A stretch of 64,000 nucleotides of DNA from positions 682,001 through 746,000 of the forward strand of contig NZ_JAMZFT010000001.1 of the NCBI RefSeq assembly GCF_024158125.1, read 5' to 3'. The position numbers and the translations under genes are program-made. The stretch's first letter is position 1. The number at the start of each line of letters is the position of its first letter. This stretch comes from Futiania mangrovi (GTDB taxonomy: Bacteria > Pseudomonadota > Alphaproteobacteria > Futianiales > Futianiaceae). The notes below the pieces were generated by a model. The model was not told where the DNA came from and made no database searches. It saw only the letters and a program-made list of their open reading frames with translations. Below are positions 1-64,000 of the stretch, one piece after another.

Positions 1-1
1 G

Positions 2-121
2 GCGACCTATGCCCGGGTGCTGGAGATGGGACAGGCGGAGAGCGGAATCGGCGGGCTCATCCACGCCTACGACGCGGACCGGACGGGGCGTGGGAGAGGC
101 GGCGGAGAGGGCGGGGACTGA
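2..121 (+). CDS. C-terminal end of an unidentified protein (partial, cut by window edge)
   Basis: An open frame enters from the left edge and ends at TGA 119-121. About 39 residues are visible. The first part reads like ordinary protein (alternating hydrophobic and charged residues, including Gly-Gly-Leu-Ile-His-Ala-Tyr-Asp); the tail is rich in Gly and Arg. It would be convergent with the DUF35 gene that ends at 137, with 15 bp between the stops, which is a sensible layout. No family can be named from so short a tail. Confidence 0.4.
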   Translation, partial: ATYARVLEMGQAESGIGGLIHAYDADRTGRGRGGGEGGD

Positions 122-136
122 GCCGCGTCCGCCCGC

Positions 137-559
137 TCAGCTCCGGGCGCGGGCGGCGAACAGCGGTCCGTCGGTGTGGGCGAGGACCACGATTTCCACG
201 GGGGCGTCGAGCGGAATGGGGCCGTCGTCCTCCACCAGCGCGCAGCAGATGCGCAACCTCTCGTCCAGATCGACGATCCCGACATGGATCGGGGCTTGCT
301 CCGCGAAGACCTTGGGTGCGGCGTGGATCACGGTGCGGGAATAGAGCGTGCCCCGGCCCGAAAGGGCCTCCCAGGCGTGCGCCTTCGACCAGCAGTGCGG
401 GCAGAAGGGCTTGGGCGGGAAGGTGAAGCGGCGGCAGTCCCGGCATTTCGTGGTCTGGAAGCGGCCCTCGGCTAGCGCATCCCAGAACACGCGGGTCAGC
501 GAGGTCGGGCGGGGCGGCCAGGCGCGGGGACGGTCGACGCGCAGGATCTCACAGGTCAT
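137..559 (-). CDS. Zn-ribbon/OB-fold protein (DUF35 family), partner of the thiolase-like protein
   Basis: This is a 140-residue protein of the DUF35 (OB-fold acyl-CoA-associated) type. Four cysteines at residues 39, 42, 53 and 56 form the CxxC...CxxC zinc ribbon, followed by the OB-fold segment. In known pairs the DUF35 protein binds a thiolase-fold partner and helps position the CoA ester. The ATG at 559 overlaps the stop of the upstream thiolase-like gene (ATGA, 556-559), so the two are translationally coupled and probably form a complex. A longer frame upstream of this ATG only overlaps the thiolase gene and is not used. The substrate cannot be read from the sequence. Confidence 0.88.
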   Translation of the reverse strand: MTCEILRVDRPRAWPPRPTSLTRVFWDALAEGRFQTTKCRDCRRFTFPPKPFCPHCWSKAHAWEALSGRGTLYSRTVIHAAPKVFAEQAPIHVGIVDLDERLRICCALVEDDGPIPLDAPVEIVVLAHTDGPLFAARARS

Positions 560-1749
560 CGGACGGCCTCCAGAATATGGACAAGGGCGGCGTTGTAGTT
601 GCCCAGCTCGGCGCTGGTCGCGCCGATGGCGGCGCCCTTCACCTGGCGGTCCCCGGCGCGTCCCATCAGCTGCTCGAACGCCTCGACGGTATTGTAGAGT
701 GGCGTGACATAGGCCGGGTGGCCGCGCGACATCAGGCTGCCGGAGGTGGAGACGGGGATGCGGCCGCCGAGCGCGGTCTGCCCCTCGGCCGCCTGCCGGC
801 CGCCCTGGCCCCGGGGCACGAGGCCCATCGCCTCGGTCGCCAGCACCTCGACGATGGTGCAGGGGGCATAAAGCTCGGCGAAGGCGAGATCGGCGGGCCC
901 GACGCCCGCCATGTCGTAGGCGGTGCGGCTCGCAGCCCTGAGCGCGCCAAGCGCGATCATGTCGTTCGGCTGCTCGCTGATCTGGTGCGCGCCCTCGTGA
1001 TGGAAGCCGCGTCCGCGCACACGGACGTAGGGCTGACCGCTGGCGCGCGCGACGTCTTCGGATGCGACAACGATGCAAACCGCCCCGTCGCCCCGCGGCG
1101 GGACCTCGTAGAGGCCCAGCGGCTCGACGATGGGGCGCTGCGCCAGAACCTCCTCCAGCGTGATGGGGTCACGGTACTGGGCAAGCGGGTTCAGCGCGGC
1201 GTGGGCGCGGTTCTTGACCGCAACGCTCGCAAGTTCCGCGCGCGACGAGCCATGCTCATGGATGTAGCGCATGGCGTCCATGGCGTACCAGGCGATGGGC
1301 GTGAGACCGAAGGGCACGTGGAAGTCGACGTCCCCGGTCGCGCGCATGGAGGAATTCATGTGCTCGCCCGAGGGGGTCGCGCTCTCGAAATTGACGCCGA
1401 GAGCCAGGGCCACGCGGGAGCGCCCGCTCTCCACGTCGCGGATCGCCTGTTCTAGCGCGATGCCGCCCGTCATGCCGTTACCCAGCACCTCCATGACCGA
1501 GCCGTCGCAGGGCAGGCGGAGATAGTGCGCCATGAAGGTCGAGAAGTATTTCTGCAGCGTGTAGGGGCGGCACTGGGCGAGAATCAGGCTGTTCACGTCG
1601 TCCTTGGCTACACCGGCTTGCGCGATGGCGTCGACCACGAGCCCCGCGAGAAGCTCGTGTTCGAGAACGTGAAGGTCGGAATCCGGCTTCGACTGGAACT
1701 TGCCGACGGGCGTCGCCGCAGCGCCGATGATGGCCACCGATTGCGTCAT
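556..1749 (-). CDS. Thiolase-fold protein lacking the nucleophilic cysteine (lipid-transfer/aldolase-like)
   Basis: This is a 397-residue SCP-x/lipid-transfer type thiolase-fold protein. The usual Asn-x-x-Cys-x-Ser-Gly nucleophile site reads N-G-M-T-G-G (91-96), so methionine 93 stands where the acyl-accepting cysteine should be. The G-H-P histidine near 344 is kept, but the second catalytic Cys-x-Gly near the C-terminus is absent. Cys-less members paired with DUF35 proteins, such as actinobacterial Ltp2, are retro-aldolases that cleave beta-hydroxyacyl-CoA, so an aldolase role is more likely than thiolysis (inference). The ATG at 1749 is chosen because the family N-terminus (Val-Ala-Ile-Ile-Gly) begins there. 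The promoter carries the TGAATGA palindrome. Confidence 0.85.
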   Translation of the reverse strand: MTQSVAIIGAAATPVGKFQSKPDSDLHVLEHELLAGLVVDAIAQAGVAKDDVNSLILAQCRPYTLQKYFSTFMAHYLRLPCDGSVMEVLGNGMTGGIALEQAIRDVESGRSRVALALGVNFESATPSGEHMNSSMRATGDVDFHVPFGLTPIAWYAMDAMRYIHEHGSSRAELASVAVKNRAHAALNPLAQYRDPITLEEVLAQRPIVEPLGLYEVPPRGDGAVCIVVASEDVARASGQPYVRVRGRGFHHEGAHQISEQPNDMIALGALRAASRTAYDMAGVGPADLAFAELYAPCTIVEVLATEAMGLVPRGQGGRQAAEGQTALGGRIPVSTSGSLMSRGHPAYVTPLYNTVEAFEQLMGRAGDRQVKGAAIGATSAELGNYNAALVHILEAVR

Positions 1750-1812
1750 GTTCTGACCGTCTCCCCCCGTGCTCACGGCGGCGCACCTTTCCAAGTGGCG
1801 CGCACTCATGTA

Positions 1813-1847
1813 GAATGAATGATCATTCAGCGGCGCGGGCCTGTCAA
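1813..1847 (-). promoter_or_regulatory. Promoter with TetR-type operator (site 1) for the thiolase-like/DUF35 operon
   Basis: Read on the minus strand there is TTGACA (1847-1842), 12 bp, then TGAATGATCATTCATTC (1829-1813). The operator overlaps where the -10 box should lie (17 bp from the -35), so a bound repressor would occlude RNA polymerase. It contains a perfect 14-bp palindrome (1816-1829). The same -35/12 bp/operator layout recurs at 2853-2887 and at 10386-10420. Confidence 0.72.
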
Positions 1848-2044
1848 CACGGCGGAACAGTGCGGGACGGGACAGTCGCAGCTGAGGCGCCGCGAGGCCC
1901 AGGATGGCAGATCGAATTGACTGTGTGTTCAGTGTGCGGTGCAGTATCGTGGCTTGAGTCGGTTGCGCCGGCTCGCCTGATGACGCAGGGTGCGCCGCCG
2001 CCAAGGGCGTGTGTGCAGAGAAACGAGGAAGCGGGCGGGACAAA

Positions 2045-2716
2045 ATGGCCGGTGTCGGAACGTTGAAGCAAGAGCGTACAGGGAATTCCGAGGGCGGGAT
2101 CGACCGGCGCCAGCAGTTCGTTGACGCGGCGACGCACCTGTTCTCGCGTAATGGCTATCACGAGACGACGGTCAAGGAAGTGGCCCAGTACGCGGGCGTC
2201 AGCCCGGGCCTGATCTACAATTATGTGCGGGACAAGGAGGAGCTTCTTTTGCTGGCGCTTGTCGGCGTGCTCGACAAGTACAAGGAGGAACTGCCCAAGG
2301 CGGTTGCACAGCACACCGACCCGATCGATCGGTTCGCCGCCGCGCTGGAGGCCTACTGCCGCGTGGTAGCCGCGATGCCGGAGGCGACGCTGCTGGCCTA
2401 TCGCTATACCGCGCTGCTGCCGCCCGCCATGCGCGACCGCATCAAGGGCATGGAGATCGAGACGAACGAGATCATCTCGGACTGCATCCGGGAATGCATC
2501 GCGGCGGGGTATTTTCGCACGGTCAACGTGGAGTTCGTCACCTACCGCGTGGTCATGGTCGCGCACGGCTGGGCGCTGAAGGCCTGGCGGCTCGCCAAGA
2601 TGCTGACCATCGACGAGTACATAAACGGCTCCATCGACTTGTTCCTGACGGCGCTGCTGACGCCGAAGGGCTTGCGCCGCTATCGCTCCAAGAGCCGCAA
2701 ACCCGAAGGCGTCTGA
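2045..2716 (+). CDS. TetR/AcrR-family transcriptional regulator
   Basis: This is a 223-residue TetR-family repressor. The N-terminal helix-turn-helix (about residues 22-65) has the typical features: an Ala-Thr-x-Leu-Phe helix, a Gly-Tyr-x-x-Thr-Thr turn, Val-Ser-x-Gly-x-Ile-Tyr-Asn-Tyr and a following Lys-Glu. The C-terminal domain is helical and ligand-binding. An alternative GTG start at 2009 would add 12 residues; the ATG at 2045 fits the family better. It is divergent from the thiolase-like operon and sits just upstream of the acyl-CoA synthetase operon. The TGAATGA-type palindromes flank it on both sides, so it most likely binds them and responds to an acyl-CoA or carboxylate (inference). 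Confidence 0.9.
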   Translation: MAGVGTLKQERTGNSEGGIDRRQQFVDAATHLFSRNGYHETTVKEVAQYAGVSPGLIYNYVRDKEELLLLALVGVLDKYKEELPKAVAQHTDPIDRFAAALEAYCRVVAAMPEATLLAYRYTALLPPAMRDRIKGMEIETNEIISDCIRECIAAGYFRTVNVEFVTYRVVMVAHGWALKAWRLAKMLTIDEYINGSIDLFLTALLTPKGLRRYRSKSRKPEGV

Positions 2717-2852
2717 AGTCCAGGCTCTCTCTCTCTCTGATTTCCCTGTTGCTGCCTGTGATCTCAAATCCGGGGCAGACCGCGAGCGCGTGCATGACCC
2801 CCGGGTGAGGGCAGCAACGTGCATGGGTGGCATACATCCGGGCTTTGCCGTC

Positions 2853-2887
2853 TTGACAGTGTTTTGCGGCTGAATGATTGTTCATTC
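2853..2887 (+). promoter_or_regulatory. Promoter with TetR-type operator (site 2) for the acyl-CoA synthetase operon
   Basis: TTGACA (2853-2858), 12 bp, then TGAATGATTGTTCATTC (2871-2887). The operator differs from site 1 at only two central bases and sits at the same distance from the -35, covering the -10. It precedes the operon starting at 3013. Confidence 0.72.
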
Positions 2888-3012
2888 GATATGGTCTGCG
2901 TCTCTACGCCGTCCGTCACCGCGAGTGGATGAAACGTGCAGACGCCAAAGCGCCGGAACAGACGGGCGGGCAGAATCCGACGCCGGCGAGCATGCGGGAG
3001 GGAATGCGCACG

Positions 3013-5181
3013 ATGGGTGTCTTGCGGCCTGTCTACAGCCATAAGGATCTGCATCGGCTGATCGCGCCGAAGGTCGTGGCAGTCGTTGGTGCTTCTCCCG
3101 CTCCGGGGTCATTCGGGGAGCGCACGCTCTCCAATCTCAGCGGATTCGACGGCAAGGTCTATGGCGTCAACCCGAAGTACGAGGAGGCAAACGGGGTCCC
3201 GTGCTTCGCCTCGGTCACGGCGCTTCCCGAAACACCCGATTGCGTGATCGTCGCCGTGGCCGCGAAGTTCGTGGAAGGCGTGATCACCGAGTGTGCGGAA
3301 AGGGGTGTCGGGGGCGCGATCGTCTATGCTTCCGGCTTCGCGGAGACCGGAACGCCGGATGGGATCGCAGCGCAGGAGCGGCTGGTATCCATTGGACGCG
3401 AGGGCGGCGTGCGCATCGTCGGCCCGAACTGCGTCGGGCTGGTCAACACGCACCTGCGCGCGGGCCTGAACTTCATGGCGGGCTTCCAGGACATGAAGCT
3501 GGTCACGGGGCCGGTCTCGCTGGTCTCGCAGAGTGGCGGTCTCGGCTACACCATGTTCCAGGGAATGGAACGCGGGATCGGCATCGGCCACTACCTCGCG
3601 GCGGGCAATTCGGCCGACGTGGACGTGTGCGACCACATCTCCTACCTCGCCGACGACCCGGACACGAAGGTCATCGTCTGCCTGTTCGAGGGCGTGAAGG
3701 ACGGAAATCGCCTCGTCGAGGCGGCAGAGCGCGCACGAGACCGGGGCAAGCCGCTGATCTTCTACAAGATGGGGACAGGCGAAGCGGCGCGGGAAACCGC
3801 CATGTCACACACGGGCACCATGGTCGGCGCGCAGGAAGCCTACCATGCCGCCTTCGAGCGGGCGGGCGCCATCGCCATCGACCGTCTCGACGGGCTGCTG
3901 GAGACGGCGAACTTCTTCGCGCGCTCGGGCGCGCCGCGTTCGGGCCGGGGCGTCGGGGTCATGGCGACCTCGGGGGGAGCAGCGGTCATCACTGCGGACA
4001 AGGCCGAACAGCATGGCGTGCCGCTGCCGCCGCTGTCGGATGCAACCGCCGAGGCGCTGAAGCAGTTCGTGCCGGGCTTCGGGTCCGTCGCGAACCCATC
4101 GGACCTGACAGCGGAGGTGCTGAAGACGCGGGAAACCTTCGTCGGCTGCTTCGAGGCGTTCGCGGCAGACCCCTCCTTTGACGCGTTGATCGTGCCGCTG
4201 GTCTTTGCGAGTCCGGTTAGCTCGGGCGCGCGTGCGCCGCTGATGAGCGAGATGGCGCGGCGGACGGGGCTGCCTATCGTCGGCATATGGATGAACGACT
4301 GGCTGCAAGGGCCGGGGAGCGAGGTGCTGGATGCGGATACGCACGCGTCGATCTTCCGGTCCTCCGATCACTGTTTTGAGGCCATTGCGCACTGGTTCCG
4401 CTGGCACCGGCGCCGCACGGAGGTGCAGGCGCGTGGCACGCCAGCGCGGTTGAGCGGCCGCCAGGCGGGGGAGGCGGCGCGGGCGGCGCTGACGTCGCTG
4501 CCCCGGGACACGCGCAGCCCGGACGAGGTGACGGCGAAGGACATCCTCGCGCGCTATGGCATCGGCATTCTCAAGGAGCGGCTGGCGAAGGACGCGCAGG
4601 AGGCGGCGCGGGTGGCGCAGGAGATCGGCTTCCCGGTCGCGCTGAAGATCGCCTCGCCCGACATCGCGCACAAGACCGAGGCCGGCGGCGTGGTCCTGAA
4701 CCTCGCCGATGAAGACGCGGTGCGCACGGCCTTCACGCAGATCGCTGTGGCAGCGAAGGCCTACAATCCCTCGGCGCGGATCGAAGGGTGCGTGGTGCAG
4801 GAGATGGTGCCGGGCGGCCTCGAACTGGTACTGGGCGCGCGGATCGACGCGCAGTTCGGGCCGCTGGTGGCGGTCGGCCTCGGCGGGACGCTGGTCGAGC
4901 TGCTGCGCGACACCGCCGTCGGGCTCGCGCCGGTGAGCGCGGCGGAGGCGCGGGAGATGCTCGAAAGTCTCAAGGGCGCGGCGCTGCTGAAGGGCTATCG
5001 CGGGTCGGAGCCGGTGGACGTCGATGCGCTGGCCGAACAGGTCGCGCGCTTTTCGGAGTTCGTGGCCGACGCCGCGGACCTCGTCGAGGAGGTCGACGTG
5101 AACCCGGTCATCGTGCGCGGCGCGCGCGCCGTCGCGGTCGATGCGCTGATCGTGACGAAAAAACACGAGGGGAGGGGCTGA
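3013..5181 (+). CDS. ADP-forming acyl-CoA synthetase (fused CoA-ligase/ATP-grasp)
   Basis: This is a 722-residue fused NDP-forming acyl-CoA synthetase, of the type that converts a carboxylate, ATP and CoA to acyl-CoA, ADP and phosphate. The order is a CoA-binding Rossmann domain (Val-Val-Gly-Ala-Ser near residue 25), ligase domains with the phosphohistidine motif Met-Ser-His-Thr-Gly (His266), and a C-terminal ATP-grasp domain from about residue 500. Of several in-frame ATGs (2992, 3004, 3013), 3013 has a GGGAGGGA ribosome site 9 bp upstream and starts the conserved region. The gene heads a six-gene operon and overlaps the MaoC gene by one base. The acid activated is unknown; branched or aromatic acids are possible given the racemase and MaoC neighbours. 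Confidence 0.9.
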   Translation: MGVLRPVYSHKDLHRLIAPKVVAVVGASPAPGSFGERTLSNLSGFDGKVYGVNPKYEEANGVPCFASVTALPETPDCVIVAVAAKFVEGVITECAERGVGGAIVYASGFAETGTPDGIAAQERLVSIGREGGVRIVGPNCVGLVNTHLRAGLNFMAGFQDMKLVTGPVSLVSQSGGLGYTMFQGMERGIGIGHYLAAGNSADVDVCDHISYLADDPDTKVIVCLFEGVKDGNRLVEAAERARDRGKPLIFYKMGTGEAARETAMSHTGTMVGAQEAYHAAFERAGAIAIDRLDGLLETANFFARSGAPRSGRGVGVMATSGGAAVITADKAEQHGVPLPPLSDATAEALKQFVPGFGSVANPSDLTAEVLKTRETFVGCFEAFAADPSFDALIVPLVFASPVSSGARAPLMSEMARRTGLPIVGIWMNDWLQGPGSEVLDADTHASIFRSSDHCFEAIAHWFRWHRRRTEVQARGTPARLSGRQAGEAARAALTSLPRDTRSPDEVTAKDILARYGIGILKERLAKDAQEAARVAQEIGFPVALKIASPDIAHKTEAGGVVLNLADEDAVRTAFTQIAVAAKAYNPSARIEGCVVQEMVPGGLELVLGARIDAQFGPLVAVGLGGTLVELLRDTAVGLAPVSAAEAREMLESLKGAALLKGYRGSEPVDVDALAEQVARFSEFVADAADLVEEVDVNPVIVRGARAVAVDALIVTKKHEGRG

Positions 5182-5651
5182 TGGCGAAATATATCGAGGA
5201 CTTCAAGGTCGGCGAAAAGGCGCAGAGCCCCGGCCGGACCATCACCGAAACGGACGTTGTGCTGTTCTCGGGTCTCTCCGGAGACACGAACCCGGCGCAC
5301 ACCGACGCCGTGCACTCGGCGAAAAGCCCGTTCGGACAGAGGATCGCGCACGGCGCGCTGTGCCTGTCGGTCTGCACGGGGTTGAGCGCGCGGATCGGTG
5401 ACCTCGACGGCACGGCGATCGCCTTCCTCGGCATCGACGAGTGGCGCTTCCACGCGCCGGTGTTCTTCGGCGACACCGTGACGCTCCATACGACCGTGCT
5501 GGAAGCGCGCGTGACGTCGAAGGGCGACCGGGGCGTGCTGAAGCGGAAGATGGAACTGGTCAAGCAGGACGGCACGCTGGTGCAGAGCGGGCTGTTCACG
5601 ACCATGGTCATGACGAGGGCGGGCGCACAGGCGGCCGGCAAGGCGGAGTGA
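5181..5651 (+). CDS. MaoC-like (R)-enoyl-CoA hydratase
   Basis: This is a 156-residue hot-dog-fold hydratase. The hydratase-2 motif is present, with Asp35 and His40 in Ser-Gly-Asp-Thr-Asn-Pro-Ala-His as the expected catalytic pair. Such enzymes add water to trans-2-enoyl-CoA to give the (R)-3-hydroxy product. Its ATG (5181) shares a base with the stop of the acyl-CoA synthetase gene and follows a GGGGAGGGG ribosome site within that gene's end. It is followed 5 bp later by an acyl-CoA dehydrogenase, so activation, oxidation and hydration are encoded together. Confidence 0.9.
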   Translation: MAKYIEDFKVGEKAQSPGRTITETDVVLFSGLSGDTNPAHTDAVHSAKSPFGQRIAHGALCLSVCTGLSARIGDLDGTAIAFLGIDEWRFHAPVFFGDTVTLHTTVLEARVTSKGDRGVLKRKMELVKQDGTLVQSGLFTTMVMTRAGAQAAGKAE

Positions 5652-5656
5652 GCGCG

Positions 5657-6811
<1,155 letters not shown>

Positions 6812-6875
6812 GGCGGCGGCCGGGGCGCTCCCTTCCCCGGCCGTTCCTTCGGCCCGAGGGATGACGAGGAGAGGC

Positions 6876-8018
6876 ATGGGACCGCTTGCAGGCATGAAGA
6901 TCATCGAGTTCGGCGGCATCGGCCCCGGACCGTTCGCTGCCATGATGCTGTCGGACATGGGAGCGGACGTGCTGCGCCTTGACCGGACGGCGCCTAGCGG
7001 CCTCGGCGTGCCGCGCGCCATCGAGCACGATACCACGCGGCGGGGGCGGCTTTCGGTCGCGGTCGATCTCAAGGCGAAGGGCGCGCGCGAACTCGTGCTG
7101 CGATTGCTCAAGGACGCCGACGGCCTGATCGAGGGGTTCCGGCCGGGCGTGATGGAGCGGCTGGGGCTCGGCCCCGCCGACGTGCACGCGGTCAACCCGC
7201 GCCTCGTCTACGGACGAATGACCGGGTGGGGGCAGACAGGTCCGCTCGCGCCCGCGGTCGGTCACGACATCAATTACCTGGCGATCAGCGGGGCGCTGTC
7301 GATGATCGGACGGCAGGGCCAGCCGCCTGCGATCCCGCTGAATCTCGTGGCAGACCTGGGCGGCGGTGCGCTCTATCTCGTGGTGGGGATGCTTGCCGCG
7401 CTGCACTCGGCGCGCAGCACGGGAAAGGGGCAGGTGGTCGACGCGGCCATCGTCGACGGCATCTCCTCGCTGCTCACGACCTATTACGGCTATCACGCGG
7501 CGGGGACGTGGCGGCACCGGCTGGAGAGCAACGTCATCGACGGCGGCGCACCCTGGTACAATGTCTATGAAACGAAGGACCGGAAATACGTCAGCGTCGG
7601 CGCAGTCGAGGGCAAGTTCTACAAGGATCTGCTGAAGGGCATGGGGCTTGCCGATGCGGACCTGCCGGACCAGTACGACCGTGACAGCTGGCCCGCGATG
7701 AAGGTCCGCTTCGCCGAGGTGTTCGCCACGAAGACGCGCGAGGAGTGGGACGCCGAGATGGAGGGGCTCGACGCCTGCTACGCGCCGGTGCTGAGCCTGC
7801 CCGAGGCGATGACCCACCCGCACAATGTTGCGCGCGGCATGGTGCGCGACGTGAACGGCATCGACCACCCCGCGCCCGCGCCGCGCTTCGATGTCACGCC
7901 CGCGGACATCAAGGGCCCGCCGCGGCCGGAGGGTGCAGACACCGACGCAGGCCTCGACGCCTGGGGCGTGAGCGCGGAGGAGCGCGAGGCGCTCAGGCAG
8001 GCGGGAGTGATCGGTTAG
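6876..8018 (+). CDS. Alpha-methylacyl-CoA racemase-like family III CoA-transferase protein
   Basis: This is a 380-residue CaiB/BaiF-fold protein of the alpha-methylacyl-CoA racemase branch. The motif Gly-His-Asp-Ile-Asn-Tyr-Leu is present with His130, and Asp160 lies 30 residues later; this spacing matches the catalytic His/Asp pair of known racemases. It would epimerise 2-methyl-branched acyl-CoA so that the stereospecific dehydrogenase can act. The start at 6876 is preferred over 6861 because the GAGGAGAGG ribosome site lies just before it. The operon context (ligase, dehydrogenase, MaoC) suits degradation of a branched side chain. Confidence 0.87.
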   Translation: MGPLAGMKIIEFGGIGPGPFAAMMLSDMGADVLRLDRTAPSGLGVPRAIEHDTTRRGRLSVAVDLKAKGARELVLRLLKDADGLIEGFRPGVMERLGLGPADVHAVNPRLVYGRMTGWGQTGPLAPAVGHDINYLAISGALSMIGRQGQPPAIPLNLVADLGGGALYLVVGMLAALHSARSTGKGQVVDAAIVDGISSLLTTYYGYHAAGTWRHRLESNVIDGGAPWYNVYETKDRKYVSVGAVEGKFYKDLLKGMGLADADLPDQYDRDSWPAMKVRFAEVFATKTREEWDAEMEGLDACYAPVLSLPEAMTHPHNVARGMVRDVNGIDHPAPAPRFDVTPADIKGPPRPEGADTDAGLDAWGVSAEEREALRQAGVIG

Positions 8019-8022
8019 GACC

Positions 8023-9483
8023 GTGGACGCCACCGGCCCCGGTGAACCGGGAGAGCATAGCGAACGTCTGAAAGCACTGGTGCTGAGGGTCCAGGGCGCC
8101 GTGCTGCTGAGCATCATGGGGCTTGCGCTGCTGAAAGGTCTCGGCGGTGTCACCGGGCTCGAACCGCTGGCCTTCGCCCTGATGCTGCCGTTCGGCGCGC
8201 TGGTCGCGTTCAACGGCACGCGGGTCGCGCGGGTCTTCCTCGCGGCGGCGGCGCTGGCGGTCGTGGCATTGCTGACGCTGGTAGAGACGCCCGGCCCGGT
8301 GTTCGGGGAGGCGGTGCGGCGGTCGCTGCTGTTCGTCTCCTTCTTCTCCGCGATCCTGATCCTGCGGGAGGCCACATTCCGTTCCCATCTGCTGCGGCGG
8401 CTCAGCGATTATCTTGTGTCGCAGCCGCCGGGGCGACGGTTCATTTCGCTCCTGCTCGGCAGCCATCTGTTCGGCGTGATGATGAACATGGGCGGCATCG
8501 TGCTGCTGGGCGCGGTCGCGACGCAGAAGAGCAGGCGCGACGGCACGGGCCTCAGCCCGTTTGACCAGAGGCAGGCGGCGCTCGCCGTGCTGCGCGGGTT
8601 CGCACCCACGGCGATGTGGTCGCCGCTGTCGCTCACGCCGGTCGTCGTCTCCTCGCTGGTGCCGGGGGTGCGGATCGGCCAGCTCGTCGCCTGGGGCATC
8701 GGGTTCGCCGCAGCGATCCTGGCCATGTCCTTCGTGGTAAACCGGCTGGAGACCTGGACCGAGCGGCGAAAGCGGCAGGCCACGATGACCGCCGCCGCGG
8801 CTGCGCCCCCGCGCCCGCCCACGCCGTGGCGCACGCTGTTCGCCGTACTGGGGGTGGTGCTGCTGATCTTCGTGCTGATCGCGGCGGGAGTGCGCCTGAC
8901 CGGGGCAGGGATCGCCACCGTGGTGACGCTGGTGCTGCCGGTCTTCACGCTGGGCTGGCTTCTGGTGCAGTGCCGCTACTCGCTGCGGGCGTGCGTGCGC
9001 GGGCCGCTTGCCAATGTCGCGGCACGGACGCTGCCGGCGCAGTCGTCGGAGATCACGGTCATGATGGTCGCGGCCTTCGTCGGGCCGGTGATCGTCGCCC
9101 TTCTCCCAGCCGGGTTGATCGCGGAATGGCTTGCTGGGCACCATTTCGGAGCCATCGCAATCGTCTATGGCAGTTTCCTGATCGTGCTCGTCTCAGGCGC
9201 CATCGCCGTCAATCCGATTGTGACGATTGCCGTCATCATGGGGGTCATCGGCGACCCCAGGGACCTTGGCGTGCACCCGCTCTACATCGCGACGACGCTG
9301 ACCGCAGCGTGGGGGATGGCGGCGCAATTGTCGCCGGTCACGGCCTGCTCGATGATCTCGGCCGGTGCGTTCGGGGTGACGCCGCGCACCCTCGTCTTCG
9401 GATGGAACCGGACGTTCGGCGTCGTCGCCATGCTGGCGGCGCTGGTGGTCATCGTCGGGGTGGGGTTGTTGCAGCAGGGCTAG
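8023..9483 (+). CDS. Polytopic membrane protein, probable transporter of unknown family
   Basis: This is a 486-residue protein with roughly 11-13 hydrophobic segments spread along its length (for example near 25-90, 150-175, 210-240, 285-335, 365-425 and 455-485). There is no ATPase or binding-protein domain. A conserved-looking membrane loop contains Pro-Thr-Ala-Met-Trp-Ser-Pro-Leu-Ser, reminiscent of ion-transporter-type anion permeases, but I cannot name the family. It starts with GTG four bases after the racemase gene. Its place inside a CoA-ester catabolic operon suggests uptake or export of the pathway's carboxylate. Confidence 0.75.
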   Translation: MDATGPGEPGEHSERLKALVLRVQGAVLLSIMGLALLKGLGGVTGLEPLAFALMLPFGALVAFNGTRVARVFLAAAALAVVALLTLVETPGPVFGEAVRRSLLFVSFFSAILILREATFRSHLLRRLSDYLVSQPPGRRFISLLLGSHLFGVMMNMGGIVLLGAVATQKSRRDGTGLSPFDQRQAALAVLRGFAPTAMWSPLSLTPVVVSSLVPGVRIGQLVAWGIGFAAAILAMSFVVNRLETWTERRKRQATMTAAAAAPPRPPTPWRTLFAVLGVVLLIFVLIAAGVRLTGAGIATVVTLVLPVFTLGWLLVQCRYSLRACVRGPLANVAARTLPAQSSEITVMMVAAFVGPVIVALLPAGLIAEWLAGHHFGAIAIVYGSFLIVLVSGAIAVNPIVTIAVIMGVIGDPRDLGVHPLYIATTLTAAWGMAAQLSPVTACSMISAGAFGVTPRTLVFGWNRTFGVVAMLAALVVIVGVGLLQQG

Positions 9484-9524
9484 CCCGCTCACGCGGAGCA
9501 GACCGGAACAGGGAGGGACAGGTC

Positions 9525-10295
9525 ATGGACGAGGTCAGGGTGGACGAACCGGCCCCGGGGGTCGTGCGGTTGCGGATCGACCGGCCGGAGAAGCGCAACG
9601 CACTCTCCATCGCCGTGCGCAGGCGTATCGTCGACGAACTAGCCCGAATCGACGCCGACCCGGCGCTCCATGCCGCGATCCTGGCGGGCGGGGAGAAGAT
9701 CTTCGCCGCGGGTGCGGACATCGCGGAACTGAAGGGGCTCACCCCCGTCGGCATGGCCGCGCGAGGCACCGACGCGATGTGGGACGCGATCGCGGGCTTC
9801 TCCAAGCCGCTGATCGCCGCGGTGCGCGGGGTGGCGTTTGGCGGCGGCTTCGAGCTTGCGATGTGCTGCGACATGATCGTCGCGGGCGAGGGGGCGCGCT
9901 TCGGCCTGCCGGAGGTGAAGCTGGGCCTGATCCCCGGCGGGGGCGGGACGCAGCGCCTGATCCGGCTGTGCGGCAAGCATCTCGCGATGGACGTGCTGTT
10001 GACAGGCCGGACGCTCACCGGGCCGGAGGCGGAAGCACGCAACGTGGTGAGCCGCTGCGTTCCCGACGCCGAGGTCGATGACACCGCCGTCGCGATGGCC
10101 GCGGCCGCCGCAGCGATGGCCCCGCTTGCCGTGCGGCAGGCGAAGGAGGCCGCCCTGCGCGGCGCCGACGGACCCTTGCCGACGGGGCTCGCGCTCGAAC
10201 GCAAGGCGATCCAGGTGCTGTGCGGCAGCGCGGACTTCGCGGAAGGGGTCGCGGCCTTCCTGGAGAAGCGGCCCGCCCGGTTCGGAGGACGCTGA
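9525..10295 (+). CDS. Enoyl-CoA hydratase/isomerase (crotonase family)
   Basis: This is a 256-residue crotonase-fold protein. Both catalytic glutamates of true hydratases are visible: one in Gly-Gly-Gly-Phe-Glu-Leu-Ala and the second 20 residues later in Leu-Pro-Glu-Val, followed by Ile-Pro-Gly-Gly-Gly-Gly-Thr-Gln. A GGGAGGGA ribosome site lies ahead of the ATG at 9525. It is the last gene of the operon that starts at 3013. It would hydrate trans-2-enoyl-CoA to the (S)-3-hydroxy product, complementary to the (R)-type MaoC enzyme upstream. Confidence 0.9.
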   Translation: MDEVRVDEPAPGVVRLRIDRPEKRNALSIAVRRRIVDELARIDADPALHAAILAGGEKIFAAGADIAELKGLTPVGMAARGTDAMWDAIAGFSKPLIAAVRGVAFGGGFELAMCCDMIVAGEGARFGLPEVKLGLIPGGGGTQRLIRLCGKHLAMDVLLTGRTLTGPEAEARNVVSRCVPDAEVDDTAVAMAAAAAAMAPLAVRQAKEAALRGADGPLPTGLALERKAIQVLCGSADFAEGVAAFLEKRPARFGGR

Positions 10296-10385
10296 TCCGG
10301 CAAAAGACAGCCCCGCCACACGACGGTCTCGCAGGGCGGGGCAGGTGACAGGGAGCGTCGAGCCGACCCTGGAATCAGCCGCGCA

Positions 10386-10420
10386 AAATGAAGGTTCATT
10401 CAGAATCGGTAGCCTGTCAA
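10386..10420 (-). promoter_or_regulatory. Leftward promoter-like element with TetR-type operator (site 3)
   Basis: On the minus strand TTGACA (10420-10415) is followed by 12 bp and TGAATGAACCTTCATTT (10402-10386). This is exactly the geometry of sites 1 and 2, but it faces the 3' end of the hydratase gene, where no minus-strand gene is visible. It may make an antisense or small RNA, or act as a second operator for the rightward operon at 10667. Confidence 0.55.
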
Positions 10421-10455
10421 GGCCCGATCCGGACCCGGGTCGTGGCCGCGTCCCG

Positions 10456-10509
10456 CCCCATGCATACCCATGAGATCCTGCATGAGATTTCCCATGGAGA
10501 TGCATGGGG
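10456..10509. repeat. Inverted repeat with iterated CATG motifs in a leader region
   Basis: CCCCATGCAT (10456-10465) is perfectly complementary to ATGCATGGGG (10500-10509). Between the arms are further CCCATGAGAT and GCATGAGAT copies. The element lies between operator sites 3 and 4, in the 371-bp gap ahead of the CoA-transferase operon. Transcribed from either side it could form a long hairpin; function unknown. Confidence 0.5.
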
Positions 10510-10549
10510 CAGTGCATGGTTAGGACCGTCCGTAAGGGCTCCCGGCCCC

Positions 10550-10590
10550 TTGACGGGCTTGTCGCCGTGTGACTGAATGAATGTTCAATA
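10550..10590 (+). promoter_or_regulatory. Promoter with TetR-type operator (site 4) for the CoA-transferase/alicyclic-acid operon
   Basis: TTGACG (10550-10555) is followed, 18 bp later, by TGAATGAATGTTCAATA (10574-10590), an operator of the same type as sites 1 and 2. The palindrome overlaps the -10 position. The next gene starts at 10667, so this is the likely control point of the long operon running to 18698. Confidence 0.6.
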
Positions 10591-10666
10591 AGGGGTGCGG
10601 CCGGGTGCAACGGCCGCCCGCGCGGAGACCGGCCGGGCCGGCCCGCGGGAGCGATGGGAGGAGCCG

Positions 10667-11869
10667 ATGACAGCCACCGGAGGGGCCGCGATGCAGGACG
10701 CGCTGTCCGGTGTCCGCGTGCTCGATTTCACGACGATGATGGCCGGGCCCTACGGCACGCGGCTGCTCGCCGACCTCGGCGCGGAGGTGATCAAGATCGA
10801 GCCGCCGGATGGCGACTACATGCGCTATCAGCCGCCTGTCAAAAACGGGTGCAGCCGCTATTTCGGCCACCTCAACGCAGGCAAGAAGTCCATCGCGCTC
10901 GACCTGAAAGCCAAGGCGGCGCAAGAGGTTGTGGCCCGCATGATCGCGAACGCCGACGTGGTGATCGAGAACTTCCGGCCGGGCGTGATGGCGCGGCTGG
11001 GCCTCGGCTACGACGCCTGCGCGGCGATCAATCCACGAATCGTCTATTGCTCGATCTCGGGCTACGGGCAGGACGGTCCGGATGCGGAGAAGCCCGCCTA
11101 CGCCCCGATGATCCACGCCGCCAGCGGCTACGACGTGACGCTCGCGGGCTACCAGCCGGAGGAGGGGCCGCCCGCCGTGACCGGCGTGTTCGTGGCCGAT
11201 GTGCTGGGGGGCCTCTACAGCGCCTCGGCGATCCAGACCGCGCTCTTCCAGCGGGAGCGGACGGGCCGCGGCCAGGCCATCGACACGACCCTGATGGAGT
11301 GCATGCTGAACCTGCTGATCTACGAGATCCAGTTCGAGCAGCAGCCCTCGAACGCGCGCCGCCCGCGCTACGGGCCGCTGCCGACGCGCGACGGCCACGT
11401 CATCGTCCTGCCGATCAATTCGCGCAATTTTCTCAATCTTTGCAAGGCGTTGGGGCATGAGGAGTGGGCCACGGACCCGCTGTTTGCCGCCCCGGCTGAC
11501 AGGGTCCGTAACTGGGACGCGCTGATGGCCCGGATCGCGGAGTGGACGCGCACCCGCACCGCCGCCGACTGCGAGACGACGCTGATGGCGGGGGGCGTGC
11601 CGGCCTCGCGTTACCGCACGGTGCGCGAGGCGATGGAGGATCCGCAGCTTGCCTTCCGCGAAGCCTTCTCGGTCGTGGAGGATGCGGCCGGACCCTTCCG
11701 GGTGGTGCGCGGTCCCTACACGATGTCGGGCACCTCGACGGCGGTGCGCGCGCATGTGCCGGCGCTGGCGGAGCATACGGAGGCGCTCTTGCGCGATGTG
11801 GCAGGGCTCGACGCCGCCGCAATCGCCCGGCTGAGAGACGAGGACGGAGGTGTCCGCTTCCCCGGCTGA
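10667..11869 (+). CDS. Family III (CaiB/BaiF) CoA-transferase
   Basis: This is a 400-residue family III CoA-transferase. The fold markers Glu-Asn-Phe-Arg-Pro-Gly-Val and Ser-Gly-Tyr-Gly-Gln are present, and Asp178 in Val-Ala-Asp-Val-Leu-Gly-Gly sits where the catalytic aspartate that carries the acyl anhydride is expected. It lacks the Gly-His-Asp-Ile-Asn racemase motif, so a transferase is likelier. The start (10667) follows a GGGAGGAG ribosome site. It is first in the long operon with SDR and alicyclic-acid genes, and may activate a carboxylate or recycle CoA from a pathway product. Confidence 0.87.
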   Translation: MTATGGAAMQDALSGVRVLDFTTMMAGPYGTRLLADLGAEVIKIEPPDGDYMRYQPPVKNGCSRYFGHLNAGKKSIALDLKAKAAQEVVARMIANADVVIENFRPGVMARLGLGYDACAAINPRIVYCSISGYGQDGPDAEKPAYAPMIHAASGYDVTLAGYQPEEGPPAVTGVFVADVLGGLYSASAIQTALFQRERTGRGQAIDTTLMECMLNLLIYEIQFEQQPSNARRPRYGPLPTRDGHVIVLPINSRNFLNLCKALGHEEWATDPLFAAPADRVRNWDALMARIAEWTRTRTAADCETTLMAGGVPASRYRTVREAMEDPQLAFREAFSVVEDAAGPFRVVRGPYTMSGTSTAVRAHVPALAEHTEALLRDVAGLDAAAIARLRDEDGGVRFPG

Positions 11870-11911
11870 GACGGGCGGTACGGACGCGGGCATAGCGGAG
11901 AGGGGACTGAC

Positions 11912-12697
11912 ATGAAGGTGCGGCAACTGCACGAATGCACGGCGGTGGTCACCGGCTCGACCGCGAGCATCGGGTTCGAGATCGCGGCCCAGCTCGCCGA
12001 GGCCGGCGTGCCGCGCGTGATGCTGAACGGCCGCGAACAGGCGCGCTGCGACGCGGCGGTGGACCGCCTCAAGGCCCGGGCGCCGGATGCCGACGTGCGC
12101 GCCTGCACCGCCGACAGCGCAACGCACGCGGGCGCGCGCGCCGTGATCGACGCGGCCGTCGGCGCGTTCGGCGCCATCGATATCCTCGTCACCAGCATTC
12201 CGGGGCCGAAGAACCTGACGCCGCGTCCCTTCCACGAACTCGATGCGGAGGAGCTCGACGCCCTCGTCGCCGCGCACATGATGAGCGCGATCTACACTTG
12301 CCAGGCCGCGCTGCCGCACATGATCGCGCGCGAGGGGGGCGTGATCATCAACATGTCCTCCGACGCCGCCAAGATCGCAACACCGGGCGAGGTCGTGATC
12401 GGGGCGAGCAAGGCGGGCACGCTGATGTTCTCGCGCACGCTCGCGCTGGAACAGTCGCGCCACGGCATCCGCGTGCATGCCATCACGCCCTCCATCGTCG
12501 CAGGCACCGAGGCCTACGACCGCCTGATGGAGAAGGAATTCAGCCGCAAGCTCTTCAAGAAGGCCGAGGCGAAGGCAAAGCTCGGCGTGGTCACGCCCGC
12601 CGACATCGCACCGCTCGCGGTTTTCCTGTGCTCGCCAGGGGCCGCGAAGATGACCGGGCAGGGGATCAGCGTGAACGGCGGTATCTCGGCTGCCTGA
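11912..12697 (+). CDS. Atypical short-chain dehydrogenase/reductase lacking the catalytic tyrosine
   Basis: This is a 261-residue SDR-fold protein. The nucleotide-binding Thr-Gly-Ser-Thr-Ala-Ser-Ile-Gly and the Ser-Ser near 149 are recognisable. The active-site YxxxK position reads Ile163...Lys167, so the tyrosine is missing. Its C-terminal half resembles the protein at 24886-25680, which lacks both tyrosine and lysine. Without tyrosine it is unlikely to be a normal alcohol dehydrogenase; it may be a non-redox SDR or use another base. It lies between the CoA-transferase and a canonical SDR. Confidence 0.82.
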   Translation: MKVRQLHECTAVVTGSTASIGFEIAAQLAEAGVPRVMLNGREQARCDAAVDRLKARAPDADVRACTADSATHAGARAVIDAAVGAFGAIDILVTSIPGPKNLTPRPFHELDAEELDALVAAHMMSAIYTCQAALPHMIAREGGVIINMSSDAAKIATPGEVVIGASKAGTLMFSRTLALEQSRHGIRVHAITPSIVAGTEAYDRLMEKEFSRKLFKKAEAKAKLGVVTPADIAPLAVFLCSPGAAKMTGQGISVNGGISAA

Positions 12698-12739
12698 ACG
12701 CGGCTGCCTGAACGCCATCCGCCAGAGGGGAGAAACGCC

Positions 12740-13516
12740 ATGAAGGTACTGATCACGGGGGCGAGCCGGGGCATCGGCCGGGCGACCGCGCTGAAGATGG
12801 CGGTTCCCGGCGCGGGGCTGGCGCTCTGCGGCTCGGCGCACGGCGATGAGCTCGCCGACGTGGTGGCTGAGGCGCGCAAGGCCGGGGCGGACGCGCACGC
12901 CTTGCTGGGCGACCTCGCGGACGCTGAGGTTCCCGCCCGTCTGGTGGCGGACGCGGTGGAGAAACTCGGCGGTCTCGACGGCGTGGTGGCCAATGCCGGG
13001 ATCACGTCGCCCGCGCCCCTGCACGAGCTTGAGATCGCCGACTGGCAGCGGGTGTTCGACGTCAATGTCCGCTCGGTCTGGCTGCTCGCGAAGGCGGCGC
13101 GGCCCCATCTGATCGCGGCCAAGGGCGCGATGGTCATCATCAGCTCGATGTCGGGAATGCAGCCCTATCAGAACATGGGGCCCTACAGCGCGTCGAAGGC
13201 CGCGGTCTCCATGCTCGCCCGCCAGCTTGCGCAGGAATGGGCGCCGCACGGCGCACGGGTGAACGTGGTCGCGCCGGGCCTTTTCGAGACGGGATTGACC
13301 GCCTCCACCTATGCAGATCCCGAGAAGCGCCGGGCGCGCGAGGCGCTGGTGCCCCTGCACCGCATCGGCCAGCCGGAGCGGGAGATTGCGGGCCTCATCG
13401 CCATGCTGCTCGGTCCCGACGCGGCCTACACCACGGGGGCGGAACTGCGGGTCGACGGCGGCCTGCTCGACTCCATCCAGACGCACCTCGCCGGGCGTCC
13501 CCGGACCGGGAGCTGA
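12740..13516 (+). CDS. Short-chain dehydrogenase/reductase (canonical)
   Basis: This is a 258-residue classical SDR. The cofactor motif Thr-Gly-Ala-Ser-Arg-Gly-Ile-Gly near the N-terminus, Asn-Ala-Gly, the catalytic Ser-Ser, Tyr-Ser-Ala-Ser-Lys and the C-terminal Val-Asp-Gly-Gly are all present. It should oxidise a hydroxy group or reduce a keto group with NAD(P). It sits 5 bp ahead of the ligase gene in the same operon. Its substrate may be a hydroxylated ring acid or its CoA ester (inference from neighbours). Confidence 0.9.
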   Translation: MKVLITGASRGIGRATALKMAVPGAGLALCGSAHGDELADVVAEARKAGADAHALLGDLADAEVPARLVADAVEKLGGLDGVVANAGITSPAPLHELEIADWQRVFDVNVRSVWLLAKAARPHLIAAKGAMVIISSMSGMQPYQNMGPYSASKAAVSMLARQLAQEWAPHGARVNVVAPGLFETGLTASTYADPEKRRAREALVPLHRIGQPEREIAGLIAMLLGPDAAYTTGAELRVDGGLLDSIQTHLAGRPRTGS

Positions 13517-13521
13517 GGCCC

Positions 13522-15150
13522 ATGTGGATCCCGCGTCCCGATCCCGGTCGCGCGCGCCGCTACCATGCCGAGGGCTGGTGGCGCGACGTCTCCATCGGAC
13601 AGGCGGTCGCGGCATCCTGTGCAGCGCGGGCGCATCACGTCGCGGTGCTTGATGCGCAAGGGGGCACGCTCACCTATGCCGAACTCGACGCGGCATCTTC
13701 ACGCCTGGCGGGCTGGCTGCAGAACCAGGGCGTTGGTTCGGGCGACATCGTCACCATCTGCCTGCCGAACCGGGCGGAGGCCATCGTTGCCTTCCTGGGA
13801 GCTCTGAAGCTGGGGGCGGTCCTCAATCCCGTGCCCGTGACCTACGGCCCCGCCGACATGGCCTATGTGATTGGCAAGTGCGCCAGCAAGGCCGTGATCG
13901 TCGCGGGCCGGTTTCGCAGTGCCGACTACACCGCCTACATGGCCCGCATCCTTCCCGACCTTGGCCACGCGCCCGCCGTCCTCGTGCTGGGCGAGGGCGC
14001 GCATGCGGTCGGAACGGCGTGGGAGGAGGCGCTGGCCAGGGCCCCGCTGGCGGACACTGCGGTGCCTGACGCCGACGGGCCTGCCGCGGTGCTCTTCACC
14101 TCGGGAACCGAATCCCAGCCCAAGGGGGCCGTGCACAGCCACAACACGATCCTCTTCGGCGAGCGCGCGATGGCCCGCGCGCTTGACCTGACCGCAGACG
14201 ACATCGCCTTCATGGCGTCGCCGATCTCCCATGCGACGGGTTTCCTGCACGGGTTCGCGATGACCATGATGCTGGGCGGTACGCTCAGCTTGCTCGACGT
14301 GTTCACCGCGCCCGCGGCCATCGCGCAGATGCGCGCCCACAAGGCCAGCTGGACGATGGGCGCGACGCCGTTTCTTACCGATACGGTGCGGGAGCTTGCC
14401 GCGCGATCCGAGGCGCTGCCCGACCTGCGCTATTTCCTTTGCGGCGGCGCCCCGGTGCCGGAGGAGGCCGTGCGCCGCGCCGCGGACGCAGATATCCGCG
14501 TGCTCAGCATCTATGGCTCGACCGAGAGCCCGCCGCACACGCTCGTCCACCCGGACGATCCGGCCGAGAACGCCTGGACCACCGACGGCCGCCCGCTCGC
14601 CGGGATCGAGGTGCGTATCGCCGGGGCCGACGGAGGCGGCGTTGCAACCGGCGAGGTGGGGGAGGAGTGGTCGCGCGGGCCCAACACCTTCCTCGGCTAT
14701 CTCGACGCGCCCGACCTGACGGCGAAGGCGCTGGATGCCGACGGGTGGGTGCATTCCGGCGATCTCGCGCGCGGCTTTCCCGACGGTTCGATCCGCATCG
14801 CGGGCCGGATCAAGGAGCTGATCATCCGCGGCGGCCAGAACATCTCCGTGCGCGAGGTCGAGGAGAAGCTGCTGCGCATCCCCGGCTGCCGCCAGGTCGC
14901 GGTGGTCGGCATCCCGCACGAGCGGCTGGGCGAGACGGGTTGCGCCGTCTTCACCGTCGATCCCGGCACCACGATCACGCTCGCCGACGTGCAGCGCTTC
15001 CTGATCGAGGCCGGGACCGCGAAGTTCAAGATCCCGGAGCGCGTCGAGGTGTGGGAGCGCCTGCCCATGACACCCAGCGGGAAGATCCAGAAATACCTGA
15101 TCCGCAAGCAACTGACGGACGGCATCGGCGCGGGAGGCACCAGGCCATGA
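13522..15150 (+). CDS. aliA: AMP-forming acyl-CoA ligase, cyclohexanecarboxylate-CoA ligase-like
   Basis: This is a 542-residue ANL-superfamily ligase that forms acyl-AMP and then acyl-CoA. The ATP loop (Thr-Ser-Gly-Thr-Glu-Ser...Pro-Lys-Gly, 194-202), the Ser-Gly-Asp hinge region, and the C-terminal lysine in Thr-Pro-Ser-Gly-Lys (about 521) are visible. The N-terminus (Arg-Tyr-x-Ala-x-Gly-Trp-Trp-x-Asp) and the Ser-His-Ala-Thr-Gly-Phe-Leu-His-Gly stretch resemble AliA of Rhodopseudomonas. The next four genes look like the remaining steps of cyclohexanecarboxylate breakdown, which supports that substrate. The ATG at 13522 is used because upstream sequence in the frame overlaps the SDR. The stop overlaps the next start (ATGA). 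Confidence 0.75.
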   Translation: MWIPRPDPGRARRYHAEGWWRDVSIGQAVAASCAARAHHVAVLDAQGGTLTYAELDAASSRLAGWLQNQGVGSGDIVTICLPNRAEAIVAFLGALKLGAVLNPVPVTYGPADMAYVIGKCASKAVIVAGRFRSADYTAYMARILPDLGHAPAVLVLGEGAHAVGTAWEEALARAPLADTAVPDADGPAAVLFTSGTESQPKGAVHSHNTILFGERAMARALDLTADDIAFMASPISHATGFLHGFAMTMMLGGTLSLLDVFTAPAAIAQMRAHKASWTMGATPFLTDTVRELAARSEALPDLRYFLCGGAPVPEEAVRRAADADIRVLSIYGSTESPPHTLVHPDDPAENAWTTDGRPLAGIEVRIAGADGGGVATGEVGEEWSRGPNTFLGYLDAPDLTAKALDADGWVHSGDLARGFPDGSIRIAGRIKELIIRGGQNISVREVEEKLLRIPGCRQVAVVGIPHERLGETGCAVFTVDPGTTITLADVQRFLIEAGTAKFKIPERVEVWERLPMTPSGKIQKYLIRKQLTDGIGAGGTRP

Positions 15151-15926
15151 TTTCCTACGAGCGCGAGGGGGACCACGGCGCGATCGTCCTGTCACGCCCC
15201 CCCGTTAACGCGATGGGCGCCGATTTCGTCGAGACGTTCCATGCCGCCCTCGACCGGGCAGAGGCCGACGGCCCCCGTGCCGCGCTGGTTATCCGCAGCA
15301 CCCAGCGCTGTTTCTGCGCCGGCGCGGACCTCGCCATGATTTCCGCGCTCTTCGACGCTCCCGACGGTCCCTTGCGAATGCACGACTACGTCGCCGGCCT
15401 TCACGCGCTCTTCGACCGGCTGGAGGCGTTTCCCGCCGTCACCGTCGCCGCGATCAACGGCGCAGCCATGGGCGGCGGCCTCGAACTTGCCCTCGCCTGC
15501 GACCTGCGGGTCGTTGCCGAGGAGGCCCGCATCGGCCTGCCGGAGGCCGACGTCGGCATGATCCCCGGCGCGGGCGGCACGCAGCGGCTGACACGCCTGT
15601 GCGGGGAGGGGACGGCCAAGCGTCTCATCCTCGCCGCCGAGCTTGTCGGCGGGGTCGAGGCAAAGGCTCTCGGCATCGCGCAATACTGCGTTCCAGCTGC
15701 CGGGATCTATGACGCCTCGCGCGCGCTCGCGGCCCGCATCTCCGGCCTGTCGGCAGGCGCCTTGCGCGCGTCCAAGTCCTGCATCGCTGCCGCCCTGGAC
15801 CCGGCCGCGGACGGTTTCGCGCGGGAGCTTGCCGTCCCCCTCGACCTCATGCGGACCGAGGAGGCGCGCGCCCGCGTGAACGCCTTCTTCGCCCGCCGCG
15901 CCCAATCGGCGAAAGCCCACAGCTGA
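15147..15926 (+). CDS. badK: Enoyl-CoA hydratase, cyclohex-1-ene-1-carboxyl-CoA hydratase-like
   Basis: This is a 259-residue crotonase-family hydratase. Glu113 (Gly-Gly-Gly-Leu-Glu-Leu-Ala) and Glu133 (Leu-Pro-Glu-Ala) have the 20-residue spacing of the two catalytic glutamates, followed by Ile-Pro-Gly-Ala-Gly-Gly-Thr-Gln-Arg. Between the ligase and the BadH-like gene it is the natural candidate to hydrate cyclohex-1-ene-1-carboxyl-CoA to 2-hydroxycyclohexanecarboxyl-CoA. The name rests on context more than on unique residues. The start overlaps the ligase stop (ATGA at 15147). Confidence 0.72.
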   Translation: MISYEREGDHGAIVLSRPPVNAMGADFVETFHAALDRAEADGPRAALVIRSTQRCFCAGADLAMISALFDAPDGPLRMHDYVAGLHALFDRLEAFPAVTVAAINGAAMGGGLELALACDLRVVAEEARIGLPEADVGMIPGAGGTQRLTRLCGEGTAKRLILAAELVGGVEAKALGIAQYCVPAAGIYDASRALAARISGLSAGALRASKSCIAAALDPAADGFARELAVPLDLMRTEEARARVNAFFARRAQSAKAHS

Positions 15927-15942
15927 GCAAGGGAAGCAACAG

Positions 15943-16686
15943 ATGAATCTCGACGGAAAGACAGCACTCGTCACGGGCGGGGGATCGGGGATCGGCAAGG
16001 CGATCTGCGCGGCCTATGCAGAGGCTGGCGCGCACGTCTTCGTGGCCGACATCAATGCCGAAACCGGGCAAGCCACGGCATCCGAACTGACCGCCGCGGG
16101 CCGCTCGGCGGTCTTCCTGCCGCTCGACGTGACGGACCGCGCCTCGGTCGAGGCCGCCGCGGCCACGGTCCGCGAGGGGGGCAGGCTCGACATCCTCTGC
16201 AATGCGGCGGGCTGGGACATCATCCAGCCCTTCCTGCAGAACACGCCAGAGTACTGGGAGAAGATCATGGCGATCAACTTCATGGGCCCGGTGACACTGA
16301 CCCGCGCCGTGCTCGAACTGCTGATCGAGAGCGGGCAGGGCCGCATCGTCAACATCGCGTCGGACGCGGGCCGTGTCGGCTCCATGGGCGAGACGGTCTA
16401 CGCCGGAGCCAAGGGCGGCCTGATCGCCTTCACCAAGTCGCTGGCGCGGGAGACGGCGCGCTACGGCGTCAACGTCAATTGCGTCTGTCCCGGTCCGACA
16501 GACACGCCGCTCTTCGCCAGCCAGCCCGAGAAGATGCGCGAGGCGCTGACACGCGCGATTCCGCTGCGTCGCGTGGGCAAGCCCTCGGAGGTGGCGGACG
16601 CCGCCCTCTTCTTCGCGAGCCCGCGCGCCGACTACATCACCGGCCAGGTGCTCAGCGTCTCCGGCGGCCTTACGATGGTGGACTGA
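15943..16686 (+). CDS. badH: 2-hydroxycyclohexanecarboxyl-CoA dehydrogenase-like SDR
   Basis: This is a 247-residue SDR. Gly-Gly-Gly-Ser-Gly-Ile-Gly binds the cofactor and the catalytic set is Ser140, Tyr153, Lys157. Several stretches match what I recall of BadH from Rhodopseudomonas: Asn-Ala-Ala-Gly-Trp-Asp-Ile, Asn-Ile-Ala-Ser-Asp-Ala-x-Arg-Val-Gly-Ser, Cys-Pro-Gly-Pro-Thr-Asp-Thr and the C-terminal Val-Ser-Gly-Gly-Leu-Thr-Met. It would oxidise the 2-hydroxy ring CoA ester to the 2-keto ester using NAD. Its neighbours, a hydratase and the BadI-like ring-opening enzyme, agree. Confidence 0.83.
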   Translation: MNLDGKTALVTGGGSGIGKAICAAYAEAGAHVFVADINAETGQATASELTAAGRSAVFLPLDVTDRASVEAAAATVREGGRLDILCNAAGWDIIQPFLQNTPEYWEKIMAINFMGPVTLTRAVLELLIESGQGRIVNIASDAGRVGSMGETVYAGAKGGLIAFTKSLARETARYGVNVNCVCPGPTDTPLFASQPEKMREALTRAIPLRRVGKPSEVADAALFFASPRADYITGQVLSVSGGLTMVD

Positions 16687-16690
16687 GCTC

Positions 16691-17851
16691 ATGGACGAGA
16701 TCTATTTCGACGACCAGACGGTCGAGATTCGAGACATGGTACGCCGTCTGGCGCGCGAGAAGATCGCGCCCCTCGCGCAGGCCAGCGACGACGAGGACCG
16801 CTTCCCGGCGGAACTTGTGCAGCCGCTCTACGACGCGGGCATTCTCACCATGCCCATGGAGGAGGCCTACGGCGGCATCGACGCCCCGACCCAGGTCCTC
16901 TCCGTGGTGCTGGAGGAGGTGGGCGCGGCCTTTGCCACCATGGGGCCCGTTCTGCTCTCGACCTTCTCGCCGATCAAGATCGTCGCCATGGCGGGCCTGC
17001 CGCACCAGCGTGCGGCGATCTTCTCCGCCATGTCCGCGACGCCCTCGATCGGCGCATTCTGCCTGTCGGAGCCGCATTTCGGGTCCGACGCCCGCTCCAT
17101 GAAGACCACGCTGACGAAGAAGGGCGACCGCTGGGTGCTGAACGGCACCAAGCGCTGGATCACCAATGGCGGGATCGCGCACTGGTACCTCGTCTTCGCG
17201 CGCTGCGGCGAGGGGCACGACGACTATGCGGTCTGCATGATCCCGGCAACGCTGCCCGGCATCTCCTTCGGCAAGAAGGAGAAGAAGATGGGCCTCCGCG
17301 GCGGGCCGATGTGCGACGTCATCTTCGACAATGTCGAACTGCCGGAGGAATACCTGGTCGGCAAGCCGGGCGACGGCTGGACCATCCTCGACCGCACGGC
17401 GAACACCATGCGCTGCTGGGGCGCGGCCTCGATCTGCGCGGGCATCGCGCGCTCCGCCTACGAGGTCGCCGGGAAATACGCCGCCGAGCGGGAGGCGTTC
17501 GGGCGTCCGATCGGCAAGTTCCAGGGCATCGGCTTCAAGCTCGCGGACATGGCAACGAACCTGCGCACCACGCAGCTTCTGATCCGCGACACCAACTACC
17601 GCGTCGACCGGGAGCTTCCGACCGTGTCCGCCGGGACCATGGCACAGGTCTCCATGGCCAAGTACCGCGCCGCCGACACCGCCATGTCGGTCTCGCTGGA
17701 GGCGGTGCAGATCCTCGGCGGCTACGGCTACATGCAGGAGTACGAGGTCGAGCGGATGATGCGCGACGCCAAGGCGTTCCAGATCCTCGACGGTTCGAAC
17801 GAGATCCAGCGCCTCATCCTCTCGCGCGACATCCTGCGATCGTTCGCCTGA
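16691..17851 (+). CDS. aliB: Acyl-CoA dehydrogenase, cyclohexanecarboxyl-CoA dehydrogenase-like
   Basis: This is a 386-residue acyl-CoA dehydrogenase with the family FAD and substrate signatures (Leu-Ser-Glu-Pro...Gly-Ser-Asp around 118-126, Gly-Gly-Tyr-Gly-Tyr, and Asp-Gly-Ser-Asn-Glu-Ile-Gln-Arg near the C-terminus). In this cluster it is the expected AliB step, oxidising cyclohexanecarboxyl-CoA to the cyclohex-1-ene ester with electrons to ETF. It starts five bases after the badH-like gene. The assignment to AliB rather than another acyl-CoA dehydrogenase rests on operon context. Confidence 0.75.
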   Translation: MDEIYFDDQTVEIRDMVRRLAREKIAPLAQASDDEDRFPAELVQPLYDAGILTMPMEEAYGGIDAPTQVLSVVLEEVGAAFATMGPVLLSTFSPIKIVAMAGLPHQRAAIFSAMSATPSIGAFCLSEPHFGSDARSMKTTLTKKGDRWVLNGTKRWITNGGIAHWYLVFARCGEGHDDYAVCMIPATLPGISFGKKEKKMGLRGGPMCDVIFDNVELPEEYLVGKPGDGWTILDRTANTMRCWGAASICAGIARSAYEVAGKYAAEREAFGRPIGKFQGIGFKLADMATNLRTTQLLIRDTNYRVDRELPTVSAGTMAQVSMAKYRAADTAMSVSLEAVQILGGYGYMQEYEVERMMRDAKAFQILDGSNEIQRLILSRDILRSFA

Positions 17852-17912
17852 ACGCGATTTTCCGGGCGCGGCCGCCGCCGGCACCCGACCCCACAAGAAC
17901 GGAGACCGACCG

Positions 17913-18698
17913 ATGAACTACACCGACATCCTCTATGAGGTGAGCGAGGAGATCGCCACCATCACCATCAACCGGCCCGACCGGCTCAACTGCTTCCGGG
18001 GCCGCACCATCGAAGAGCTGATCCATGCGTTCAAGGCGGCGTGGGCAGATCGCCGGGTCGCCTGCGTGATCCTGACGGCCGCGGGCGAGAAGGCGTTCTG
18101 CGTCGGTGGCGACCAGAAGGAGATGCGCGAGAAAGGTACTTACGGTACCAGCGAGAATGGCCTTTGGGAGATCGACGACCTCCACTCCGTTATCCGCAAC
18201 ATTCCAAAGCCCGTGATCGCGGCGGTCAATGGTTACGCCATCGGCGGCGGTCATGTGATCCACGTCATCTGCGACATCACCATCGCCGCCGAGCACGCGA
18301 AGTTCGGCCAGGCGGGTCCGCGCGTCGGGTCCTTCGACGCGGGCTGGGGCACGGCGTATCTCGCCCGCACGGTGGGGGAGAAGCGGGCGCGCGAGATCTG
18401 GTTCTTCTGCCGCCAGTACAGCGCGCAGCAGGCGCTCGACTGGGGCCTTGCCAACGCCGTTGTGCCGTCTGCCGACCTGATCCCTACCGCGCGCGCCTGG
18501 GCGCGGGAGGCTGCGGCGCTCAGCCCGACCGCGCTGCGCTTTCTGAAACATTCCTTCAACGCCGACAGCGCGCACATCTTCGGGCAGGTCAAGATGGCCG
18601 CCGATGGCCTTGCCGCCTTCGTCAAATCGGACGAGGCGCGGGAAGGCAACCAGGCGTTCGTGGAGAAGCGCCAGCCCGACTTCTCGCCCTTCCGCTAG
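17913..18698 (+). CDS. badI: 2-ketocyclohexanecarboxyl-CoA hydrolase-like (ring-opening crotonase)
   Basis: This 261-residue crotonase-family protein is of the BadI/MenB branch, not a simple hydratase. The marks are Cys-Val-Gly-Gly-Asp-Gln-Lys (63-69), Gly-Pro-Arg-Val-Gly-Ser-Phe-Asp-Ala-Gly (135-144, with the branch-specific aspartate 142), Glu-Lys-Arg-Ala-Arg-Glu-Ile-Trp-Phe and Ser-Pro-Thr-Ala-Leu. BadI hydrolytically opens the 2-keto ring ester to pimeloyl-CoA. MenB is the alternative, but no menaquinone genes are nearby, while BadH-, BadK-, AliA- and AliB-like genes are immediately upstream. It is the last gene of the operon. Confidence 0.85.
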   Translation: MNYTDILYEVSEEIATITINRPDRLNCFRGRTIEELIHAFKAAWADRRVACVILTAAGEKAFCVGGDQKEMREKGTYGTSENGLWEIDDLHSVIRNIPKPVIAAVNGYAIGGGHVIHVICDITIAAEHAKFGQAGPRVGSFDAGWGTAYLARTVGEKRAREIWFFCRQYSAQQALDWGLANAVVPSADLIPTARAWAREAAALSPTALRFLKHSFNADSAHIFGQVKMAADGLAAFVKSDEAREGNQAFVEKRQPDFSPFR

Positions 18699-18763
18699 GC
18701 GAGAGGCGCATCCGAAGGAGATCGTTTACGGCTCGCCAACTGGCGTGGCGCATGACCGCACCG

Positions 18764-18793
18764 GCCCCTCGCTCAGCTCTACGGGCGAGGGGC
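18764..18793 (+). terminator. GC-rich hairpin after the alicyclic-acid operon
   Basis: GCCCCTCGC (18764-18772) pairs perfectly with GCGAGGGGC (18785-18793) over a 12-nt loop, 66 bp after the badI-like stop. There is no U tract, so it may act with Rho or as an mRNA-stabilising end. Confidence 0.5.
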
Positions 18794-18924
18794 GCCCGCC
18801 AGCCCTCGGAGGCATCCGGCCGTGAAGGGGACGCCGTGACGGCGGTCGGGTGTAATCGACCTGCGTCCCGAATTGCTATGGGTGAGGGGCAATGTGGTCC
18901 TGGTTGCGCTGTGTTCCTAGCGCC

Positions 18925-18970
18925 ACTCCTAATCAGCGGGTCCAAGATTCGAGTCTTTGTACACCCACCA
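18925..18970 (+). other. 3' half of a tRNA, tRNA-Arg(CCT)-like: attachment-site remnant
   Basis: From 18926 the sequence reads as an anticodon loop C-T-CCT-A-A, a 3' anticodon stem TCAGC, a 5-nt variable loop, a T-arm with TTCGAGT, the acceptor strand TACACCC (18960-18966), then A and CCA (18968-18970). The 5' half is missing at the expected position: the anticodon stem partner and D-arm do not fit. Half-tRNA copies ending in CCA typically mark one end of an element that integrated into a tRNA gene. A GGGTGTA complementary to the acceptor strand occurs at 18848-18854, but 47 nt too far away for a normal tRNA. The T-stem is imperfect, so this copy is decaying. Confidence 0.55.
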
Positions 18971-19421
18971 ATCGTCTCAAGGACTTGTGGTGAGTTTGGG
19001 CGCGGTGCTGCAGAAGCGCGGTACCACATGGTTGCCACGCGCGCGAAATTCGCTGACCAGGTTCGCACCCCGACTCTTTCCATGGTTCCAGCCGCCCGGA
19101 TGTCCTGCGCATACCTCGGCTCCTTTCGCTTCACATGGTAAGAGCCGGCGCGGCGGTATGGGCGGCGTTCACTGGCCTCGATGCCGGTCGTGCCCGGGCG
19201 ATCCGGCAGCGGTCGATGCTGCATGGGCCGGCTGCCAATCGTCCGCGCGCATGATCGCGACTTTCGCCTTGTGTATGAATAAGCGGACAACTAGCGTATA
19301 TACGAAATTCGAAAAGGCGCTTGCCGCGATATGGTGCAAGTGCCGGCAAGGGCGATGCCGGTCACGGTCCGGGACTGGTTGCGCCTCTCCGTTGCTGGGT
19401 AGGGATGGAGGAAGCTGCCGC

Positions 19422-20582
19422 ATGGCATACACGCCCGAGCAGGAAGAAATTCGCACAAACATCAAGAAGTTATGCCTGCGCTTCGGCGATGACTACTGGC
19501 TTGAGCGTGATACGGACGGCAAATTTCCCGACGAATTCTGCGACGCAATCGCGCGCGAAGGCTGGCTCGGCATCGCCATGCCGGAGGCTTATGGCGGTAG
19601 CGGCCTTGGCATCACCGAGGCGGCGACCATGGTTCAGGCGATCACCGAATCCGGGACGGGGAACGCCGGCTTTACCGCGATCGCCATCAATATATTCGGC
19701 TTGAATCCGGTAGTCGTGTTCGGCACGGAGGAGCAGAAGCAACGCTGGCTGCCGCCCATCATCGACCGGACGGACACGGCCTGTTTCGGCGTGACCGAGC
19801 CCGATGCAGGCCTCGACACGACCCACATCACGACCCGCGCCGTGCGTCAGGGGGATGGTTATGTCGTGCACGGCCAGAAGACCTGGACCTCCACCGCCCA
19901 GAAGGCGAACAAGATCCTGCTGCTCGCGCGCACGAAGGCGCTGGGCGAGACGGCGAAGCCGATCGACGGGCTGTCGCTCTTTTATACCGACCTCGACCGG
20001 CGGTATGCTGAGATCCGCGAGATCGACAAGATGGGCCGGAAGTGCGTCGACTCCAACCAGGTATTCTTCGACGGTATGCCGATCCCGCGCGAGGATCTTA
20101 TCGGCGAGGAGGGCAAGGGCTTCCGCTACCTACTCCATGGCCTGAACGCGGAGCGCATCCTGATCTCCGCCTCGATGGTCGGCCTCGGGAGGTGTGCGCT
20201 GGACCGGGCGGCAAAGTATGCGCGCGAGCGGGTGGTTTTCGGCCGGCCGATCGGGATGAACCAGGGCATCCAGCACCCGCTGGCGAAGTCCTGGGCGGAC
20301 CTTGAGGCGGCGAACCTGATGGCCTTCGAGGCGGCGCGTCTCTACGACGCCGGCAGGGAGTGCGGACGGGAGGCGAACGCCGCGAAATATCTTGCCGGCG
20401 AGGCGGCGTTCGAGGCGTGCATGAATGCGGTCATGACGCATGGCGGCATGGGCTATGCCAAGGAATACCACGTTGAGCGCTACTTCAGGGAAAGCCTGAT
20501 CCACCGGATCGCGCCGATCACGCCGCAGCTCATGCTTTGCTACCTGGCCGAGCGCGCGCTCGGTCTGCCGAAGTCCTATTGA
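19422..20582 (+). CDS. Acyl-CoA dehydrogenase
   Basis: This is a 386-residue acyl-CoA dehydrogenase. The Thr-Glu-Pro-Asp-Ala-Gly segment of the FAD/substrate loop and Gly-Gly-Met-Gly-Tyr-Ala-Lys-Glu-Tyr near the C-terminus are present. The usual Gly-x-Ser-x-Glu-Ile-Gln tail is replaced by Ile-Ala-Pro-Ile-Thr-Pro-Gln, a variant seen in some family branches. The ATG at 19422 has GGAGG 13 bp upstream and the family N-terminus starts there; the frame remains open further upstream in non-coding sequence. It is followed by a CoA-transferase and an orphan TRAP binding protein, probably one operon. Confidence 0.88.
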   Translation: MAYTPEQEEIRTNIKKLCLRFGDDYWLERDTDGKFPDEFCDAIAREGWLGIAMPEAYGGSGLGITEAATMVQAITESGTGNAGFTAIAINIFGLNPVVVFGTEEQKQRWLPPIIDRTDTACFGVTEPDAGLDTTHITTRAVRQGDGYVVHGQKTWTSTAQKANKILLLARTKALGETAKPIDGLSLFYTDLDRRYAEIREIDKMGRKCVDSNQVFFDGMPIPREDLIGEEGKGFRYLLHGLNAERILISASMVGLGRCALDRAAKYARERVVFGRPIGMNQGIQHPLAKSWADLEAANLMAFEAARLYDAGRECGREANAAKYLAGEAAFEACMNAVMTHGGMGYAKEYHVERYFRESLIHRIAPITPQLMLCYLAERALGLPKSY

Positions 20583-20639
20583 GACCGGCGCCGTGGTTCC
20601 CCGTCATCCCGGACGGCGCCCGCATTTGGGAGCGGCTGC

Positions 20640-21851
20640 ATGACGACGACATCGAGGCCGCTCGACGGGGTCCGGATCGTTGACCTCTCGAACATGTTGA
20701 TGGCGCCCTACACGACCCAGATCCTGGGCGACATGGGGGCCGATGTCATCAAGGTCGAAGCCCCGCCCGGCGGCGATCCGGTGCGGGGCATCGGCCCGTT
20801 GAGAAGTCCGGGTATGGGGGCGATCTTCCTCAACACCAACCGCAGCAAGCGCAGCATCGTTCTGGATCTCAGGGCGCCTGGCGGACACGAGGCGATGATG
20901 CGCCTGCTGAAAACCGCCGACGTCCTCGTCTACAACCGCAGGCCGGCGGTCATGGAACGGCTGGGCCTCTCCTACGAGACGGTCCGGGAGGCCAACCCGG
21001 GTCTGATCTACGCGGGGCTGTTCGGCTACGGCCAGGACGGGCCGTACGGTCACAAGCCTGCCTTCGACGACCTGATCCAGGGGGTCGTGGCGATCCCCAG
21101 CATGATGCGCCACCCGGGCGATGCCGAACTCCGCTATGTGCCGACCGCGATCGTCGACCGCGGGGTGGCGCTTTGGGCGGTCGGCCAGATCACCGCGGCG
21201 CTCTTCCACCGCAGCCGGACAGGGCAGGGTCAGCGGATCGACATGCCCATGTTCGAGATGATGGCGAGCTTCGTGCTCAGCGATCACATGCAGGGCCTGA
21301 CGTTCGAGCCCCCGCAGGGCCCTGTCGGCTATGCGCGCCTGCTTTCCCCGGAGCGGCGACCGTTCCGGACGAGCGACGGCCACATCTGCGTTGTCATCTA
21401 CACCGACACCCACTGGCGGAGTTTTTTCGAGGGTCTCGGCAGGCGCGAGGTGGTCGATACCGATCCCCGCTTCCAGTCCATGACGACGCGGACCCGCAAC
21501 ATCGAGACGATCTACCGCGACCTGGGCGAGATCCTGCGGGGCCGCACCACGGCCGAGTGGTTGCGCTTCTTCGAGGAGACGGACATTCCCGCGATGCCTG
21601 TGCACACATTGGAGAGCCTGCTCGACGATCCGCACCTGAAGGCGGTCGGCTTTTTCTCGACGAACTCTCACCCGTCCGAGGGGCAGTTGCGCGAGATGGC
21701 GTTCCCCAGCACCTGGTCGGAGACTCAGCCGTCGAGCACGCGCCATGCGCCACTCCTGGGCCAGCACAGCTCCGAGATCCTGAGGGAGCTCGGCTACGCC
21801 GAGGCAGAGGTCGCGCGCATGATTGCCGACAGGACGACATTGATTGCGTGA
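20640..21851 (+). CDS. Family III (CaiB/BaiF) CoA-transferase
   Basis: This is a 403-residue family III CoA-transferase with Asp173 (Ala-Ile-Val-Asp-Arg-Gly) in the catalytic position and the conserved Gly-Tyr-Gly-Gln-Asp-Gly-Pro. It is clearly paralogous to the protein at 29203-30417: both have Phe-Leu-Asn-x-Asn-Arg-x-Lys-Arg-Ser and the same aspartate number. It would move CoA between a donor ester and the substrate acid. It lies 57 bp after the acyl-CoA dehydrogenase and 175 bp before a TRAP binding protein, which suggests that it activates an imported acid. Confidence 0.88.
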   Translation: MTTTSRPLDGVRIVDLSNMLMAPYTTQILGDMGADVIKVEAPPGGDPVRGIGPLRSPGMGAIFLNTNRSKRSIVLDLRAPGGHEAMMRLLKTADVLVYNRRPAVMERLGLSYETVREANPGLIYAGLFGYGQDGPYGHKPAFDDLIQGVVAIPSMMRHPGDAELRYVPTAIVDRGVALWAVGQITAALFHRSRTGQGQRIDMPMFEMMASFVLSDHMQGLTFEPPQGPVGYARLLSPERRPFRTSDGHICVVIYTDTHWRSFFEGLGRREVVDTDPRFQSMTTRTRNIETIYRDLGEILRGRTTAEWLRFFEETDIPAMPVHTLESLLDDPHLKAVGFFSTNSHPSEGQLREMAFPSTWSETQPSSTRHAPLLGQHSSEILRELGYAEAEVARMIADRTTLIA

Positions 21852-22026
21852 ACGCCTGAAGGAGGCGCGGGTGCTGCTGGAGCTGGCGGACCGATTTCGA
21901 GAGACCGCCAGGATCACATGAAGTCTGCGAATGGTCTTGTGGCGTGCTGCAAAACTGGCGGCGACATTGCCCACGGCAAGAACGGGGACAGCGACCGCCT
22001 GGACAAACCCTAGGGAGGATGAAGGC

Positions 22027-23067
22027 ATGAGGATCAAGTCGACAGCACTTTCGGTGGCGTTGGCATCTGCCATTGCACTGTCGCTGCCTGCGCTGGCGCA
22101 GACCGTCGATGGCCCGACGGTGGAGTGGAACATTTCCACCTGGGGCAACAAGAGGGCCTTCACCGCCGGCATGGAGAAAACGGCCGAGCTTGTCGCCGAG
22201 CGGACCGGCGGCAAGTTCACGATGAAGATCCACTACGGCGAGGCGCTGTCGAAGTCGCGCGAGAATCTCGACGGTCTCAGCATCGGCGCCTTTCAGGGGG
22301 CGTCCGTGTGCGGCTTCTACCATCCCGGCAAGAACCCCGCCTGGTCGGTTCTGACCCTTCCGTTCCTGCCGTTCAGCGACTGGAACGTGTCGCGTACCGT
22401 TCGCGACAACATGATGAAGCATCCGGCCCTGGTCGCCGACATGGACCGGTGGAACGCCATCTCGTACATGTCGGGCCTGATCCCGCCGAACGAGGCAATG
22501 GGACGTGGCAAGCCCCCGGCGACGCTCTCTGACTGGAAGGGCATGCGCGTCCGTGCCGGCGGCGGGTTGGGCGACGCCATGGAGATCCTCGGCGCGGTGC
22601 CGACGACGGTTCCCGCGCCGGACGTCTATACCTCCCTCGAGCGCGGAACCATCGAGGCGGCCGTGTTCCCGTTCACCTATGCGTTCTCGGCCTACAAGCT
22701 GCCCGAGATCAGCACCTGGTACACGTCCAACATGTCGCTCGGCGTGACGGAATGCTGGATCGTCTTCGGCAAGACCGCGTACGGAAATCTTCCCCAGCAG
22801 TACAAGGACCTGCTGGAAGACATCAAGGATGCGGCCTACGAGGCCCAGATCGCCGCCTATGTCGATATCGACAAGAAGAACGTGCCTGTGTTCCGGGAGA
22901 AGCTTCAGGAACTCGTCTACACCGACGAACAACTGGCGGAACTGAGGAGGGTTGCCGGGCAGCCTGTCTGGGACAAGTGGGTTGCGGAGAACCAGGACAA
23001 GTTTGACGCCCGCGGGCTCCTGGATGCGCTTCTCGCGGAGATCGAGAAGGCGCAGAAGGGCACCTGA
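22027..23067 (+). CDS. TRAP transporter solute-binding protein (DctP family), orphan
   Basis: This is a 346-residue DctP-type periplasmic binding protein. It has a signal peptide of about 24 residues with an Ala-Leu-Ala-Gln cleavage region. The body has DctP features such as Gly-Glu-Ala-Leu-Ser-Lys-Ser near 70 and Val-Tyr-Thr-Ser-Leu-Glu-Arg-Gly-Thr-Ile-Glu-Ala near 205, around the substrate-carboxylate arginine region. An AGGGAGGA ribosome site precedes the ATG. No dctQ or dctM follows: the next gene is an IclR regulator on the other strand. It may deliver its ligand to the permease at 31237-33064 or to one outside the window. Confidence 0.9.
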   Translation: MRIKSTALSVALASAIALSLPALAQTVDGPTVEWNISTWGNKRAFTAGMEKTAELVAERTGGKFTMKIHYGEALSKSRENLDGLSIGAFQGASVCGFYHPGKNPAWSVLTLPFLPFSDWNVSRTVRDNMMKHPALVADMDRWNAISYMSGLIPPNEAMGRGKPPATLSDWKGMRVRAGGGLGDAMEILGAVPTTVPAPDVYTSLERGTIEAAVFPFTYAFSAYKLPEISTWYTSNMSLGVTECWIVFGKTAYGNLPQQYKDLLEDIKDAAYEAQIAAYVDIDKKNVPVFREKLQELVYTDEQLAELRRVAGQPVWDKWVAENQDKFDARGLLDALLAEIEKAQKGT

Positions 23068-23147
23068 ACCCCCCTGCATGGACCTGATCGGAAGGGGGCC
23101 GCGCCGCATCCTGCGGCTCCTTTCCGGCGGGCCGGCGCGGCAGCGCG

Positions 23148-23990
23148 TCAGCCTGTCGTGCCCGTTCCTTGCGAGGCGCGTTTGCGCGCGGGGCGCGCAC
23201 CTTTCGGTTCCGCCCGATCCTGTTCCGGCACGTAGCCGAGGACGGAGGAGATGTCGGCCGCCGTTTCCTTCGCGATCCTCCGGAAGCGGGTGTTCTCCGC
23301 CTTGCCACGGGCGATCGGGGCGCCGATGACGAGGCCCCCGCACACGGCGCCGCTCGCATCGCGGATAGGCGTTGCAAAGCCCGCCGCATCCGAGGAGAAG
23401 TCGCCCATGGTGACCGAAATGCCGTCCTGCCTGATGGTTTCCAGCAGCTCTTCGAGCTTGTCGCGGTCCACGATTGTCCTGTCGGTCACGGCCGCCATCT
23501 TCACCTTCCTGAAGTAGGCATCCCGTTCCGCGTCCGGCATGAAGGCGAGGAAAAGGCGCCCGCACGCCGTCGGATAGAGCGGTCTCTGCTCCCCGATGTG
23601 TGCACAGAAGCGGATGGTCTTCGACGTCTCGACAAAGTCGATATAGGCGAAGGCGGTCTGCCCCGATCCCATCTCTGCCAGAAGGACGGTCTCGCCGCAC
23701 TCCTGCATTGCCTTTTCGAGGTGGGGCCGGGCGATCTGCCTGAGACTGCGCCCGGACATGATCATCGAGGCGAGCGACAGGGCCTCTTCTCCAAGGAGAT
23801 AGAGCGCCCCCTGTCGCCTGATGAGTCCCTGGTCCGAAAGCCCCTTCAGCGTGCCGGCCAGCGAACTCTTGGGAACGTCGAGTTGGGCTGCAATGGAAGA
23901 CAGGTTCAGACCGTTCGGCCTCGTCGCGAGCAGTCTCAGCAGAGCAAACCCGCGCGCCAGTGCCATTGGGCCTTCGTTCTTCGTCGCCAT
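23148..23990 (-). CDS. IclR-family transcriptional regulator
   Basis: This is a 280-residue IclR-type regulator. A winged helix-turn-helix occupies about 15-65 (Leu-Ala-Arg-Gly-Phe-Ala-Leu-Leu, then Ser-Ser-Ile-Ala-Ala-Gln-Leu-Asp-Val-Pro-Lys-Ser-Ser). The effector domain follows, with Tyr-Pro-Thr-Ala-Cys-Gly-Arg and Gly-Phe-Ala-Thr-Pro-Ile-Arg. The C-terminal tail is basic. It lies between the TRAP binding protein (convergent) and a MaoC-like gene on its own strand. TACGAAT-type repeats at 24591-24621, between the MaoC-like gene and an SDR, are candidate binding sites. Confidence 0.9.
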   Translation of the reverse strand: MATKNEGPMALARGFALLRLLATRPNGLNLSSIAAQLDVPKSSLAGTLKGLSDQGLIRRQGALYLLGEEALSLASMIMSGRSLRQIARPHLEKAMQECGETVLLAEMGSGQTAFAYIDFVETSKTIRFCAHIGEQRPLYPTACGRLFLAFMPDAERDAYFRKVKMAAVTDRTIVDRDKLEELLETIRQDGISVTMGDFSSDAAGFATPIRDASGAVCGGLVIGAPIARGKAENTRFRRIAKETAADISSVLGYVPEQDRAEPKGARPARKRASQGTGTTG

Positions 23991-24102
23991 GCTGCTCGCG
24001 TCGATGTCTGGGATCCTGGGGCGGTGTTTCTATGCACGAACGCTACTTGCCGTGCAACGCCCCTATGCCGGGTAGCAGAGGGGGGAGGGGCTACATGCCC
24101 GC

Positions 24103-24555
24103 TTATGCAGGCCGCTTCTTCATGAGGGCGGTCCGTTCGCATGTCGCCACCAGCTCGTTCCTCTGGTTGAAGGCCTCGTGGTAGAAAACGACGATGCCCT
24201 GGGTCGGCCGGGACTTGCTTTCCCGCTTCGACCGGATCGTGGTTCGGGTGTGTATGCTGTCACCATGGAACACGGGTCTCGGGAAATTGATCTCGCCCAT
24301 CGAGAGGTTCCCGACCGTGGTTCCAAGCGTCGTGTCCGTGACCGTCATGCCGATCATCAGTGCGAGCGTGAAGAGGCTGTTCACGAGGGGCTGTCCGAAC
24401 TCCGACTCTCTTGCCTTGTGGAAGTCGATGTGCAGCGGCTGCGTGTTGAGCGTGAGATTGCTGAACCAGAGGTTGTCGGTTTCGATCACCGTGCGGGAGA
24501 TGTCGTGGTCGATGACCATTCCTGCCTCGAAGTCCTCGAACCACATTCCCGCCAT
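24103..24555 (-). CDS. MaoC-like hydratase/dehydratase
   Basis: This is a 150-residue hot-dog-fold MaoC-like protein starting Met-Ala-Gly-Met-Trp-Phe-Glu-Asp-Phe. In place of the standard Asp-x-Asn-Pro-x-His motif it reads Leu-Thr-Leu-Asn-Thr-Gln-Pro-Leu-His-Ile-Asp, keeping the histidine but not the aspartate. This pattern is known from mesaconyl/methylfumaryl-CoA-hydratase-like subgroups. GGAGGA lies 8 bp upstream of the ATG at 24555. It is divergent from the SDR at 24886 and followed by the IclR gene. It probably acts on an enoyl- or dicarboxylic CoA ester, but substrate and direction are not known. Confidence 0.83.
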   Translation of the reverse strand: MAGMWFEDFEAGMVIDHDISRTVIETDNLWFSNLTLNTQPLHIDFHKARESEFGQPLVNSLFTLALMIGMTVTDTTLGTTVGNLSMGEINFPRPVFHGDSIHTRTTIRSKRESKSRPTQGIVVFYHEAFNQRNELVATCERTALMKKRPA

Positions 24556-24590
24556 CGCCCTTGTCCTCCAGATCCGCGTTGCACCTTGCT

Positions 24591-24621
24591 TACGAATTTG
24601 CGAAAAAAATACGAATATGCG
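24591..24621. promoter_or_regulatory. Direct repeat TACGAATxTGCG, candidate IclR operator
   Basis: TACGAATTTGCG (24591-24602) and TACGAATATGCG (24610-24621) are 11/12 identical and start 19 bp apart, in the AT-rich part of the 330-bp gap between the divergent MaoC-like and SDR genes. IclR regulators often bind two such half-sites. The rest of the gap shows no gene. Confidence 0.5.
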
Positions 24622-24885
24622 CATTATCGCCGCGTGGCGGCAATCGTCAACGGGCATCTGCCCGTGAAGGCCGGCCAGGCCTGCCGCAGGGTGGGGGCAC
24701 AACCAACCGCACCGCGGGAGAGCAGGTGGCAGGATCCGAAACCTCACAACCGCCCGAGGGGGTGAGGATCGCCGACTTCCCGATGCTTCTGCCGGGTCCA
24801 TTGTCGCGCCTGTGGCGTGAGACGCTGATCATGGGAATTGGAACACCGCACCTTTGCCGGGCAGCGAGACATCGGGGGAGATGAC

Positions 24886-25680
24886 ATGAAGCAAGGGAAT
24901 TTGGCGGGCAGGTCAGTAGTCGTGCTCGGCGGTACCAGCGCGCTTGGGCGTGCGATGGTGGAAAGGCTGGCAAGGCACGGCGCATATGTCACCTTCCAGG
25001 GCCGGGACGAGGCGGTCGCGGCGGGCATCGCCGACGCGTGCCGCGGCCTTCAGGGTCGCGTGCTCTTCCGCCCCGCAAACCTGATGGATTACGAGGAGGT
25101 GCGCGGAGTTTTCCTGGAGGCCGAGGCGGCGTTCGGCAAGGTCGATGTCTCCGTGTGCAGCGGTGGGTCGCTGGAGCCGGGGCCGATGCTCTTCAAGGAC
25201 ATGAGCGTCGCGGACATGATTGCCTGTACGGAAAGCCGGCTGATCCCCCGTCTCAACGGGTTGAAGGCCGCGAGCGAGGTGATGATCCCGCGCGGGTATG
25301 GGAAGGTCATCCTGATCACGACCGATGCAGGCCGCACCCCTACGCCGACGGAAACCATCATCGGTGCGACGGGCGCGTTCCTGATCCACCTGACCCGCGC
25401 CGCGGGGAGCGAACTTGCCCGCAACGGCATTCGCGTAAACGCTGTCGCCCTGTCACTGACGGCGGGGACGTCGGCCTACGAGCGACTGACGGGACCGGAG
25501 GCCGAGAAGGTTCCGGCCAAGGCCAAGGTGTTCCGGAAGATCCGGGACCGCGCGGTATTCGGCCTCGCACACCCTGAGGACATCGCCGCCTATGTCCACT
25601 ATCTCGCGTCGCCTGAATCCGACCGCGTGTCGGGATCGACGCTCAGCATCAACGGAGGCGTCTCCTTCCCTGGCTACTGA
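24886..25680 (+). CDS. SDR-fold protein lacking both catalytic Tyr and Lys
   Basis: This is a 264-residue SDR-fold protein. The N-terminal Gly-Gly-Thr-Ser-Ala-Leu-Gly and the C-terminal Ser-Ile-Asn-Gly-Gly-Val are kept. At the active site it has Ile159 and Gly163 instead of Tyr and Lys, and Thr-Thr-Asp instead of Ser-Ser. It aligns well with the C-terminal half of the protein at 11912-12697, especially around Asn-Gly-Ile-Arg-Val and Gly-Thr-x-Ala-Tyr-x-Arg-Leu. Ordinary dehydrogenase activity is unlikely; it could be a non-redox SDR or a structural partner. The ATG at 24886, with GGGGGAG upstream, is preferred to one at 24838. Confidence 0.82.
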   Translation: MKQGNLAGRSVVVLGGTSALGRAMVERLARHGAYVTFQGRDEAVAAGIADACRGLQGRVLFRPANLMDYEEVRGVFLEAEAAFGKVDVSVCSGGSLEPGPMLFKDMSVADMIACTESRLIPRLNGLKAASEVMIPRGYGKVILITTDAGRTPTPTETIIGATGAFLIHLTRAAGSELARNGIRVNAVALSLTAGTSAYERLTGPEAEKVPAKAKVFRKIRDRAVFGLAHPEDIAAYVHYLASPESDRVSGSTLSINGGVSFPGY

Positions 25681-25737
25681 CGGCCGGCGGACCTGGTGCG
25701 CCTCGATGCCGGTCCATCGCTAGGGCGGCGAGCATAT

Positions 25738-25772
25738 TGACTTTAGGGTCAGTGTAAGTGACTTTGAAGTTG
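25738..25772 (+). promoter_or_regulatory. Tandem 14-bp palindromes (TetR-2 type operators) upstream of a thiolase operon
   Basis: TGACTTTAGGGTCA (25738-25751) and TGACTTTGAAGTTG (25759-25772) are two 5-4-5 inverted repeats whose starts are 21 bp apart, two helical turns. A TTGACT (25737-25742) overlaps the first and may be the -35 box. The same pair at the same spacing occurs at 35553-35587. They lie about 100 bp ahead of the thiolase start at 25873. Confidence 0.65.
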
Positions 25773-25872
25773 AAATCGGTCGCCCGCCGACCGCGGCACC
25801 GTTCCGCACGCCTCGCGGCCGGGCCGCTGCGAACGCTGGCTCCACCCATCCTGAATCCCTGAGGCCGCAGAC

Positions 25873-27108
25873 ATGGGCATCTACATCATCGGCACGGGCA
25901 TGACGCGGTTCGGACGCCTGCCGGACCTGACGGTGAAGGACATGACGGCGCTCGCCGTCAACCAGGCGCTGCGCGATGCGGGCGTACCCATGGACGCCGT
26001 CGAGGCCGCCTATTTCGCCAACACCGCCCAGGGGTACATGGAGGGTCAGACCTTCGTGCGCGGCCAGCTTGCGCTGCGCGACATGGGCTTCGAGGATTTG
26101 CCCATCGTGAACGTCGAGAACGCATGTGCGTCGGGATCGACTGCCTTGAACCTTGCCGTGCAGCACATCGCTGCGGGAAGGGCGGACGTGGTCCTCGCCG
26201 TGGGGGCGGAAAAGCTGTTCAACCCTGACAAGGCCAAGATGCTCAGCCTGTTCGACAGTGGCTGGGACATTTCGACCGTTGAGGAAAACAAGCGGCACCT
26301 CCTGGCGCTGGGCGAGGGTGTGGAGCCACCCCCGGGCACCATGTCGGAGCGGCCCTACAGCGTTTTCATGGACGTCTATGCGGCGTTCTGCAGGTTCCAT
26401 ATGCGTGAGTTCGGCACCACGCAGCGCCAGATCGCGGCCGTCGCTGCGAAGAACCACCAGCACTCGGTCGAGAATGAGCTTGCACAGTACCGTGAGCCGA
26501 TGACCGTCGACGAGGTGATGGCGGCTCCACCGATCTCCTATCCGCTGACCTTGCCCATGTGCTCGCCCATCAGCGATGGCGCCGCGGCAGCGGTCGTCTG
26601 CAACGAGGCCGGGCTCAAGCGCTTCGCCGGCGCGCGGAACCGCGCCATCCGGGTGCGTGCCAGCGTCCTGCAGTCCGGGGTGGCGCGCGCGCCCGAAGAC
26701 TACCGCCGGCACATCACCGTACTCGCCGCAAGAAAGGCGTACGAAGAAGCAGGGATCGCACCGGAGGATGTTTCGGTAGCCGAGGTTCATGACGCAACCG
26801 CGATGGGCGAGATCATCCAGAGCGAGAACCTCGGCTTCTTCGCGTTCGGCGAGGGCGGACCCGCAGCGGAACGCGGCGACACTGCAATCGGGGGGCGCAT
26901 CCCGATCAATCCGTCGGGCGGATTGGAGTCGAAGGGGCATCCGATCGCCGCGACAGGTCTCGGCCAGATCCACGAGCTCGTCAGCCAGTTGCGCGGCGAG
27001 GCTGGCAAGCGGCAGGTCGCAGGCGCGCAGCTGGCGCTCGCCGAGAACGGCGGCGGCCTCTACGGGGTGGAAGAAGCCGTCGCGGCGATCACCATACTGT
27101 CGAAGTGA
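25873..27108 (+). CDS. Thiolase (SCP-x/acetyl-CoA acetyltransferase type), catalytically complete
   Basis: This is a 411-residue thiolase. Val-Glu-Asn-Ala-Cys-Ala-Ser-Gly gives Cys85 as nucleophile, and the Gly-His-Pro-Ile-Ala-Ala-Thr-Gly histidine is present. The second C-terminal cysteine motif is replaced by Ala-Leu-Ala-Glu-Asn-Gly-Gly, as in lipid-transfer-type thiolases. It should cleave a 3-ketoacyl-CoA with CoA. It is the first gene of an operon with a 3-hydroxyacyl-CoA dehydrogenase-like SDR and an acyl-CoA dehydrogenase, so three of the four beta-oxidation steps are together. Contrast the Cys-less thiolase-fold protein at 556-1749. Confidence 0.92.
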   Translation: MGIYIIGTGMTRFGRLPDLTVKDMTALAVNQALRDAGVPMDAVEAAYFANTAQGYMEGQTFVRGQLALRDMGFEDLPIVNVENACASGSTALNLAVQHIAAGRADVVLAVGAEKLFNPDKAKMLSLFDSGWDISTVEENKRHLLALGEGVEPPPGTMSERPYSVFMDVYAAFCRFHMREFGTTQRQIAAVAAKNHQHSVENELAQYREPMTVDEVMAAPPISYPLTLPMCSPISDGAAAAVVCNEAGLKRFAGARNRAIRVRASVLQSGVARAPEDYRRHITVLAARKAYEEAGIAPEDVSVAEVHDATAMGEIIQSENLGFFAFGEGGPAAERGDTAIGGRIPINPSGGLESKGHPIAATGLGQIHELVSQLRGEAGKRQVAGAQLALAENGGGLYGVEEAVAAITILSK

Positions 27109-27156
27109 CAGCGGGAAGACCGGACGGGATCACGCAGAAGAAAGCGAGGTGGGGCA

Positions 27157-27930
27157 GTGCGGTTGAAGGACAAGGTGGCGGTGGTGACGGGCGGGGCATC
27201 GGGCCTCGGCGAGGCGGTCGTGCGCGATTTCGCCGCGCAGGGTGCACGGGTCGCCATATTCGACCTCAATGCGGATCGCGGCGCCGGGATCGTGGCGGAC
27301 CTCGGCAGCGACAGGGTCTCGTTTCACGCGGTCGACGTGACGGACGAGGCCTCGGTCACCCGCGCGCTTGACGAGGTCGTTGCCGCCCATGGCGCGGTCC
27401 ATGTCTGCGTCAATTGCGCCGGCGTCGCGGATCCGGGAAAGATCCTCGACCGCGACGGCAACGCCAACCCGCTCTCGAGTTTCGAGCGCGTGGTGCGCAT
27501 CAACCTGATCGGCACATACAACGTGATGAGCCAGTGCGCCGCGCGCATGGCGCTCAACCCGCCCGAGGACGGCGAGGAGCGCGGCGTGATCGTCAACACC
27601 TCGTCCGGCGCGGCCTACGAGGGGCAGATCGGGCAGCCCGCCTATGCCTCGTCCAAGAACGGCGTGATCGGGCTGAACCTGCCGAGCGCGCGCGAACTGG
27701 GCCGCCACGGCATCCGCGTGAACGCGATCGCGCCGGGACTGTTCCTCACGCCCATGGCGGCATCGCTCGGCGAAAAGGTCATCGCCGCGCTCACCGACCG
27801 CATCGAGAGCCCGAAGCGGCTCGGCCGGCCCGAGGAGTTCGCGCATTGTTGCCGTTTCCTTGTCGAGAACGCCTACATCAACGGCGAGACCATCCGCCTC
27901 GACGCGGCAACGCGCCTCACGGCGAAGTGA
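27157..27930 (+). CDS. SDR, 3-hydroxyacyl-CoA dehydrogenase type II-like
   Basis: This is a 257-residue SDR. Thr-Gly-Gly-Ala-Ser-Gly-Leu-Gly and the acidic Asp-Leu-Asn favour NAD; Asn-Thr-Ser-Ser and Tyr-Ala-Ser-Ser-Lys form the active site. The insertion around Met-Ala-Leu-Asn-Pro-Pro-Glu-Asp-Gly-Glu-Glu-Arg-Gly-Val-Ile and the Ala-Tyr-Glu-Gly-Gln-Ile-Gly-Gln segment are typical of the type II (HSD17B10-like) enzymes that oxidise 3-hydroxyacyl-CoA, often branched. It starts with GTG, 48 bp after the thiolase. Confidence 0.87.
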   Translation: MRLKDKVAVVTGGASGLGEAVVRDFAAQGARVAIFDLNADRGAGIVADLGSDRVSFHAVDVTDEASVTRALDEVVAAHGAVHVCVNCAGVADPGKILDRDGNANPLSSFERVVRINLIGTYNVMSQCAARMALNPPEDGEERGVIVNTSSGAAYEGQIGQPAYASSKNGVIGLNLPSARELGRHGIRVNAIAPGLFLTPMAASLGEKVIAALTDRIESPKRLGRPEEFAHCCRFLVENAYINGETIRLDAATRLTAK

Positions 27931-27981
27931 GACCCATACGCTTTCGCGAATTTGCATCACGGGCAGGAACGGAACCTCGAC

Positions 27982-29151
27982 ATGCGCATGGACTGGAATC
28001 TTACCGAAGAGCAGGCCTCCATCCAGGAGACCGCGCGAAAGTTCGCCGAGCAGGAGCTGATTCCCATTTCCCGCGAGATCGACCTGACGGACGGCGTCAT
28101 CCCCGAATCTGTTCTTCAGAAGATGGCGGACAACGGCTTTTTCGGCATGGGGATCAGCCAGGAGTACGGGGGGCTCGGCCTCGACGTTCTGTCCATCGGC
28201 CTCGTGACCGAGGAGCTATGCCGCGGCAACCTCGCCATGGGCAGCGTCATTCAGCGCAACCTGCTCTGCGGCAGCATCCTGGAAGCCTTCGGCACCGAGG
28301 AGCAGAAACAGCGCTGGCTCCCGGGCATCGCAAGCGGTGAGATCCAGACCTGCACGGCGGGGACCGAGCCCGAGGCCGGATCCGACGCGGCGAACATCAA
28401 GACGCGGGCGCGCCGCGACGGCGACCACTATGTCGTCAACGGCGCCAAGCAGTACACGACCTTTGCCGACCGCGCCGACCTGATCTTCACCTATGTCCGC
28501 ACCAGCGACCATCACAAGCATCGCGGGATCAGCCTTCTCGTGATCGAGAAGGAGCCGGGGCCGAAGTTCCAGCCGCCGGCCATCGAGGGAAGCCATATCC
28601 GGACGCCCGGGTTCCACGGCATGCACTCGTTCAGCCTGTCGTTCAACGACCTGCGCGTGCCGGCGGAAAACCTGATTGGCGGAGAGGAGGGGCGCGGCTT
28701 CTACCAGCTCATGAACGGTTACGAGCGCGCCCGCGTGCTGATTGGCTTCCGCTGTCTCGGCATCGCGCAGGCGGCCTATGACGCGGCGTTCCGCTACACG
28801 CTGGAGCGCGAGCAGTTCGGCCAGAAGATCGCCGATTTCCAGGCCGTCAAGTTCAAGGTGGCGAACATGGCGGCAGAGCTTACGGCGGCGCGAGCGCTTG
28901 CGCATGCCGTCGCCAACACGCTGGACCGCGGCGGGCGCTGCGACGCCGAGGCAGGGATGGTGAAGCTCGTCTGTTCGGAAATGGCCGCCAATGTGACCAA
29001 GACGGCCATGCTCCTGCACGGCGGCCTCGGCTACTCGATAGAGAGCGATGCAAACCGCTACTGGCGGGACGGCATCCTGATGACCGTCGGCGAGGGGACG
29101 AGCGACATCCAGCGCGAGATCATCTCGCGCAGCCTCTACAGGAACGCCTGA
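27982..29151 (+). CDS. Acyl-CoA dehydrogenase
   Basis: This is a 389-residue acyl-CoA dehydrogenase with Thr-Glu-Pro-Glu-Ala-Gly-Ser-Asp (FAD/substrate loop), Arg-Glu-Gln-Phe-Gly and the C-terminal Gly-Glu-Gly-Thr-Ser-Asp-Ile-Gln-Arg. Several in-frame starts exist (27952, 27982, 27988); no strong ribosome site decides, and 27982 is given because the conserved N-terminal helix follows at once. It is the last gene of the thiolase operon and is convergent with the CoA-transferase gene at 29203. Together with the SDR and thiolase it could carry out beta-oxidation of a short or branched acyl-CoA. Confidence 0.9.
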   Translation: MRMDWNLTEEQASIQETARKFAEQELIPISREIDLTDGVIPESVLQKMADNGFFGMGISQEYGGLGLDVLSIGLVTEELCRGNLAMGSVIQRNLLCGSILEAFGTEEQKQRWLPGIASGEIQTCTAGTEPEAGSDAANIKTRARRDGDHYVVNGAKQYTTFADRADLIFTYVRTSDHHKHRGISLLVIEKEPGPKFQPPAIEGSHIRTPGFHGMHSFSLSFNDLRVPAENLIGGEEGRGFYQLMNGYERARVLIGFRCLGIAQAAYDAAFRYTLEREQFGQKIADFQAVKFKVANMAAELTAARALAHAVANTLDRGGRCDAEAGMVKLVCSEMAANVTKTAMLLHGGLGYSIESDANRYWRDGILMTVGEGTSDIQREIISRSLYRNA

Positions 29152-29202
29152 GGCGCGGGCGAGGCCCCTTGAGCGCGGAGGCCCGGCGGCGCGCGGTGGT
29201 GT

Positions 29203-30417
29203 CTAGCCGCCGCGCGGCCTCGTCACACCTGCCTCGGCGAGCCGGGCGATCTCCTCCGCGCTGAAGCCCAGTTCCCCAAGCACTTCTTCCGTGTGCTGGC
29301 CAAGCCGCGGCGCCAGGTGCCTGATGTCCGACGGCGTTTGCGAGAACGTTACCGGCGGGGCGGTCATGCGGATCTCGCCCTCGCTCTCGTGCTGGGCGGT
29401 CCGGTAGAACCCGACGTCCGCGAGGTGCGGGTCGCCCAGCAACTCCTCGGGCTGCGTCACGGGCACGTTCGGTATGTCGTTGGCGGTCAGCAGCTCGATC
29501 CACTCTGCCGTGGTCCGCGACCTCATCTCGTCGGCGAGGAGGGTATAGAGCGCGTCGATGTTGACGGTCCGCGACGCCATGTCCGCGAAGCGCGGATCGG
29601 CGGCCAGATCCTCGCGCCCGATGGCGGCAAAGAACTTCCGCCACTGCTTGTCGTTGTAGGGCACGACGGTGAGGTATCCGTCCGCCGTCTCGTAGGGCTT
29701 GCGGTTGCGGGAGACGACGCGCGCGTAGACGGGGGTTGAGAGCGGGGGCTCGAACGCCGCGCCCGTCATGTGTTCCGCAAGGACGAAGGCGACCATCGTC
29801 TCGAACATCGGGACGTCGATGGACTGGCCCAGCCCCGTGCGCTCGCGGGCGAACAGCGCCGCGACGATCGCGTTGGCGGCCATCGCGCCCGTGACCTTGT
29901 CGGCGACGACGGTCCCGCAATAGGCGGGGCTTCCGGTCAGGAGCCCCTGGTAGCCGGCAATACCGGAGATGCCCTGAATGGAGTCGTCGAAGGCCGGCCG
30001 GCCGGCGTATCGCCCACCTTCCCCGAACCCGAAGGCCGCGCAATAGACGATCTTCTCGTTCAGGGCGCGCGCCCAGGCATAGTCGATCCCCAGCCGTGCC
30101 GCGGCTGCGGGGCGCATGTTGTGAACCATCACGTCACAGGACTGCACCATGCGCGCCAGCGTCTCCATTGCGAGCGGCGACTTCAGGTCCAGCACGCAGC
30201 TCCGCTTGTTCCTGTTGACGTTGAGGAACGTCCCTCCCATGCCGCGGGACCGCGACGGGCCGAGGTAGCGGGTCGTATCGCCTCCCGGCGGCTCGATCTT
30301 GATGACGTCGGCCCCCATGTCGCCCAGTAGCTGTGTGCAATAGGGGCCCAGAAACACGCTTGTAAGGTCGAGGACCCGCACGCCGTCGAGCGCTCCGGCT
30401 GCCGTCTTCCCTGCCAT
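29203..30417 (-). CDS. Family III (CaiB/BaiF) CoA-transferase
   Basis: This is a 404-residue family III CoA-transferase with Asp173 in Val-Val-Ala-Asp-Lys-Val as the likely catalytic residue. It is a close paralog of the protein at 20640-21851. It is the last gene of a six-gene minus-strand operon (35400 to 29203) that contains another CaiB-type protein, a full TRAP transporter and an enoyl-CoA hydratase-like protein. It starts 2 bp after the hydratase gene. The likely job is activating the acid imported by the TRAP system. Confidence 0.88.
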   Translation of the reverse strand: MAGKTAAGALDGVRVLDLTSVFLGPYCTQLLGDMGADVIKIEPPGGDTTRYLGPSRSRGMGGTFLNVNRNKRSCVLDLKSPLAMETLARMVQSCDVMVHNMRPAAAARLGIDYAWARALNEKIVYCAAFGFGEGGRYAGRPAFDDSIQGISGIAGYQGLLTGSPAYCGTVVADKVTGAMAANAIVAALFARERTGLGQSIDVPMFETMVAFVLAEHMTGAAFEPPLSTPVYARVVSRNRKPYETADGYLTVVPYNDKQWRKFFAAIGREDLAADPRFADMASRTVNIDALYTLLADEMRSRTTAEWIELLTANDIPNVPVTQPEELLGDPHLADVGFYRTAQHESEGEIRMTAPPVTFSQTPSDIRHLAPRLGQHTEEVLGELGFSAEEIARLAEAGVTRPRGG

Positions 30418-30419
30418 GC

Positions 30420-31214
30420 CTACTGCTCCTTGAAGTTGGGCTCGTCGCCGGACTTGAGTGCGCGCGCGACCTCCGCGGTGTCGTCCAGGCTCTGAACGAC
30501 GCCCATGTGGGACGAGATCAGGTCGAGGCTCGTCCGCAGGTCGCAGGCCAGCGACTGATAGGTGGCGCGCTTGATCATGCGGACTGCCGACGGCGACTTC
30601 GACGCCAGGATCTGGGCGAACGCCATGGTCTCGGCCATCAGCGCGTCGTCCTCGCAGACCCGGTTGGCAAGCCCGATTTCGAGCGCCTCCGCGGCGCCGA
30701 CCACGCGACCGCTCAGGAGGAGCTCCAGCGCCTTCGGCAGGCCCACGATCCGAGGAAGGTAGTAGCAGCCGCCGTCGCCCGGCACGACGCCGAGGTTGAT
30801 GTAGGCCTCGCACATGCGGGCGGATGCTCCCACGAAGCGCATGTCGCACATGAGCGCGAGGTCCATGCCCGCCCCGTAGGCTGGTCCGCCGACGGCTGCG
30901 ATCACCGGCTTGTCGAAGTCGTCGAGCGCCAGCGCGATCTTGTGCACGCGGTCCATCAGAAGGGATTTCCAGCCGCTGGGCGTCGCGCTGCCGTCGGCCC
31001 GCATGCCTTCCATGATCGACAGGTCCACGCCGGCGCAGAACGAGTCGCCGGTGCCCGTGAGGATGATGGCCCGGCACGCGGGATCGCGCCTGAGTCTGAG
31101 CAGCGTTGAGGCGATCTCCTCCAGCACCTCCAGGGTGAACGCGTTCTTCTTGTGAGGGCGGTTTATGGCAATGACGAAGACATGGCCGTCCCGTTCCACC
31201 AAGACGTCTGACAT
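30420..31214 (-). CDS. Crotonase-family protein (enoyl-CoA hydratase-like)
   Basis: This is a 264-residue crotonase-fold protein. The oxyanion-hole segment is present (Phe-Cys-Ala-Gly-Val-Asp-Leu). The first catalytic glutamate position reads aspartate (Gly-Ala-Gly-Met-Asp-Leu-Ala); the second keeps Glu (Cys-Glu-Ala-Tyr), with Val-Pro-Gly-Asp-Gly-Gly after it. The Asp-containing site resembles dienoyl-CoA isomerases and other non-hydratase crotonases, so an isomerase or hydrolase role is possible. It lies between dctM and the CoA-transferase in the TRAP operon. Confidence 0.87.
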   Translation of the reverse strand: MSDVLVERDGHVFVIAINRPHKKNAFTLEVLEEIASTLLRLRRDPACRAIILTGTGDSFCAGVDLSIMEGMRADGSATPSGWKSLLMDRVHKIALALDDFDKPVIAAVGGPAYGAGMDLALMCDMRFVGASARMCEAYINLGVVPGDGGCYYLPRIVGLPKALELLLSGRVVGAAEALEIGLANRVCEDDALMAETMAFAQILASKSPSAVRMIKRATYQSLACDLRTSLDLISSHMGVVQSLDDTAEVARALKSGDEPNFKEQ

Positions 31215-31236
31215 TTTCTTGTTCCTTGGGCTGCGA

Positions 31237-32535
31237 TCACATCATTCCGGGTAGCCAGAGACTGATCTGCGGAAATGCGACCAGGATAATGAGAATAACG
31301 ACGTCGACGATGAAGAATGGAAATATCGCGCGGAACACCTTTTCGATCGGTGCGCCTGTCGCGCTCGCCGCGACATAGGCATTCATGCCGAGTGGAGGCG
31401 TAATCAGTCCGATCTCCACCGTCTTCGTCACGATGATCCCGAACCAGATCGGGTCCATCTCCCACGACATCACGAGCGGGAAGAACAGCGGCAGCGTCAG
31501 GAACAGGATCGCGAGCTGATCCATGAAGAAGCCCAGGCAGATGTAGACGACCAGCAGGATGCAGAACAGGATCATCACCGGCTGGTCGATCTGCTCGACC
31601 CAGAGCACCAGGTTCCGCGAGACCTGGGAAGCCGACAGGAAATAGCTGAAGATCATCGCCCCGATGACGATGAGGAAGATCACGCCGCAGATGCGGGTCG
31701 CGGAGTCGATCGCGCCTGTCAGCCCCTTGATGCCGATGCGCCGATAGAAAACGGCGATGAGGAAGGCGCCCAGGGCGCCGATCGCGGATGCCTCGGTCGG
31801 CGTGATCGCGCCGCTGTAGATGCCGCCAAGAACGATCCCGGCCAGAAGAAGGCCGTCCCATGCGCCGATCACCTGGCGAACCGGACGGACGGTGGGGGTG
31901 CTGGGCTCATCCTTCGGTGTTGGAGCAATCTCCGGGCGAAGCCAGACCATCAACCAGATCGCTACACAGTATCCCACCGCGGTCAGGAGTCCCGGCAGGA
32001 TGCCGGCGATCAAGAGTTTTCCGATCGAGGTCTCGGTGATCACGCCGTAGAGAATCAGAGGGATGCTGGGCGGGATCATGATGGCGAGCGTGCCGGAAAC
32101 CGAAATAACGCCGAGGCTCAGCCGGTCGTCGTAGCCATGGCGCCTCATCTCCGGCAGTGCGACGGAAGCCATGGCCGCCGTCGTCGCCGTGCTGGAGCCC
32201 GAAATGGCCGCCATCACAGCGTTCGCAACGACGGTGCCGATTGCGAGGCCGCCCTTGACCTTCCTCAGAAAGGCGTTGGCTGCCTGGAAGATGCCCGTGG
32301 CGATCCCGCTGCGGCTCATGAACTCGGCCATGAGCATGAACATGGGAACGGTCACCAGCAGGAAGCTCGCGGTGCTGCGGTAGGACGTGTTCTGAAGGAC
32401 GCCGAGGACCGCCATCGGGCCAAGGACGAGCCAGAGACCGATGGCACCGGAGATCGCCATCGAGAAGGCGATTGGCGTGCCTACGGTAATCAGTCCGGCG
32501 AGCAGAACAAAGACAGAGAAGATTTCGAATGTCAC
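31237..32535 (-). CDS. dctM: TRAP transporter large permease (DctM)
   Basis: This is a 432-residue DctM-type permease with about 12 hydrophobic segments. It has the family's Ser-Gly-Ser-Ser-Thr-Ala-Thr-Thr-Ala-Ala loop (near 133-142), Pro-Pro-Ser-Ile-Pro-Leu-Ile-Leu-Tyr-Gly, and Thr-Pro-Thr-Glu-Ala-Ser-Ala. It uses a GTG start at 32535. It forms the Na+-driven channel with the small subunit encoded 13 bp upstream and receives substrate from the binding protein at 33137. The substrate is probably a carboxylate degraded by the surrounding CoA enzymes. Confidence 0.95.
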   Translation of the reverse strand: MTFEIFSVFVLLAGLITVGTPIAFSMAISGAIGLWLVLGPMAVLGVLQNTSYRSTASFLLVTVPMFMLMAEFMSRSGIATGIFQAANAFLRKVKGGLAIGTVVANAVMAAISGSSTATTAAMASVALPEMRRHGYDDRLSLGVISVSGTLAIMIPPSIPLILYGVITETSIGKLLIAGILPGLLTAVGYCVAIWLMVWLRPEIAPTPKDEPSTPTVRPVRQVIGAWDGLLLAGIVLGGIYSGAITPTEASAIGALGAFLIAVFYRRIGIKGLTGAIDSATRICGVIFLIVIGAMIFSYFLSASQVSRNLVLWVEQIDQPVMILFCILLVVYICLGFFMDQLAILFLTLPLFFPLVMSWEMDPIWFGIIVTKTVEIGLITPPLGMNAYVAASATGAPIEKVFRAIFPFFIVDVVILIILVAFPQISLWLPGMM

Positions 32536-32548
32536 GGCAGCCTCTCGC

Positions 32549-33064
32549 TCAATGCTCTGGTCTGTCGCCAGGGACGTCCCTGCCGCATACTTCGAAGACC
32601 ACTTGCAGCAGCAGGCGCAGGGTCATGGCGCCCGATCCGACGGCCACGAAGAACCAGCCGATCCACGTGGGCAGTGTGACTGCGCCGGATGTGGCGTTGC
32701 CCATCTCGAACTGCTGCAGCGCCATGCCACCGGTCTTGTAGGCGATGGCGGCGAACAGAGCCGCGCTGAGAACGCGCCCGGTGACGCGCACGACGCGCCG
32801 GACCGGACGCGGCATCGCCAGGAAGATGGCGTGCACCGCGATGTGTTCGTCCAGGCGCTGCGCGCGTGCGATGGACAGATAGACGGTCGCGGTCAGGAGG
32901 TAGAGTTCATTGAGCTCGTAAACGCCGCGGACGGGTTGTGTGAAAAGGTATCGGCCCAACGCATCCGCGGAGATCGACACCATCATGAGCGCCAACGCTG
33001 CGGCCGCGCCGAGGTAAAGCACCCGTTCGAACCAGTCCAGGCCACGGTCCAGGCTGTTGAGCAT
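32549..33064 (-). CDS. dctQ: TRAP transporter small permease (DctQ)
   Basis: This is a 171-residue DctQ-type small subunit with four membrane segments and the family's Asp-Ala-Leu-Gly-Arg-Tyr-Leu near 30, then Tyr-Glu-Leu-Asn-Glu-Leu. It supports the DctM channel and docks the binding protein. The gene lies between dctP and dctM in the usual order. A strong hairpin separates it from dctP, which fits the need for more binding protein than membrane protein. Confidence 0.93.
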   Translation of the reverse strand: MLNSLDRGLDWFERVLYLGAAAALALMMVSISADALGRYLFTQPVRGVYELNELYLLTATVYLSIARAQRLDEHIAVHAIFLAMPRPVRRVVRVTGRVLSAALFAAIAYKTGGMALQQFEMGNATSGAVTLPTWIGWFFVAVGSGAMTLRLLLQVVFEVCGRDVPGDRPEH

Positions 33065-33097
33065 GTTGGGTGTTCCCGCATCAAACCGACAGGCGAA

Positions 33098-33121
33098 CGG
33101 CCCGGCCGAACGGCCGGGCCG
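33098..33121 (-). terminator. Attenuating hairpin between dctP and dctQ
   Basis: CGGCCCGGCCG (33098-33108) and CGGCCGGGCCG (33111-33121) form a perfect 11-bp stem with a tight loop, right after the dctP stop. There is no U tract, so it probably stabilises or partly terminates the dctP transcript. The TRAP operon at 56373 has the same arrangement. Confidence 0.6.
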
Positions 33122-33136
33122 CCATCTCTGCGCCCG

Positions 33137-34174
33137 TCAGTTGAGCAGCGCGCGCCAGCTCTCCAGAACCTTGCGGGCCGGATAGCCACGCGCTTCGAGG
33201 CCGGACGCCCAGTCGTCGGCGATCGGCGCGGTTCTCGCACGGAACTCCGCGAGGATGTCCGCAGGCAGTTCGTAGAGGTCCAGTCCCTTTGCGCGCAGTT
33301 CCTCCTCGGCCTTTACCGTCCGCGCATCGACATAGGCTCCGAACGTGCCATTCACCTCATCGCTTGCCTGGCGCATCGCCGACTTCACGTCATCCGGCAG
33401 GCCGCCCCAGACGCTCGCGTTGATCACGTAGGTGATGGGGAAGGTCCCGAGGTCGGCGTTGGTCGTGATGGACTTGAGCACTTCGTCGAACGCATAGGGC
33501 TGGACGCTGGCGAGCGGTGTGATCGTGCCGTCCACCGTGCCCCGCTGCAGCGCGGCGTAGACTTCCGGACCGGCGATCTGCACGGGGATGCCGCCCAGCG
33601 CCTCGACCGTCTTTTCCTGCAGGCCGCCCGAGGAGCGCATCTTCTTGCCCTTCAGTGCGTCGGCCGAGTCGATCTTCGGCCCGTTCATGTTGAACTCGTA
33701 ACCGGCAACCGTCACCGCCATCAGCGGAACCACGTCCTCGCGCGCGAACTCGACCTCGGCAAGCATGTCGTCGACAAGCTGCTGATACGCTGCCGACTTC
33801 TGCACCGCATTCCCCGGAACGCCGGGCAGGGCGACGATGCTCGACAACGGCAGGCGGTCACTGATGTAAAGCGGCGCCGCATAGACGATGTCGGCGATCT
33901 GGTTCTTTGCGGCGTCGAGCAGATCCTTCGACTTGGCGAGCGCCTCGCCGGGGAAGTAGCTGAAGGCGACCTTCCCCCCGGTGAGTTCCTCGACACGCTT
34001 CATCCACGGGACGATCAGCTGTTTCGATACGTAGTGGTTCTCCGAGAAGGAGTCCGCGACGCGAAGCGTTATCTCCTGCGCTGAAGCCGTTGCGCTGCTG
34101 CCCGCGAGAACTGCCGCGCCCAGTACGCCGCTCATCAGCGCGCGCAGGGACGTTCTCCTGTTGATCGCTTTCAT
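33137..34174 (-). CDS. dctP: TRAP transporter solute-binding protein (DctP family)
   Basis: This is a 345-residue DctP-type periplasmic protein. The signal peptide has a basic start (Lys-Ala-Ile-Asn-Arg-Arg), a hydrophobic core and an Ala-Ser-Ala cut near 32. Gly-Glu-Ala-Leu-Ala-Lys-Ser-Lys and Val-Tyr-Ala-Ala-Leu-Gln-Arg-Gly-Thr-Val-Asp-Gly are family marks. The ATG at 34174 with GGGAGGAACAGGAA upstream is preferred to a start 17 codons earlier. It lies between a racemase-like gene and dctQ in the operon. Confidence 0.93.
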   Translation of the reverse strand: MKAINRRTSLRALMSGVLGAAVLAGSSATASAQEITLRVADSFSENHYVSKQLIVPWMKRVEELTGGKVAFSYFPGEALAKSKDLLDAAKNQIADIVYAAPLYISDRLPLSSIVALPGVPGNAVQKSAAYQQLVDDMLAEVEFAREDVVPLMAVTVAGYEFNMNGPKIDSADALKGKKMRSSGGLQEKTVEALGGIPVQIAGPEVYAALQRGTVDGTITPLASVQPYAFDEVLKSITTNADLGTFPITYVINASVWGGLPDDVKSAMRQASDEVNGTFGAYVDARTVKAEEELRAKGLDLYELPADILAEFRARTAPIADDWASGLEARGYPARKVLESWRALLN

Positions 34175-34221
34175 TTCCTGTTCCTCCCTTCGATTATTGT
34201 TTGCGTGCTCCGATACGCAGG

Positions 34222-35400
34222 TCACGCGGTCTGATGCGCCGAATGCAACCCGGCGATATCTGCTTCCGCGATGCCGAACTCCTTGAGCACCTCGGCCGTG
34301 TGTTCACCCCGTCCCGGCGCCGGCATTGCCCTGCCCGAGGACACACCAGGTACCGGGAACGGGAAATAGCCCTTCGGGATACCCTCCGGCGCCCGCGTCC
34401 CAAGACCGAGCGCGCCGAGTTGAGGGTTATCCAGCGCCTCGGATGGGGTGAGCACCGGGGCATAGGGGACGCCGTGCAAGATCAGCAGCCGATCCCAGTC
34501 TGCCGCGCTCCTCGATGCGATCACGCCGCGCACACTGGCGCTGAGGCGCTGGCCCGCCTCCAGGTCGTGACGTCCTGCGAAGGCGTCATAGTCCCCCGAA
34601 GTGAGGATTTCTTCGCAACCCGCGGCCTCGCAGAAGGCACGCAGAAACTTCGGCTCGACCAGCGCCAGCGAGACGAGCTTGCCGTCCTGCGTCTCGTAGA
34701 TGTCGTTGAGCGGGTTCAGATGAGGCCAGGAGCCATCCTCGGCCGCCAGGTGGTCCGCCGTCCTGACCTGCGCCCAGCTCATCAGCGCCGGCAGCATCGC
34801 CACGTCGAGATAGCGCCCGCGCCCGCTCGCGCGGCTGTCGAGGAGGCTTGCCACGATGCTCAGCGCGGCCGTCATTGCTGCAGAGAGATCGGCGACCGGT
34901 AACGCACCCCGTGCGATCTTGCGATCCCATTGGCCGGGTATGGAAAGCACGCCTGAGTAGGCAAGATAGTTGATGTCGTGGCCCGGATGAGCCGCGAGGG
35001 GTCCGCACGACCCGAACCCGGAAACGGAGGCGTAGACGATTTGCGGGTTGATCTCGCTGAGTCGCTCGTACCCGATGCCGAGCCGGTCGGCCACGCCGGG
35101 CCTGAAGCCTTCGATCACGACGTCCGCCCGTTCCACCATCCGGTCGACGATCGCCAAGGCACCGGGGGCTTTGAGATCGATGGAGACGCTGCGCTTGTTC
35201 CTGTTCGCAACGGCGAAGAGGCCCGGCAACATCTCGCGGGCATAATCCCCCTGGGGCCCCTCGATCTTGACGACGTCTGCGCCGAGTTCGGCCAGTTGCA
35301 TGGTGCAGAACGGACCGGGCAGCAGCCAGGAGAAATCGAGCACCCGGATCCCCCGAAGCGGGGGCCTTGCCGTTGCGCTGCGTCCCGGTGTGTCGTTCAT
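34222..35400 (-). CDS. Alpha-methylacyl-CoA racemase-like family III protein
   Basis: This is a 392-residue CaiB-fold protein of the racemase branch. Gly-His-Asp-Ile-Asn-Tyr-Leu contains His141, and Asp171 lies 30 residues on, the spacing of the catalytic pair in alpha-methylacyl-CoA racemases. It is the first gene of the TRAP operon and is divergent from the hydratase-like gene at 35725; the tandem palindromes lie between them. It may interconvert epimers of a branched acyl-CoA formed from the imported acid. A transferase role cannot be excluded. Confidence 0.86.
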   Translation of the reverse strand: MNDTPGRSATARPPLRGIRVLDFSWLLPGPFCTMQLAELGADVVKIEGPQGDYAREMLPGLFAVANRNKRSVSIDLKAPGALAIVDRMVERADVVIEGFRPGVADRLGIGYERLSEINPQIVYASVSGFGSCGPLAAHPGHDINYLAYSGVLSIPGQWDRKIARGALPVADLSAAMTAALSIVASLLDSRASGRGRYLDVAMLPALMSWAQVRTADHLAAEDGSWPHLNPLNDIYETQDGKLVSLALVEPKFLRAFCEAAGCEEILTSGDYDAFAGRHDLEAGQRLSASVRGVIASRSAADWDRLLILHGVPYAPVLTPSEALDNPQLGALGLGTRAPEGIPKGYFPFPVPGVSSGRAMPAPGRGEHTAEVLKEFGIAEADIAGLHSAHQTA

Positions 35401-35541
35401 CGATGCCCCAGACCGTGCCTTGATTTGTTCGCCTCGCGATGCCCTTCAGCCTACTGGCGCTGGCCCTGTCGCGCCGTGGCGTCCCGGTGGAATCCGCACC
35501 GGGATCCGGCTGCAACCGGGGCAAGCATCGCCCCTCGTCGA

Positions 35542-35587
35542 TTGACACGTACTAACCGTGAGGTTAAACAAACTGACTATGAAGTCA
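35542..35587. promoter_or_regulatory. Promoter with tandem 14-bp palindromes between divergent units (TetR-2 operators)
   Basis: TAACCGTGAGGTTA (35553-35566) and TGACTATGAAGTCA (35574-35587) are both perfect 5-4-5 inverted repeats, starting 21 bp apart as at 25738-25772. Rightward TTGACA (35542-35547) and TAAACA (35565-35570) with a 17-bp spacer make a good promoter, with the first palindrome inside its spacer. The regulator is probably the TetR protein at 36675. Confidence 0.7.
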
Positions 35588-35724
35588 ATGTCATTGTGGC
35601 GTAGGGCGGTTGGAGAGGTCATCTCTCGGGCGGTGTGCCCAGCCCGGACTGCCCCGGCGCCATGTGCAACACGGAAACCCCGGATCTCCGTGGCAGTTTC
35701 AGATGCGGGTCGAAAGGAGACAGG

Positions 35725-36534
35725 ATGTCGGCTTCCGAAGCAGCCACCGAGACCCAGCACGCGACCCTCGGCATCAAAGGCCACGTCGCGGTCATCACGC
35801 TGAACCGGCCGGAAAAGCGCAACTCGATTTCCCTGCAGATGCTGGACGACATTGAAGCCTGCCTCGATCAAGCCGTGGCGGCTGGGTGCAGGGTTCTGGT
35901 TTTCCGCGGCGCGGGTGGAAATTTCTGTGCCGGCGCCGATCTTGCCTATGTGTCCGGGCTGCTGGCCGAGGCGCCCTGGCGCTTCTCCGAAGAGTTCGTG
36001 CCCTACGTGCAGCGCGTCATGAACCGTATAGAGGATCTGCCGATGCCCGTCGTTGCGGCCATCGAGGGGTTCTGTCTCGCTGGCGGGTTCGAACTGGCGC
36101 TATGTTGCGACATCGTGGTGGCGGCTCGCACTGCGCGGATCGGCGATGGCCACGCGATCTACGGATTCCTGCCGGGCAGCGGGGGCGCCTATCGGCTGAC
36201 GCGGAAGGCGGGGGTAAACCGCGCCAAGTACATCGCCTTCAGCGGCGACATCTTCACGCCGGACCAGATGTTCGACATGGGGCTCGTGTCCCGGGTCGTC
36301 GATGACAGTGCCTTTGACACGGAGCTTGCCTCGCTGACGGAGAAACTTGCCGCGCGAAGCCCGATTGGCCTGAAGAGGATGAAGGAACTCATTCACCTCT
36401 CTGATCAGAGCGATCGCGCATCCGGGCTGACCGCCGAGCGTGTGGCATCGGCTGCGCATACCGGGACCGCCGACATGGCAGAGGGCCTCGCTGCGTTTTC
36501 CGAGAAGCGCGCCCCGGTGTTCACGGGGCGCTAG
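35725..36534 (+). CDS. Crotonase-family protein with altered active site
   Basis: This is a 269-residue crotonase-fold protein. The oxyanion segment Phe-Cys-Ala-Gly-Ala-Asp-Leu and the first glutamate (Gly-Gly-Phe-Glu-Leu-Ala) are kept. The second catalytic glutamate is lost: the segment reads Gly-Asp-Gly-His-Ala-Ile-Tyr-Gly-Phe-Leu-Pro-Gly-Ser-Gly-Gly. One-glutamate members include decarboxylases and thioesterase-like enzymes, so simple hydration is less certain. The ATG at 35725 has AAAGGAGA just upstream. It is divergent from the TRAP operon and followed by the TetR gene. Confidence 0.87.
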   Translation: MSASEAATETQHATLGIKGHVAVITLNRPEKRNSISLQMLDDIEACLDQAVAAGCRVLVFRGAGGNFCAGADLAYVSGLLAEAPWRFSEEFVPYVQRVMNRIEDLPMPVVAAIEGFCLAGGFELALCCDIVVAARTARIGDGHAIYGFLPGSGGAYRLTRKAGVNRAKYIAFSGDIFTPDQMFDMGLVSRVVDDSAFDTELASLTEKLAARSPIGLKRMKELIHLSDQSDRASGLTAERVASAAHTGTADMAEGLAAFSEKRAPVFTGR

Positions 36535-36548
36535 CTGGCCAAGTCCGC

Positions 36549-36568
36549 GTTCTCCGTGTATGGAGAAC
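36549..36568 (+). terminator. Hairpin after the crotonase gene
   Basis: GTTCTCC (36549-36555) pairs with GGAGAAC (36562-36568) over a 6-nt loop, followed by a second small CCGGC/GCCGG hairpin. It lies 15 bp after the stop; terminator-like but without a U run. Confidence 0.45.
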
Positions 36569-36674
36569 CCGGCTTGAGCCGGCCGTGTGGACCGCTCGTC
36601 GCTGGCTTTCGGCTCTGTGCACGGAGCCATGGCCGGGCTCTTATGATCTGATCCGGGGGCGTGCGTAGGCAGAG

Positions 36675-37283
36675 ATGAGCAGATGGAACGAGCTGGTCGC
36701 CACAACAGAAGACCGGCAGCGAGAGAAGCGCGAAATCGTGATCCGTATGGCTGGCGCCGCATTCGGGCGGAACGGTTTCTACAGCACCACGCTCGAAGAT
36801 GTTGCAAAAAGTATCGGCCTGACAAAGGCTGCGATCTATTATTATTTCAAGAACAAGAATGAAATCCTTTTCGAGTGCCACAAGCTCGCGATCCAGATTG
36901 CTCAGAAAGCCTTGGAAGACGCCGAGTCCGAAGGCCGCAATGGCTTCGAGAAACTGACCCTGACGGTGAGGAACTACATTGTCGGGATGACGTCGGAGCT
37001 GAATTTCTCGATTCTCGTGGACGTGTCCGCGCTGAAGCCGGAGGAGCGCAGCTACGTCGTCAGCTTCCGGGACAAGTTCGAAGCGCGGATGCGCAGCTTC
37101 GTCGAAGAAGGAATCGCGGACGGCAGTATTGCGCCTTGCGAGCCGAAGTTCGCGATCTTCGCGATCATGGGGGCGGTGAGCTGGGTGCCAAGCTGGTATT
37201 CGCCCGCGGGCGAACTGACGGGGGAGCAGGTTGCCGACGTACTGATCGGCTTCCTGTCCAATGGGCTGAGCCCCCGCACCTAG
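36675..37283 (+). CDS. TetR/AcrR-family transcriptional regulator
   Basis: This is a 202-residue TetR-family regulator. The helix-turn-helix at about 20-65 has Ala-Phe-Gly-x-Asn-Gly-Phe-Tyr-Ser-Thr-Thr and Gly-Leu-Thr-Lys-Ala-Ala-Ile-Tyr-Tyr-Tyr-Phe-Lys-Asn-Lys, typical DNA-recognition elements. The C-terminal half is a helical ligand domain like that of the KstR/FadR-type acyl-CoA sensors (inference). The nearest palindromes are the tandem sites at 35553-35587, and the same pair precedes the thiolase operon at 25873, so it is the probable regulator of both. Confidence 0.9.
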   Translation: MSRWNELVATTEDRQREKREIVIRMAGAAFGRNGFYSTTLEDVAKSIGLTKAAIYYYFKNKNEILFECHKLAIQIAQKALEDAESEGRNGFEKLTLTVRNYIVGMTSELNFSILVDVSALKPEERSYVVSFRDKFEARMRSFVEEGIADGSIAPCEPKFAIFAIMGAVSWVPSWYSPAGELTGEQVADVLIGFLSNGLSPRT

Positions 37284-37636
37284 GCCGGCGGGGCCGTCGC
37301 CCTGCGCAGGCGTCTTGCGGGTGGGGCGGCGAGACGGCCGCTTGTGGACGCGATTGCGCCAAGCGGCGGCTCCCCATACAGGCAAGTCTCGCTGGATGTC
37401 CCAAGGTCATTGGCGGTGCGCCTGCTCCGGCCTGGTAACCGGAACGAGCCACTTCCGCATGCGCCACCCCGAGGGGCTTGTCCTCGTGCCGAACGATCCG
37501 GAGGGCTGCGCTCGGTCTGCAATAGCGTGCCGCTGTCCATCTCGTGCGTCCAGCCCGTCCACGGCAGGCGGTCTCGCTTCCAGCAGGCTTCGGCGAGTGC
37601 CTCCCGGTCGATGACTGCTTCCCGCCCCCGCCGAGG

Positions 37637-37720
37637 ATCGTCGAGAACCTGCGCCACGAGCGAGGCATCGACATCAGCCACGAACGGTGCGGTTCGGGCG
37701 GGGCCGGTTCGGGCTTGTGT
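37637..37720 (+). pseudogene. Fragment of an IS6-like transposase
   Basis: In the 609-bp gap between the TetR gene and the lipoprotein, one short stretch reads Ile-Val-Glu-Asn-Leu-Arg-His-Glu-Arg-Gly-Ile-Asp-Ile-Ser-His-Glu (37637-37684), then after a one-base shift Val-Arg-Phe...Arg-Phe-Gly. This resembles the N-terminal region of IS6-family transposases (Glu-Arg-Gly-Ile-Asp-x-x-x-Glu-Thr-Val-Arg...Phe-Gly-Pro). The rest of the transposase, including the DDE residues, is absent. Elsewhere the gap shows no convincing gene. Confidence 0.5.
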
Positions 37721-37892
37721 CTTTCCGTTTGCGATTGCTCCCCTTGCGCGTGCCGGGACCGCTTTTCCTCGATGTGGCTGCCTGCTGGGCAGAACAAGAA
37801 ATATTAACCCCTTCCCCCAAGCATGTTTGCCGACTTGATTTCATCGAGCCGGACCGGATTTTCCAAAATTTTGCTGACTGCAGGGGGAGTTG

Positions 37893-40169
37893 ATGAAACT
37901 CATCGCGCCATTGATTTGCCTCGCCGCGTTTGTTCTCGCGGGCTGTGCCAGCGAGGCACCAAACGTGACCGCTACGAAGTCATTCGTTAGCGAATTCGGT
38001 TCCCCAAACAAGGAGCAATCCCCGCTTTTTCAAAGATTTGGAGAAGGCGGGAAGGGGTACTTCATGGATCGCTACTACGCGACTGCCGAGAACCCCCGCG
38101 CGTTCCACACATATCTGCTCAAGGAGAACCTGTCTCCTTCCGGCCAGAACCTGGCGATGGACGTGGGGATCGAGGTGCGCGCGGAAGGCGGGATGCCGAT
38201 CTACCGCATGGTCCTCGTACCCCGCCGGATGACGCAGGCCCAGATCGACGCCTTGCCGGAATACCTCGTCCAGCACGACACCCAGGTTCGCCCTCCCTTC
38301 CTCCCGGGCTATACGGTTGCCAGGTTGCCGGCGGACCGCACGCTGGGACCCGACGGGGAGATCGTGACGGAATGGACCTTTTGCAGGCGCTGCATCGGCT
38401 TTGACTCCGTCGATCCTGCACAAGGGACGAAAGCCGTCGCGGAAACGCAGCAGAATGTGGCTTATGTCGCAGGCATCGCAAACCGCGAGTCGAAGTTTGC
38501 GGAGCCGCCCTCCAAGCCGAAGCCGGGTGACTTCACGCCCTTCCACAAGCGCATGGCATTCGTCGACGGGGCATCCCTCGATATACCGAAATTGATGGGG
38601 GAGCCTTATGGCTTCGGCGAAGAGCAGGCCCGCATGGCAGCCCGCGAGGCGCAGACCATTCTGGCCGCACTGCCAGAAGCGGCCGAGCAGGCACAACGGG
38701 AGCGCGAGGCAGCCAGGACCGCCTATCGTGACTTCGTGACCAAGGCCTACGAGCCGCGCCAGATGACGACCCATCTGGACGAGGCGTGCAGCAATCCGAA
38801 GTCCGCGTGGCAAGGCGCGCTCAGGGGCTCGGACTATGGGCGTGCGCAGGAGCGCGCCATTGCCTATGCCACCTGCATCGGCGAGCAGGCATCCAACTGG
38901 GACCTCGTCTACTACGTCGAGAACTACGCAACCTTTGTCGAGCGGGAAGAGGCGCTCGCCGTTCCCGGCATCACGCGCACGACCATCCGGACGCCGGAAC
39001 AGCAACTGGGCATTCCGGAAGAGCGGGTGAAGGCGATCGAGCGCGATACCCTCGCCATGGGCGACCGGTTGCAGCGCCAGGCGCGCGCGCGCGCCGAAGA
39101 GGAACGCAGGAGCGCGGAAGCCAGCAGGCAGGCCGAGATCGACCGGCAGGTCAAGCGGTGCATGCTGGGGCTTGCGTCGACGGGCTCGCTCACACCTTAT
39201 TCGCAGGGTTTCTGCCGCGCGCAGGCCGAGCGCGGCCTGGACGGCCTGCAGGCCGCCATAATCGGCAGCGCCGGTGCGACGAGCCGGAACCCCGCCGGTT
39301 CGGCCGGCACGTCCCCGGTGACCGGAACGACGGCCAGCGGGTTCGGCTCCTCCGGGTTCACGGGCAACCTGGTGCCGCCGCTCGACATCAACGGCATGAT
39401 CGCGAACGCCCGCGCGGTGGCCAAGGGCGCGGACCCCGGCCTCCTCTTCAACCGCGACGGAACGGTCCGCACCACGATCGCACCGGAAGCGCTCGCCCGG
39501 AGCGCATCAAGCTCCCGCGACAGTGGAGGAACCGGCACTCGGACGGCCTCGGCAGAGCCCTCGCGCGACCGCGCCGCAACCACGTCGCGAACGGGCAGCA
39601 ACACCGGCCGGACCGCATCAGCCGCGGCATCGCAGGACAAGCCCGCGCCTGACCGCAACTCCGTGGTGTTCTTCTCGCCCGGGACGATGGACAGCCGTCT
39701 CTACCACTACGATATCAAGCCTTGCGGCAACATCGGCCTGCCGTCGGGTGCTGCACCCATGTGTCAGATGGTGAACGAGATCCGGCTGTTCCGCCTGGGC
39801 CAGAGGGCGAAGATCTGCAGCGAGACGGAAAATCCGGACCTGAAGTTTCCCGAGGCTTATGGCGATGTCCGCTATGCGGGTGTGGTGCGGGTGTCGAACC
39901 TTACCCAGGAGGAAGCCGCCCAGATGCTGCGCAAGTGGAATGCCGACAGCGAGATCAGCTGGATGATGGCCTCCACCGACCCCGCGTCGCTCGAGACGGC
40001 GCTGGAAGCCAAGATCGTCGACGTCACCAACCGCAAGAGCCGTAGCGTCAGCGGCGAGCCGGAACTGTTCCGCGGGGTGCCCGAGTTGCACAGCTTCGTC
40101 ACGGGCAAGGGCTGCCGCGGCGTGGAGTTCATCAACGGCTACATGGGGAACGGTCGCACCGGGCTCTGA
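37893..40169 (+). CDS. Large lipoprotein of unknown function
   Basis: This is a 758-residue protein with a clear lipoprotein signal: a short hydrophobic helix and Leu-Ala-Gly-Cys with Cys18 as the lipid-attachment site. It is expected to be membrane-anchored in the periplasm or outer membrane. An Arg/Glu/Ala-rich, probably coiled-coil stretch lies around 385-425 (repeated Arg-Ala-Glu-Glu-Glu-Arg-Arg type). A Ser/Thr/Gly/Arg-rich low-complexity linker follows (about 450-580), and a more globular C-terminal part contains several cysteines. No enzyme motif is seen. The ATG at 37893 has GGGGGAG before it. A smaller lipoprotein gene follows; both might serve the envelope. Confidence 0.8.
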   Translation: MKLIAPLICLAAFVLAGCASEAPNVTATKSFVSEFGSPNKEQSPLFQRFGEGGKGYFMDRYYATAENPRAFHTYLLKENLSPSGQNLAMDVGIEVRAEGGMPIYRMVLVPRRMTQAQIDALPEYLVQHDTQVRPPFLPGYTVARLPADRTLGPDGEIVTEWTFCRRCIGFDSVDPAQGTKAVAETQQNVAYVAGIANRESKFAEPPSKPKPGDFTPFHKRMAFVDGASLDIPKLMGEPYGFGEEQARMAAREAQTILAALPEAAEQAQREREAARTAYRDFVTKAYEPRQMTTHLDEACSNPKSAWQGALRGSDYGRAQERAIAYATCIGEQASNWDLVYYVENYATFVEREEALAVPGITRTTIRTPEQQLGIPEERVKAIERDTLAMGDRLQRQARARAEEERRSAEASRQAEIDRQVKRCMLGLASTGSLTPYSQGFCRAQAERGLDGLQAAIIGSAGATSRNPAGSAGTSPVTGTTASGFGSSGFTGNLVPPLDINGMIANARAVAKGADPGLLFNRDGTVRTTIAPEALARSASSSRDSGGTGTRTASAEPSRDRAATTSRTGSNTGRTASAAASQDKPAPDRNSVVFFSPGTMDSRLYHYDIKPCGNIGLPSGAAPMCQMVNEIRLFRLGQRAKICSETENPDLKFPEAYGDVRYAGVVRVSNLTQEEAAQMLRKWNADSEISWMMASTDPASLETALEAKIVDVTNRKSRSVSGEPELFRGVPELHSFVTGKGCRGVEFINGYMGNGRTGL

Positions 40170-40184
40170 GCCGGACAAGACGCT

Positions 40185-40220
40185 GCGCGGGGCATGGGGC
40201 GCTATGCCCGTGCCCCGCGC
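40185..40220 (+). terminator. Hairpin terminator after the large lipoprotein
   Basis: GCGCGGGGCA (40185-40194) pairs with TGCCCCGCGC (40211-40220), extended by an inner GGG/CCC, 15 bp after the stop. A weak AT stretch follows. It is a likely transcript end. Confidence 0.6.
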
Positions 40221-40430
40221 GGATATATGGGCTTTGTCGGAGGAAAATCTGTTGAGCCCGGCGAGCGGGATCCCTAGCTTCGGTGGATGCCCGGCCGCCT
40301 CCGCTGTTTCAGGACGTCGACTGAGGTCCTCCGCCTCGCGGCGATGATCTCGTCCGGTCTTTCCGCCCGCTGCGGAGGATACCTCGCCTGGCAGATGAAG
40401 GATGTGTCGACGTCGGCGCAGCGGCAAATG

Positions 40431-41111
40431 TTCAAGGGACCAACCGGCGTGCCCTCCCGTGCTGCTATCAGAACCCTTCTGCTTGCAGGCGTCGGGGCGG
40501 CTGTCCTTCTGGCCGGCTGCAATGTCACATTGGGCGATCGCAAATTACCTGAAGACCCATATGGCTGGCATGGCGTCGGAAAGGTCGTGACGCTCGTCGC
40601 CCCTGGCGGGAACGCGGAGCTTCGACGTGGCTTTTCCGAGATGGCACGTGGCTCGACGTACTTCGGCGCGCTTCATCTGGATCGGGAAAGCGCAAGCTAC
40701 GCCTACACGCGAAACTGGAACTCGATCGAAGCTGCGATTTCGATAAGTGCTGCGGTTTGCACCGAGGATGCGGGCCGGCCATGCGTCCTGGCAGCCCTGG
40801 TCCTGCCGGAGGCACTGCCGTCCACGACCCGCCGCGCCAAGGGCTTCAGCGTCCAGACGCTCAATCAGTTCCGCTTGCTTTATGCGGAGAAACAGGCATC
40901 CGGTCTCTGGGGCGCATATGCCATCTCTCCCTTGGCATCGCAGGGTTTCTCGGCGCAGGAGCAGACAGAGAAAGCAGCCAGAGCCAGTGCCCTGCGCAAT
41001 TGCGAGTTTCGCCTGCAAGCGGAACTCGCTCAGATCGGACCGGTCGGATCCCTCGCGGCAGCACGGGGCGGCTTCGACCGCTGCGAGATCGTGCACGTGA
41101 CCTCGCCGTAA
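40431..41111 (+). CDS. Small lipoprotein of unknown function
   Basis: This is a 226-residue predicted lipoprotein: a basic start, a hydrophobic helix and Leu-Leu-Ala-Gly-Cys with Cys31 as the modified residue. Four further cysteines lie in the body (around Ala-Ala-Val-Cys-Thr-Glu, Pro-Cys-Val-Leu, Asn-Cys-Glu and Arg-Cys-Glu) and could form disulfides. No known domain is recognised. The start is uncertain: in-frame ATGs at 40287 and 40395 would give overlong signal regions, and none has a good ribosome site. Codon use looks coding throughout. Confidence 0.68.
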   Translation, partial: FKGPTGVPSRAAIRTLLLAGVGAAVLLAGCNVTLGDRKLPEDPYGWHGVGKVVTLVAPGGNAELRRGFSEMARGSTYFGALHLDRESASYAYTRNWNSIEAAISISAAVCTEDAGRPCVLAALVLPEALPSTTRRAKGFSVQTLNQFRLLYAEKQASGLWGAYAISPLASQGFSAQEQTEKAARASALRNCEFRLQAELAQIGPVGSLAAARGGFDRCEIVHVTSP

Positions 41112-41454
41112 TCTTGCCTCTCAGGGCCTGGGCTGACGTTGATGTCAGCGCCGCCGATGCATCGCTGGGCAGAACGCGCAATTCGTCGAAAGCCGATGCG
41201 GCCTGAAAGTCCTCTTCAGCGCGCACCACGCCAGCGGAATTTTCTCCAGGACCGTCCTCTTCAGCGCTAGCCTCTGCCAATCCGCTATCGGCCGCGCGGT
41301 GCAGGGGCGGGTTCAAACAGGGGCCTCCTCTGGCAGGCTGACTGCCGGCGGAGAGGGCGCCGAAACCCGATGAATGCGACATGCGATCTAGTCTCGGGGC
41401 CGCTTCTGCCGGTCTGCCGCCAAGGCGGACACTTTACTTGTGGCACGTTCTTGC

Positions 41455-41694
41455 ATGCAGCGTTGGCGGGTCCCCATACCCGAGGATGCGGGACTGGTGT
41501 ACGGGGGAACGCTGGTTGTCGATGGGCCCGGTGGCTTTCTCCTTTTCGAGGATGATTATATCGCCGAATTCAAGAGGATATCTGTCCGCGACGATCGCGT
41601 ATTGGCAGACGGCCTGCCTTGTCGACATCTGCCGGATGCCGGGCCGATACAGCATGTCATCATGAGCCTGCACAACGGCCCGATCATCTTCTAG
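41455..41694 (+). CDS. Possible small hypothetical protein
   Basis: A 79-residue frame lies in the 685-bp gap between the small lipoprotein and the oleate hydratase. The composition is protein-like (Val-Val-Asp-Gly-Pro-Gly-Gly-Phe-Leu-Leu-Phe-Glu-Asp-Asp-Tyr, many acidic residues) and the opposite strand looks poorer, but there is no clear ribosome site and no recognisable family. It could also be the remnant of a larger gene. The rest of the gap (41112-41454 and 41695-41796) shows nothing I can support. Confidence 0.33.
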   Translation: MQRWRVPIPEDAGLVYGGTLVVDGPGGFLLFEDDYIAEFKRISVRDDRVLADGLPCRHLPDAGPIQHVIMSLHNGPIIF

Positions 41695-41796
41695 GCTGCA
41701 CGTTGAGTTGCCAGCGGCGGACGGAGTTCGAGATGGTTTGACTTCGCTTTTGGGGCAGGCAACGTGCGTGAGCCCGATGGCGCCCGGAGGGTCATC

Positions 41797-43383
41797 ATGA
41801 GAGGAGCGGGGCGACATTACATGGTGGGGGGTGGCATCGCCGCCCTGGCGGCAGCCGTGCTCCTGTTGCGCGATGGCGGCGTGCCGGGCGAGCGCATCAC
41901 CATTCTCGAACATCGCGGTTCCGCCGGTGGCAGCCTTGACGGGGCGGGTAGTCCTGAGGGTGGGTATCTGACCCGCGGTGGCCGCATGTTCGAGCCGCAA
42001 TTCGTCTGCACTCTTGATCTGCTGTCGGGGATCCCGGCGCCCGATGACTCCGCCGTTTCGGTGAGGGACGACATCCTCGCCTTCAACCGCATGGTGCCAA
42101 GCTGGGCCGACTGCCGTCTTGTCCGCGATGGCCGCAAGGCCGATGACCGGCTGCACCTCGGCCTCGGGCCGGCGGAGATCGTGGCGCTGAACCGCCTGCT
42201 GCTCGCGCGGGAGGGGAGTCTCGGCGGGCAGCGCATCGACAGCTGGTTTGCGCCTGGCTTCTTCGACACGAACTTCTGGATCATGTGGTCCACGATGTTC
42301 TCGTTCCAGCCGTGGCATTCTTCGGCAGAGATGCGGCGCTACATGCTGCGGTTTCTCCACCTGTTCCCCGGTCTGACGCGGATCGCCGGCATCCTGCGCA
42401 CCCGCTACAATCAGTACGACTCGATTGTTGCGCCGATCGTCGGCTGGCTGTCTGCCCGCGGCGTCACGCTGCGCACGAATAGCGAAGTCTCCGACGTGAC
42501 CATCGCCGGAAACACGGACGCACGGCGGGTGACGGAGCTTCATCTTGCGTCAGGAGAGGTCATCGGCATCGCCCCTGAGGACCGGGTTTACCTGACGCTT
42601 GGCTCGATGACGGATGCCACGGTCACGGGCTTGGGCGACACCGCGCCCCCCGCCCGGAATGGGTCGAGCCCAGCCTTTGATTTGTGGAGAAAGCTAGCCG
42701 CAAGGCATGACGGGCTCGGCCGGCCCGATGTCTTTTCCGGCGCTGCGGACAAGACATCGTGGACCTCCTTCACCGTTACTCTCGCTTCGCCGGCCTTTGT
42801 GACCTTCATGGAGGATTTCAGCGGCAACCGCACGGGCACCGGCGGGCTTGTGACTTTCGCGGATTCGGGTTGGCTCATGTCGATCGTGATGTTCCACCAA
42901 CCGCATTTCCGGGGCCAACCCGCCGACAGGCCAGTGTTCTGGGGCTACGGCCTGCGCGCCGACCGGCCAGGCGATGCGGTGGGAAAGGCGATGGCAGAGG
43001 CGACCGGCGTGGAGATGCTGGACGAACTTGCCCACCAGCTCCGGCTGACTGCGGATCAGCGTCGGGTATTCTTCGACGGCGCGCAGGTGATCCCCTGCCG
43101 GATGCCTTTCATCACAAGCCAGTTCATGCCGCGTCACACAGGTGACAGGCCGCCGGTGATCCCCCGCGGGGCCGAGAATTTCGCCGTGATCGGCCAGTTC
43201 TGCGAGATGCCGCGCGACTGTGTATTCACGGTCGAATACTCGGTCCGCTCCGCCTGGACAGCCGTGAATGGCTTGACTGATCAAGTGCCGTCCCCGCCGC
43301 CCGTGGTCCGAAGCGACCGCAATCCCCGGGCGCTTCTGCGGGCCGCCAGGGTGATGTTGTCGGGTGTTGCGAGAGAAAACTGA
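41797..43383 (+). CDS. ohyA: Oleate hydratase (MCRA family, FAD-dependent)
   Basis: This is a 528-residue oleate-hydratase-family protein, a normal length. An N-terminal FAD-binding Val-Gly-Gly-Gly-Ile-Ala-Ala-Leu is followed by Ile-Thr-Ile-Leu-Glu and then Thr-Arg-Gly-Gly-Arg-Met-Phe-Glu (59-66), which holds the catalytic glutamate. Later stretches (Trp-Ser-Thr-Met-Phe-Ser-Phe-Gln-Pro-Trp-His-Ser-Ser-Ala-Glu, Pro-Phe-Ile-Thr-Ser-Gln-Phe-Met-Pro, Cys-Val-Phe-Thr-Val-Glu-Tyr-Ser-Val-Arg) are typical. The enzyme adds water across the cis-9 double bond of free oleic acid to give 10-hydroxystearate, which detoxifies unsaturated fatty acids. The ATG at 41797 with GGAGGG at 6 bp is used. It appears to be transcribed alone. 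Confidence 0.93.
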   Translation: MRGAGRHYMVGGGIAALAAAVLLLRDGGVPGERITILEHRGSAGGSLDGAGSPEGGYLTRGGRMFEPQFVCTLDLLSGIPAPDDSAVSVRDDILAFNRMVPSWADCRLVRDGRKADDRLHLGLGPAEIVALNRLLLAREGSLGGQRIDSWFAPGFFDTNFWIMWSTMFSFQPWHSSAEMRRYMLRFLHLFPGLTRIAGILRTRYNQYDSIVAPIVGWLSARGVTLRTNSEVSDVTIAGNTDARRVTELHLASGEVIGIAPEDRVYLTLGSMTDATVTGLGDTAPPARNGSSPAFDLWRKLAARHDGLGRPDVFSGAADKTSWTSFTVTLASPAFVTFMEDFSGNRTGTGGLVTFADSGWLMSIVMFHQPHFRGQPADRPVFWGYGLRADRPGDAVGKAMAEATGVEMLDELAHQLRLTADQRRVFFDGAQVIPCRMPFITSQFMPRHTGDRPPVIPRGAENFAVIGQFCEMPRDCVFTVEYSVRSAWTAVNGLTDQVPSPPPVVRSDRNPRALLRAARVMLSGVAREN

Positions 43384-43465
43384 TTGGCCTTGCCCGCCAT
43401 CCCGTCCCGATCTCGCCACAACATGAAAGCAGGGAAAAACAGGTGGCTGATGCAATTCGCGGCGT

Positions 43466-44227
43466 CTAGCCCATCCGGTCGCGGAACCGGACGAGGCTCT
43501 TGCCGGGCGCATAGACGAATTCCTCGTGATAGATCTTCTGCCCCCGCGCATCGCGCATGATCCAGTCGTAGCGCATGGCGTCCGGGTCGCCCTTGTGGGT
43601 TCGGGCGACCTCCTTCACGCGGATCTCGACGGTTCTGTTCACGGGCTTGCCATCCAGGTATTCGACGGTCTGGAAGGTACGCCGCTCGCCCTCCCGCCAC
43701 GGGCCAAGGGGGAAGAAGGCGTCGTCCTTGAAGCTGCGGTTCGGCTGGCCGGGCCGGGCGTCGAACACGCGGCCGAGTGCGGCGCCGCCATGCGTGACCG
43801 CGAAGAGTTGCAGCTTCTCGCCGCGCGAGGTCGGGTTGATGCGCTTGTAGACCTGCATCCGCTCGCCGGTCTGCGGATGCACCCAGGGATACGGGCCGCT
43901 GATCTGGCGCTTGTCGCCGGACCCGGACGCCTCGCGCACGCGCGGGAGCGGCCCCTCGCCGTCGGTCTCGGCCCCGGCCCAGAGCGCGATGGTGAGATCG
44001 CGGACCGGCTTGCTGGAAGCGCTGTCCTGTGCCGCGACGGCCTGACGGGGCGGAGACGCCGTTCCAGCGGACGCCGGCACGAAGTCGGAGGCGGTGAGCG
44101 CGGATACCTCCTGCTTCACGACCTGCAAGTCCTTCTGCATGGAGTCCACGACCGTGCAGCCGGAAAGTCCCAGCGCAACCGTGGCGAGGACAGCGAGGCG
44201 GGAAAGGATGGGAGTGCGTTTCGTCAT
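43466..44227 (-). CDS. Lipoprotein, last gene of the ABC/hydrolase operon
   Basis: This is a 253-residue lipoprotein with Leu-Ser-Gly-Cys (Cys24) after a hydrophobic signal. A Ser/Ala-rich linker precedes a globular domain containing Tyr-Pro-Trp-Val-His-Pro-Gln-Thr-Gly-Glu and a repeat-like set of charged beta strands. No domain is recognised. Its ATG (44227) overlaps the stop of the alpha/beta hydrolase gene by ATGA. It closes a four-gene operon with an exporter and a P-loop NTPase. Confidence 0.8.
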   Translation of the reverse strand: MTKRTPILSRLAVLATVALGLSGCTVVDSMQKDLQVVKQEVSALTASDFVPASAGTASPPRQAVAAQDSASSKPVRDLTIALWAGAETDGEGPLPRVREASGSGDKRQISGPYPWVHPQTGERMQVYKRINPTSRGEKLQLFAVTHGGAALGRVFDARPGQPNRSFKDDAFFPLGPWREGERRTFQTVEYLDGKPVNRTVEIRVKEVARTHKGDPDAMRYDWIMRDARGQKIYHEEFVYAPGKSLVRFRDRMG

Positions 44228-45060
44228 GGCATGGTCCTCGGTTCGATGTCGTGGGCAAGACGGAGGCTGTCGAGCCAGTCCCCCAGCCGAAGAGGCAGGG
44301 CGCCGGCCTTCACGCAGTCGGCAAAGCTGTGGGTGCAGCCGGGCAGAAGCTCGAACGTGACCCGTGGCGCAAGCCCGCGCGACAGGGCGGTCTCGGTCAC
44401 CGCATGGGTCCACCGGGCCGCGCGCTCGACCCGCGTCGCACCCTGGACGGCGTCGAGGTCCGGATCGACCCGGAACACTTCGTCGCGTTCGAGGTCGAGC
44501 GCCCCGACATGGACATGCATGGGCAAGCAGAGGAAGCGGTCGAGATTGGCCCGCGCCGCGGCCGCGCGCGGCTCCTCGCCGTCCAGTCCGAAGGGATAGG
44601 ACAGACCGGGGTCGGGCAGCGTGTACCAACCCGCCGCACCCAGCCCCAGGGCGGCCACCCGCTCCGGGTGCGCCATGGCGAACCGGTGGGCGAACTGCGC
44701 CCCGCCCGAGAAGCCGATGAGGATGACCCGCGCCGCCGTGCTGCCTGTCGCCGCGGCGATCTCCTCCAGCGCGCCGATCAGCGCCACATCGGCTGGCCTG
44801 CCGGGCGTGCCAAGCCGTTGATAGCGCGGGTGGCCGGACTTCGTGAACCGCGGCGCGACGAGGATCCGCCCGGTGCGCTCCGCAATGGCCCGATAGGCGC
44901 GCAGATGCTCGCCCGCATTGCGGGAAACTCCGTGGACCGCGACGATCGGCGCCGCTCCCGGCACCGCGCGTGCGGGGATGTGCAGGCGGTAGGGCAGACG
45001 ATGCCCGGCAGAGACGTTCCGGCTGGCGGGGGCAATCGGGGAGACCGGCAGGTGCGTCAT
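44224..45060 (-). CDS. Alpha/beta hydrolase
   Basis: This is a 278-residue alpha/beta-hydrolase-fold protein. The nucleophile elbow is Gly-Phe-Ser-Gly-Gly with Ser118, the oxyanion region is Val-His-Gly-Val-Ser-Arg-Asn, and the histidine of Cys-Thr-His-Ser-Phe near the end is the likely base. There is no signal peptide, so it should be cytoplasmic. It is coupled on both sides by ATGA overlaps (45057-45060 and 44224-44227), so it is made together with the ABC exporter and the lipoprotein. The substrate is unknown; an ester or peptide-like compound handled by the exporter is possible. Confidence 0.87.
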   Translation of the reverse strand: MTHLPVSPIAPASRNVSAGHRLPYRLHIPARAVPGAAPIVAVHGVSRNAGEHLRAYRAIAERTGRILVAPRFTKSGHPRYQRLGTPGRPADVALIGALEEIAAATGSTAARVILIGFSGGAQFAHRFAMAHPERVAALGLGAAGWYTLPDPGLSYPFGLDGEEPRAAAARANLDRFLCLPMHVHVGALDLERDEVFRVDPDLDAVQGATRVERAARWTHAVTETALSRGLAPRVTFELLPGCTHSFADCVKAGALPLRLGDWLDSLRLAHDIEPRTMP

Positions 45061-46772
45061 GAAACCTCCACGAGATGGACGCTACGGCAGGCGGGCGGAT
45101 GTGCGCTGTCGGGGGCGCCGCTCTCCTCGGCGATGCGGCCCCGATCAAGCCGCAGCGTGCGCCCGGCGCAAAAGCCCGAACCCTGGTGGCTGGCGAACAC
45201 GACGGTTCCGGGAAACTCTCCGGCGATGGCAGCAAGCGTCCGGCGCGAAGGGGGGTCGAGATGGGCGTCTGCCTCGTCGAGCAGCAGAACCCGGGGCCGG
45301 ACCATCAGGGCGCGCGCGAGCGCCAGCCGCATGCGCTCCCCGGAGGAGAGGCCGAAGCCCCCCTCCGCGATCCGCGTGTCGAGCCCCCCCGGAAGGCGGG
45401 CGAGCAGACCCTCCAGGCCGCAGCGTTCGAGCATGGCGGTGAGCGCCTCGTCCGGCGCGCCCGGCGCCCCATAGGAAAGATTGAGGCGCAGCGATCCCTT
45501 CAGCAGCGGCAGGTCGGGCGATACGAGCGTGATCAGGCCGCGGATATCCTCCTCCCGCATCCGGTCGAGCCGGATGCCGTCGAGCCGCACCCGTCCGCGC
45601 ACCGGCGCGATCAGCCCCGCCATGACCCTCAGCAGGGTCGACTTGCCCGCACCGTTCGCGCCTGTCACGAGGACGCGCTCCCCGGCGGCGATCTCCAGAC
45701 CGACGGGGCCAAGCCGCCCGGGCACGCGCACCCGGTCGAGGGTCAGCGGCCCCGCCGCCTGCGGCAGGCGCCGGACCCCGCGTGGCCGCACGCCCGCGGG
45801 CCGGATCGCCAGGATCTCCTCGATCTTCGCGCGCGCGACCTCGGCGCCCGTGCGATACTCGTAAACGCGGCCGAGATCCTGGAGCCGCGCCGCCAGCAGA
45901 CCGCCGACCGCCATCGCGGCCGCGACCGTGCCCGGCGTTGCATGGCCGAGGTGCATGAGCACGCCGCCCGACAGCACTGCGCCGCCCGTCGCCGCGCCCG
46001 CACTCGCGTCGGCGAGCGCGCGCATCAGTCCGACGCTCCTGGCGCGCAATAGTGCGGCCCCGCGGACAGCCCGGCTGAGGCGGGCGAAGCGCCGCGCCTC
46101 TCGCACCTGCTGTCCGAACGCTTCCACCACGCCAAGCCGGACGATGCGGTCGTTGAGAAATCCGGCGAGCCGTCCGCGCCGCGCCCGCAATTCCCGCGTC
46201 GTCCGCCGCAGCGGGCGCCCGGAGGCCAGGATCAGGACGCCGGCCAGGGCCACCGACAGGGCCGTCAGTGCCCCGATGACCGGTGCGACGATGCCGAGCG
46301 CGAGCAACGCCAGCACGGTTGCGAGCCCGCTGACCGTCAGCCGCGCAAGGCCCAGCGCCGCCCAGTTGCGCAGGGCGCTCAGGTCGCCCGTGAGGCGCAG
46401 CGCGAGGCCGCCGCTGCTCATGGTGCGCGCGCGCTCCTCGCCGAGGGCCAGCACATGGCGGAAGAGGCGCATACGAACCGCGTGCACATAGGCCTGCCCC
46501 AGCCGTTCGCCATCCACATGCGCGCGCCCGCGCAGCCACGCGCTCGCGCCCAGTGCCACGGCAAGCGCGCTGCCGAGTGCGAGCGGGGAGGCCTCGCCCG
46601 CCGCGCCCGCGGAGAACCCGTCGAAGGTTCTCTGCACCAGCACCGCTGCGCCGGCGGCGAGCAGGGCCTGCGCGACCCCGTTCGCCACCAGAGCGGCAAA
46701 GGTCCAGCGCCGCGCACCCGCCAGGATCGCGGGTATGCGGACGGGGCCGGTGTGCCTTGCGGGCACGGTCAC
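45057..46772 (-). CDS. ABC transporter, fused membrane and ATPase domains
   Basis: This is a 571-residue half-size ABC exporter: six predicted membrane helices (about 15-290) and a C-terminal ATPase with Walker A Gly-Ala-Asn-Gly-Ala-Gly-Lys377-Ser-Thr, signature Leu-Ser-Ser-Gly-Glu, and Walker B Val-Leu-Leu-Leu-Asp-Glu-Ala. The expected D-loop follows. It would work as a homodimer. The GTG start at 46772 overlaps the upstream stop (GTGA). The longer frame upstream is only the other strand's or frame's shadow of the NTPase gene. The cargo is unknown. Confidence 0.88.
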   Translation of the reverse strand: MTVPARHTGPVRIPAILAGARRWTFAALVANGVAQALLAAGAAVLVQRTFDGFSAGAAGEASPLALGSALAVALGASAWLRGRAHVDGERLGQAYVHAVRMRLFRHVLALGEERARTMSSGGLALRLTGDLSALRNWAALGLARLTVSGLATVLALLALGIVAPVIGALTALSVALAGVLILASGRPLRRTTRELRARRGRLAGFLNDRIVRLGVVEAFGQQVREARRFARLSRAVRGAALLRARSVGLMRALADASAGAATGGAVLSGGVLMHLGHATPGTVAAAMAVGGLLAARLQDLGRVYEYRTGAEVARAKIEEILAIRPAGVRPRGVRRLPQAAGPLTLDRVRVPGRLGPVGLEIAAGERVLVTGANGAGKSTLLRVMAGLIAPVRGRVRLDGIRLDRMREEDIRGLITLVSPDLPLLKGSLRLNLSYGAPGAPDEALTAMLERCGLEGLLARLPGGLDTRIAEGGFGLSSGERMRLALARALMVRPRVLLLDEADAHLDPPSRRTLAAIAGEFPGTVVFASHQGSGFCAGRTLRLDRGRIAEESGAPDSAHPPACRSVHLVEVS

Positions 46773-47920
46773 GCCGCCGCCCCGGCCGCGCGCCGCGCCG
46801 CGAGCGCGGGCGCCAGCCACAGGCCGTTGGTCAAGGCATCCAGCGGCACGATCGGGTGGAAAAGCGCCGCGGCCGCTTCCCGCATGGCAAGCGGGCTCGA
46901 GGTCAGCTTGCCTGCGACGGCCAGGACCGGCAGGCCGAGCCGGTCGAGGCAGGCAACACTCGCCACCGCACCCAGCGCATCGCCCGCCGCGACGATCACG
47001 CCGTCGATCAGCGTGCGCGCCTCCGGCGTCTCGATCAGGCCGACGGTCTCGGGGAAGAGCAGGCCGTCGGCGATCTCGACCACCGCGACGTCGCAGCCCG
47101 CCGCGGCCAGGTGAGCGTGCGCCCGGCGCAGGATCGAGGCCGTCTCGCCGACCGGCACGCGATAGGTGGAGGCATGGCCGAAATCGGTGAAGTCGAGGAC
47201 GGGGGAGGCGCCCGCATCGACCAGCGCCCAGCGGTCGCCGCCCGCGCCGGTGCCTGTGACCTTCACCGCGCCGGGCCGGAACCCCTGTGCGGCGAGACCC
47301 CGCACCAGCGCCGCGGCGGTCGTCGTTTTTCCCGCGTTCATCGAGGTGCCGAGCACGGCGATGGTGTAGGGCGAGCGCCTGTCCGTGCGGCATGTGCCCA
47401 GCGCATGGTCGGCGAGGTTCAGGACACGCTTCGCGCGGTCCGCGACGAGCCCCAAGGGCTCGATCCGGGTCGGGGCGCGCGTGGCGGAATGGCGCGAGAT
47501 CGCGCGTGCCGCGATGCCGCCGCCCGCGACCATCTCGCAGGGGCCGAGGTCGCCGGGCACGAGCGCTTCGAACTGGTCGCTCGCATAGCGCGCGCCATAG
47601 CACAGCAGCACCTCGTCGCCGATATAGAGTTCTGCACGCCGGCCCTCCGGCGATTCGATGCGCTTGTGATGACCCAGCTGGACGATCCGCGCGAGCACCA
47701 GGTCGCCGGGGCGCGGGCACGCATCGCCGCTCAGCAGACCGTCGGCGCGGGCAAGGTCGATCCGCCGCGTCGCATAGGACCGCTTCGCGGCCTTGAGGCG
47801 GCGCTGCAGCGTGTCTAGAGCGATCTGCGTGGCAGGGGTGCCGGCAGGCAGCGCGGGCGCAAGGCCCGCGAGGTCGGGTGTGAGAGCGCCGCTTTCGCGG
47901 ACATCGAGCATGGCGTGCAT
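46769..47920 (-). CDS. P-loop NTPase of unknown family
   Basis: This is a 383-residue cytoplasmic protein. An N-terminal part of about 180 residues is followed by a nucleotide-binding domain with Gly-Thr-Ser-Met-Asn-Ala-Gly-Lys-Thr-Thr (191-200) and a dethiobiotin-synthetase/MobB-like layout (Val-Lys-Val-Thr-Gly-Thr-Gly, Val-Val-Glu-Ile-Ala-Asp-Gly). It may be a ligase or maturation NTPase acting on a small substrate. It is the first gene of the operon leading into the ABC exporter, 109 bp after the subtilase gene. I do not recognise a named family. Confidence 0.78.
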   Translation of the reverse strand: MHAMLDVRESGALTPDLAGLAPALPAGTPATQIALDTLQRRLKAAKRSYATRRIDLARADGLLSGDACPRPGDLVLARIVQLGHHKRIESPEGRRAELYIGDEVLLCYGARYASDQFEALVPGDLGPCEMVAGGGIAARAISRHSATRAPTRIEPLGLVADRAKRVLNLADHALGTCRTDRRSPYTIAVLGTSMNAGKTTTAAALVRGLAAQGFRPGAVKVTGTGAGGDRWALVDAGASPVLDFTDFGHASTYRVPVGETASILRRAHAHLAAAGCDVAVVEIADGLLFPETVGLIETPEARTLIDGVIVAAGDALGAVASVACLDRLGLPVLAVAGKLTSSPLAMREAAAALFHPIVPLDALTNGLWLAPALAARRAAGAAA

Positions 47921-48029
47921 GTTTGACGGTTTCCCTCGCTGACTGGACGCGCCGGCGGGCGCGGTCGAGGGAACAACGCGCGCCTTGCGTCTCTATTCCG
48001 CGGGAAAATGTGCGCGCCAGCGCCGGGCG

Positions 48030-49412
48030 TCAGTAGCAGCGGTCCGTCGGGGGCGCCTTCAGCAGGCCCCAGCCGTAGATGTCGTCGCGGCCCGGCTGGC
48101 CGAGGTCTTCCGCGCCGGTCGAGAGGATGAGGCGCGCCGCGGCCGCGTCGCCGCCGCTCAGCGCGCGTGCCCGCAGCAGGGCGGCGGCCGCGAAGGGGGC
48201 GGCAAAGCTCGTCCCCGTCCAGGCGGTGAAGCCCCCGCCGGGGGCTGCGGCGCGGATGCCGACCCCGGGTGCTGCCAGGTCGATATAGGCGCCGCGCGTG
48301 CCCTGCCGGTACGGTCGCTTTCGCGCGTCCACGGCGGCGACTGCCAGGACCTCGGGATAGGCCGCGGGATAGCTGGGCGTGCCGCGCGGCCCGGTGTTGC
48401 CTGCCGCCGCGACCAGGTTGATGCCGCGCGCCGCGACGGCCGCGATTGCGGCGCCGAGCACCTTGTTCTCCGCACCCGACAGGCTCATCAGCACGACGCG
48501 CGCGTCCCGTGTCGCGGCCCAGTCGAGCGCGCGGACGATGGCAATCGTGTCCGCCTGCTCCTGCCCGTCGCGGTTCCGGACCACTTCCGCCGCGAGCAGC
48601 GGCGCGCCGGGTGCCAGCGGTCCTGCCGAACCGACCAGCAGCGAGGCGATGGCCGTCGCATGTCCGCTCGGCGCAGAGCCCGCACCGCCTTCGACGAAGC
48701 TGCGCGTCTCGATCCGCGCACCCTCCAGCGTCGCGTGCCGCAGGTCGAGCGGCGTGTCCAGCAGCGCCACGGGGCGGCCGGGGGCGCAGGCCTGCGCATC
48801 GAGGCGCGACAGGCCGGTCATGGCCGCTTCGGCGCATTGGGCAGCGCCGCACGCCGCCGCGGCTTGCGGGGCATAGAGGTGGTTCGCGTCGAACACGCCC
48901 TCCGGCGCGAGGCTGCGGGCGAGGGAGAGCGCGGCCGGAACCTCGATGTTGCGCGGCGTCGCAAGCCGCACCAGCGTCATGCCAAGCACCTCGGAGCGCG
49001 ATGTCCCGCGCAGCGAGAACCCTTGTGCGGTCAGCGCATTCAGACCGCGCGCGTCGAGGTTCAGGCCGACGATTTCCCGCGACAGGTAGTCTTCCGCCGA
49101 GCCGCCCTCGGGGGTAGAGGCATCCTCGTCGTCGGAGCGGTCGTCGTCCTCATCCCGCGAATCGTCGTCGCTGTCGTCTCCATCGTCTCCATCGTCGCTG
49201 TCGTCTCCATCGTCGCCGTCGTCCCCGTCGTCCCCGGAATCGCCGTCGTCGCCGTCATCTCCTCCGCTGCTGTCGCCCCCATCGTCACCGCCGTCATCGC
49301 CGCCATCGCCGCCGCTGGCAAATGCAACCGTTCGGATGCCCCCGCCCGGGACGGCGTCCAGAAGGGGCAGCAGGGCATAGACCAATGCGGCGGCGAGCAG
49401 GAGAAGGCGCAT
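48030..49412 (-). CDS. Subtilase (S8 serine protease) with Asp/Gly-rich N-terminal region
   Basis: This is a 460-residue secreted S8 protease. The signal peptide (Leu-Leu-Leu-Leu-Ala-Ala) is followed by an extremely acidic Asp/Gly/Ser repeat region (34-98), then the catalytic domain: Asp219 (Leu-Leu-Asp-Thr), His251 (Ser-Gly-His-Ala), Asn339 (Ala-Gly-Asn-Thr-Gly) and Ser402 (Gly-Thr-Ser-Phe-Ala-Ala-Pro). All four key residues are present. The acidic repeats could bind calcium or serve as a flexible linker. It is divergent from an ECF sigma/anti-sigma pair, an arrangement seen in other bacteria, suggesting that the sigma factor controls it. The ATG at 49412 starts the signal peptide. Confidence 0.9.
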   Translation of the reverse strand: MRLLLLAAALVYALLPLLDAVPGGGIRTVAFASGGDGGDDGGDDGGDSSGGDDGDDGDSGDDGDDGDDGDDSDDGDDGDDSDDDSRDEDDDRSDDEDASTPEGGSAEDYLSREIVGLNLDARGLNALTAQGFSLRGTSRSEVLGMTLVRLATPRNIEVPAALSLARSLAPEGVFDANHLYAPQAAAACGAAQCAEAAMTGLSRLDAQACAPGRPVALLDTPLDLRHATLEGARIETRSFVEGGAGSAPSGHATAIASLLVGSAGPLAPGAPLLAAEVVRNRDGQEQADTIAIVRALDWAATRDARVVLMSLSGAENKVLGAAIAAVAARGINLVAAAGNTGPRGTPSYPAAYPEVLAVAAVDARKRPYRQGTRGAYIDLAAPGVGIRAAAPGGGFTAWTGTSFAAPFAAAALLRARALSGGDAAAARLILSTGAEDLGQPGRDDIYGWGLLKAPPTDRCY

Positions 49413-49539
49413 GCTGATAGGATCCGGATGAGCGGCTGTTCCGCATGACAACGCGAAACCGATAAAATTATTCCCAATGCCTGGAATAGGTCGGTCCGCA
49501 CCGCGTTGTGGGCTTGGAAAGTAGAGCGTACGGCACCCG

Positions 49540-50031
49540 ATGGAAACCGACATCCGGCACGAGATCGCAGCCCTCACACCCCGCCTGCGCAGGTTTGCCT
49601 ATGCGCTCGCGGGGTCCATCGACGAAGGAGACGACCTTGTGCAGAGCGCGTGCGTGAAGGCGCTGTCGGGTCTCGATCGCTTCCGGCCGGGCACAAGGCT
49701 CGACAGCTGGATGTACCGGATCGTCCAGACGCTCTGGATCGACCGGGCGCGAATGGCACGAAGGCGGGCGACGGCTCCCGACCCGGATGCCGTCGCCGCG
49801 GCCAGCGACGATGGGCTCGCTGCACGCAGGCCGGACGACCGCCTGACGCTCGCCCGCGTGCGCCAGGCGGTGCAGGACCTGCCGGAGGAGCAGCGTGCCG
49901 TGCTCGTCCTGGTGGCGATCGAGGGGCTGTCCTACCGGCAGGCTGCCGAGACGCTCGACATACCCATTGGCACGGTGATGAGCCGGCTTGCCCGCGCACG
50001 GGCCCGTCTCGCACCCATGATCGGGGATTGA
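49540..50031 (+). CDS. ECF-type RNA polymerase sigma factor
   Basis: This is a 163-residue sigma factor with region 2 (Ala-Glu/Asp-Asp-Leu-Val-Gln-like segment Gly-Asp-Asp-Leu-Val-Gln and Trp-Met-Tyr-Arg-Ile-Val) and region 4 (Leu-Pro-Glu-Glu-Gln-Arg, then Gly-Leu-Ser-Tyr-Arg-Gln-Ala-Ala-Glu-Thr-Leu and Gly-Thr-Val-Met-Ser-Arg-Leu). Regions 1 and 3 are absent, as in ECF factors. Its gene is followed 4 bp later by a membrane anti-sigma gene and lies opposite the subtilase, which it may transcribe. Confidence 0.92.
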   Translation: METDIRHEIAALTPRLRRFAYALAGSIDEGDDLVQSACVKALSGLDRFRPGTRLDSWMYRIVQTLWIDRARMARRRATAPDPDAVAAASDDGLAARRPDDRLTLARVRQAVQDLPEEQRAVLVLVAIEGLSYRQAAETLDIPIGTVMSRLARARARLAPMIGD

Positions 50032-50035
50032 ACCG

Positions 50036-50788
50036 ATGACGACCGAATGGACCGAGGATGAAATCGTGGCCTATGCCGATGGCTCGGCCGAGGGAGACGC
50101 GGCCCGGCGCGCGGCCCGTGCGGTGGAGACGGACCCGCGCGCCCGCGCCATCTTCCAGCGCGTTCGGGAGGCGAACGCGATCCTCCGCGCTGCCTTCGAC
50201 GCGCCCATGCAGGAGGCGACGCCCGCGCCCATCCTGGCCGCGATCCACGGCGAGCCCGGAAAGGTCGCCGCGCTTCACCGGCGCGCGCCGATGCGCCGCC
50301 TCGCGTCGCTCGCGATGGCGGCGAGCGTGGTGCTGGCCGTCGGTCTCGCCGTCTATCTGGAGCCGGGGCTGCTCGGCCAGGGCGGACGCGATGCCGCGCC
50401 TGCGCTTGCGCTCGGTCCCGTCGCGCAGGGCACGGCGCTCGCCACGGCGCTGGAGACGCGCGCGGCGGGCGCCCCGGAGGGCACGGTCACGGTGCTCGCA
50501 ACCTTCCGGACGGAAAATGGCCAGGTCTGCCGCGAGTTCGAGCACATGCCGCAGAACGACAGCATCGTGATCGGGGGGATTGCATGCCGCACGTCCGGCG
50601 GCTGGGCCGTCGAGGCGCTTGCCGGGATCGAGGGCGATGCGGCCGGCGCGGGCGGATACACGACCGCCAGCGGCGAGGACGACCCGCTGGCGGGCGTCCT
50701 GACACGTCTCGGGGCGGGTCCGGCGCTCCCTCCGGCAGAGGAGGGGCGCCTGCTGCAACGCGGCTGGCGGGAAGGGGCGGGGGGCTGA
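50036..50788 (+). CDS. Membrane-anchored anti-sigma factor
   Basis: This is a 250-residue protein. The N-terminal 80 residues (Asp-Glu-Ile-Val-Ala-Tyr-Ala-Asp-Gly and a helical region) match cytoplasmic anti-sigma domains that hold ECF factors. One membrane helix follows (about 88-108) and then a periplasmic part with two cysteines. It probably binds the sigma factor encoded 4 bp upstream until a surface signal releases it. It is convergent with the racemase-like gene, 5 bp apart. Confidence 0.85.
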   Translation: MTTEWTEDEIVAYADGSAEGDAARRAARAVETDPRARAIFQRVREANAILRAAFDAPMQEATPAPILAAIHGEPGKVAALHRRAPMRRLASLAMAASVVLAVGLAVYLEPGLLGQGGRDAAPALALGPVAQGTALATALETRAAGAPEGTVTVLATFRTENGQVCREFEHMPQNDSIVIGGIACRTSGGWAVEALAGIEGDAAGAGGYTTASGEDDPLAGVLTRLGAGPALPPAEEGRLLQRGWREGAGG

Positions 50789-50793
50789 TCCGC

Positions 50794-51543
50794 CTAGTGC
50801 TCTTCCAGGAGCCGCCCGCAACCGCCCTTGCGGTCCCCGATCCCCATGCTGCGCAGCGCATGCCAATAGGTCGCGGTGTTGATCGCGATCACCGGCTTGC
50901 CCAGCCGCGGTTCCAGTTGTGCCGCCACGCGCCCCATCGGCAGGTTTGCGCCGAACTGCACGATGGCGTCGACGTCGTCGCCGTCGAGCGCGGTGGCGGC
51001 GTCGAACAGCTCCTTCTCCGGCACGAAGGCAATCTCGACCGGTCCCTTGCATTCGAGGTGCCGGGAACGGACGAGGCTATAACCGATCGCCTCGATGAAT
51101 TCCTTCAGGTGCCCTTCCGCCACCGGATGGTAGGGGGTCAGCAGCGCGATGGACTTGCGCACGCCGAGCGCCTTGAGCGCCGCCGGCAGCGCGTCGGCGG
51201 CCTGCGTCACGCCGATGTCGCCGGCGCGCGCGCGGATACGTTCGGCGATCCGGCGTGCAGGCTCCAGCCCGCCGCCCCAGATGCTTTCCGCCGAGATGCC
51301 GAGGATCAGCCAGTCGGGCCGGCAGGTCATCACGCGGTCGAGCGATTCCTCCAGCGCGATGTCGATCCGGCGGATCAGCTCGTTGAAGTCGTTGTCGTTG
51401 TTCACCGGCTCGTCGGGGATGTGCATCCGCGAGATGTGGTTGGTCACGCCCGGAAAGCGCATGTCGTCGTATTCCGGTTGCACCACCGTGTTGGTGGACG
51501 GCGTCATGACGCCGAACTTGCAGCGGTATCCCAGCGTGTCCAT
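50794..51543 (-). CDS. Asp/Glu racemase/maleate isomerase-fold protein lacking both catalytic cysteines
   Basis: This is a 249-residue protein of the maleate cis-trans isomerase/arylmalonate decarboxylase superfamily. The substrate loop Thr-Pro-Ser-Thr-Asn-Thr (14-19) is intact. The first cysteine position reads Gly-Ile-Ser-Ala-Glu-Ser and the second reads Gln-Phe-Gly-Ala-Asn-Leu, so neither catalytic cysteine is present. It may bind a small dicarboxylate or use another acid/base pair. It is the last gene of the selenoprotein operon, after the SnoaL-like gene, and is probably part of the same pathway. Confidence 0.8.
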   Translation of the reverse strand: MDTLGYRCKFGVMTPSTNTVVQPEYDDMRFPGVTNHISRMHIPDEPVNNDNDFNELIRRIDIALEESLDRVMTCRPDWLILGISAESIWGGGLEPARRIAERIRARAGDIGVTQAADALPAALKALGVRKSIALLTPYHPVAEGHLKEFIEAIGYSLVRSRHLECKGPVEIAFVPEKELFDAATALDGDDVDAIVQFGANLPMGRVAAQLEPRLGKPVIAINTATYWHALRSMGIGDRKGGCGRLLEEH

Positions 51544-51585
51544 TGCGTGTCTCCCCGTTTTAATTGTCGTCGATCCTTGCGCGGA

Positions 51586-52158
51586 TCAGTCCGGAAACCC
51601 TGCCTCGCGGCGGTTGATGTAGACCGGGTCGCCCGCATCGCGGGTCCCCAGCACCCAGCCCGCGTGCCCCTCGACCGAGCCGTTGTTCGCCCGGGCGTGG
51701 GTCGAATCCACCGCGACCCGGCGCCGGGCGATCCGCCATTCCCCGTCCCGCTTCTCGAAGCGGTCGATGTAGCGGCCGAGCACGTCGACCCGGATGCGCC
51801 CCTGCGGCGCGCCCTCCTCGCCATCGCCCATCAGCATCTTTCGGTGGTCTTCCGATTCCGCGCCAAGCTCGAGCAGGACCAGCACATAGGTCTCCACCGC
51901 CGCGACCGTGTCGGAGGCGAACTCGATCAGGCTGCTGCCCAGCAGGTGCGACGACATGGGGATACCCGCGTGCCGGTCGCTGATCCACGCGATGAAGGCG
52001 TCGCGCGGCCCCTTGAAGTCGGTGTGGTCGTCCGTGCCGTCCTCGAAGAAGGTTGAGCGCGCCAGTTCCCAGTCGCGCCGGTCGACGCCGCGCGCATAGC
52101 GGGCGATGACGTTGCGGATGTCGCGTTCGTCCAGCAGCCGCTGCACAGGATCGCTCAT
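51586..52158 (-). CDS. SnoaL-like/NTF2-fold protein
   Basis: This is a 190-residue NTF2-like protein. Asp-Ile-Arg-Asn-Val-Ile-Ala-Arg-Tyr-Ala-Arg-Gly-Val-Asp-Arg-Arg-Asp matches the first helix of SnoaL-like small-molecule-binding domains. Members act as isomerases, dehydratases or binding proteins for small organic molecules. The gene lies between the UGSC-paralog gene and the racemase-like gene on the same strand, so an accessory catalytic step on the same compound is likely. The specific reaction is unknown. Confidence 0.82.
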   Translation of the reverse strand: MSDPVQRLLDERDIRNVIARYARGVDRRDWELARSTFFEDGTDDHTDFKGPRDAFIAWISDRHAGIPMSSHLLGSSLIEFASDTVAAVETYVLVLLELGAESEDHRKMLMGDGEEGAPQGRIRVDVLGRYIDRFEKRDGEWRIARRRVAVDSTHARANNGSVEGHAGWVLGTRDAGDPVYINRREAGFPD

Positions 52159-52223
52159 GCTTCAATGCCTCCCAAGCCGCAGGTTTCGTTTCTCTCGAGG
52201 GGGGCGGCGCGCCCCGGCGTGCG

Positions 52224-53417
52224 TCAGCCGCCACCCGGCAGGCGCACCTCGCGTGTGATCCGCGCAGGAGGCGACCCCCAGGACGGGCAATAGGCATGCT
52301 GCGGGATCGGCACGTCGCCCCCCGCCACAACGATCACGATGTCCTCCGGCGCCTTCGTTGGCGGGATCGCGCCTCGCGCCGCGCCTTCCAGCACCCAGTC
52401 CTTCCAGCGTCCTTCCGCGACGAGGGCGGACTTGAACCACGACCGCTCCCAGCTTTCCGCAGGCCAGCGGCCGTGCGTGTGCAGCCACGCGCGCACGTCG
52501 TCCTTGCTCATGCCCTTGGCGGCAAGCTCCGCCGCCGTCGCGGGGGCGAGGATCACCGTCGGGCGGCCGCTCCACATGATCTGGAAGGCGGAGGCCGCAG
52601 TGCCCATCACGGTCGCGATCTCCTCCAGCCCGCCGGTGACGTTGATGACGGTCTCGGCGCGGGTCAGCGTGACGGCGCTCGCCTCCGCGGGCAGGCCGGC
52701 TTCGGTATGGATCGCCGGCCAGGGCGACAGGGCTGCGTTCTCCGCGAGGCAGAGCGTGTAGCGCCCGGCCTGGCCGAGGCCCGCGAAGGAGACGAGGCCC
52801 GCGCGCCCGCCGCCGAGGTTCAGCATGACGAGGCGGAGCGCACGCCCGATGGTCGCATTGGCCGCCCAGCCGGGCCCCAGCGCGCCGAAGCTCGCATTGA
52901 GGCCGATCCGCTCCACGACCGGGCCTGAGACGATCAGCAGGGGCGCCACGTTCTCGTCCGTGGTCTGCACGCCATTGAGGTTGAACTCAGGGTCGAGCAG
53001 GGCGTCCACGGCGGCCAGCACGACCGGGAAATAGGCGGGCTTGCACCCGGCCATCACGGCGTTCGCGGCCACCTTCTCGACCGTTGCGAGACCCTTCAAC
53101 GGTTCGACCGCCCCCAGCACCTCGTTCGCGGACAGATGTCCCCCGGCGATCATCCGGCGCACGCGGACGGTCGTGGGCGCGACGATGGGCAGGCCGTCGG
53201 TCCAGCCGCGCCGCTCGAAGAGATCGCGCACGCGCGCCTCCGGGTCGCCGCCCGCCACTGCCTCGACGCGCTGGCGCGGGAAGTCGCCGGTCAGCGGCGC
53301 GGCCGCCATCATGCCGCGCTCCACCGCGCGCGCCTTCAGCGTGTCGTCGATCCAGCCGCCGGATGCCTGCTGCCCCGCGGGGATGACGACCCAGACCGGC
53401 GCGCCCGTCTCTCCCAT
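52224..53417 (-). CDS. Paralog of the C-terminal domain of the UGSC selenoprotein
   Basis: This is a 397-residue protein homologous to residues 200-573 of the selenoprotein encoded directly upstream. Shared features are Trp-Thr-Asp-Gly-Leu-Pro-Ile-Val (72-79), Met-Ala-Gly-Cys (122-125), a Leu-Ala-Glu-Asn-Glu/Ala segment, and Lys-Asp/Glu-Asp-Val-(Arg/Gln)-x-Trp-Leu near the C-terminal third. It has no Sec codon. The ATG at 53417 lies 13 bp after the selenoprotein stop and a purine-rich site precedes it. The two proteins probably form a heteromer or act in series. I know no assigned function for this domain. Confidence 0.85.
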   Translation of the reverse strand: MGETGAPVWVVIPAGQQASGGWIDDTLKARAVERGMMAAAPLTGDFPRQRVEAVAGGDPEARVRDLFERRGWTDGLPIVAPTTVRVRRMIAGGHLSANEVLGAVEPLKGLATVEKVAANAVMAGCKPAYFPVVLAAVDALLDPEFNLNGVQTTDENVAPLLIVSGPVVERIGLNASFGALGPGWAANATIGRALRLVMLNLGGGRAGLVSFAGLGQAGRYTLCLAENAALSPWPAIHTEAGLPAEASAVTLTRAETVINVTGGLEEIATVMGTAASAFQIMWSGRPTVILAPATAAELAAKGMSKDDVRAWLHTHGRWPAESWERSWFKSALVAEGRWKDWVLEGAARGAIPPTKAPEDIVIVVAGGDVPIPQHAYCPSWGSPPARITREVRLPGGG

Positions 53418-53430
53418 CCCTGCCAGGGCC

Positions 53431-55152
53431 TCAGCCCTGCTCCTCGAGCTTCGTCTCCCAGTCCTTCGGCAGGGCGACACGCTTGGTCACCGGGAAGCCC
53501 AGCATGCCGTTGTGCGTGAAGACGTAGCAGTTCGACCGCATCGGGTCGCCCGCGACCGCGATCATGAAATGCTCCGGCTTCGTCACGATGGGTACGAGGC
53601 GGTCCGGATCCTTACCCGCGAAGACCTTGGGCGCCTTGCCGAGCCGAACCTGGTCGTCGAGCGTCCGCTTGCCCGGCACCAGGTTGGTCCAGCGCCAGAT
53701 GTAGTCCTCGAACCGGTGGGCCGGGATGCGCGCGTGCTCGTAGAGCCAGTCCTGCACGTCCTCCTTGCTGAAGCCCGACTTGGCGATGGTCTCGGCGATC
53801 AGCGGCGAGAGCACGAGCAGGGGCCGGTAGGTGCCCTTTGCCATGCCGACCGTGAAGATCAGCTCCCATGTCGTATGCGTCGCCAGCGCATTGGCGAGAT
53901 AGGGCAGGCACTGTTCCGCCGTGGTGCCGAAGACCGACGCGATCACGTTCCCGCCCGTGTAGCGCGAGATGGTGACGGCGCTGTCCTCGCGCCCGACGCC
54001 CGCTTCCTCCGCGATGGACGGCCAGCCGATCTGGTGCAGCCGCGCCTCGTTCTCCGCCAGCACCACGCGCCAGGTGTTGCCGAACGTGCCCTTGTCGGTC
54101 TCGTGCAGCAGGAAGCCTGCGACGTTGCGGAGATAGAGCCGCCAGAACCGGCCGATGCTGGTGTTCGGCTGGAAGCCGTCGCGCAGCGCGCCCTGCTCGA
54201 AATTGAAGTCGAGCGTGCGGATCAGCGGACCGTTGAGGACGATCAGCGTCTCCGCACCCGGCGTGTTGCCCGAATGCTCGTTGCCATAGTCCGGATCGGC
54301 CATCGCCTCGGCAAGCGCGCAGAGGATCGGCATGTATTCCGGCCGGCAGCCCGCCATCACGCCGTTGACGGCGACGTTCCAGACGGTGGCAAGCCGGTTG
54401 TCCGGCAGCAGCCTTCCGAACACATGGTCCTTCGGCAGGTCGGTGAAGGCCAGGAACTCTGCGATCTTCCCGTGCGTCGGCGGCACGATGGGCAGCCCGT
54501 CGGACCAGCGGTTCTCGACGAACAGACGGTTCACGTCCTCGAAACTGCCAGAGAAGACGATCTCCTCAGGGTCGGGTTCTCGTGTTTCGACGACCTCCGC
54601 GACGGCGCCTGTCAGGCATTCCACGATCTGGTCGACCGTCACCTTGCGGATATTGGCCTGCAGCTCCTCCTCGGACTGCACGTCCACGTGGCCCGGCACC
54701 ATGGCGACGGGCAGGTTCGGGAACCCGAGGCCCACGGACGTCGTCCGGGCCTGGCCAATGAAACCTTCGCAGCAGAGAGCGACCGTGGGGACCCCGGCGG
54801 CTTCGGCAATCGCGCTCACCCGCAACACGGCGGGAGTGCACGAACCTCAGCAGCCCATCCCGGAGACGACCGCGTCGATCTTCAGCGACTTCAGCTTCTC
54901 CGGCAGCGCCGCGAGCACCTCGTGCTCCTCGTCGCCGTGGGTCGAGCCGAATTCCTCGTAGCCGACGAACTCCATGCCCGGGAAGCGCTTGCCCAGTTCT
55001 TCGGTGCAGACGTCCCAGATCTCGTCGCCGCGGAACAGATAATCCCACAGGAAGGCGACCTTCGCGCCTTCCATCGAAGCCAGCCGCGGCGCCAGCGGTT
55101 TCACGTCAACCGACTTGGCGCTGCGCGGCCAGACAACGTCATATGTCGTCAT
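53431..55152 (-). CDS. UGSC-motif selenoprotein (in-frame UGA read as selenocysteine)
   Basis: This is a 573-residue protein whose frame is interrupted only by TGA at 54849-54847, codon 102. Translation continues in the same frame as Sec-Gly-Ser-Cys-Thr-Pro, the U-G-S-C motif known from a predicted (seleno)protein family found in marine metagenomes. Residues 1-195 form the motif-bearing domain (Val-Ser-Gly-Met-Gly-Cys before Sec102; Cys-Cys-Glu at 127-129). Residues 200-573 form a second domain shared with the next gene (Trp-Ser-Asp-Gly-Leu-Pro-Ile-Val, 216-223; Met-Ala-Gly-Cys ending at 269). The sequence is conserved-looking on both sides of the UGA. A SECIS-like hairpin follows it, a GAGGGAGGGG site precedes the ATG, and tRNA-Sec, selB and selA are 4-8 kb away. 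A redox role is likely; the substrate is unknown. Confidence 0.93.
54815..54838 (-). promoter_or_regulatory. Candidate bacterial SECIS hairpin downstream of the UGA
   Basis: On the minus strand, a stem C-x-C-x-CCCGC / GCGGG-x-G-x-G (54838-54815) closes a 6-nt loop CGTGTT (54829-54824). The loop begins 18 nt after the UGA, inside the 16-37 nt window for bacterial SECIS elements, and has a G in its first two positions as SelB loops usually do. Two mismatches lie in the lower stem. Confidence 0.72.
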
Positions 55153-55207
55153 GACCCCTCCCTCGAGAGCGAACGGCGCTTCTGCGCGCCTTCGTTGCGC
55201 TTCTGCC

Positions 55208-55236
55208 GACTATGAGGAGCGTGAAGGGCCTGTCAA
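55208..55236 (-). promoter_or_regulatory. Promoter for the selenoprotein operon
   Basis: On the minus strand CTTGACA (-35 at 55236-55231), a 17-bp spacer, and ATAGTC (-10 at 55213-55208). The start codon is at 55152, about 50 bp downstream of a likely start point. Confidence 0.58.
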
Positions 55237-55255
55237 GGCGCGCGTTGTCCACGCG

Positions 55256-55300
55256 CAACAAAAATGCTTGATTGACAACAAAAATTTCCCGCCGCTACCC
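55256..55300 (+). promoter_or_regulatory. Promoter of the thioredoxin-reductase-like gene with a motif shared with selA
   Basis: CTTGATTGACAA (55267-55278) contains the -35 TTGACA; a 17-bp spacer leads to CTACCC (55295-55300). The identical 12-mer, with a 17-bp spacer and CTAGGC, lies upstream of selA. Two copies of CAACAAAAAT (55256-55265, 55276-55285), 20 bp apart, flank the -35 and may bind an activator or repressor that serves both divergent units. Confidence 0.65.
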
Positions 55301-55374
55301 TGTCCGGACAAGGCTGGCATCCGGCATCCGGAACCGGCCCGCGCCGCACCTCGAGGGGAGGGCTCAAGGGCAAC

Positions 55375-56295
55375 GTGTCCAACCGCTTCGACATTGCCGT
55401 CATCGGCGGCGGTATTGCCGGGCTGACAGCGGCGCATCACGCGGCGCTTGGCGGCGGTTCCGTCGTGCATGTGCGTGGGGAGGATTTCCCCGGCGGCCTC
55501 GTCAGCAATGTCGGGCGCATCGAAGGGTTTCCGTCCGGCGGGCGCGACGTGTCGGGCGCCGATCTGGCGCTGGGCATCGCGGAGGCGAACAAGGCGCTCG
55601 GCGTCGAGGAATTGGCCGAGAACGCCACGGCGGTCGCGAAGGCGGGTCGCGGCTTTTCGATCGAGACAGGGCAGGGGACGATCCGCGCCGGCCAGGTGAT
55701 CGCGGCGACGGGTGCGCGGCTGAAGACGCTCGACGTGCCGGGCGCCGCCGCGCTCGAAGGCAAGGGCGTGTCGCAATGCGCCTGGTGCGACGGGGCGCTG
55801 AACCGGGGCCGCGACGTGGTGGTCCTGGGGGCGGGCGATGCCGCGCTGGAGGCTGCGCTCTACCTCGCGCCGCTTGCGCGCAAGGTGACCGTCGTGACCC
55901 ATGGAGAGGGGGTACGCGGCCGGCAGGCCTATGTGACCCGTCTCGCCGACCATGAGAACGTGGATTTCCGCTGGGCCTGCGAGGTGACGGAGATCGTCGG
56001 CGGCAACGGTGTCGAGGCCGTCCGGCTCTCCGATACCGACACCGGCGAGACGGAGGACCTGCCCTGCTACGGTGTCTTCGTCTTCATCGGGCAGGTGCCC
56101 AATTCGGGCCTGTTCGCCGGGCTGGCGGAGTGCGATGGCGAGGGCCGGATCCTGACGGACACAAGCATGGAAACGGCCTGCGAGGGGCTGTTCGCCGCCG
56201 GCGCGGTGCGCGCGGGCTATGGCGGGCGGCTGGTGCATGCCGTGGGCGAGGCGGCAACCGCCGCGATGGCGGCGGCGGCGCGCTGCGACGATTGA
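55375..56295 (+). CDS. Thioredoxin-reductase-like FAD/NAD(P)H oxidoreductase
   Basis: This is a 306-residue two-domain flavoprotein of thioredoxin reductase type. FAD binding is at Gly-Gly-Gly-Ile-Ala-Gly (11-16), the redox pair is Cys135-Ala-Trp-Cys138, and NAD(P)H binding is at Gly-Ala-Gly-Asp-Ala-Ala (152-157). The short Cys-Ala-Trp-Cys loop instead of Cys-Ala-Thr-Cys suggests a special partner. It is divergent from the selenoprotein gene (222 bp) and shares a promoter element with selA, so it is the likely electron donor that reduces the Sec/Cys centre of the UGSC protein. It starts with GTG at 55375. Confidence 0.88.
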   Translation: MSNRFDIAVIGGGIAGLTAAHHAALGGGSVVHVRGEDFPGGLVSNVGRIEGFPSGGRDVSGADLALGIAEANKALGVEELAENATAVAKAGRGFSIETGQGTIRAGQVIAATGARLKTLDVPGAAALEGKGVSQCAWCDGALNRGRDVVVLGAGDAALEAALYLAPLARKVTVVTHGEGVRGRQAYVTRLADHENVDFRWACEVTEIVGGNGVEAVRLSDTDTGETEDLPCYGVFVFIGQVPNSGLFAGLAECDGEGRILTDTSMETACEGLFAAGAVRAGYGGRLVHAVGEAATAAMAAAARCDD

Positions 56296-56372
56296 ACCGG
56301 ACGCGGACGATCCGCGCACGGCAATTCAAGCCGCGCACAAGACGCGGCATCGAGCACAAGGGAGGACGCTCA

Positions 56373-57380
56373 ATGAACATGATGCCCAACTGGCGGCTCA
56401 CTGGGGCCGCTGTCGCACTTTCCGCGGCGCTCGCCGGGTCTGCTGCGGCGGAGACGACCTGGGACCTTTACGCCTTCACCGGCGTGACGCACCCGATCAC
56501 CGTGCGCTACCAGATGTTCGCCGACGAGGTGGCGCAGGCCACGAACGGCGAGTTGAAGATCATCGTGCGCCCGGCGGGCGAACTGCCGTTCAAGGCGACG
56601 GAAGTCGTCAAGGCGACGAGCAGCGGGCAGGTGCAGCTTGCCGCCGCCTATCAGGGCTTCATTTCCGGCGCCGTGCCGGTCGCGTCGATCACCAGCCTTC
56701 CGTTCCTCGTGCAGAACGCGGACCAGCTGGAGCAGATCGCGCCGAAGCTGATCGCCGCGGCTGACGCGGAATTCGGCAAGCAGGGTGTGCGGACGCTCTT
56801 CTGGCACACCTGGCCGGTGCAGAACATCTTCGGCCGGGGCGAGCCGATCCGCAGCCTGGCCGACTTCAAGGGCCGCAAGATCCGCTCCACGGACGGCAAG
56901 CAGGCGGAGATGCTGAAGCAGCTCGGCGCATCCTCGATCAGCCTGACGACGGCCGAGGTGCCGGTGGCGGTCGAGCGCGGCGTGGCCGACGGCTACATCA
57001 CGGCCGCCTTCAACGTGGTGGGCGCGAAGTGGCAGGAGTTCACCGACTGGGCATGGCTCTGCGAGGTGCACATCGGCGGCCCGTCCTACCTGCTGATGAA
57101 CATCGACGCCTACAACGCGCTGCCCGACGATGTGCGGGCGAAGCTCGACGAGGTCGCAAAGTCCTTCGGGCCGAAGTTCCGGGCGCTAAACCTCGCCGAC
57201 GAGAAGACGGCGCTGGAGTCGCTCGAGAAGGAGCACGGGGTGACCATGGTGAAGCCCAGCGACGCTGAGATCGCCGAGCTGATCGACCGCATGACGCCCT
57301 ATTGGGAGACCTGGGCCACCCAGAACGGTGACGCTGCGGTCAAGCTGCTGGCCGAGGTCCGTTCGGAACTCGGGAAATAG
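56373..57380 (+). CDS. dctP: TRAP transporter solute-binding protein (DctP family) of the UGSC locus
   Basis: This is a 335-residue DctP-type binding protein. The signal peptide ends at Ala-Ala-Ala-Glu near 27; Gly-Glu-Leu-Pro-Phe and Val-Pro-Val-Ala-Val-Glu-Arg-Gly-Val-Ala-Asp-Gly correspond to the ligand-binding core. GGAGG precedes the ATG at 56373. It follows the flavoprotein gene by 77 bp and leads dctQ and dctM. It probably captures the small acid used by the selenoprotein system. Confidence 0.92.
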   Translation: MNMMPNWRLTGAAVALSAALAGSAAAETTWDLYAFTGVTHPITVRYQMFADEVAQATNGELKIIVRPAGELPFKATEVVKATSSGQVQLAAAYQGFISGAVPVASITSLPFLVQNADQLEQIAPKLIAAADAEFGKQGVRTLFWHTWPVQNIFGRGEPIRSLADFKGRKIRSTDGKQAEMLKQLGASSISLTTAEVPVAVERGVADGYITAAFNVVGAKWQEFTDWAWLCEVHIGGPSYLLMNIDAYNALPDDVRAKLDEVAKSFGPKFRALNLADEKTALESLEKEHGVTMVKPSDAEIAELIDRMTPYWETWATQNGDAAVKLLAEVRSELGK

Positions 57381-57399
57381 GCACCGGCGCGCCAGGGCA

Positions 57400-57429
57400 G
57401 CCGCGCCCGCCCCCGCGGGCGGGCGCGGC
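57400..57429 (+). terminator. Attenuating hairpin between dctP and dctQ
   Basis: GCCGCGCCCGCCC (57400-57412) pairs with GGGCGGGCGCGGC (57417-57429): a perfect 13-bp stem with a 4-nt loop, 20 bp after the dctP stop and 36 bp before dctQ. It is the same arrangement as in the other TRAP operon (33098-33121). Confidence 0.65.
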
Positions 57430-57465
57430 CCCTGACGGCAGCGGTACGGATCCGGGAGGGGGGCT

Positions 57466-58005
57466 GTGCAGCACGGCAACCGCATGACGGACGATGCATC
57501 GGAACCGGGCGGCCCAAGGGGGACGGGGCGCCTGGCCCGTGCCGCGGCCGCGCTCTCCGATGTCTTCGGCGCGCTGGCCGGGGTCGCGCTTGCCGGCATC
57601 GTGGTCATCGTCTGCACCGAGATCGTGTTGCGCCTGTTCCGCCATTCGCTTCTCGTGACCGACGAGATGGGGGCCTATCTCAATGCGGCGGTGGTGTTTC
57701 TCGGGCTCGCATACAGCCTGCGCCACGGCGCGTTCATCCGCATGGAATTCGTCTACGACCGGCTGAGCCGCCCCGTCCGGCGGCTCGCGACATGGTGCTT
57801 CGTGCTGATCACGACGGTGTTCGTCGCCGCGCTCGTCTATGTCGCGTGGAAGCACGTGCAGTACGCCTATGTGCAGGATACCCGCGCGATCTCCGTGCTC
57901 GCGACGCCCGAATGGATCCCGCAATCCCTGATGCTGCTCGGCCTCGCGGCGCTTCTCGTGCAACTCGTCGCCTTCATCTGGGAGAGGGTGCGCCATGTCC
58001 CCTGA
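57466..58005 (+). CDS. dctQ: TRAP transporter small permease (DctQ)
   Basis: This is a 179-residue DctQ-type subunit with four membrane segments (about 38-60, 70-90, 108-130 and 145-170) and family-like Glu-Ile-Val-Leu-Arg-Leu-Phe and Thr-Asp-Glu-Met-Gly-Ala-Tyr. The GTG at 57466 follows a GGGAGGGGGG site; an ATG at 57484 is the alternative. It pairs with DctM, whose gene starts 39 bp later. Confidence 0.9.
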   Translation: MQHGNRMTDDASEPGGPRGTGRLARAAAALSDVFGALAGVALAGIVVIVCTEIVLRLFRHSLLVTDEMGAYLNAAVVFLGLAYSLRHGAFIRMEFVYDRLSRPVRRLATWCFVLITTVFVAALVYVAWKHVQYAYVQDTRAISVLATPEWIPQSLMLLGLAALLVQLVAFIWERVRHVP

Positions 58006-58044
58006 CAGCCCGCCGCCGTCCAGCACCCTGGCAGGGGGGCGCCG

Positions 58045-59379
58045 ATGAGCCTCGACCTGCTCGTCGCCGTGCTGATCGGCGGGCTCGCCTTCCTGCTGCT
58101 GATCGGCCAGTGGACGGCGTTCGCACTGGGCACCACGGGGGTGGTGATCCTCTACCTCAGCAAGGGCGTGATCGGCCTGGAGGCATTGAGCTCGGTCGTC
58201 TGGAACAACACCGCGAGCTACATCCTGGTGGCCGTGCCGCTGTTCCTGCTGATGGGCGACCTCATCCTGCGCAGCGGCGTCAGCGGCTATTTCTACCGAG
58301 GCGTCGTCGTTCTGCTGCGATGGCTGCCGGGCGGGCTGCTGCACGCCAACATCATGTCTTGCGCCATCTTCTCCGCCGTCTCGGGGTCGAGCGTTGCGAC
58401 CGCCGCGACGGTCGGAACCGTTGCCATCCCGGAGATGACGCGGCGCCAGTACGCCCCGCGCATGATCTTCGGCTCGCTGGCGGCTGGCGGTACGCTGGGC
58501 ATCCTGATCCCGCCCTCTATCGTGATGATCCTCTACGGCGCGCTGGTGGAGGAATCGATCGCCCAGCTGTTCATGGCGGGGCTCATCCCCGGGCTAACGC
58601 TCGCCGGCATCTTCATGGCCTATATCGCCGTGCGCATCGCACTCAATCCGGCGCTCGCGCCCGAGGGCAAGGCACGCGAGGACATCGGGCAGGAGGAGGC
58701 GGAGGAGGCGGGGGAGGAGCCCGGCTGGCGCGACGCGCTGCACGTGCTGCCGATCTTCGCCCTGCTGGCGGTCGTGCTGGGCAGCATCTACGCCGGCATC
58801 GCCACCCCGACCGAGGCGGGCGGGATCGGCGTCGCGGGCGCGCTTCTTCTCGCGGCGGGCTATCGCGGACTGAACTGGGAGGTGTTGCGCGGCTCCCTCA
58901 TGTCGGCGGTGCGCACCACCTGCATGGTGGTGTTCATCATCGTAGGCGCGCAGATCCTCGCGACCGCGCTGACCTATTCGGGGGCGAGCAGGGCGATCAG
59001 CGAGTGGGTGCTCGCGCTCGGCCTGTCGAAGTGGATGTTCTTCGCGATGCTGGTCCTGCTTTACGTGGGGCTGGGGTTCTTCGTGGACGGGCTGTCCATG
59101 ATCTACATGACCCTGCCGGTGCTTCTGCCCCTGGTGCGCACCTTCGGCTTCGACCTCGTGTGGTTCGGCGTCGTGCTGACCATCCTGATCGAGCTTGGCC
59201 AGATCACGCCGCCGGTCGGATTGAACCTGTTCACGATCCACGGGATATCGGGGGGAAGCCGGTTCTCCGAGGTGGTGCGGGGCGCGGCGCCCTATGTGGC
59301 GCTGATGCTGGCGATGATCCTTCTGCTCGTGCTGTTTCCCGGCCTCGCGCTGTGGCTGCCGGCGACGATGATGAACTAG
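58045..59379 (+). CDS. dctM: TRAP transporter large permease (DctM)
   Basis: This is a 444-residue DctM permease with about 12-13 membrane segments. Family marks include Ser-Gly-Ser-Ser-Val-Ala-Thr-Ala-Ala, Ile-Pro-Pro-Ser-Ile-Val-Met-Ile-Leu-Tyr-Gly and Thr-Pro-Thr-Glu-Ala-Gly-Gly-Ile-Gly. It completes the importer of the selenoprotein locus. It ends 15 bp before the 3' end of tRNA-Sec, which is on the opposite strand. It is driven by a Na+ gradient in known systems. Confidence 0.95.
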   Translation: MSLDLLVAVLIGGLAFLLLIGQWTAFALGTTGVVILYLSKGVIGLEALSSVVWNNTASYILVAVPLFLLMGDLILRSGVSGYFYRGVVVLLRWLPGGLLHANIMSCAIFSAVSGSSVATAATVGTVAIPEMTRRQYAPRMIFGSLAAGGTLGILIPPSIVMILYGALVEESIAQLFMAGLIPGLTLAGIFMAYIAVRIALNPALAPEGKAREDIGQEEAEEAGEEPGWRDALHVLPIFALLAVVLGSIYAGIATPTEAGGIGVAGALLLAAGYRGLNWEVLRGSLMSAVRTTCMVVFIIVGAQILATALTYSGASRAISEWVLALGLSKWMFFAMLVLLYVGLGFFVDGLSMIYMTLPVLLPLVRTFGFDLVWFGVVLTILIELGQITPPVGLNLFTIHGISGGSRFSEVVRGAAPYVALMLAMILLLVLFPGLALWLPATMMN

Positions 59380-59394
59380 ACGCTGCGGGGTTGG

Positions 59395-59490
59395 TGGCGG
59401 AAGAGGGTGGGAGTCGAACCCACCAGACGCGGCTTGCGCGCCTCAACGGGTTTGAAGCCCGTGCGGACCACCGGGATCCGATCCTCTTCC
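59395..59490 (-). tRNA. selC: Selenocysteine tRNA (anticodon UCA)
   Basis: This is a 96-nt tRNA with encoded CCA. The 8-bp acceptor stem is GGAAGAGG (59490-59483) with CCTCTTCC (59406-59399), then G and CCA (59397-59395). The anticodon loop CTTCAAA with anticodon TCA lies at 59455-59453, on a 5-bp ACGGG/CCCGT stem. A long variable arm follows, and the T-arm has GGTTCGACTCC. The 8-bp acceptor and long extra arm are the hallmarks of bacterial tRNA-Sec. The 5' half overlaps the end of the selB reading frame. Confidence 0.97.
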
Positions 59491-61452
59491 TGAAAGCGTG
59501 TGTGTCTGCATGGCGGCGCGCGTGCCCGTGCCGTCCCCGGTCCCGAACACGGTGCCGGCGGGCCGGACGGTCTTGCGCGTGCCGCCGTCGCGGCGGGTGA
59601 AGCCCAGCCGGTCGAAATATTCCAGCATCTCGATCGTCAGGTTGCGGCCGAGGCCCGACCGGTCGCGGAACTCCGCGGCGGTGAAGCCCTCGTCCGCCGC
59701 TTGCCGCGTCCCGTCCTCCGCAAGGTCCGCGAGGCGCCGCAGCGTCGCTTGCGTCAGGTAGCGGTTGGGGGTCACGCGGGTCGCCTCTCCCAACATGGCG
59801 GCGCGGGCCAGCAGTGCCTCCGCCCGGTCCTGTGCAATGTCGAGCGCGGCCGCAAGTTCGGAGATCACGGGCGGGCGTCCCGGCGCCTCCAGCAGCGGCT
59901 TCGCGCGGGCCCAGAGCGCGCCATCCTCGGCGTTCAGGCGCGGCGCGTGGCTCGCAAGCCGCAGGAAGGGGCCGGCGCGCACGGCCTCGCCCGCTGCCAC
60001 GAGGCCGGAGACGGCGGCGTCGAGCGCTGCGGGCAGGCAGGGCCGGGGCAGCATCCGTGCCAGCGCGGTGCGGTCGGGGCCCGCCCGTTCCGGCTGGCTG
60101 CGGTGATGATGGGCAAGGGCGTCCAGGATGGCGCACCTCAGGGCTTCGGCATGGCCGCGCGTCAGGCCTGCGTCCCCGTCCGCCCCGGAGGCGACCACGG
60201 GCACGCGCGCGCGCATCGCCTCTGCCTCGGCCGGATCCAGGTTCCAGGCGGTGTCGAGCGCACCCAGCGGCACACCGCCCGGCATCCCTTCCAGCAGTGA
60301 CTGCAAAGCCGCCGCTCGGCCGCGGCCGCGCAGTGCGGCCAGCCACGCGAGCCGTGCCGGTGCGCCGCGTCCACGCTGCACGCCTTGCGGGTCGACGATA
60401 CGGCCGCCGCCCAACGTCTCACGTGCTGACTGGTTGCGCAGGATCACGGCGTCGCCTGCCGCCGCGACGGCCGGGCGCGAGAGGACGATCTGCGCGAGGG
60501 CGCTTTCCCCAGGTGCAAGCGTTGCGCGGTCCAGCAGGAACAGCCTCCCGGGGATATCCGCGCTGCCCAGGTGCACATGAACCGGCGTGTCCCGCTTCAG
60601 CGGGCGATCGTGCGTGGCGAGCAGGCGGACATCGACGTCGAGGCGCGCCGACGCAGGCGCCACGCGCGGCGCCACCAGCCAGTCGCCGCGGTGAATGTCG
60701 GCCTTCTCCACCCGGCCCGCCAGGTTGATCGCGCAGCGGTCGCCGGCGCGGGCCACCTCCGCCTGGCGGTTCTGCACCCTCAGCCCGCGGATCCGTACGT
60801 CGCGGCCGCTGGGCTCCAGCCGCAGCGTTTCGCCTTGCCCTGCGCGGCCCGACTGGACGAGGCCGGTGACCACCAGCCCCGTGCCGTCGACATGGAAGGC
60901 GCGGTCTATCGCAAGACGGAAGTTTCCACGCGGGTCGGGCGCGGGGGCGCTTTCGGCGAGCGCGCGCAGGCGTGCGGCAAGTTCGGCTACTCCCTCGCCG
61001 GTCGTGCTGGAGACGGGCAGCACGGGGGCATCCGCCAGGCCCGTCCCCTCCAGCAGGCGCGCGACCTCCCCGCGGGCCGCGTCGAGGCGGGCGGGGCTCA
61101 CGCGGTCGGCCTTGGTCAGCGCCACCAGCCCTTCGCGCACCCCGACGAGGTCGAGCACGGCGAGGTGCTCCAGCGTCTGCGGCATCGGACCGTCGTCCGC
61201 CGCGATCACCAGCAGCGCCGCCCGTATCCCCGTCACCCCCGCCAGCATGTTGCGGACGAAGCGGCTGTGGCCCGGCACGTCGACGAAGCCGATGGTATGG
61301 CCCGGCGCGATCTGCGTGTCGTAGACGAAGCCCAGGTCGATGGTCAGGCCGCGCGCCTTCTCTTCCGGCAGGCGGTCTGCGTCCTGCCTGGTCAGCGCGC
61401 GCAGAAGGCTCGTCTTGCCGTGGTCGACATGGCCCGCCGTGGCGATGATCAT
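59443..61452 (-). CDS. selB: Selenocysteine-specific elongation factor SelB
   Basis: This is a 669-residue protein. The N-terminal GTPase has Gly-His-Val-Asp-His-Gly-Lys-Thr (7-14), Asp-Val-Pro-Gly-His (switch 2) and Thr-Lys-Ala-Asp. EF-Tu-like domains 2 and 3 follow, then winged-helix repeats at the C-terminus that bind SECIS RNA. It delivers Sec-tRNA-Sec to in-frame UGA codons. The ATG at 61452 overlaps the selA stop (ATGA 61449-61452). Oddly, the frame runs 15 codons into tRNA-Sec and stops at a TGA within the tRNA (59445-59443); the usual family end is about 30 residues earlier. Confidence 0.95.
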
Positions 61453-62885
61453 GGCGCCCCGTCCGAAAGGTCGAGCGCGCCGAGTTGCCCGACGAACGCT
61501 GCCTCGTCCTCCAGGCAGCGCAGGTCGAACAGCAGCGCACCGCCCGCGATGCGTCCGATCACTGGGCGCGGCAGGCGGCGGAACGCGCGCGCCAGCGCCT
61601 CCACCTTGCCGCCCGCCTTCCGCCCCCCGTGCGGGGTGAGCGCGAGCGCCCGGCTCGGCAGAAGGTCCACAGGCAGGGCGCCGCTGCCGATCTGGCTCCG
61701 GCACGCCACGATCTCCACGTCCGCGGCCCCGTCGACTGCGGTGCGCACCGGCCCCGCGAGACGCTCGGCCCGCCCGGCGATCTCCGCTTCCGGAACGGTC
61801 AGCATCCGCAGCACGGGCAGCCGCGCGGCCAGGCGTTCGGGGCTCTCGTAGAGGCGCAAAGTCGCCGACAGCCCGGCGAGAATGATCTTGTCGAGGCGCA
61901 GCGCGCGCTTCATCGGGTTGCGGCGGATGCGGTCCACGAGATCCGCACGACCGGCGACGATCCCGGCTTGCGGGCCGCCTAGCAGCTTGTCGCCGCTGAA
62001 GGTGACGAGGTCCATGCCGGCAGCCAGCGACTCGCCGGGCGTAGGCTCGTGCGGCAGGCCGTAGCGTTCGAGATCGACGAGCGTGCCGCTCCCCAGGTCG
62101 CAGACGGCGGGAAGCCCGGCCTCATGGGCGATCCGGGCGACGTCGGCTTCGCTCACGGCGGCGGTGAAGCCGGTGACGGCGTAATTGCTGGCATGCACCT
62201 TCATCAGCAGTGCCGTTTCGTCCCCGATCGCGCCGGCATAGTCGCGCGGGTGCGTGCGGTTCGTGGTGCCGACCTCCCGCAGCCGGGCGCCGGCGCGCGC
62301 CATCACGTCGGGGATGCGGAACGCGCCGCCGATCTCGACAAGCTCGCCGCGGGAGACGATCACCTCCCGGTCCTGCGCCAGCGTGTTGAGCACGAGCAGC
62401 ACGGCGGCTGCATTGTTGTTGACGAGGGTCGCGGCTTCTGCCCCGGTCAGGCGGCAGACCTGTGCCTCGACACGCGCGTCCCGGTCCCCGCGGCGTCCGG
62501 TCTCGAGGTCGTATTCGAGGTCCGATGGCTCGGCCGCCGCCGCTGCGATCTCGCGGATCGCTTCCTCCGCCAGCGGCGCCCGGCCGAGGTTGGTGTGGAT
62601 CACGGTGCCGGTGAGGTTGAAGACGCTGCGGACCGCCGGTGCGAGCCGCTCCGCGATCCGCGTCCCTGCCATGCCGGCAAGCGCCTGCGGGTCGGAAAAC
62701 GTCTCCGCGTCCGCTCCGCCCGCGATCCGCGCTCGAGCTTCGGCGAGCACGTCGCGGACGGCATCGCGCACCGCTGTCGCGCCGTGCGCAAGGACGAGCG
62801 GTTCGAACGGCGCGCTCTTCAGCAGGGCGTCGATGGATGGCAGCAGATCGTAACGCGGGCGCGCATGTGTCCTGGCGGCATCCAT
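61449..62885 (-). CDS. selA: L-seryl-tRNA(Sec) selenium transferase SelA
   Basis: This is a 478-residue PLP enzyme. The Lys300 in [12 protein letters not shown] is the PLP lysine. Thr-Val-Ile-His-Thr-Asn-Leu-Gly-Arg and Val-Asn-Asn-Asn-Ala-Ala-Ala are typical SelA segments. It converts Ser-tRNA-Sec to Sec-tRNA-Sec using selenophosphate. It is the first gene of selA-selB-tRNA-Sec. A promoter with the 12-bp motif shared with the flavoprotein gene precedes it. No selD for selenophosphate supply is visible in the window. Confidence 0.96.
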
Positions 62886-62928
62886 GTTCCGGCACGTGTT
62901 CCGATGGCGGGTTGGCAGCTTCCGGTCA

Positions 62929-62962
62929 GCCTAGGACCCGCGCCAACTCATTGTCAATCAAG
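62929..62962 (-). promoter_or_regulatory. selA promoter with the shared CTTGATTGACAA element
   Basis: On the minus strand CTTGATTGACAA (62962-62951) includes the -35 TTGACA; 17 bp later is CTAGGC (62934-62929). An upstream AT-rich stretch (GCAATAAAT) resembles the GCAACAAAAAT upstream of the flavoprotein promoter at 55256. Confidence 0.65.
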
Positions 62963-63100
62963 TGAATTTATTGCCTATGCGCAACAAGGAGCGTGCCGAT
63001 GTCTGCCGCCATCGCGCGCCGACAAGGGCCGTGCCAGCCATGCCGCCTTCGTGTAAGAGGGCGGGGGCGGCATGGGTGATGCGGGGAGCGGGACCGAAAC

Positions 63101-63841
63101 GTGTCGATGGAACGCGCCGATACAGCGGGTGCCGCGGTGCTGGTCGCCCATGGGTCGCCCTCCGATCCGGTGACGCAGGAGGCGGCGGTGCAGGCGCTGG
63201 CCCGCGCCGTCGCCGCGGAATTGCCGGGCGTCTGGGCGGTGCGCGCCGCCACCCTGGCCGCGGACGGGGCGCTGGAGCGCGTATTCGACGGCCTCGCTTC
63301 GGGCGCGTGCGTGTTTCCCCTCTTCATGTCCGACGGCTGGTTCGTCGGGACCGCGCTGCCGCGCCGCCTGCAGGCGCTTGGGCGGGGCGGGGCCAGGATC
63401 CTGACCCCGCTCGGCATGCTGCCGGCCTTCCACGACCTGTGCGCGGAGCTCGTGCTTGCCGCGATCGCCGCCGAAGGCTGGCGGCCCGATGACACCGCCG
63501 TGATCCTTGCTGCCCACGGATCGCGCCGCGGCGAGGTTCCCGCCCGGCGGACGCGGGAGGCGGCGGAAGCGATTGCCAGCAGGGCCGGGGTGCGGAGCGT
63601 GCAGCCGGGCTTCGTCGAGCAAGCGCCGTTCCTCGCCGATACGCTGCGCGCCGCGCCGCCGCAGGCGCTGTGCCTGCCGTTCTTCGCGGCCGATGCAGGG
63701 CACGTGACGCACGACCTGCCCGCCGCCGTCGCGGCGAGCGGCTTTCGCGGACCCGTGCTGCCCGCCGCCGGAACGGCGCCCGGCGTGGTCCGGATCGTTG
63801 CGCGTGCATTGTGCGAAATTCCCCGGTCCGATGGGTCTTAG
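63101..63841 (+). CDS. CbiX/SirB-family chelatase-like protein
   Basis: This is a 246-residue protein with two related halves, each starting Val-Ala/Leu-Ala-His-Gly-Ser (Val-Ala-His-Gly-Ser near 16-20 and Ala-Ala-His-Gly-Ser near 138-142). The histidines in these repeats are the metal or substrate ligands in sirohydrochlorin/cobalt chelatases. It may insert Co2+ or Fe2+ into a tetrapyrrole, or be a related protein of other use. It is divergent from selA across 215 bp. The start is GTG 63101 or ATG 63107. Confidence 0.85.
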   Translation: MSMERADTAGAAVLVAHGSPSDPVTQEAAVQALARAVAAELPGVWAVRAATLAADGALERVFDGLASGACVFPLFMSDGWFVGTALPRRLQALGRGGARILTPLGMLPAFHDLCAELVLAAIAAEGWRPDDTAVILAAHGSRRGEVPARRTREAAEAIASRAGVRSVQPGFVEQAPFLADTLRAAPPQALCLPFFAADAGHVTHDLPAAVAASGFRGPVLPAAGTAPGVVRIVARALCEIPRSDGS

Positions 63842-63846
63842 GCGCG

Positions 63847-63859
63847 GGTCTGGCAGACC
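63847..63859 (+). terminator. Small hairpin after the chelatase-like gene
   Basis: GGTCT (63847-63851) and AGACC (63855-63859) pair over a 3-nt loop, followed by GTTT. It lies 6 bp after the stop. The remaining 140 bp to the window end hold no gene I can support. Confidence 0.4.
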
Positions 63860-64000
63860 GTTTCGCCGCAGGGATAACTCGCACGTCGAAAAAGTTACTC
63901 AAGAGTCACAAAAACCACTCGACATTTTTTCGGGTGAATGATGAGCTATTTGCAAGCGGGCTCCGGACGGTCATGTTCCCACGCGGAACAGACCATTTCA

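Follow-up and report, generated by a model that had tools for sequence, protein, structure and literature searches.

What does a protein domain without a name do when it is encoded twice in succession, once fused to a selenocysteine (Sec)-containing UGSC domain and once on its own? This question is raised by a 64,000-nucleotide stretch of DNA from Futiania mangrovi, referred to here as the window. We use the working name DOM for the unnamed domain, which makes up the C-terminal part of the fusion protein and is also found in the product of the next gene. The finding turned out to be larger than the initial annotation of this locus had proposed, since it concerns a widespread and unnamed partner domain of an orphan selenoprotein.

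A fused and a standalone copy of one domain

The gene pair consists of the following features.

53431..55152, minus strand: Sec-UGSC-DOM fusion selenoprotein, an open reading frame with an in-frame TGA (573 amino acids with UGA read as Sec)
54613..55137, minus strand: UGSC domain with the motif C-U-G-S-C (Pfam and our own HMM)
53473..54609, minus strand: DOM copy 1, fused to UGSC (our own HMM; BLASTP to copy 2, E = 2e-41)
52224..53417, minus strand: standalone DOM protein of 397 amino acids, with ATG 53417 as its likely start and without a Pfam or NCBIfam match

The fusion reading frame begins at ATG 55152 and ends with the stop codon at 53431-53433, with the TGA at 54847-54849 read as Sec. 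The interval originally assigned to the pair, 52224-54540, left out the UGSC domain of the fusion, which reaches 55152. The two genes lie in tandem on the minus strand, ATG 53417 being 13 nt past the fusion stop, and in four relatives the best candidate start of the standalone gene overlaps the fusion stop by 4 nt. Residues of the standalone DOM are counted here from GTG 53480, with ATG 53417 as the likelier start.

A BLASTP alignment of the fused and standalone DOMs, taking in fusion residues 207-543, contains 118 identities in 349 positions (34%; 141 bits, E = 2e-41) and brings the motifs W(S/T)DGLPIV and MAGC into register. In the fusion, these are W216-SDGLPIV-223 (54484-54507) and MAGC269 (Cys codon 54346-54348); in the standalone protein, they are W93-TDGLPIV-100 (53181-53204) and MAGC146 (Cys codon 53043-53045). 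The alignment thereby confirms the initial annotation, which had placed both motifs at corresponding positions in the two proteins. Given the E value and the motifs in register, the fused and standalone DOMs are homologues and not a chance resemblance, and at the level of sequence they are paralogues. Orthologues of the standalone DOM carry an additional N-terminal stretch, LWxVxPxGQxAxGxWIDDTL...FPRQRVEVVRG, which was unseen in the other DOMs that we read. The extra N-terminal stretch of the protein encoded at 52224-53417 is modeled with low confidence.

The AlphaFold models have a mean pLDDT of 84.6 (standalone DOM) and 82.3 (fusion), and the order of helices and strands is the same in both DOMs. 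Such a comparison of the two domains had been suggested at the outset, and unrelated folds did not occur. Profile searches of DOM against Pfam and NCBIfam gave no match, and the claim that the two proteins share an unnamed domain is borne out; the domain recurs with the Sec domain among bacteria and in a single haloarchaeon. Likewise, searches of the PDB with the DOM model using Foldseek and VIA-align returned no convincing match. At the top of the Foldseek list stand fumarate hydratase and Toblerone-fold hydrolases, with TM scores below 0.3. Fumarate hydratase was rejected as the fold of DOM (best E = 3.4e-3 but TM approximately 0.25, which is too weak), as were the PDB relatives proposed by VIA-align (best Z = 4.6 over 81 residues, also too weak) and the hydrolase 3cmn, which had an E value of 1.7 and did not recur.

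Among 162 DOM sequences, the most conserved polar residues are Glu247 (162), Asp95 (161), Arg213 (161) and Asn221 (159), followed by the MAGC Cys (156), Asn208 (155) and Asn140 (154). Six of the 162 copies carry Ala or Gly at the position of the MAGC Cys, and four of the six have an intact Sec-UGSC next to them; these natural variants rule out that the MAGC Cys is indispensable. Cys244 occurs in 126 of the 162, the fused copy having Val at this position. As judged by conservation, Asp95, Arg213, Glu247 and Asn221 would be equally good candidates for active-site residues as the MAGC Cys.

The UGSC domain, its kinship and its selenocysteine

The Pfam profile PF24696 (UGSC) covers residues 5-181 of the fusion protein (E = 1.3e-30; 107 bits against a cut-off of 25), and the match passes the gathering cut-off and spans profile positions 1-171 of 172. 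The window UGSC scores 54.5 to 57.4 bits against NF041046, the UGSC_fam equivalog, whose cut-off is 125. It lies inside PF24696, with Sec in U-G-S-C, but outside the NF041046 equivalog. While the reviews consulted list UGSC on its own, it is fused to DOM here. A fusion of a UGSC selenoprotein to a domain called "Unknown_1" was reported in 2008 by Zhang and Gladyshev (PMC2398784), who noted Unknown_1 in a few aquatic organisms as well and assigned to UGSC, by inference, a redox function and a Trx-like fold. Unknown_1 is probably DOM. Apart from this fusion, the partner domain turned up in none of the papers that could be searched, and the accessible part of PMC2398784 contains no mention of a second DOM gene, thioredoxin-like fusions, a thioredoxin reductase (TrxR)-like partner or a wide co-occurrence. 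To the 2008 fusion, the present analysis adds the wide partnership, the pairing of DOMs, the thioredoxin-like fusions, the TrxR-like neighbour and a conserved SECIS-like hairpin.

Our model of UGSC (residues 26-189) aligns to Rossmann/flavodoxin-like alpha/beta folds with Z scores of up to 10.7 (127 residues, 3.4 Å), and no thioredoxin is among the matches listed. On these matches, the fold would differ from the Trx-like one put forward in 2008. With respect to known enzymes, 13 of 27 diverse UGSC domains match TIGR01917 (glycine reductase selenoprotein B; best E = 4.6e-6) and eight of the 27 match PrdB, with others matching GrdF and GrdH. The window UGSC itself stays below the cut-offs of TIGR01917, TIGR01918 and TIGR04483 (best E = 9e-4; 18.8 bits against 300). 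When UGSC is aligned to PrdB-like profiles with hhalign, U-G-S-C falls on U-P-V-C, with the Sec residues and the Cys residues of the two motifs paired; the probability of this alignment is only 32%, which is low because the PrdB-like profile consists of two rows from relatives. These profile matches make UGSC a distant relative of the Sec domains in GrdB and PrdB. Several relatives also encode PrdB-like selenoproteins (V-x-U-P-V-C-H-Q with an in-frame TGA; L157:1420-2325 and L168) that have no UGSC motif.

The window also contains the elements expected for Sec insertion, as listed below, and SelD is encoded in the genome.

54847..54849, minus strand: in-frame TGA, selenocysteine at residue 102 (open reading frame; relatives alike)
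54819..54834, minus strand: SECIS-like hairpin CCCGC-CGTGTT-GCGGG, with its loop 17 nt after the TGA
59399..59490, minus strand: tRNA-Sec (Rfam RF01852, 76.8 bits; ARAGORN)
59446..61704, minus strand: SelB, exact ends uncertain (Pfam GTP_EFTU, SelB beta-barrel and SelB-wing domains)
61455..62930, minus strand: SelA, start uncertain (PF03841, E = 1.6e-158)

Exactly one in-frame TGA is present in 69 of the 70 UGSC matches from genomes of the class. The hairpin codons CCC GCC GTG YTG CGG are unchanged at all 15 loci of the window type. The Leu codon in the hairpin loop is TTG at 11 of these 15 loci, against a TTG share of 10.9% among the Leu codons of the genes concerned, an excess with a binomial chance of 2e-8 if relatedness is ignored. 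A clear Cys version of UGSC occurs at three loci (L059, L111 and L133). The second of these belongs to the cultured haloarchaeon Natrialba asiatica DSM 12278, in which a Cys-UGSC with the motif CGSC (L111:5713-6360) is followed directly by a DOM, the pair spanning L111:5713-7406.

Gene partnership, architectures and neighbours

A protein search with the standalone copy as the query found DOM in 27 of 289 genomes of the class, and the UGSC model found UGSC in exactly the same 27, such that no genome has only one of the two. DOM adjoins or is fused to 67 of the 70 UGSC copies in these genomes. The exceptions were followed up: two of the three lie near contig ends, and the third belongs to genome G064, which has both UGSC and DOM but on different contigs. 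Conversely, 153 of 165 DOM copies at 121 loci have a UGSC within 2 kb on the same strand. These 121 loci were collected via DOM, so they show only that DOM keeps company with UGSC; the reverse comes from the class survey. A scan of a named genome collection yielded at least 580 confirmed relatives, and represented among the best 80 are Alpha-, Beta-, Gamma- and Deltaproteobacteria, Chloroflexota including SAR202, Rokubacteria, Binatia, Desulfovibrio and the haloarchaeon Natrialba asiatica. As far as gene content can tell, DOM is a near-obligate partner of the UGSC selenoprotein (PF24696).

Four architectures were observed. The window and 14 other loci have a Sec-UGSC-DOM fusion followed by a standalone DOM, and elsewhere UGSC and DOM are separate adjoining genes. 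In a large subgroup of DOMs, the domain is preceded by an N-terminal, thioredoxin-like domain with a C-x-x-C motif, whose similarity to thioredoxin is under the Pfam cut-off, and a Sec-UGSC gene usually lies just downstream. Finally, at seven loci (L042, L049, L052, L064, L067, L068 and L069), one UGSC gene is accompanied by two adjacent DOM genes, c1 and c2. At a further locus, L048:7213-10545, DOM lies inside an open frame of 1111 codons, with thioredoxin-like similarity directly before it.

A tree of 75 DOMs resolves the fused, standalone, c1 and c2 copies as four separate supported clades, with the fused and standalone clades also holding a few extra single rows. Since the tree puts the two DOMs of the window in different well-supported clades, they are old paralogues. 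Thus, the tandem duplication described in the initial annotation is correct as an arrangement, and a recent duplication event is ruled out. The fused lineage also occurs without a standalone neighbour (L071, L089, L101, L102 and L142), and in genome G194 the fusion and the standalone DOM are on different contigs. Constant adjacency of the two genes, a check proposed at the outset, holds at 15 loci and fails in these genomes. One UGSC with two different DOMs in two separate forms favours a heteromer, and the retention of the pair at 15 loci, together with the 4-nt overlap of stop and start in four relatives, makes one reasonable. The fusion and the standalone DOM would accordingly be favoured, from gene arrangement, as subunits of a heteromer; of the heteromeric pair proposed earlier, the genes being kept together is what stands, and assembly is a reasonable prediction.

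The genes that flank the pair are as follows.

55375..56295, plus strand: thioredoxin-reductase-like FAD protein with CAWC as its CxxC (TIGR01292, E = 3.7e-69)
56373..59379, plus strand: TRAP transporter DctP-DctQ-DctM (Pfam)
51586..52158, minus strand: SnoaL-like protein (PF13577, E = 1.8e-25)
50794..51543, minus strand: EutA/arylmalonate decarboxylase-like protein (PF17645, E = 2.8e-12)

The TrxR-like protein scores 232.8 bits against TIGR01292, below the equivalog cut-off of 343, and has FAD/NAD(P)-binding domains (PF07992, E = 2.3e-37) together with the redox CxxC, both cysteines of which are invariant in 10 of 10 aligned sequences. Its gene is transcribed divergently from the fusion and DOM genes in the window and recurs at 11 of the 14 other window-type loci, mostly directly after the standalone DOM. 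No TrxR-like gene was detected at the remaining three (L036, L080 and L082), in one case because the contig ends. The TRAP transporter is found at only three of the 14 other window-type loci and was rejected as a core part of the system. The EutA/arylmalonate decarboxylase-like gene is found at two; both it and the transporter recur in the nearest relatives only. Further along the window, a subtilase-family protein with a Gly/Asp-rich N-terminal stretch is encoded at 48030-50788, with an ECF sigma factor and a putative anti-sigma protein encoded beside it.

In the family at large, the neighbours that recur often include TctC receptors (49 loci), luciferase-like flavoenzymes (24) and family III CoA-transferases (22), counts that are approximate because they derive from BLAST clusters of uncurated open reading frames. 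Enoyl-CoA hydratases and MmgE/PrpD proteins are also common near DOM and UGSC. The Natrialba asiatica pair lies among genes for acyl-CoA dehydrogenase, CoA-transferase and lyase-like proteins, mostly read by eye. These CoA-ester, transporter and organic-acid neighbours fit a role in the catabolism of organic acids.

A possible reductase and its rivals

The substrate and chemistry that we infer for UGSC-DOM are those of a Sec-dependent, dithiol-fed, multi-subunit reductase of a small organic acid, resembling protein B of the GrdB/PrdB type. This reading is the best supported of those considered, and we hold it tentatively, with a probability of about 0.42. It draws on the co-occurrence of UGSC and DOM, the retention of Sec and the kinship to GrdB and PrdB; on a redox supply in the form of the TrxR-like gene, present at 12 of 15 window-type loci, and the thioredoxin-like C-x-x-C fusions; and on the catabolic neighbours and the twofold occurrence of one UGSC with two DOMs. 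Counted against it are the dissimilarity of DOM to GrdE and PrdA, the lack of a GrdA or GrdE match in this genome (searched without a positive control), the weak link of the window UGSC to GrdB and PrdB, the low hhalign probability, the sub-cut-off similarity to thioredoxin, the rarely kept TRAP transporter and the three loci without a TrxR-like gene.

In such an enzyme, the UGSC-DOM polypeptide and a second, divergent DOM polypeptide would form a heteromer in which DOM holds and polarises the substrate through its Asp, Arg, Glu and Cys residues. The Sec of UGSC, placed as in GrdB and PrdB, would attack or reduce the substrate and be left in a selenenyl-sulfide bond to the second Cys of U-G-S-C or, conceivably, to the Cys of DOM. 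The enzyme would then be reset by electrons that NAD(P)H supplies via the TrxR-like protein; where DOM carries a fused thioredoxin-like domain, as in other lineages, that domain may serve as the electron relay. Substrate specificity could come from different DOM paralogues located by different transporters and CoA-ester enzymes, comparable to the grdB/grdE sets. An extended form of this proposal, which strikes us as doubtful, is that DOM is a new fold and that with UGSC it constitutes widespread, unrecognised Sec-dependent reductases, distinct from glycine and D-proline reductases, that may break C-X bonds in organic acids; an expansion into many paralogues with substrates of their own among soil and marine bacteria, and a Cys version in a haloarchaeon, would belong to the same doubtful picture.

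Several other readings would account for part of these observations. DOM might be a lyase, hydratase or isomerase that uses acid-base catalysis by Asp95, Arg213 and Glu247, with UGSC serving to keep the DOM Cys reduced. These three are the best conserved residues in DOM (Glu247 in all 162 sequences, the other two in 161), CoA-ester and organic-acid enzymes are neighbours, and the faint Foldseek list (TM <0.3) is led by fumarate hydratase and Toblerone-fold hydrolases. However, a costly Sec at almost every UGSC locus is hard to explain for a helper protein, UGSC is akin to catalytic Sec domains, and the DOM Cys has been lost in some copies while Sec-UGSC remains; we consider this explanation unlikely. 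Less probable still is that UGSC and DOM form a thiol oxidoreductase that detoxifies peroxides, disulfides or electrophiles, the kind of function that was initially proposed for Sec families generally. The UxxC motif, the thioredoxin-like fusions, the TrxR-like neighbour and the redox function and Trx-like fold ascribed to UGSC in PMC2398784 are all compatible with it, yet among the chains compared the UGSC model best fits Rossmann/flavodoxin-like folds (Z up to 10.7), and many paralogues per genome are situated by different transporters and catabolic genes.

The initial annotation had also proposed that the MAGC Cys may belong to a second redox or metal site, a role that stays hypothetical. 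A metal site formed by this Cys, with or without Sec, seems very improbable: the conservation of the MAGC Cys (156 of 162) and of Cys244 (126 of 162) speaks for it, but these are single cysteines, the conserved columns of DOM contain no CxxC or His cluster, the MAGC Cys is missing from six copies, and Val takes the place of Cys244 in the fused one.

The near-obligate, unnamed partner, the probable source of electrons and the distant link to GrdB and PrdB make an enzyme open to testing out of what was an orphan selenoprotein. The catabolic gene clusters at DOM/UGSC loci indicate where to seek its substrate, and the Cys versions, such as that of the cultured Natrialba asiatica, could be expressed without selenium machinery and thus provide a selenium-free model.

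The glycine and D-proline reductases combine a Sec subunit with a substrate-binding partner and a dithiol supply (PMC10298544), and bacteria hold several substrate-specific sets of such reductases, one of which is reported to act on fluoroacetate (PMC10838667). In this genome, a search carried out without a positive control did not find GrdA, GrdE or PF09338. The profile for the pyruvoyl proprotein of the GrdE/PrdA type, PF09338, matched none of 19 DOM sequences, and DOM was rejected as a GrdE/PrdA homologue for lack of a profile match. At profile level, DOM shows no kinship to GrdE or PrdA. UGSC-DOM resembles GrdB/GrdE and PrdB/PrdA in having a related Sec domain, a putative substrate-binding partner, a probable feed of electrons from thioredoxin or dithiols and numerous paralogues that may differ in substrate.

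Follow-up and report, generated by a model that had tools for sequence, protein, structure and literature searches.

The UGSC family of selenoproteins was reported in 2008 in the Global Ocean Sampling selenoproteome paper, which supposes a thioredoxin-like fold for the family and already includes a fusion of it (UGSC/Unknown_1, Fig. S1A; PMC2398784). In a 2026 review, the UGSC family still stands among those without known function, and D-proline and glycine reductases are described as systems in which selenocysteine (Sec)-containing subunits cooperate with a substrate-holding partner and thioredoxin-type systems supply the electrons (PMC13188914). The gene that we analyze here, from a 64,000-nucleotide stretch of the Futiania mangrovi genome (the window), can be compared to each of these. 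As in the UGSC family (PF24696 and NF041046; PMC2398784 and PMC13188914), there is a UGSC motif, an in-frame UGA, a SECIS-like hairpin, and Sec machinery in the host; what differs is that the protein belongs to a divergent fused subfamily, with the motif context CUGSCTPAV instead of the family's DUGSCTSCSLHD. As in the UGSC/Unknown_1 fusion, a UGSC domain is joined to a conserved domain of unknown function in aquatic microbes, a likeness drawn from the main-text description, which is given without domain order (PMC2398784). As in PrdB and GrdB (PF07355, TIGR04483, and TIGR01917), a hydrophobic strand is followed by U-x-x-C, a helix, and E-x-x-G-I-P-T, with the Sec columns aligned, but the partner of the UGSC domain is an undescribed domain (hereafter the C domain), whereas PrdB and GrdB are partnered by the pyruvoyl subunit PrdA or GrdE. 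With the family and one UGSC fusion on record since 2008 (PMC2398784), the novelty here is reduced; what our analysis adds is the kinship to GrdB and PrdB with Sec aligned on Sec, the prediction of a Rossmann-like fold, the near-constant C domain, and a flavoprotein found in 11 loci. Neither the kinship nor the constant partner is mentioned in the searched passages of the UGSC papers, a search that did not extend to most subscription papers, and we claim no priority for them.

The fusion gene occupies positions 53431-55152 of the minus strand and, with TGA read as U, encodes 573 amino acids from an ATG at 55152 (preceded by the Shine-Dalgarno-like stretch GGGAGGGG) to a stop at 53433-53431. 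We confirm what a sequence-only reading of this DNA had noticed: two minus-strand frames, 54850-55152 and 53431-54846, share one phase, with nothing but the TGA at 54849-54847 between them. That reading had recognized the join as the Sec-Gly-Ser-Cys motif of the UGSC family, and the Pfam UGSC model (PF24696) indeed matches the read-through protein across the TGA, at about residues 4-180 (107.2 bits, E 1.4e-30; curated cut-off 25 bits), with ...SGMGCUGSCTPAVLR... around Sec102. It had also described a second large domain fused to the motif domain over 573 residues, which corresponds to the UGSC domain and the C domain in one frame. The NCBIfam UGSC equivalog model (NF041046) gives the fusion protein 54.5 bits against a cut-off of 125, so the NCBI model would not name it and the protein is placed in the wider family only.

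Homologues agree with Sec at this codon. A protein-based scan of public genomes found four full-length fused homologues (54-58% identity), one in Novosphingobium and the others in MAGs of Sphingomonadaceae, Gammaproteobacteria, and Burkholderiales; each has TGA at the equivalent codon. When regions from relatives of the same class were added, giving an alignment of 17 fused coding sequences, all 17 were found to have TGA at the Sec102 codon. A fused homologue from a planctomycete (locus L022) reads CGLC, with Cys in place of Sec, and a second Cys form with the same motif occurs in locus L086; the homologues thus carry U or C at residue 102, as the sequence-only reading had said they should if the codon encodes Sec. 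Its further expectation that conservation would run on past the UGA also holds: mean pairwise identity rises from 53% before the codon to 56% in the first 100 residues past it and 62% in the remainder. A search of 385 genomes of the class with PF24696 gave 96 matches, spread over 37 genomes; exactly one TGA occurs in 91 of these matches and none in the other 5, which, like the 17 of 17 in the alignment, far exceeds what chance would give. SelA scores above its cut-off in 55 of the 385 genomes overall: in 33 of the 34 with a TGA-bearing UGSC gene versus 22 of the 351 others (Fisher p 7e-32), and the single TGA-UGSC genome with no selA above the cut-off (G011) is 77% complete. In each of five genomes (G560, G567, G647, G718, and G724) there are six to eight UGSC domains, almost all of which contain TGA, a copy number that is unusual for one selenoprotein family.

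Immediately behind the UGA lies a putative bacterial SECIS hairpin (54810-54843, minus strand), delineated by homologue folds, single-codon columns, and pair counts. Its putative core, at 54834-54819, has the stem CCCGC/GCGGG and the loop CGUGUU and corresponds to codons +5 to +9 after the UGA (CCC GCC GTG YTG/ATG CGG). Among the 90 columns of the 17-sequence alignment in which an invariant amino acid has fourfold or higher degeneracy, only six use a single codon throughout, and four of these six are hairpin codons (+5, +6, +7, and +9; p 6e-6). In unfused UGSC genes, the peptide at this place is a different one (SCSLHD) and a hairpin is kept at equal distance. The folding energy of the window hairpin taken alone is not exceptional (z -1.1), and the invariance of the core stem keeps covariation counts modest. 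By these sequence comparisons, the hairpin just downstream of the UGA is fixed at synonymous sites and qualifies as a putative bacterial SECIS element.

The machinery for Sec insertion, an addition to what the sequence-only reading had noticed, is encoded 4-8 kb from the TGA of the fusion gene, all on the minus strand: tRNA-Sec (selC, anticodon UCA) at 59399-59490, found by Rfam RF01852 (76.8 bits) and by ARAGORN; selB, the Sec-specific elongation factor, at 59443-61452 (TIGR00475, 396.6 bits, above cut-off); and selA, the Sec synthase, at 61449-62885 (TIGR00474, 575.8 bits, above cut-off). With selD on another contig (252000-256000 of contig C3 of this genome, G000; locus L141), SelA, SelB, SelD, and tRNA-Sec are all encoded in the genome; SelD is fused to an NADH-dehydrogenase-like (Ndh) flavoprotein domain and has Cys (CGGCGAK), not Sec. 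Four other loci (L020, L095, L100, and L101) likewise have sel genes next to UGSC genes. Formate dehydrogenase was considered as a reason for the sel genes and rejected, as no TGA lies within the matched part of the genome's FdhA homologues, which leaves UGSC as the sole selenoprotein found in the genome in a non-exhaustive look. The selB frame enters the tRNA-Sec gene by 48 nt before its stop (59443-59490, minus strand), and the selB profile match stops about 43 residues before the end of the frame. The comparative evidence identifies the TGA at 54849-54847 as an in-frame selenocysteine codon.

The UGSC domain itself (residues ~3-181; 54610-55146, minus strand) is distantly related to a known Sec domain. 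The NCBIfam PrdB model matches 16 of 32 UGSC domains (best 3.5e-5) and the GrdB model 11 of them (best 9.8e-6), and profile-profile comparison of UGSC with the GrdB/PrdB type gives 83% (E 1e-5) with Sec column on Sec column, while 20 column-shuffled control profiles all stay below 1%. The similarity is plain to the eye: PF07355-type selenoproteins from the same genome group read VDAVLLTPVUPxCxxAVxxLxxxLExxGIPT, and the UGSC counterpart reads VDAVVSGMGCUGSCTPAVLRxSAxAExAGIPT. Full-length membership in the GrdB/PrdB family is not found (PrdB scores 16-19 bits against a cut-off of 300), and the fusion protein has no PF07355 hit in Pfam. With matches that are weak but consistent and controls that are negative, the sequences indicate distant homology between the UGSC domain and the Sec domain of GrdB and PrdB. 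We found no PF07355 protein in the genome of the window, and such proteins were accordingly dismissed as part of this locus. An AlphaFold (AF2) model of the domain (mean pLDDT 85, pTM 0.87) has an alternating five-strand beta-alpha fold with Sec directly after strand 94-100, and its structural neighbors are Rossmann, flavodoxin, and receiver folds (Z 8-11), a general Rossmann-like match only; the UGSC profile, run against PDB sequences, returned nothing usable. From this model, the fold is predicted to be Rossmann-like; together with the kinship to GrdB and PrdB, the model makes a thioredoxin fold less probable.

The C domain (about 370-377 residues; 53434-54564, minus strand) is fused to the UGSC domain here and encoded by a separate adjacent gene elsewhere; in the loci that we read, it is fused to or lies beside nearly every UGSC gene, the exception being L104. 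Its conserved motifs are W[ST]DGLPxxPPT, AxNAVMAGCxPEYMP, NGP, IGRAxRL, and AEN, and it has no match in Pfam or NCBIfam. A stand-alone paralogue, C', is encoded at 52224-53417 on the minus strand, its ATG 13 nt past the stop of the fusion gene, and the tandem of fusion gene and C' recurs in eight fused loci (L071, L072, L073, L074, L075, L077, L078, and L080). Assignment of the C domain to PrdA/GrdE was rejected for want of a library match, and the conserved neighbors of the loci read include no PrdA/GrdE pyruvoyl subunit; because the C domain does not match PrdA/GrdE, the analogy to these reductases may be limited to the Sec domain. Searching structures with the isolated C domain yielded nothing significant: a class I fumarate hydratase fold (Foldseek top rows, E 7e-3, probability about 0.5, TM 0.22) and a chorismate mutase fold (VIA-align Z at most about 5) were both discarded as too weak. 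Two separate C-domain genes (L095:8519-10108 and L101:8490-10106, both minus strand) have an N-terminal peroxiredoxin/thioredoxin-like stretch that scores below the Pfam cut-off, with a CPTC in that of L095; this stretch links the system to a thioredoxin-type electron supply.

Divergent from the fusion gene is a gene for a thioredoxin-reductase-like flavoprotein with a CAWC motif (55375-56295, plus strand; TIGR01292 232.8 bits, below the cut-off of 343). Such a CxxC flavoprotein adjoins UGSC and C in 11 loci, nine of them fused, and CxxCDG is kept in all 11; about half of the fused loci read have no flavoprotein. Because the genome also encodes a separate bona fide TrxB on contig C3 that scores better (407 bits vs 232), the flavoprotein of the locus looks dedicated. 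Further along the plus strand is a TRAP transporter, made up of the substrate-binding protein DctP (56370-57380; NCBIfam and Pfam matches), a DctQ-like small permease (57466-58005), and the large permease DctM (58045-59379; TIGR00786, 338.6 bits). The DctQ-like gene has no NCBIfam hit; it lies between DctP and DctM and matches the gene in the DctQ position in L071.

Taken with the gene neighborhood, which is the reason for proposing a two-component reductase, the sequence data and the analogy to PrdB and GrdB suggest, with a probability that we put at roughly 55%, that the fusion protein is a two-domain selenoenzyme that acts like PrdB or GrdB on a small organic acid and is supplied by NADPH through the flavoprotein. 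By that analogy, the Sec102 selenolate would attack a substrate bound where its own domain meets the C domain, Cys105 would resolve the bond formed at selenium, and the resulting Se-S bridge would be reduced by electrons from NADPH passing through the adjacent flavoprotein, with or without thioredoxin as an intermediary. As the presence of the TRAP transporter next door suggests, the substrate would probably be a small organic acid that this transporter imports, and the UGSC/C pairs, which occur as several paralogues in a genome (up to eight), suggest different substrates and not a single housekeeping thiol function. We would go further only tentatively, at somewhat less than even odds: UGSC, C, and the flavoprotein may form a selenium-dependent reductase system not described before, which would combine the Sec scaffold of the D-proline and glycine reductases of anaerobes with an unrelated partner domain, would have been copied repeatedly in bacteria that use Sec so as to serve different small substrates, and would have the window protein as its single-chain form. 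Through the kinship, the C domain, and the dedicated flavoprotein, what had been "some thioredoxin-like protein" would become an enzyme system whose components have names and can be tested.

Other explanations can be set against this one at the level of the codon and at the level of the enzyme. Under the standard code, the TGA would be a plain stop, or the product of mutation or sequencing error, between two genes, the second starting from GTG 54828, and such a GTG start is present 7 codons downstream of the TGA. This is very improbable given that all 17 homologues keep the TGA and are similar both before and after it, that Cys replaces it in L022 and L086, that a hairpin under synonymous constraint follows it, and that sel genes are nearby and co-occur, as selA, with the family; the 17 homologues and the synonymous constraint lead us to discard a plain stop, a pseudogene, and a sequencing error alike. 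If Sec is accepted, the protein could instead be a thioredoxin-fold selenoprotein of the thiol-disulfide or peroxide type, a general antioxidant whose thioredoxin reductase is the flavoprotein. The resemblance of UxxC to CxxC redox motifs, the TrxR-like neighboring gene, the thioredoxin-like stretch on some partner genes, and the "likely Trx-like fold" given for the family in PMC2398784 would all suit this, but we consider it unlikely: the five-strand beta-alpha AF2 model finds its neighbors among Rossmann, flavodoxin, and receiver folds at Z 8-11, the sequence kinship is to GrdB and PrdB, and several paralogues per genome with an adjacent TRAP transporter are better suited to a catabolic role.

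A different possibility keeps the GrdB/PrdB scaffold and drops the reduction, with Sec102 as the nucleophile or a metal ligand of an isomerase, lyase, or transferase and the flavoprotein serving only to keep Sec102 reduced. CoA-transferases and SDRs are among the neighbors, and a relative of Asp/Glu racemases and arylmalonate decarboxylases is encoded nearby (50794-51543 in the window; also in L080). Against this, the characterized relatives of the Sec domain, GrdB and PrdB, belong to reductases, and the locus has its own dedicated CxxC flavoprotein, a sign of electron turnover, so we give this alternative, like the thioredoxin-fold one, a minor share of the probability and prefer the two-domain reductase. 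The racemase relative also lies near the fusion gene in L080, and in the window it and a SnoaL-like protein follow C' on the same strand (50794-52158, minus strand).

Annotation under the plain code would split the fusion gene in two, and its branch scores below the cut-off of the NCBI family model. A second selenoprotein, of the GrdB/PF07355 type, is encoded directly downstream of a UGSC gene in one relative (P0002; L095:7133-7954, minus strand), with Sec at residue 153 in UPFC. In class relatives we saw 26 such UPxC frames, which the plain code ends at the TGA.
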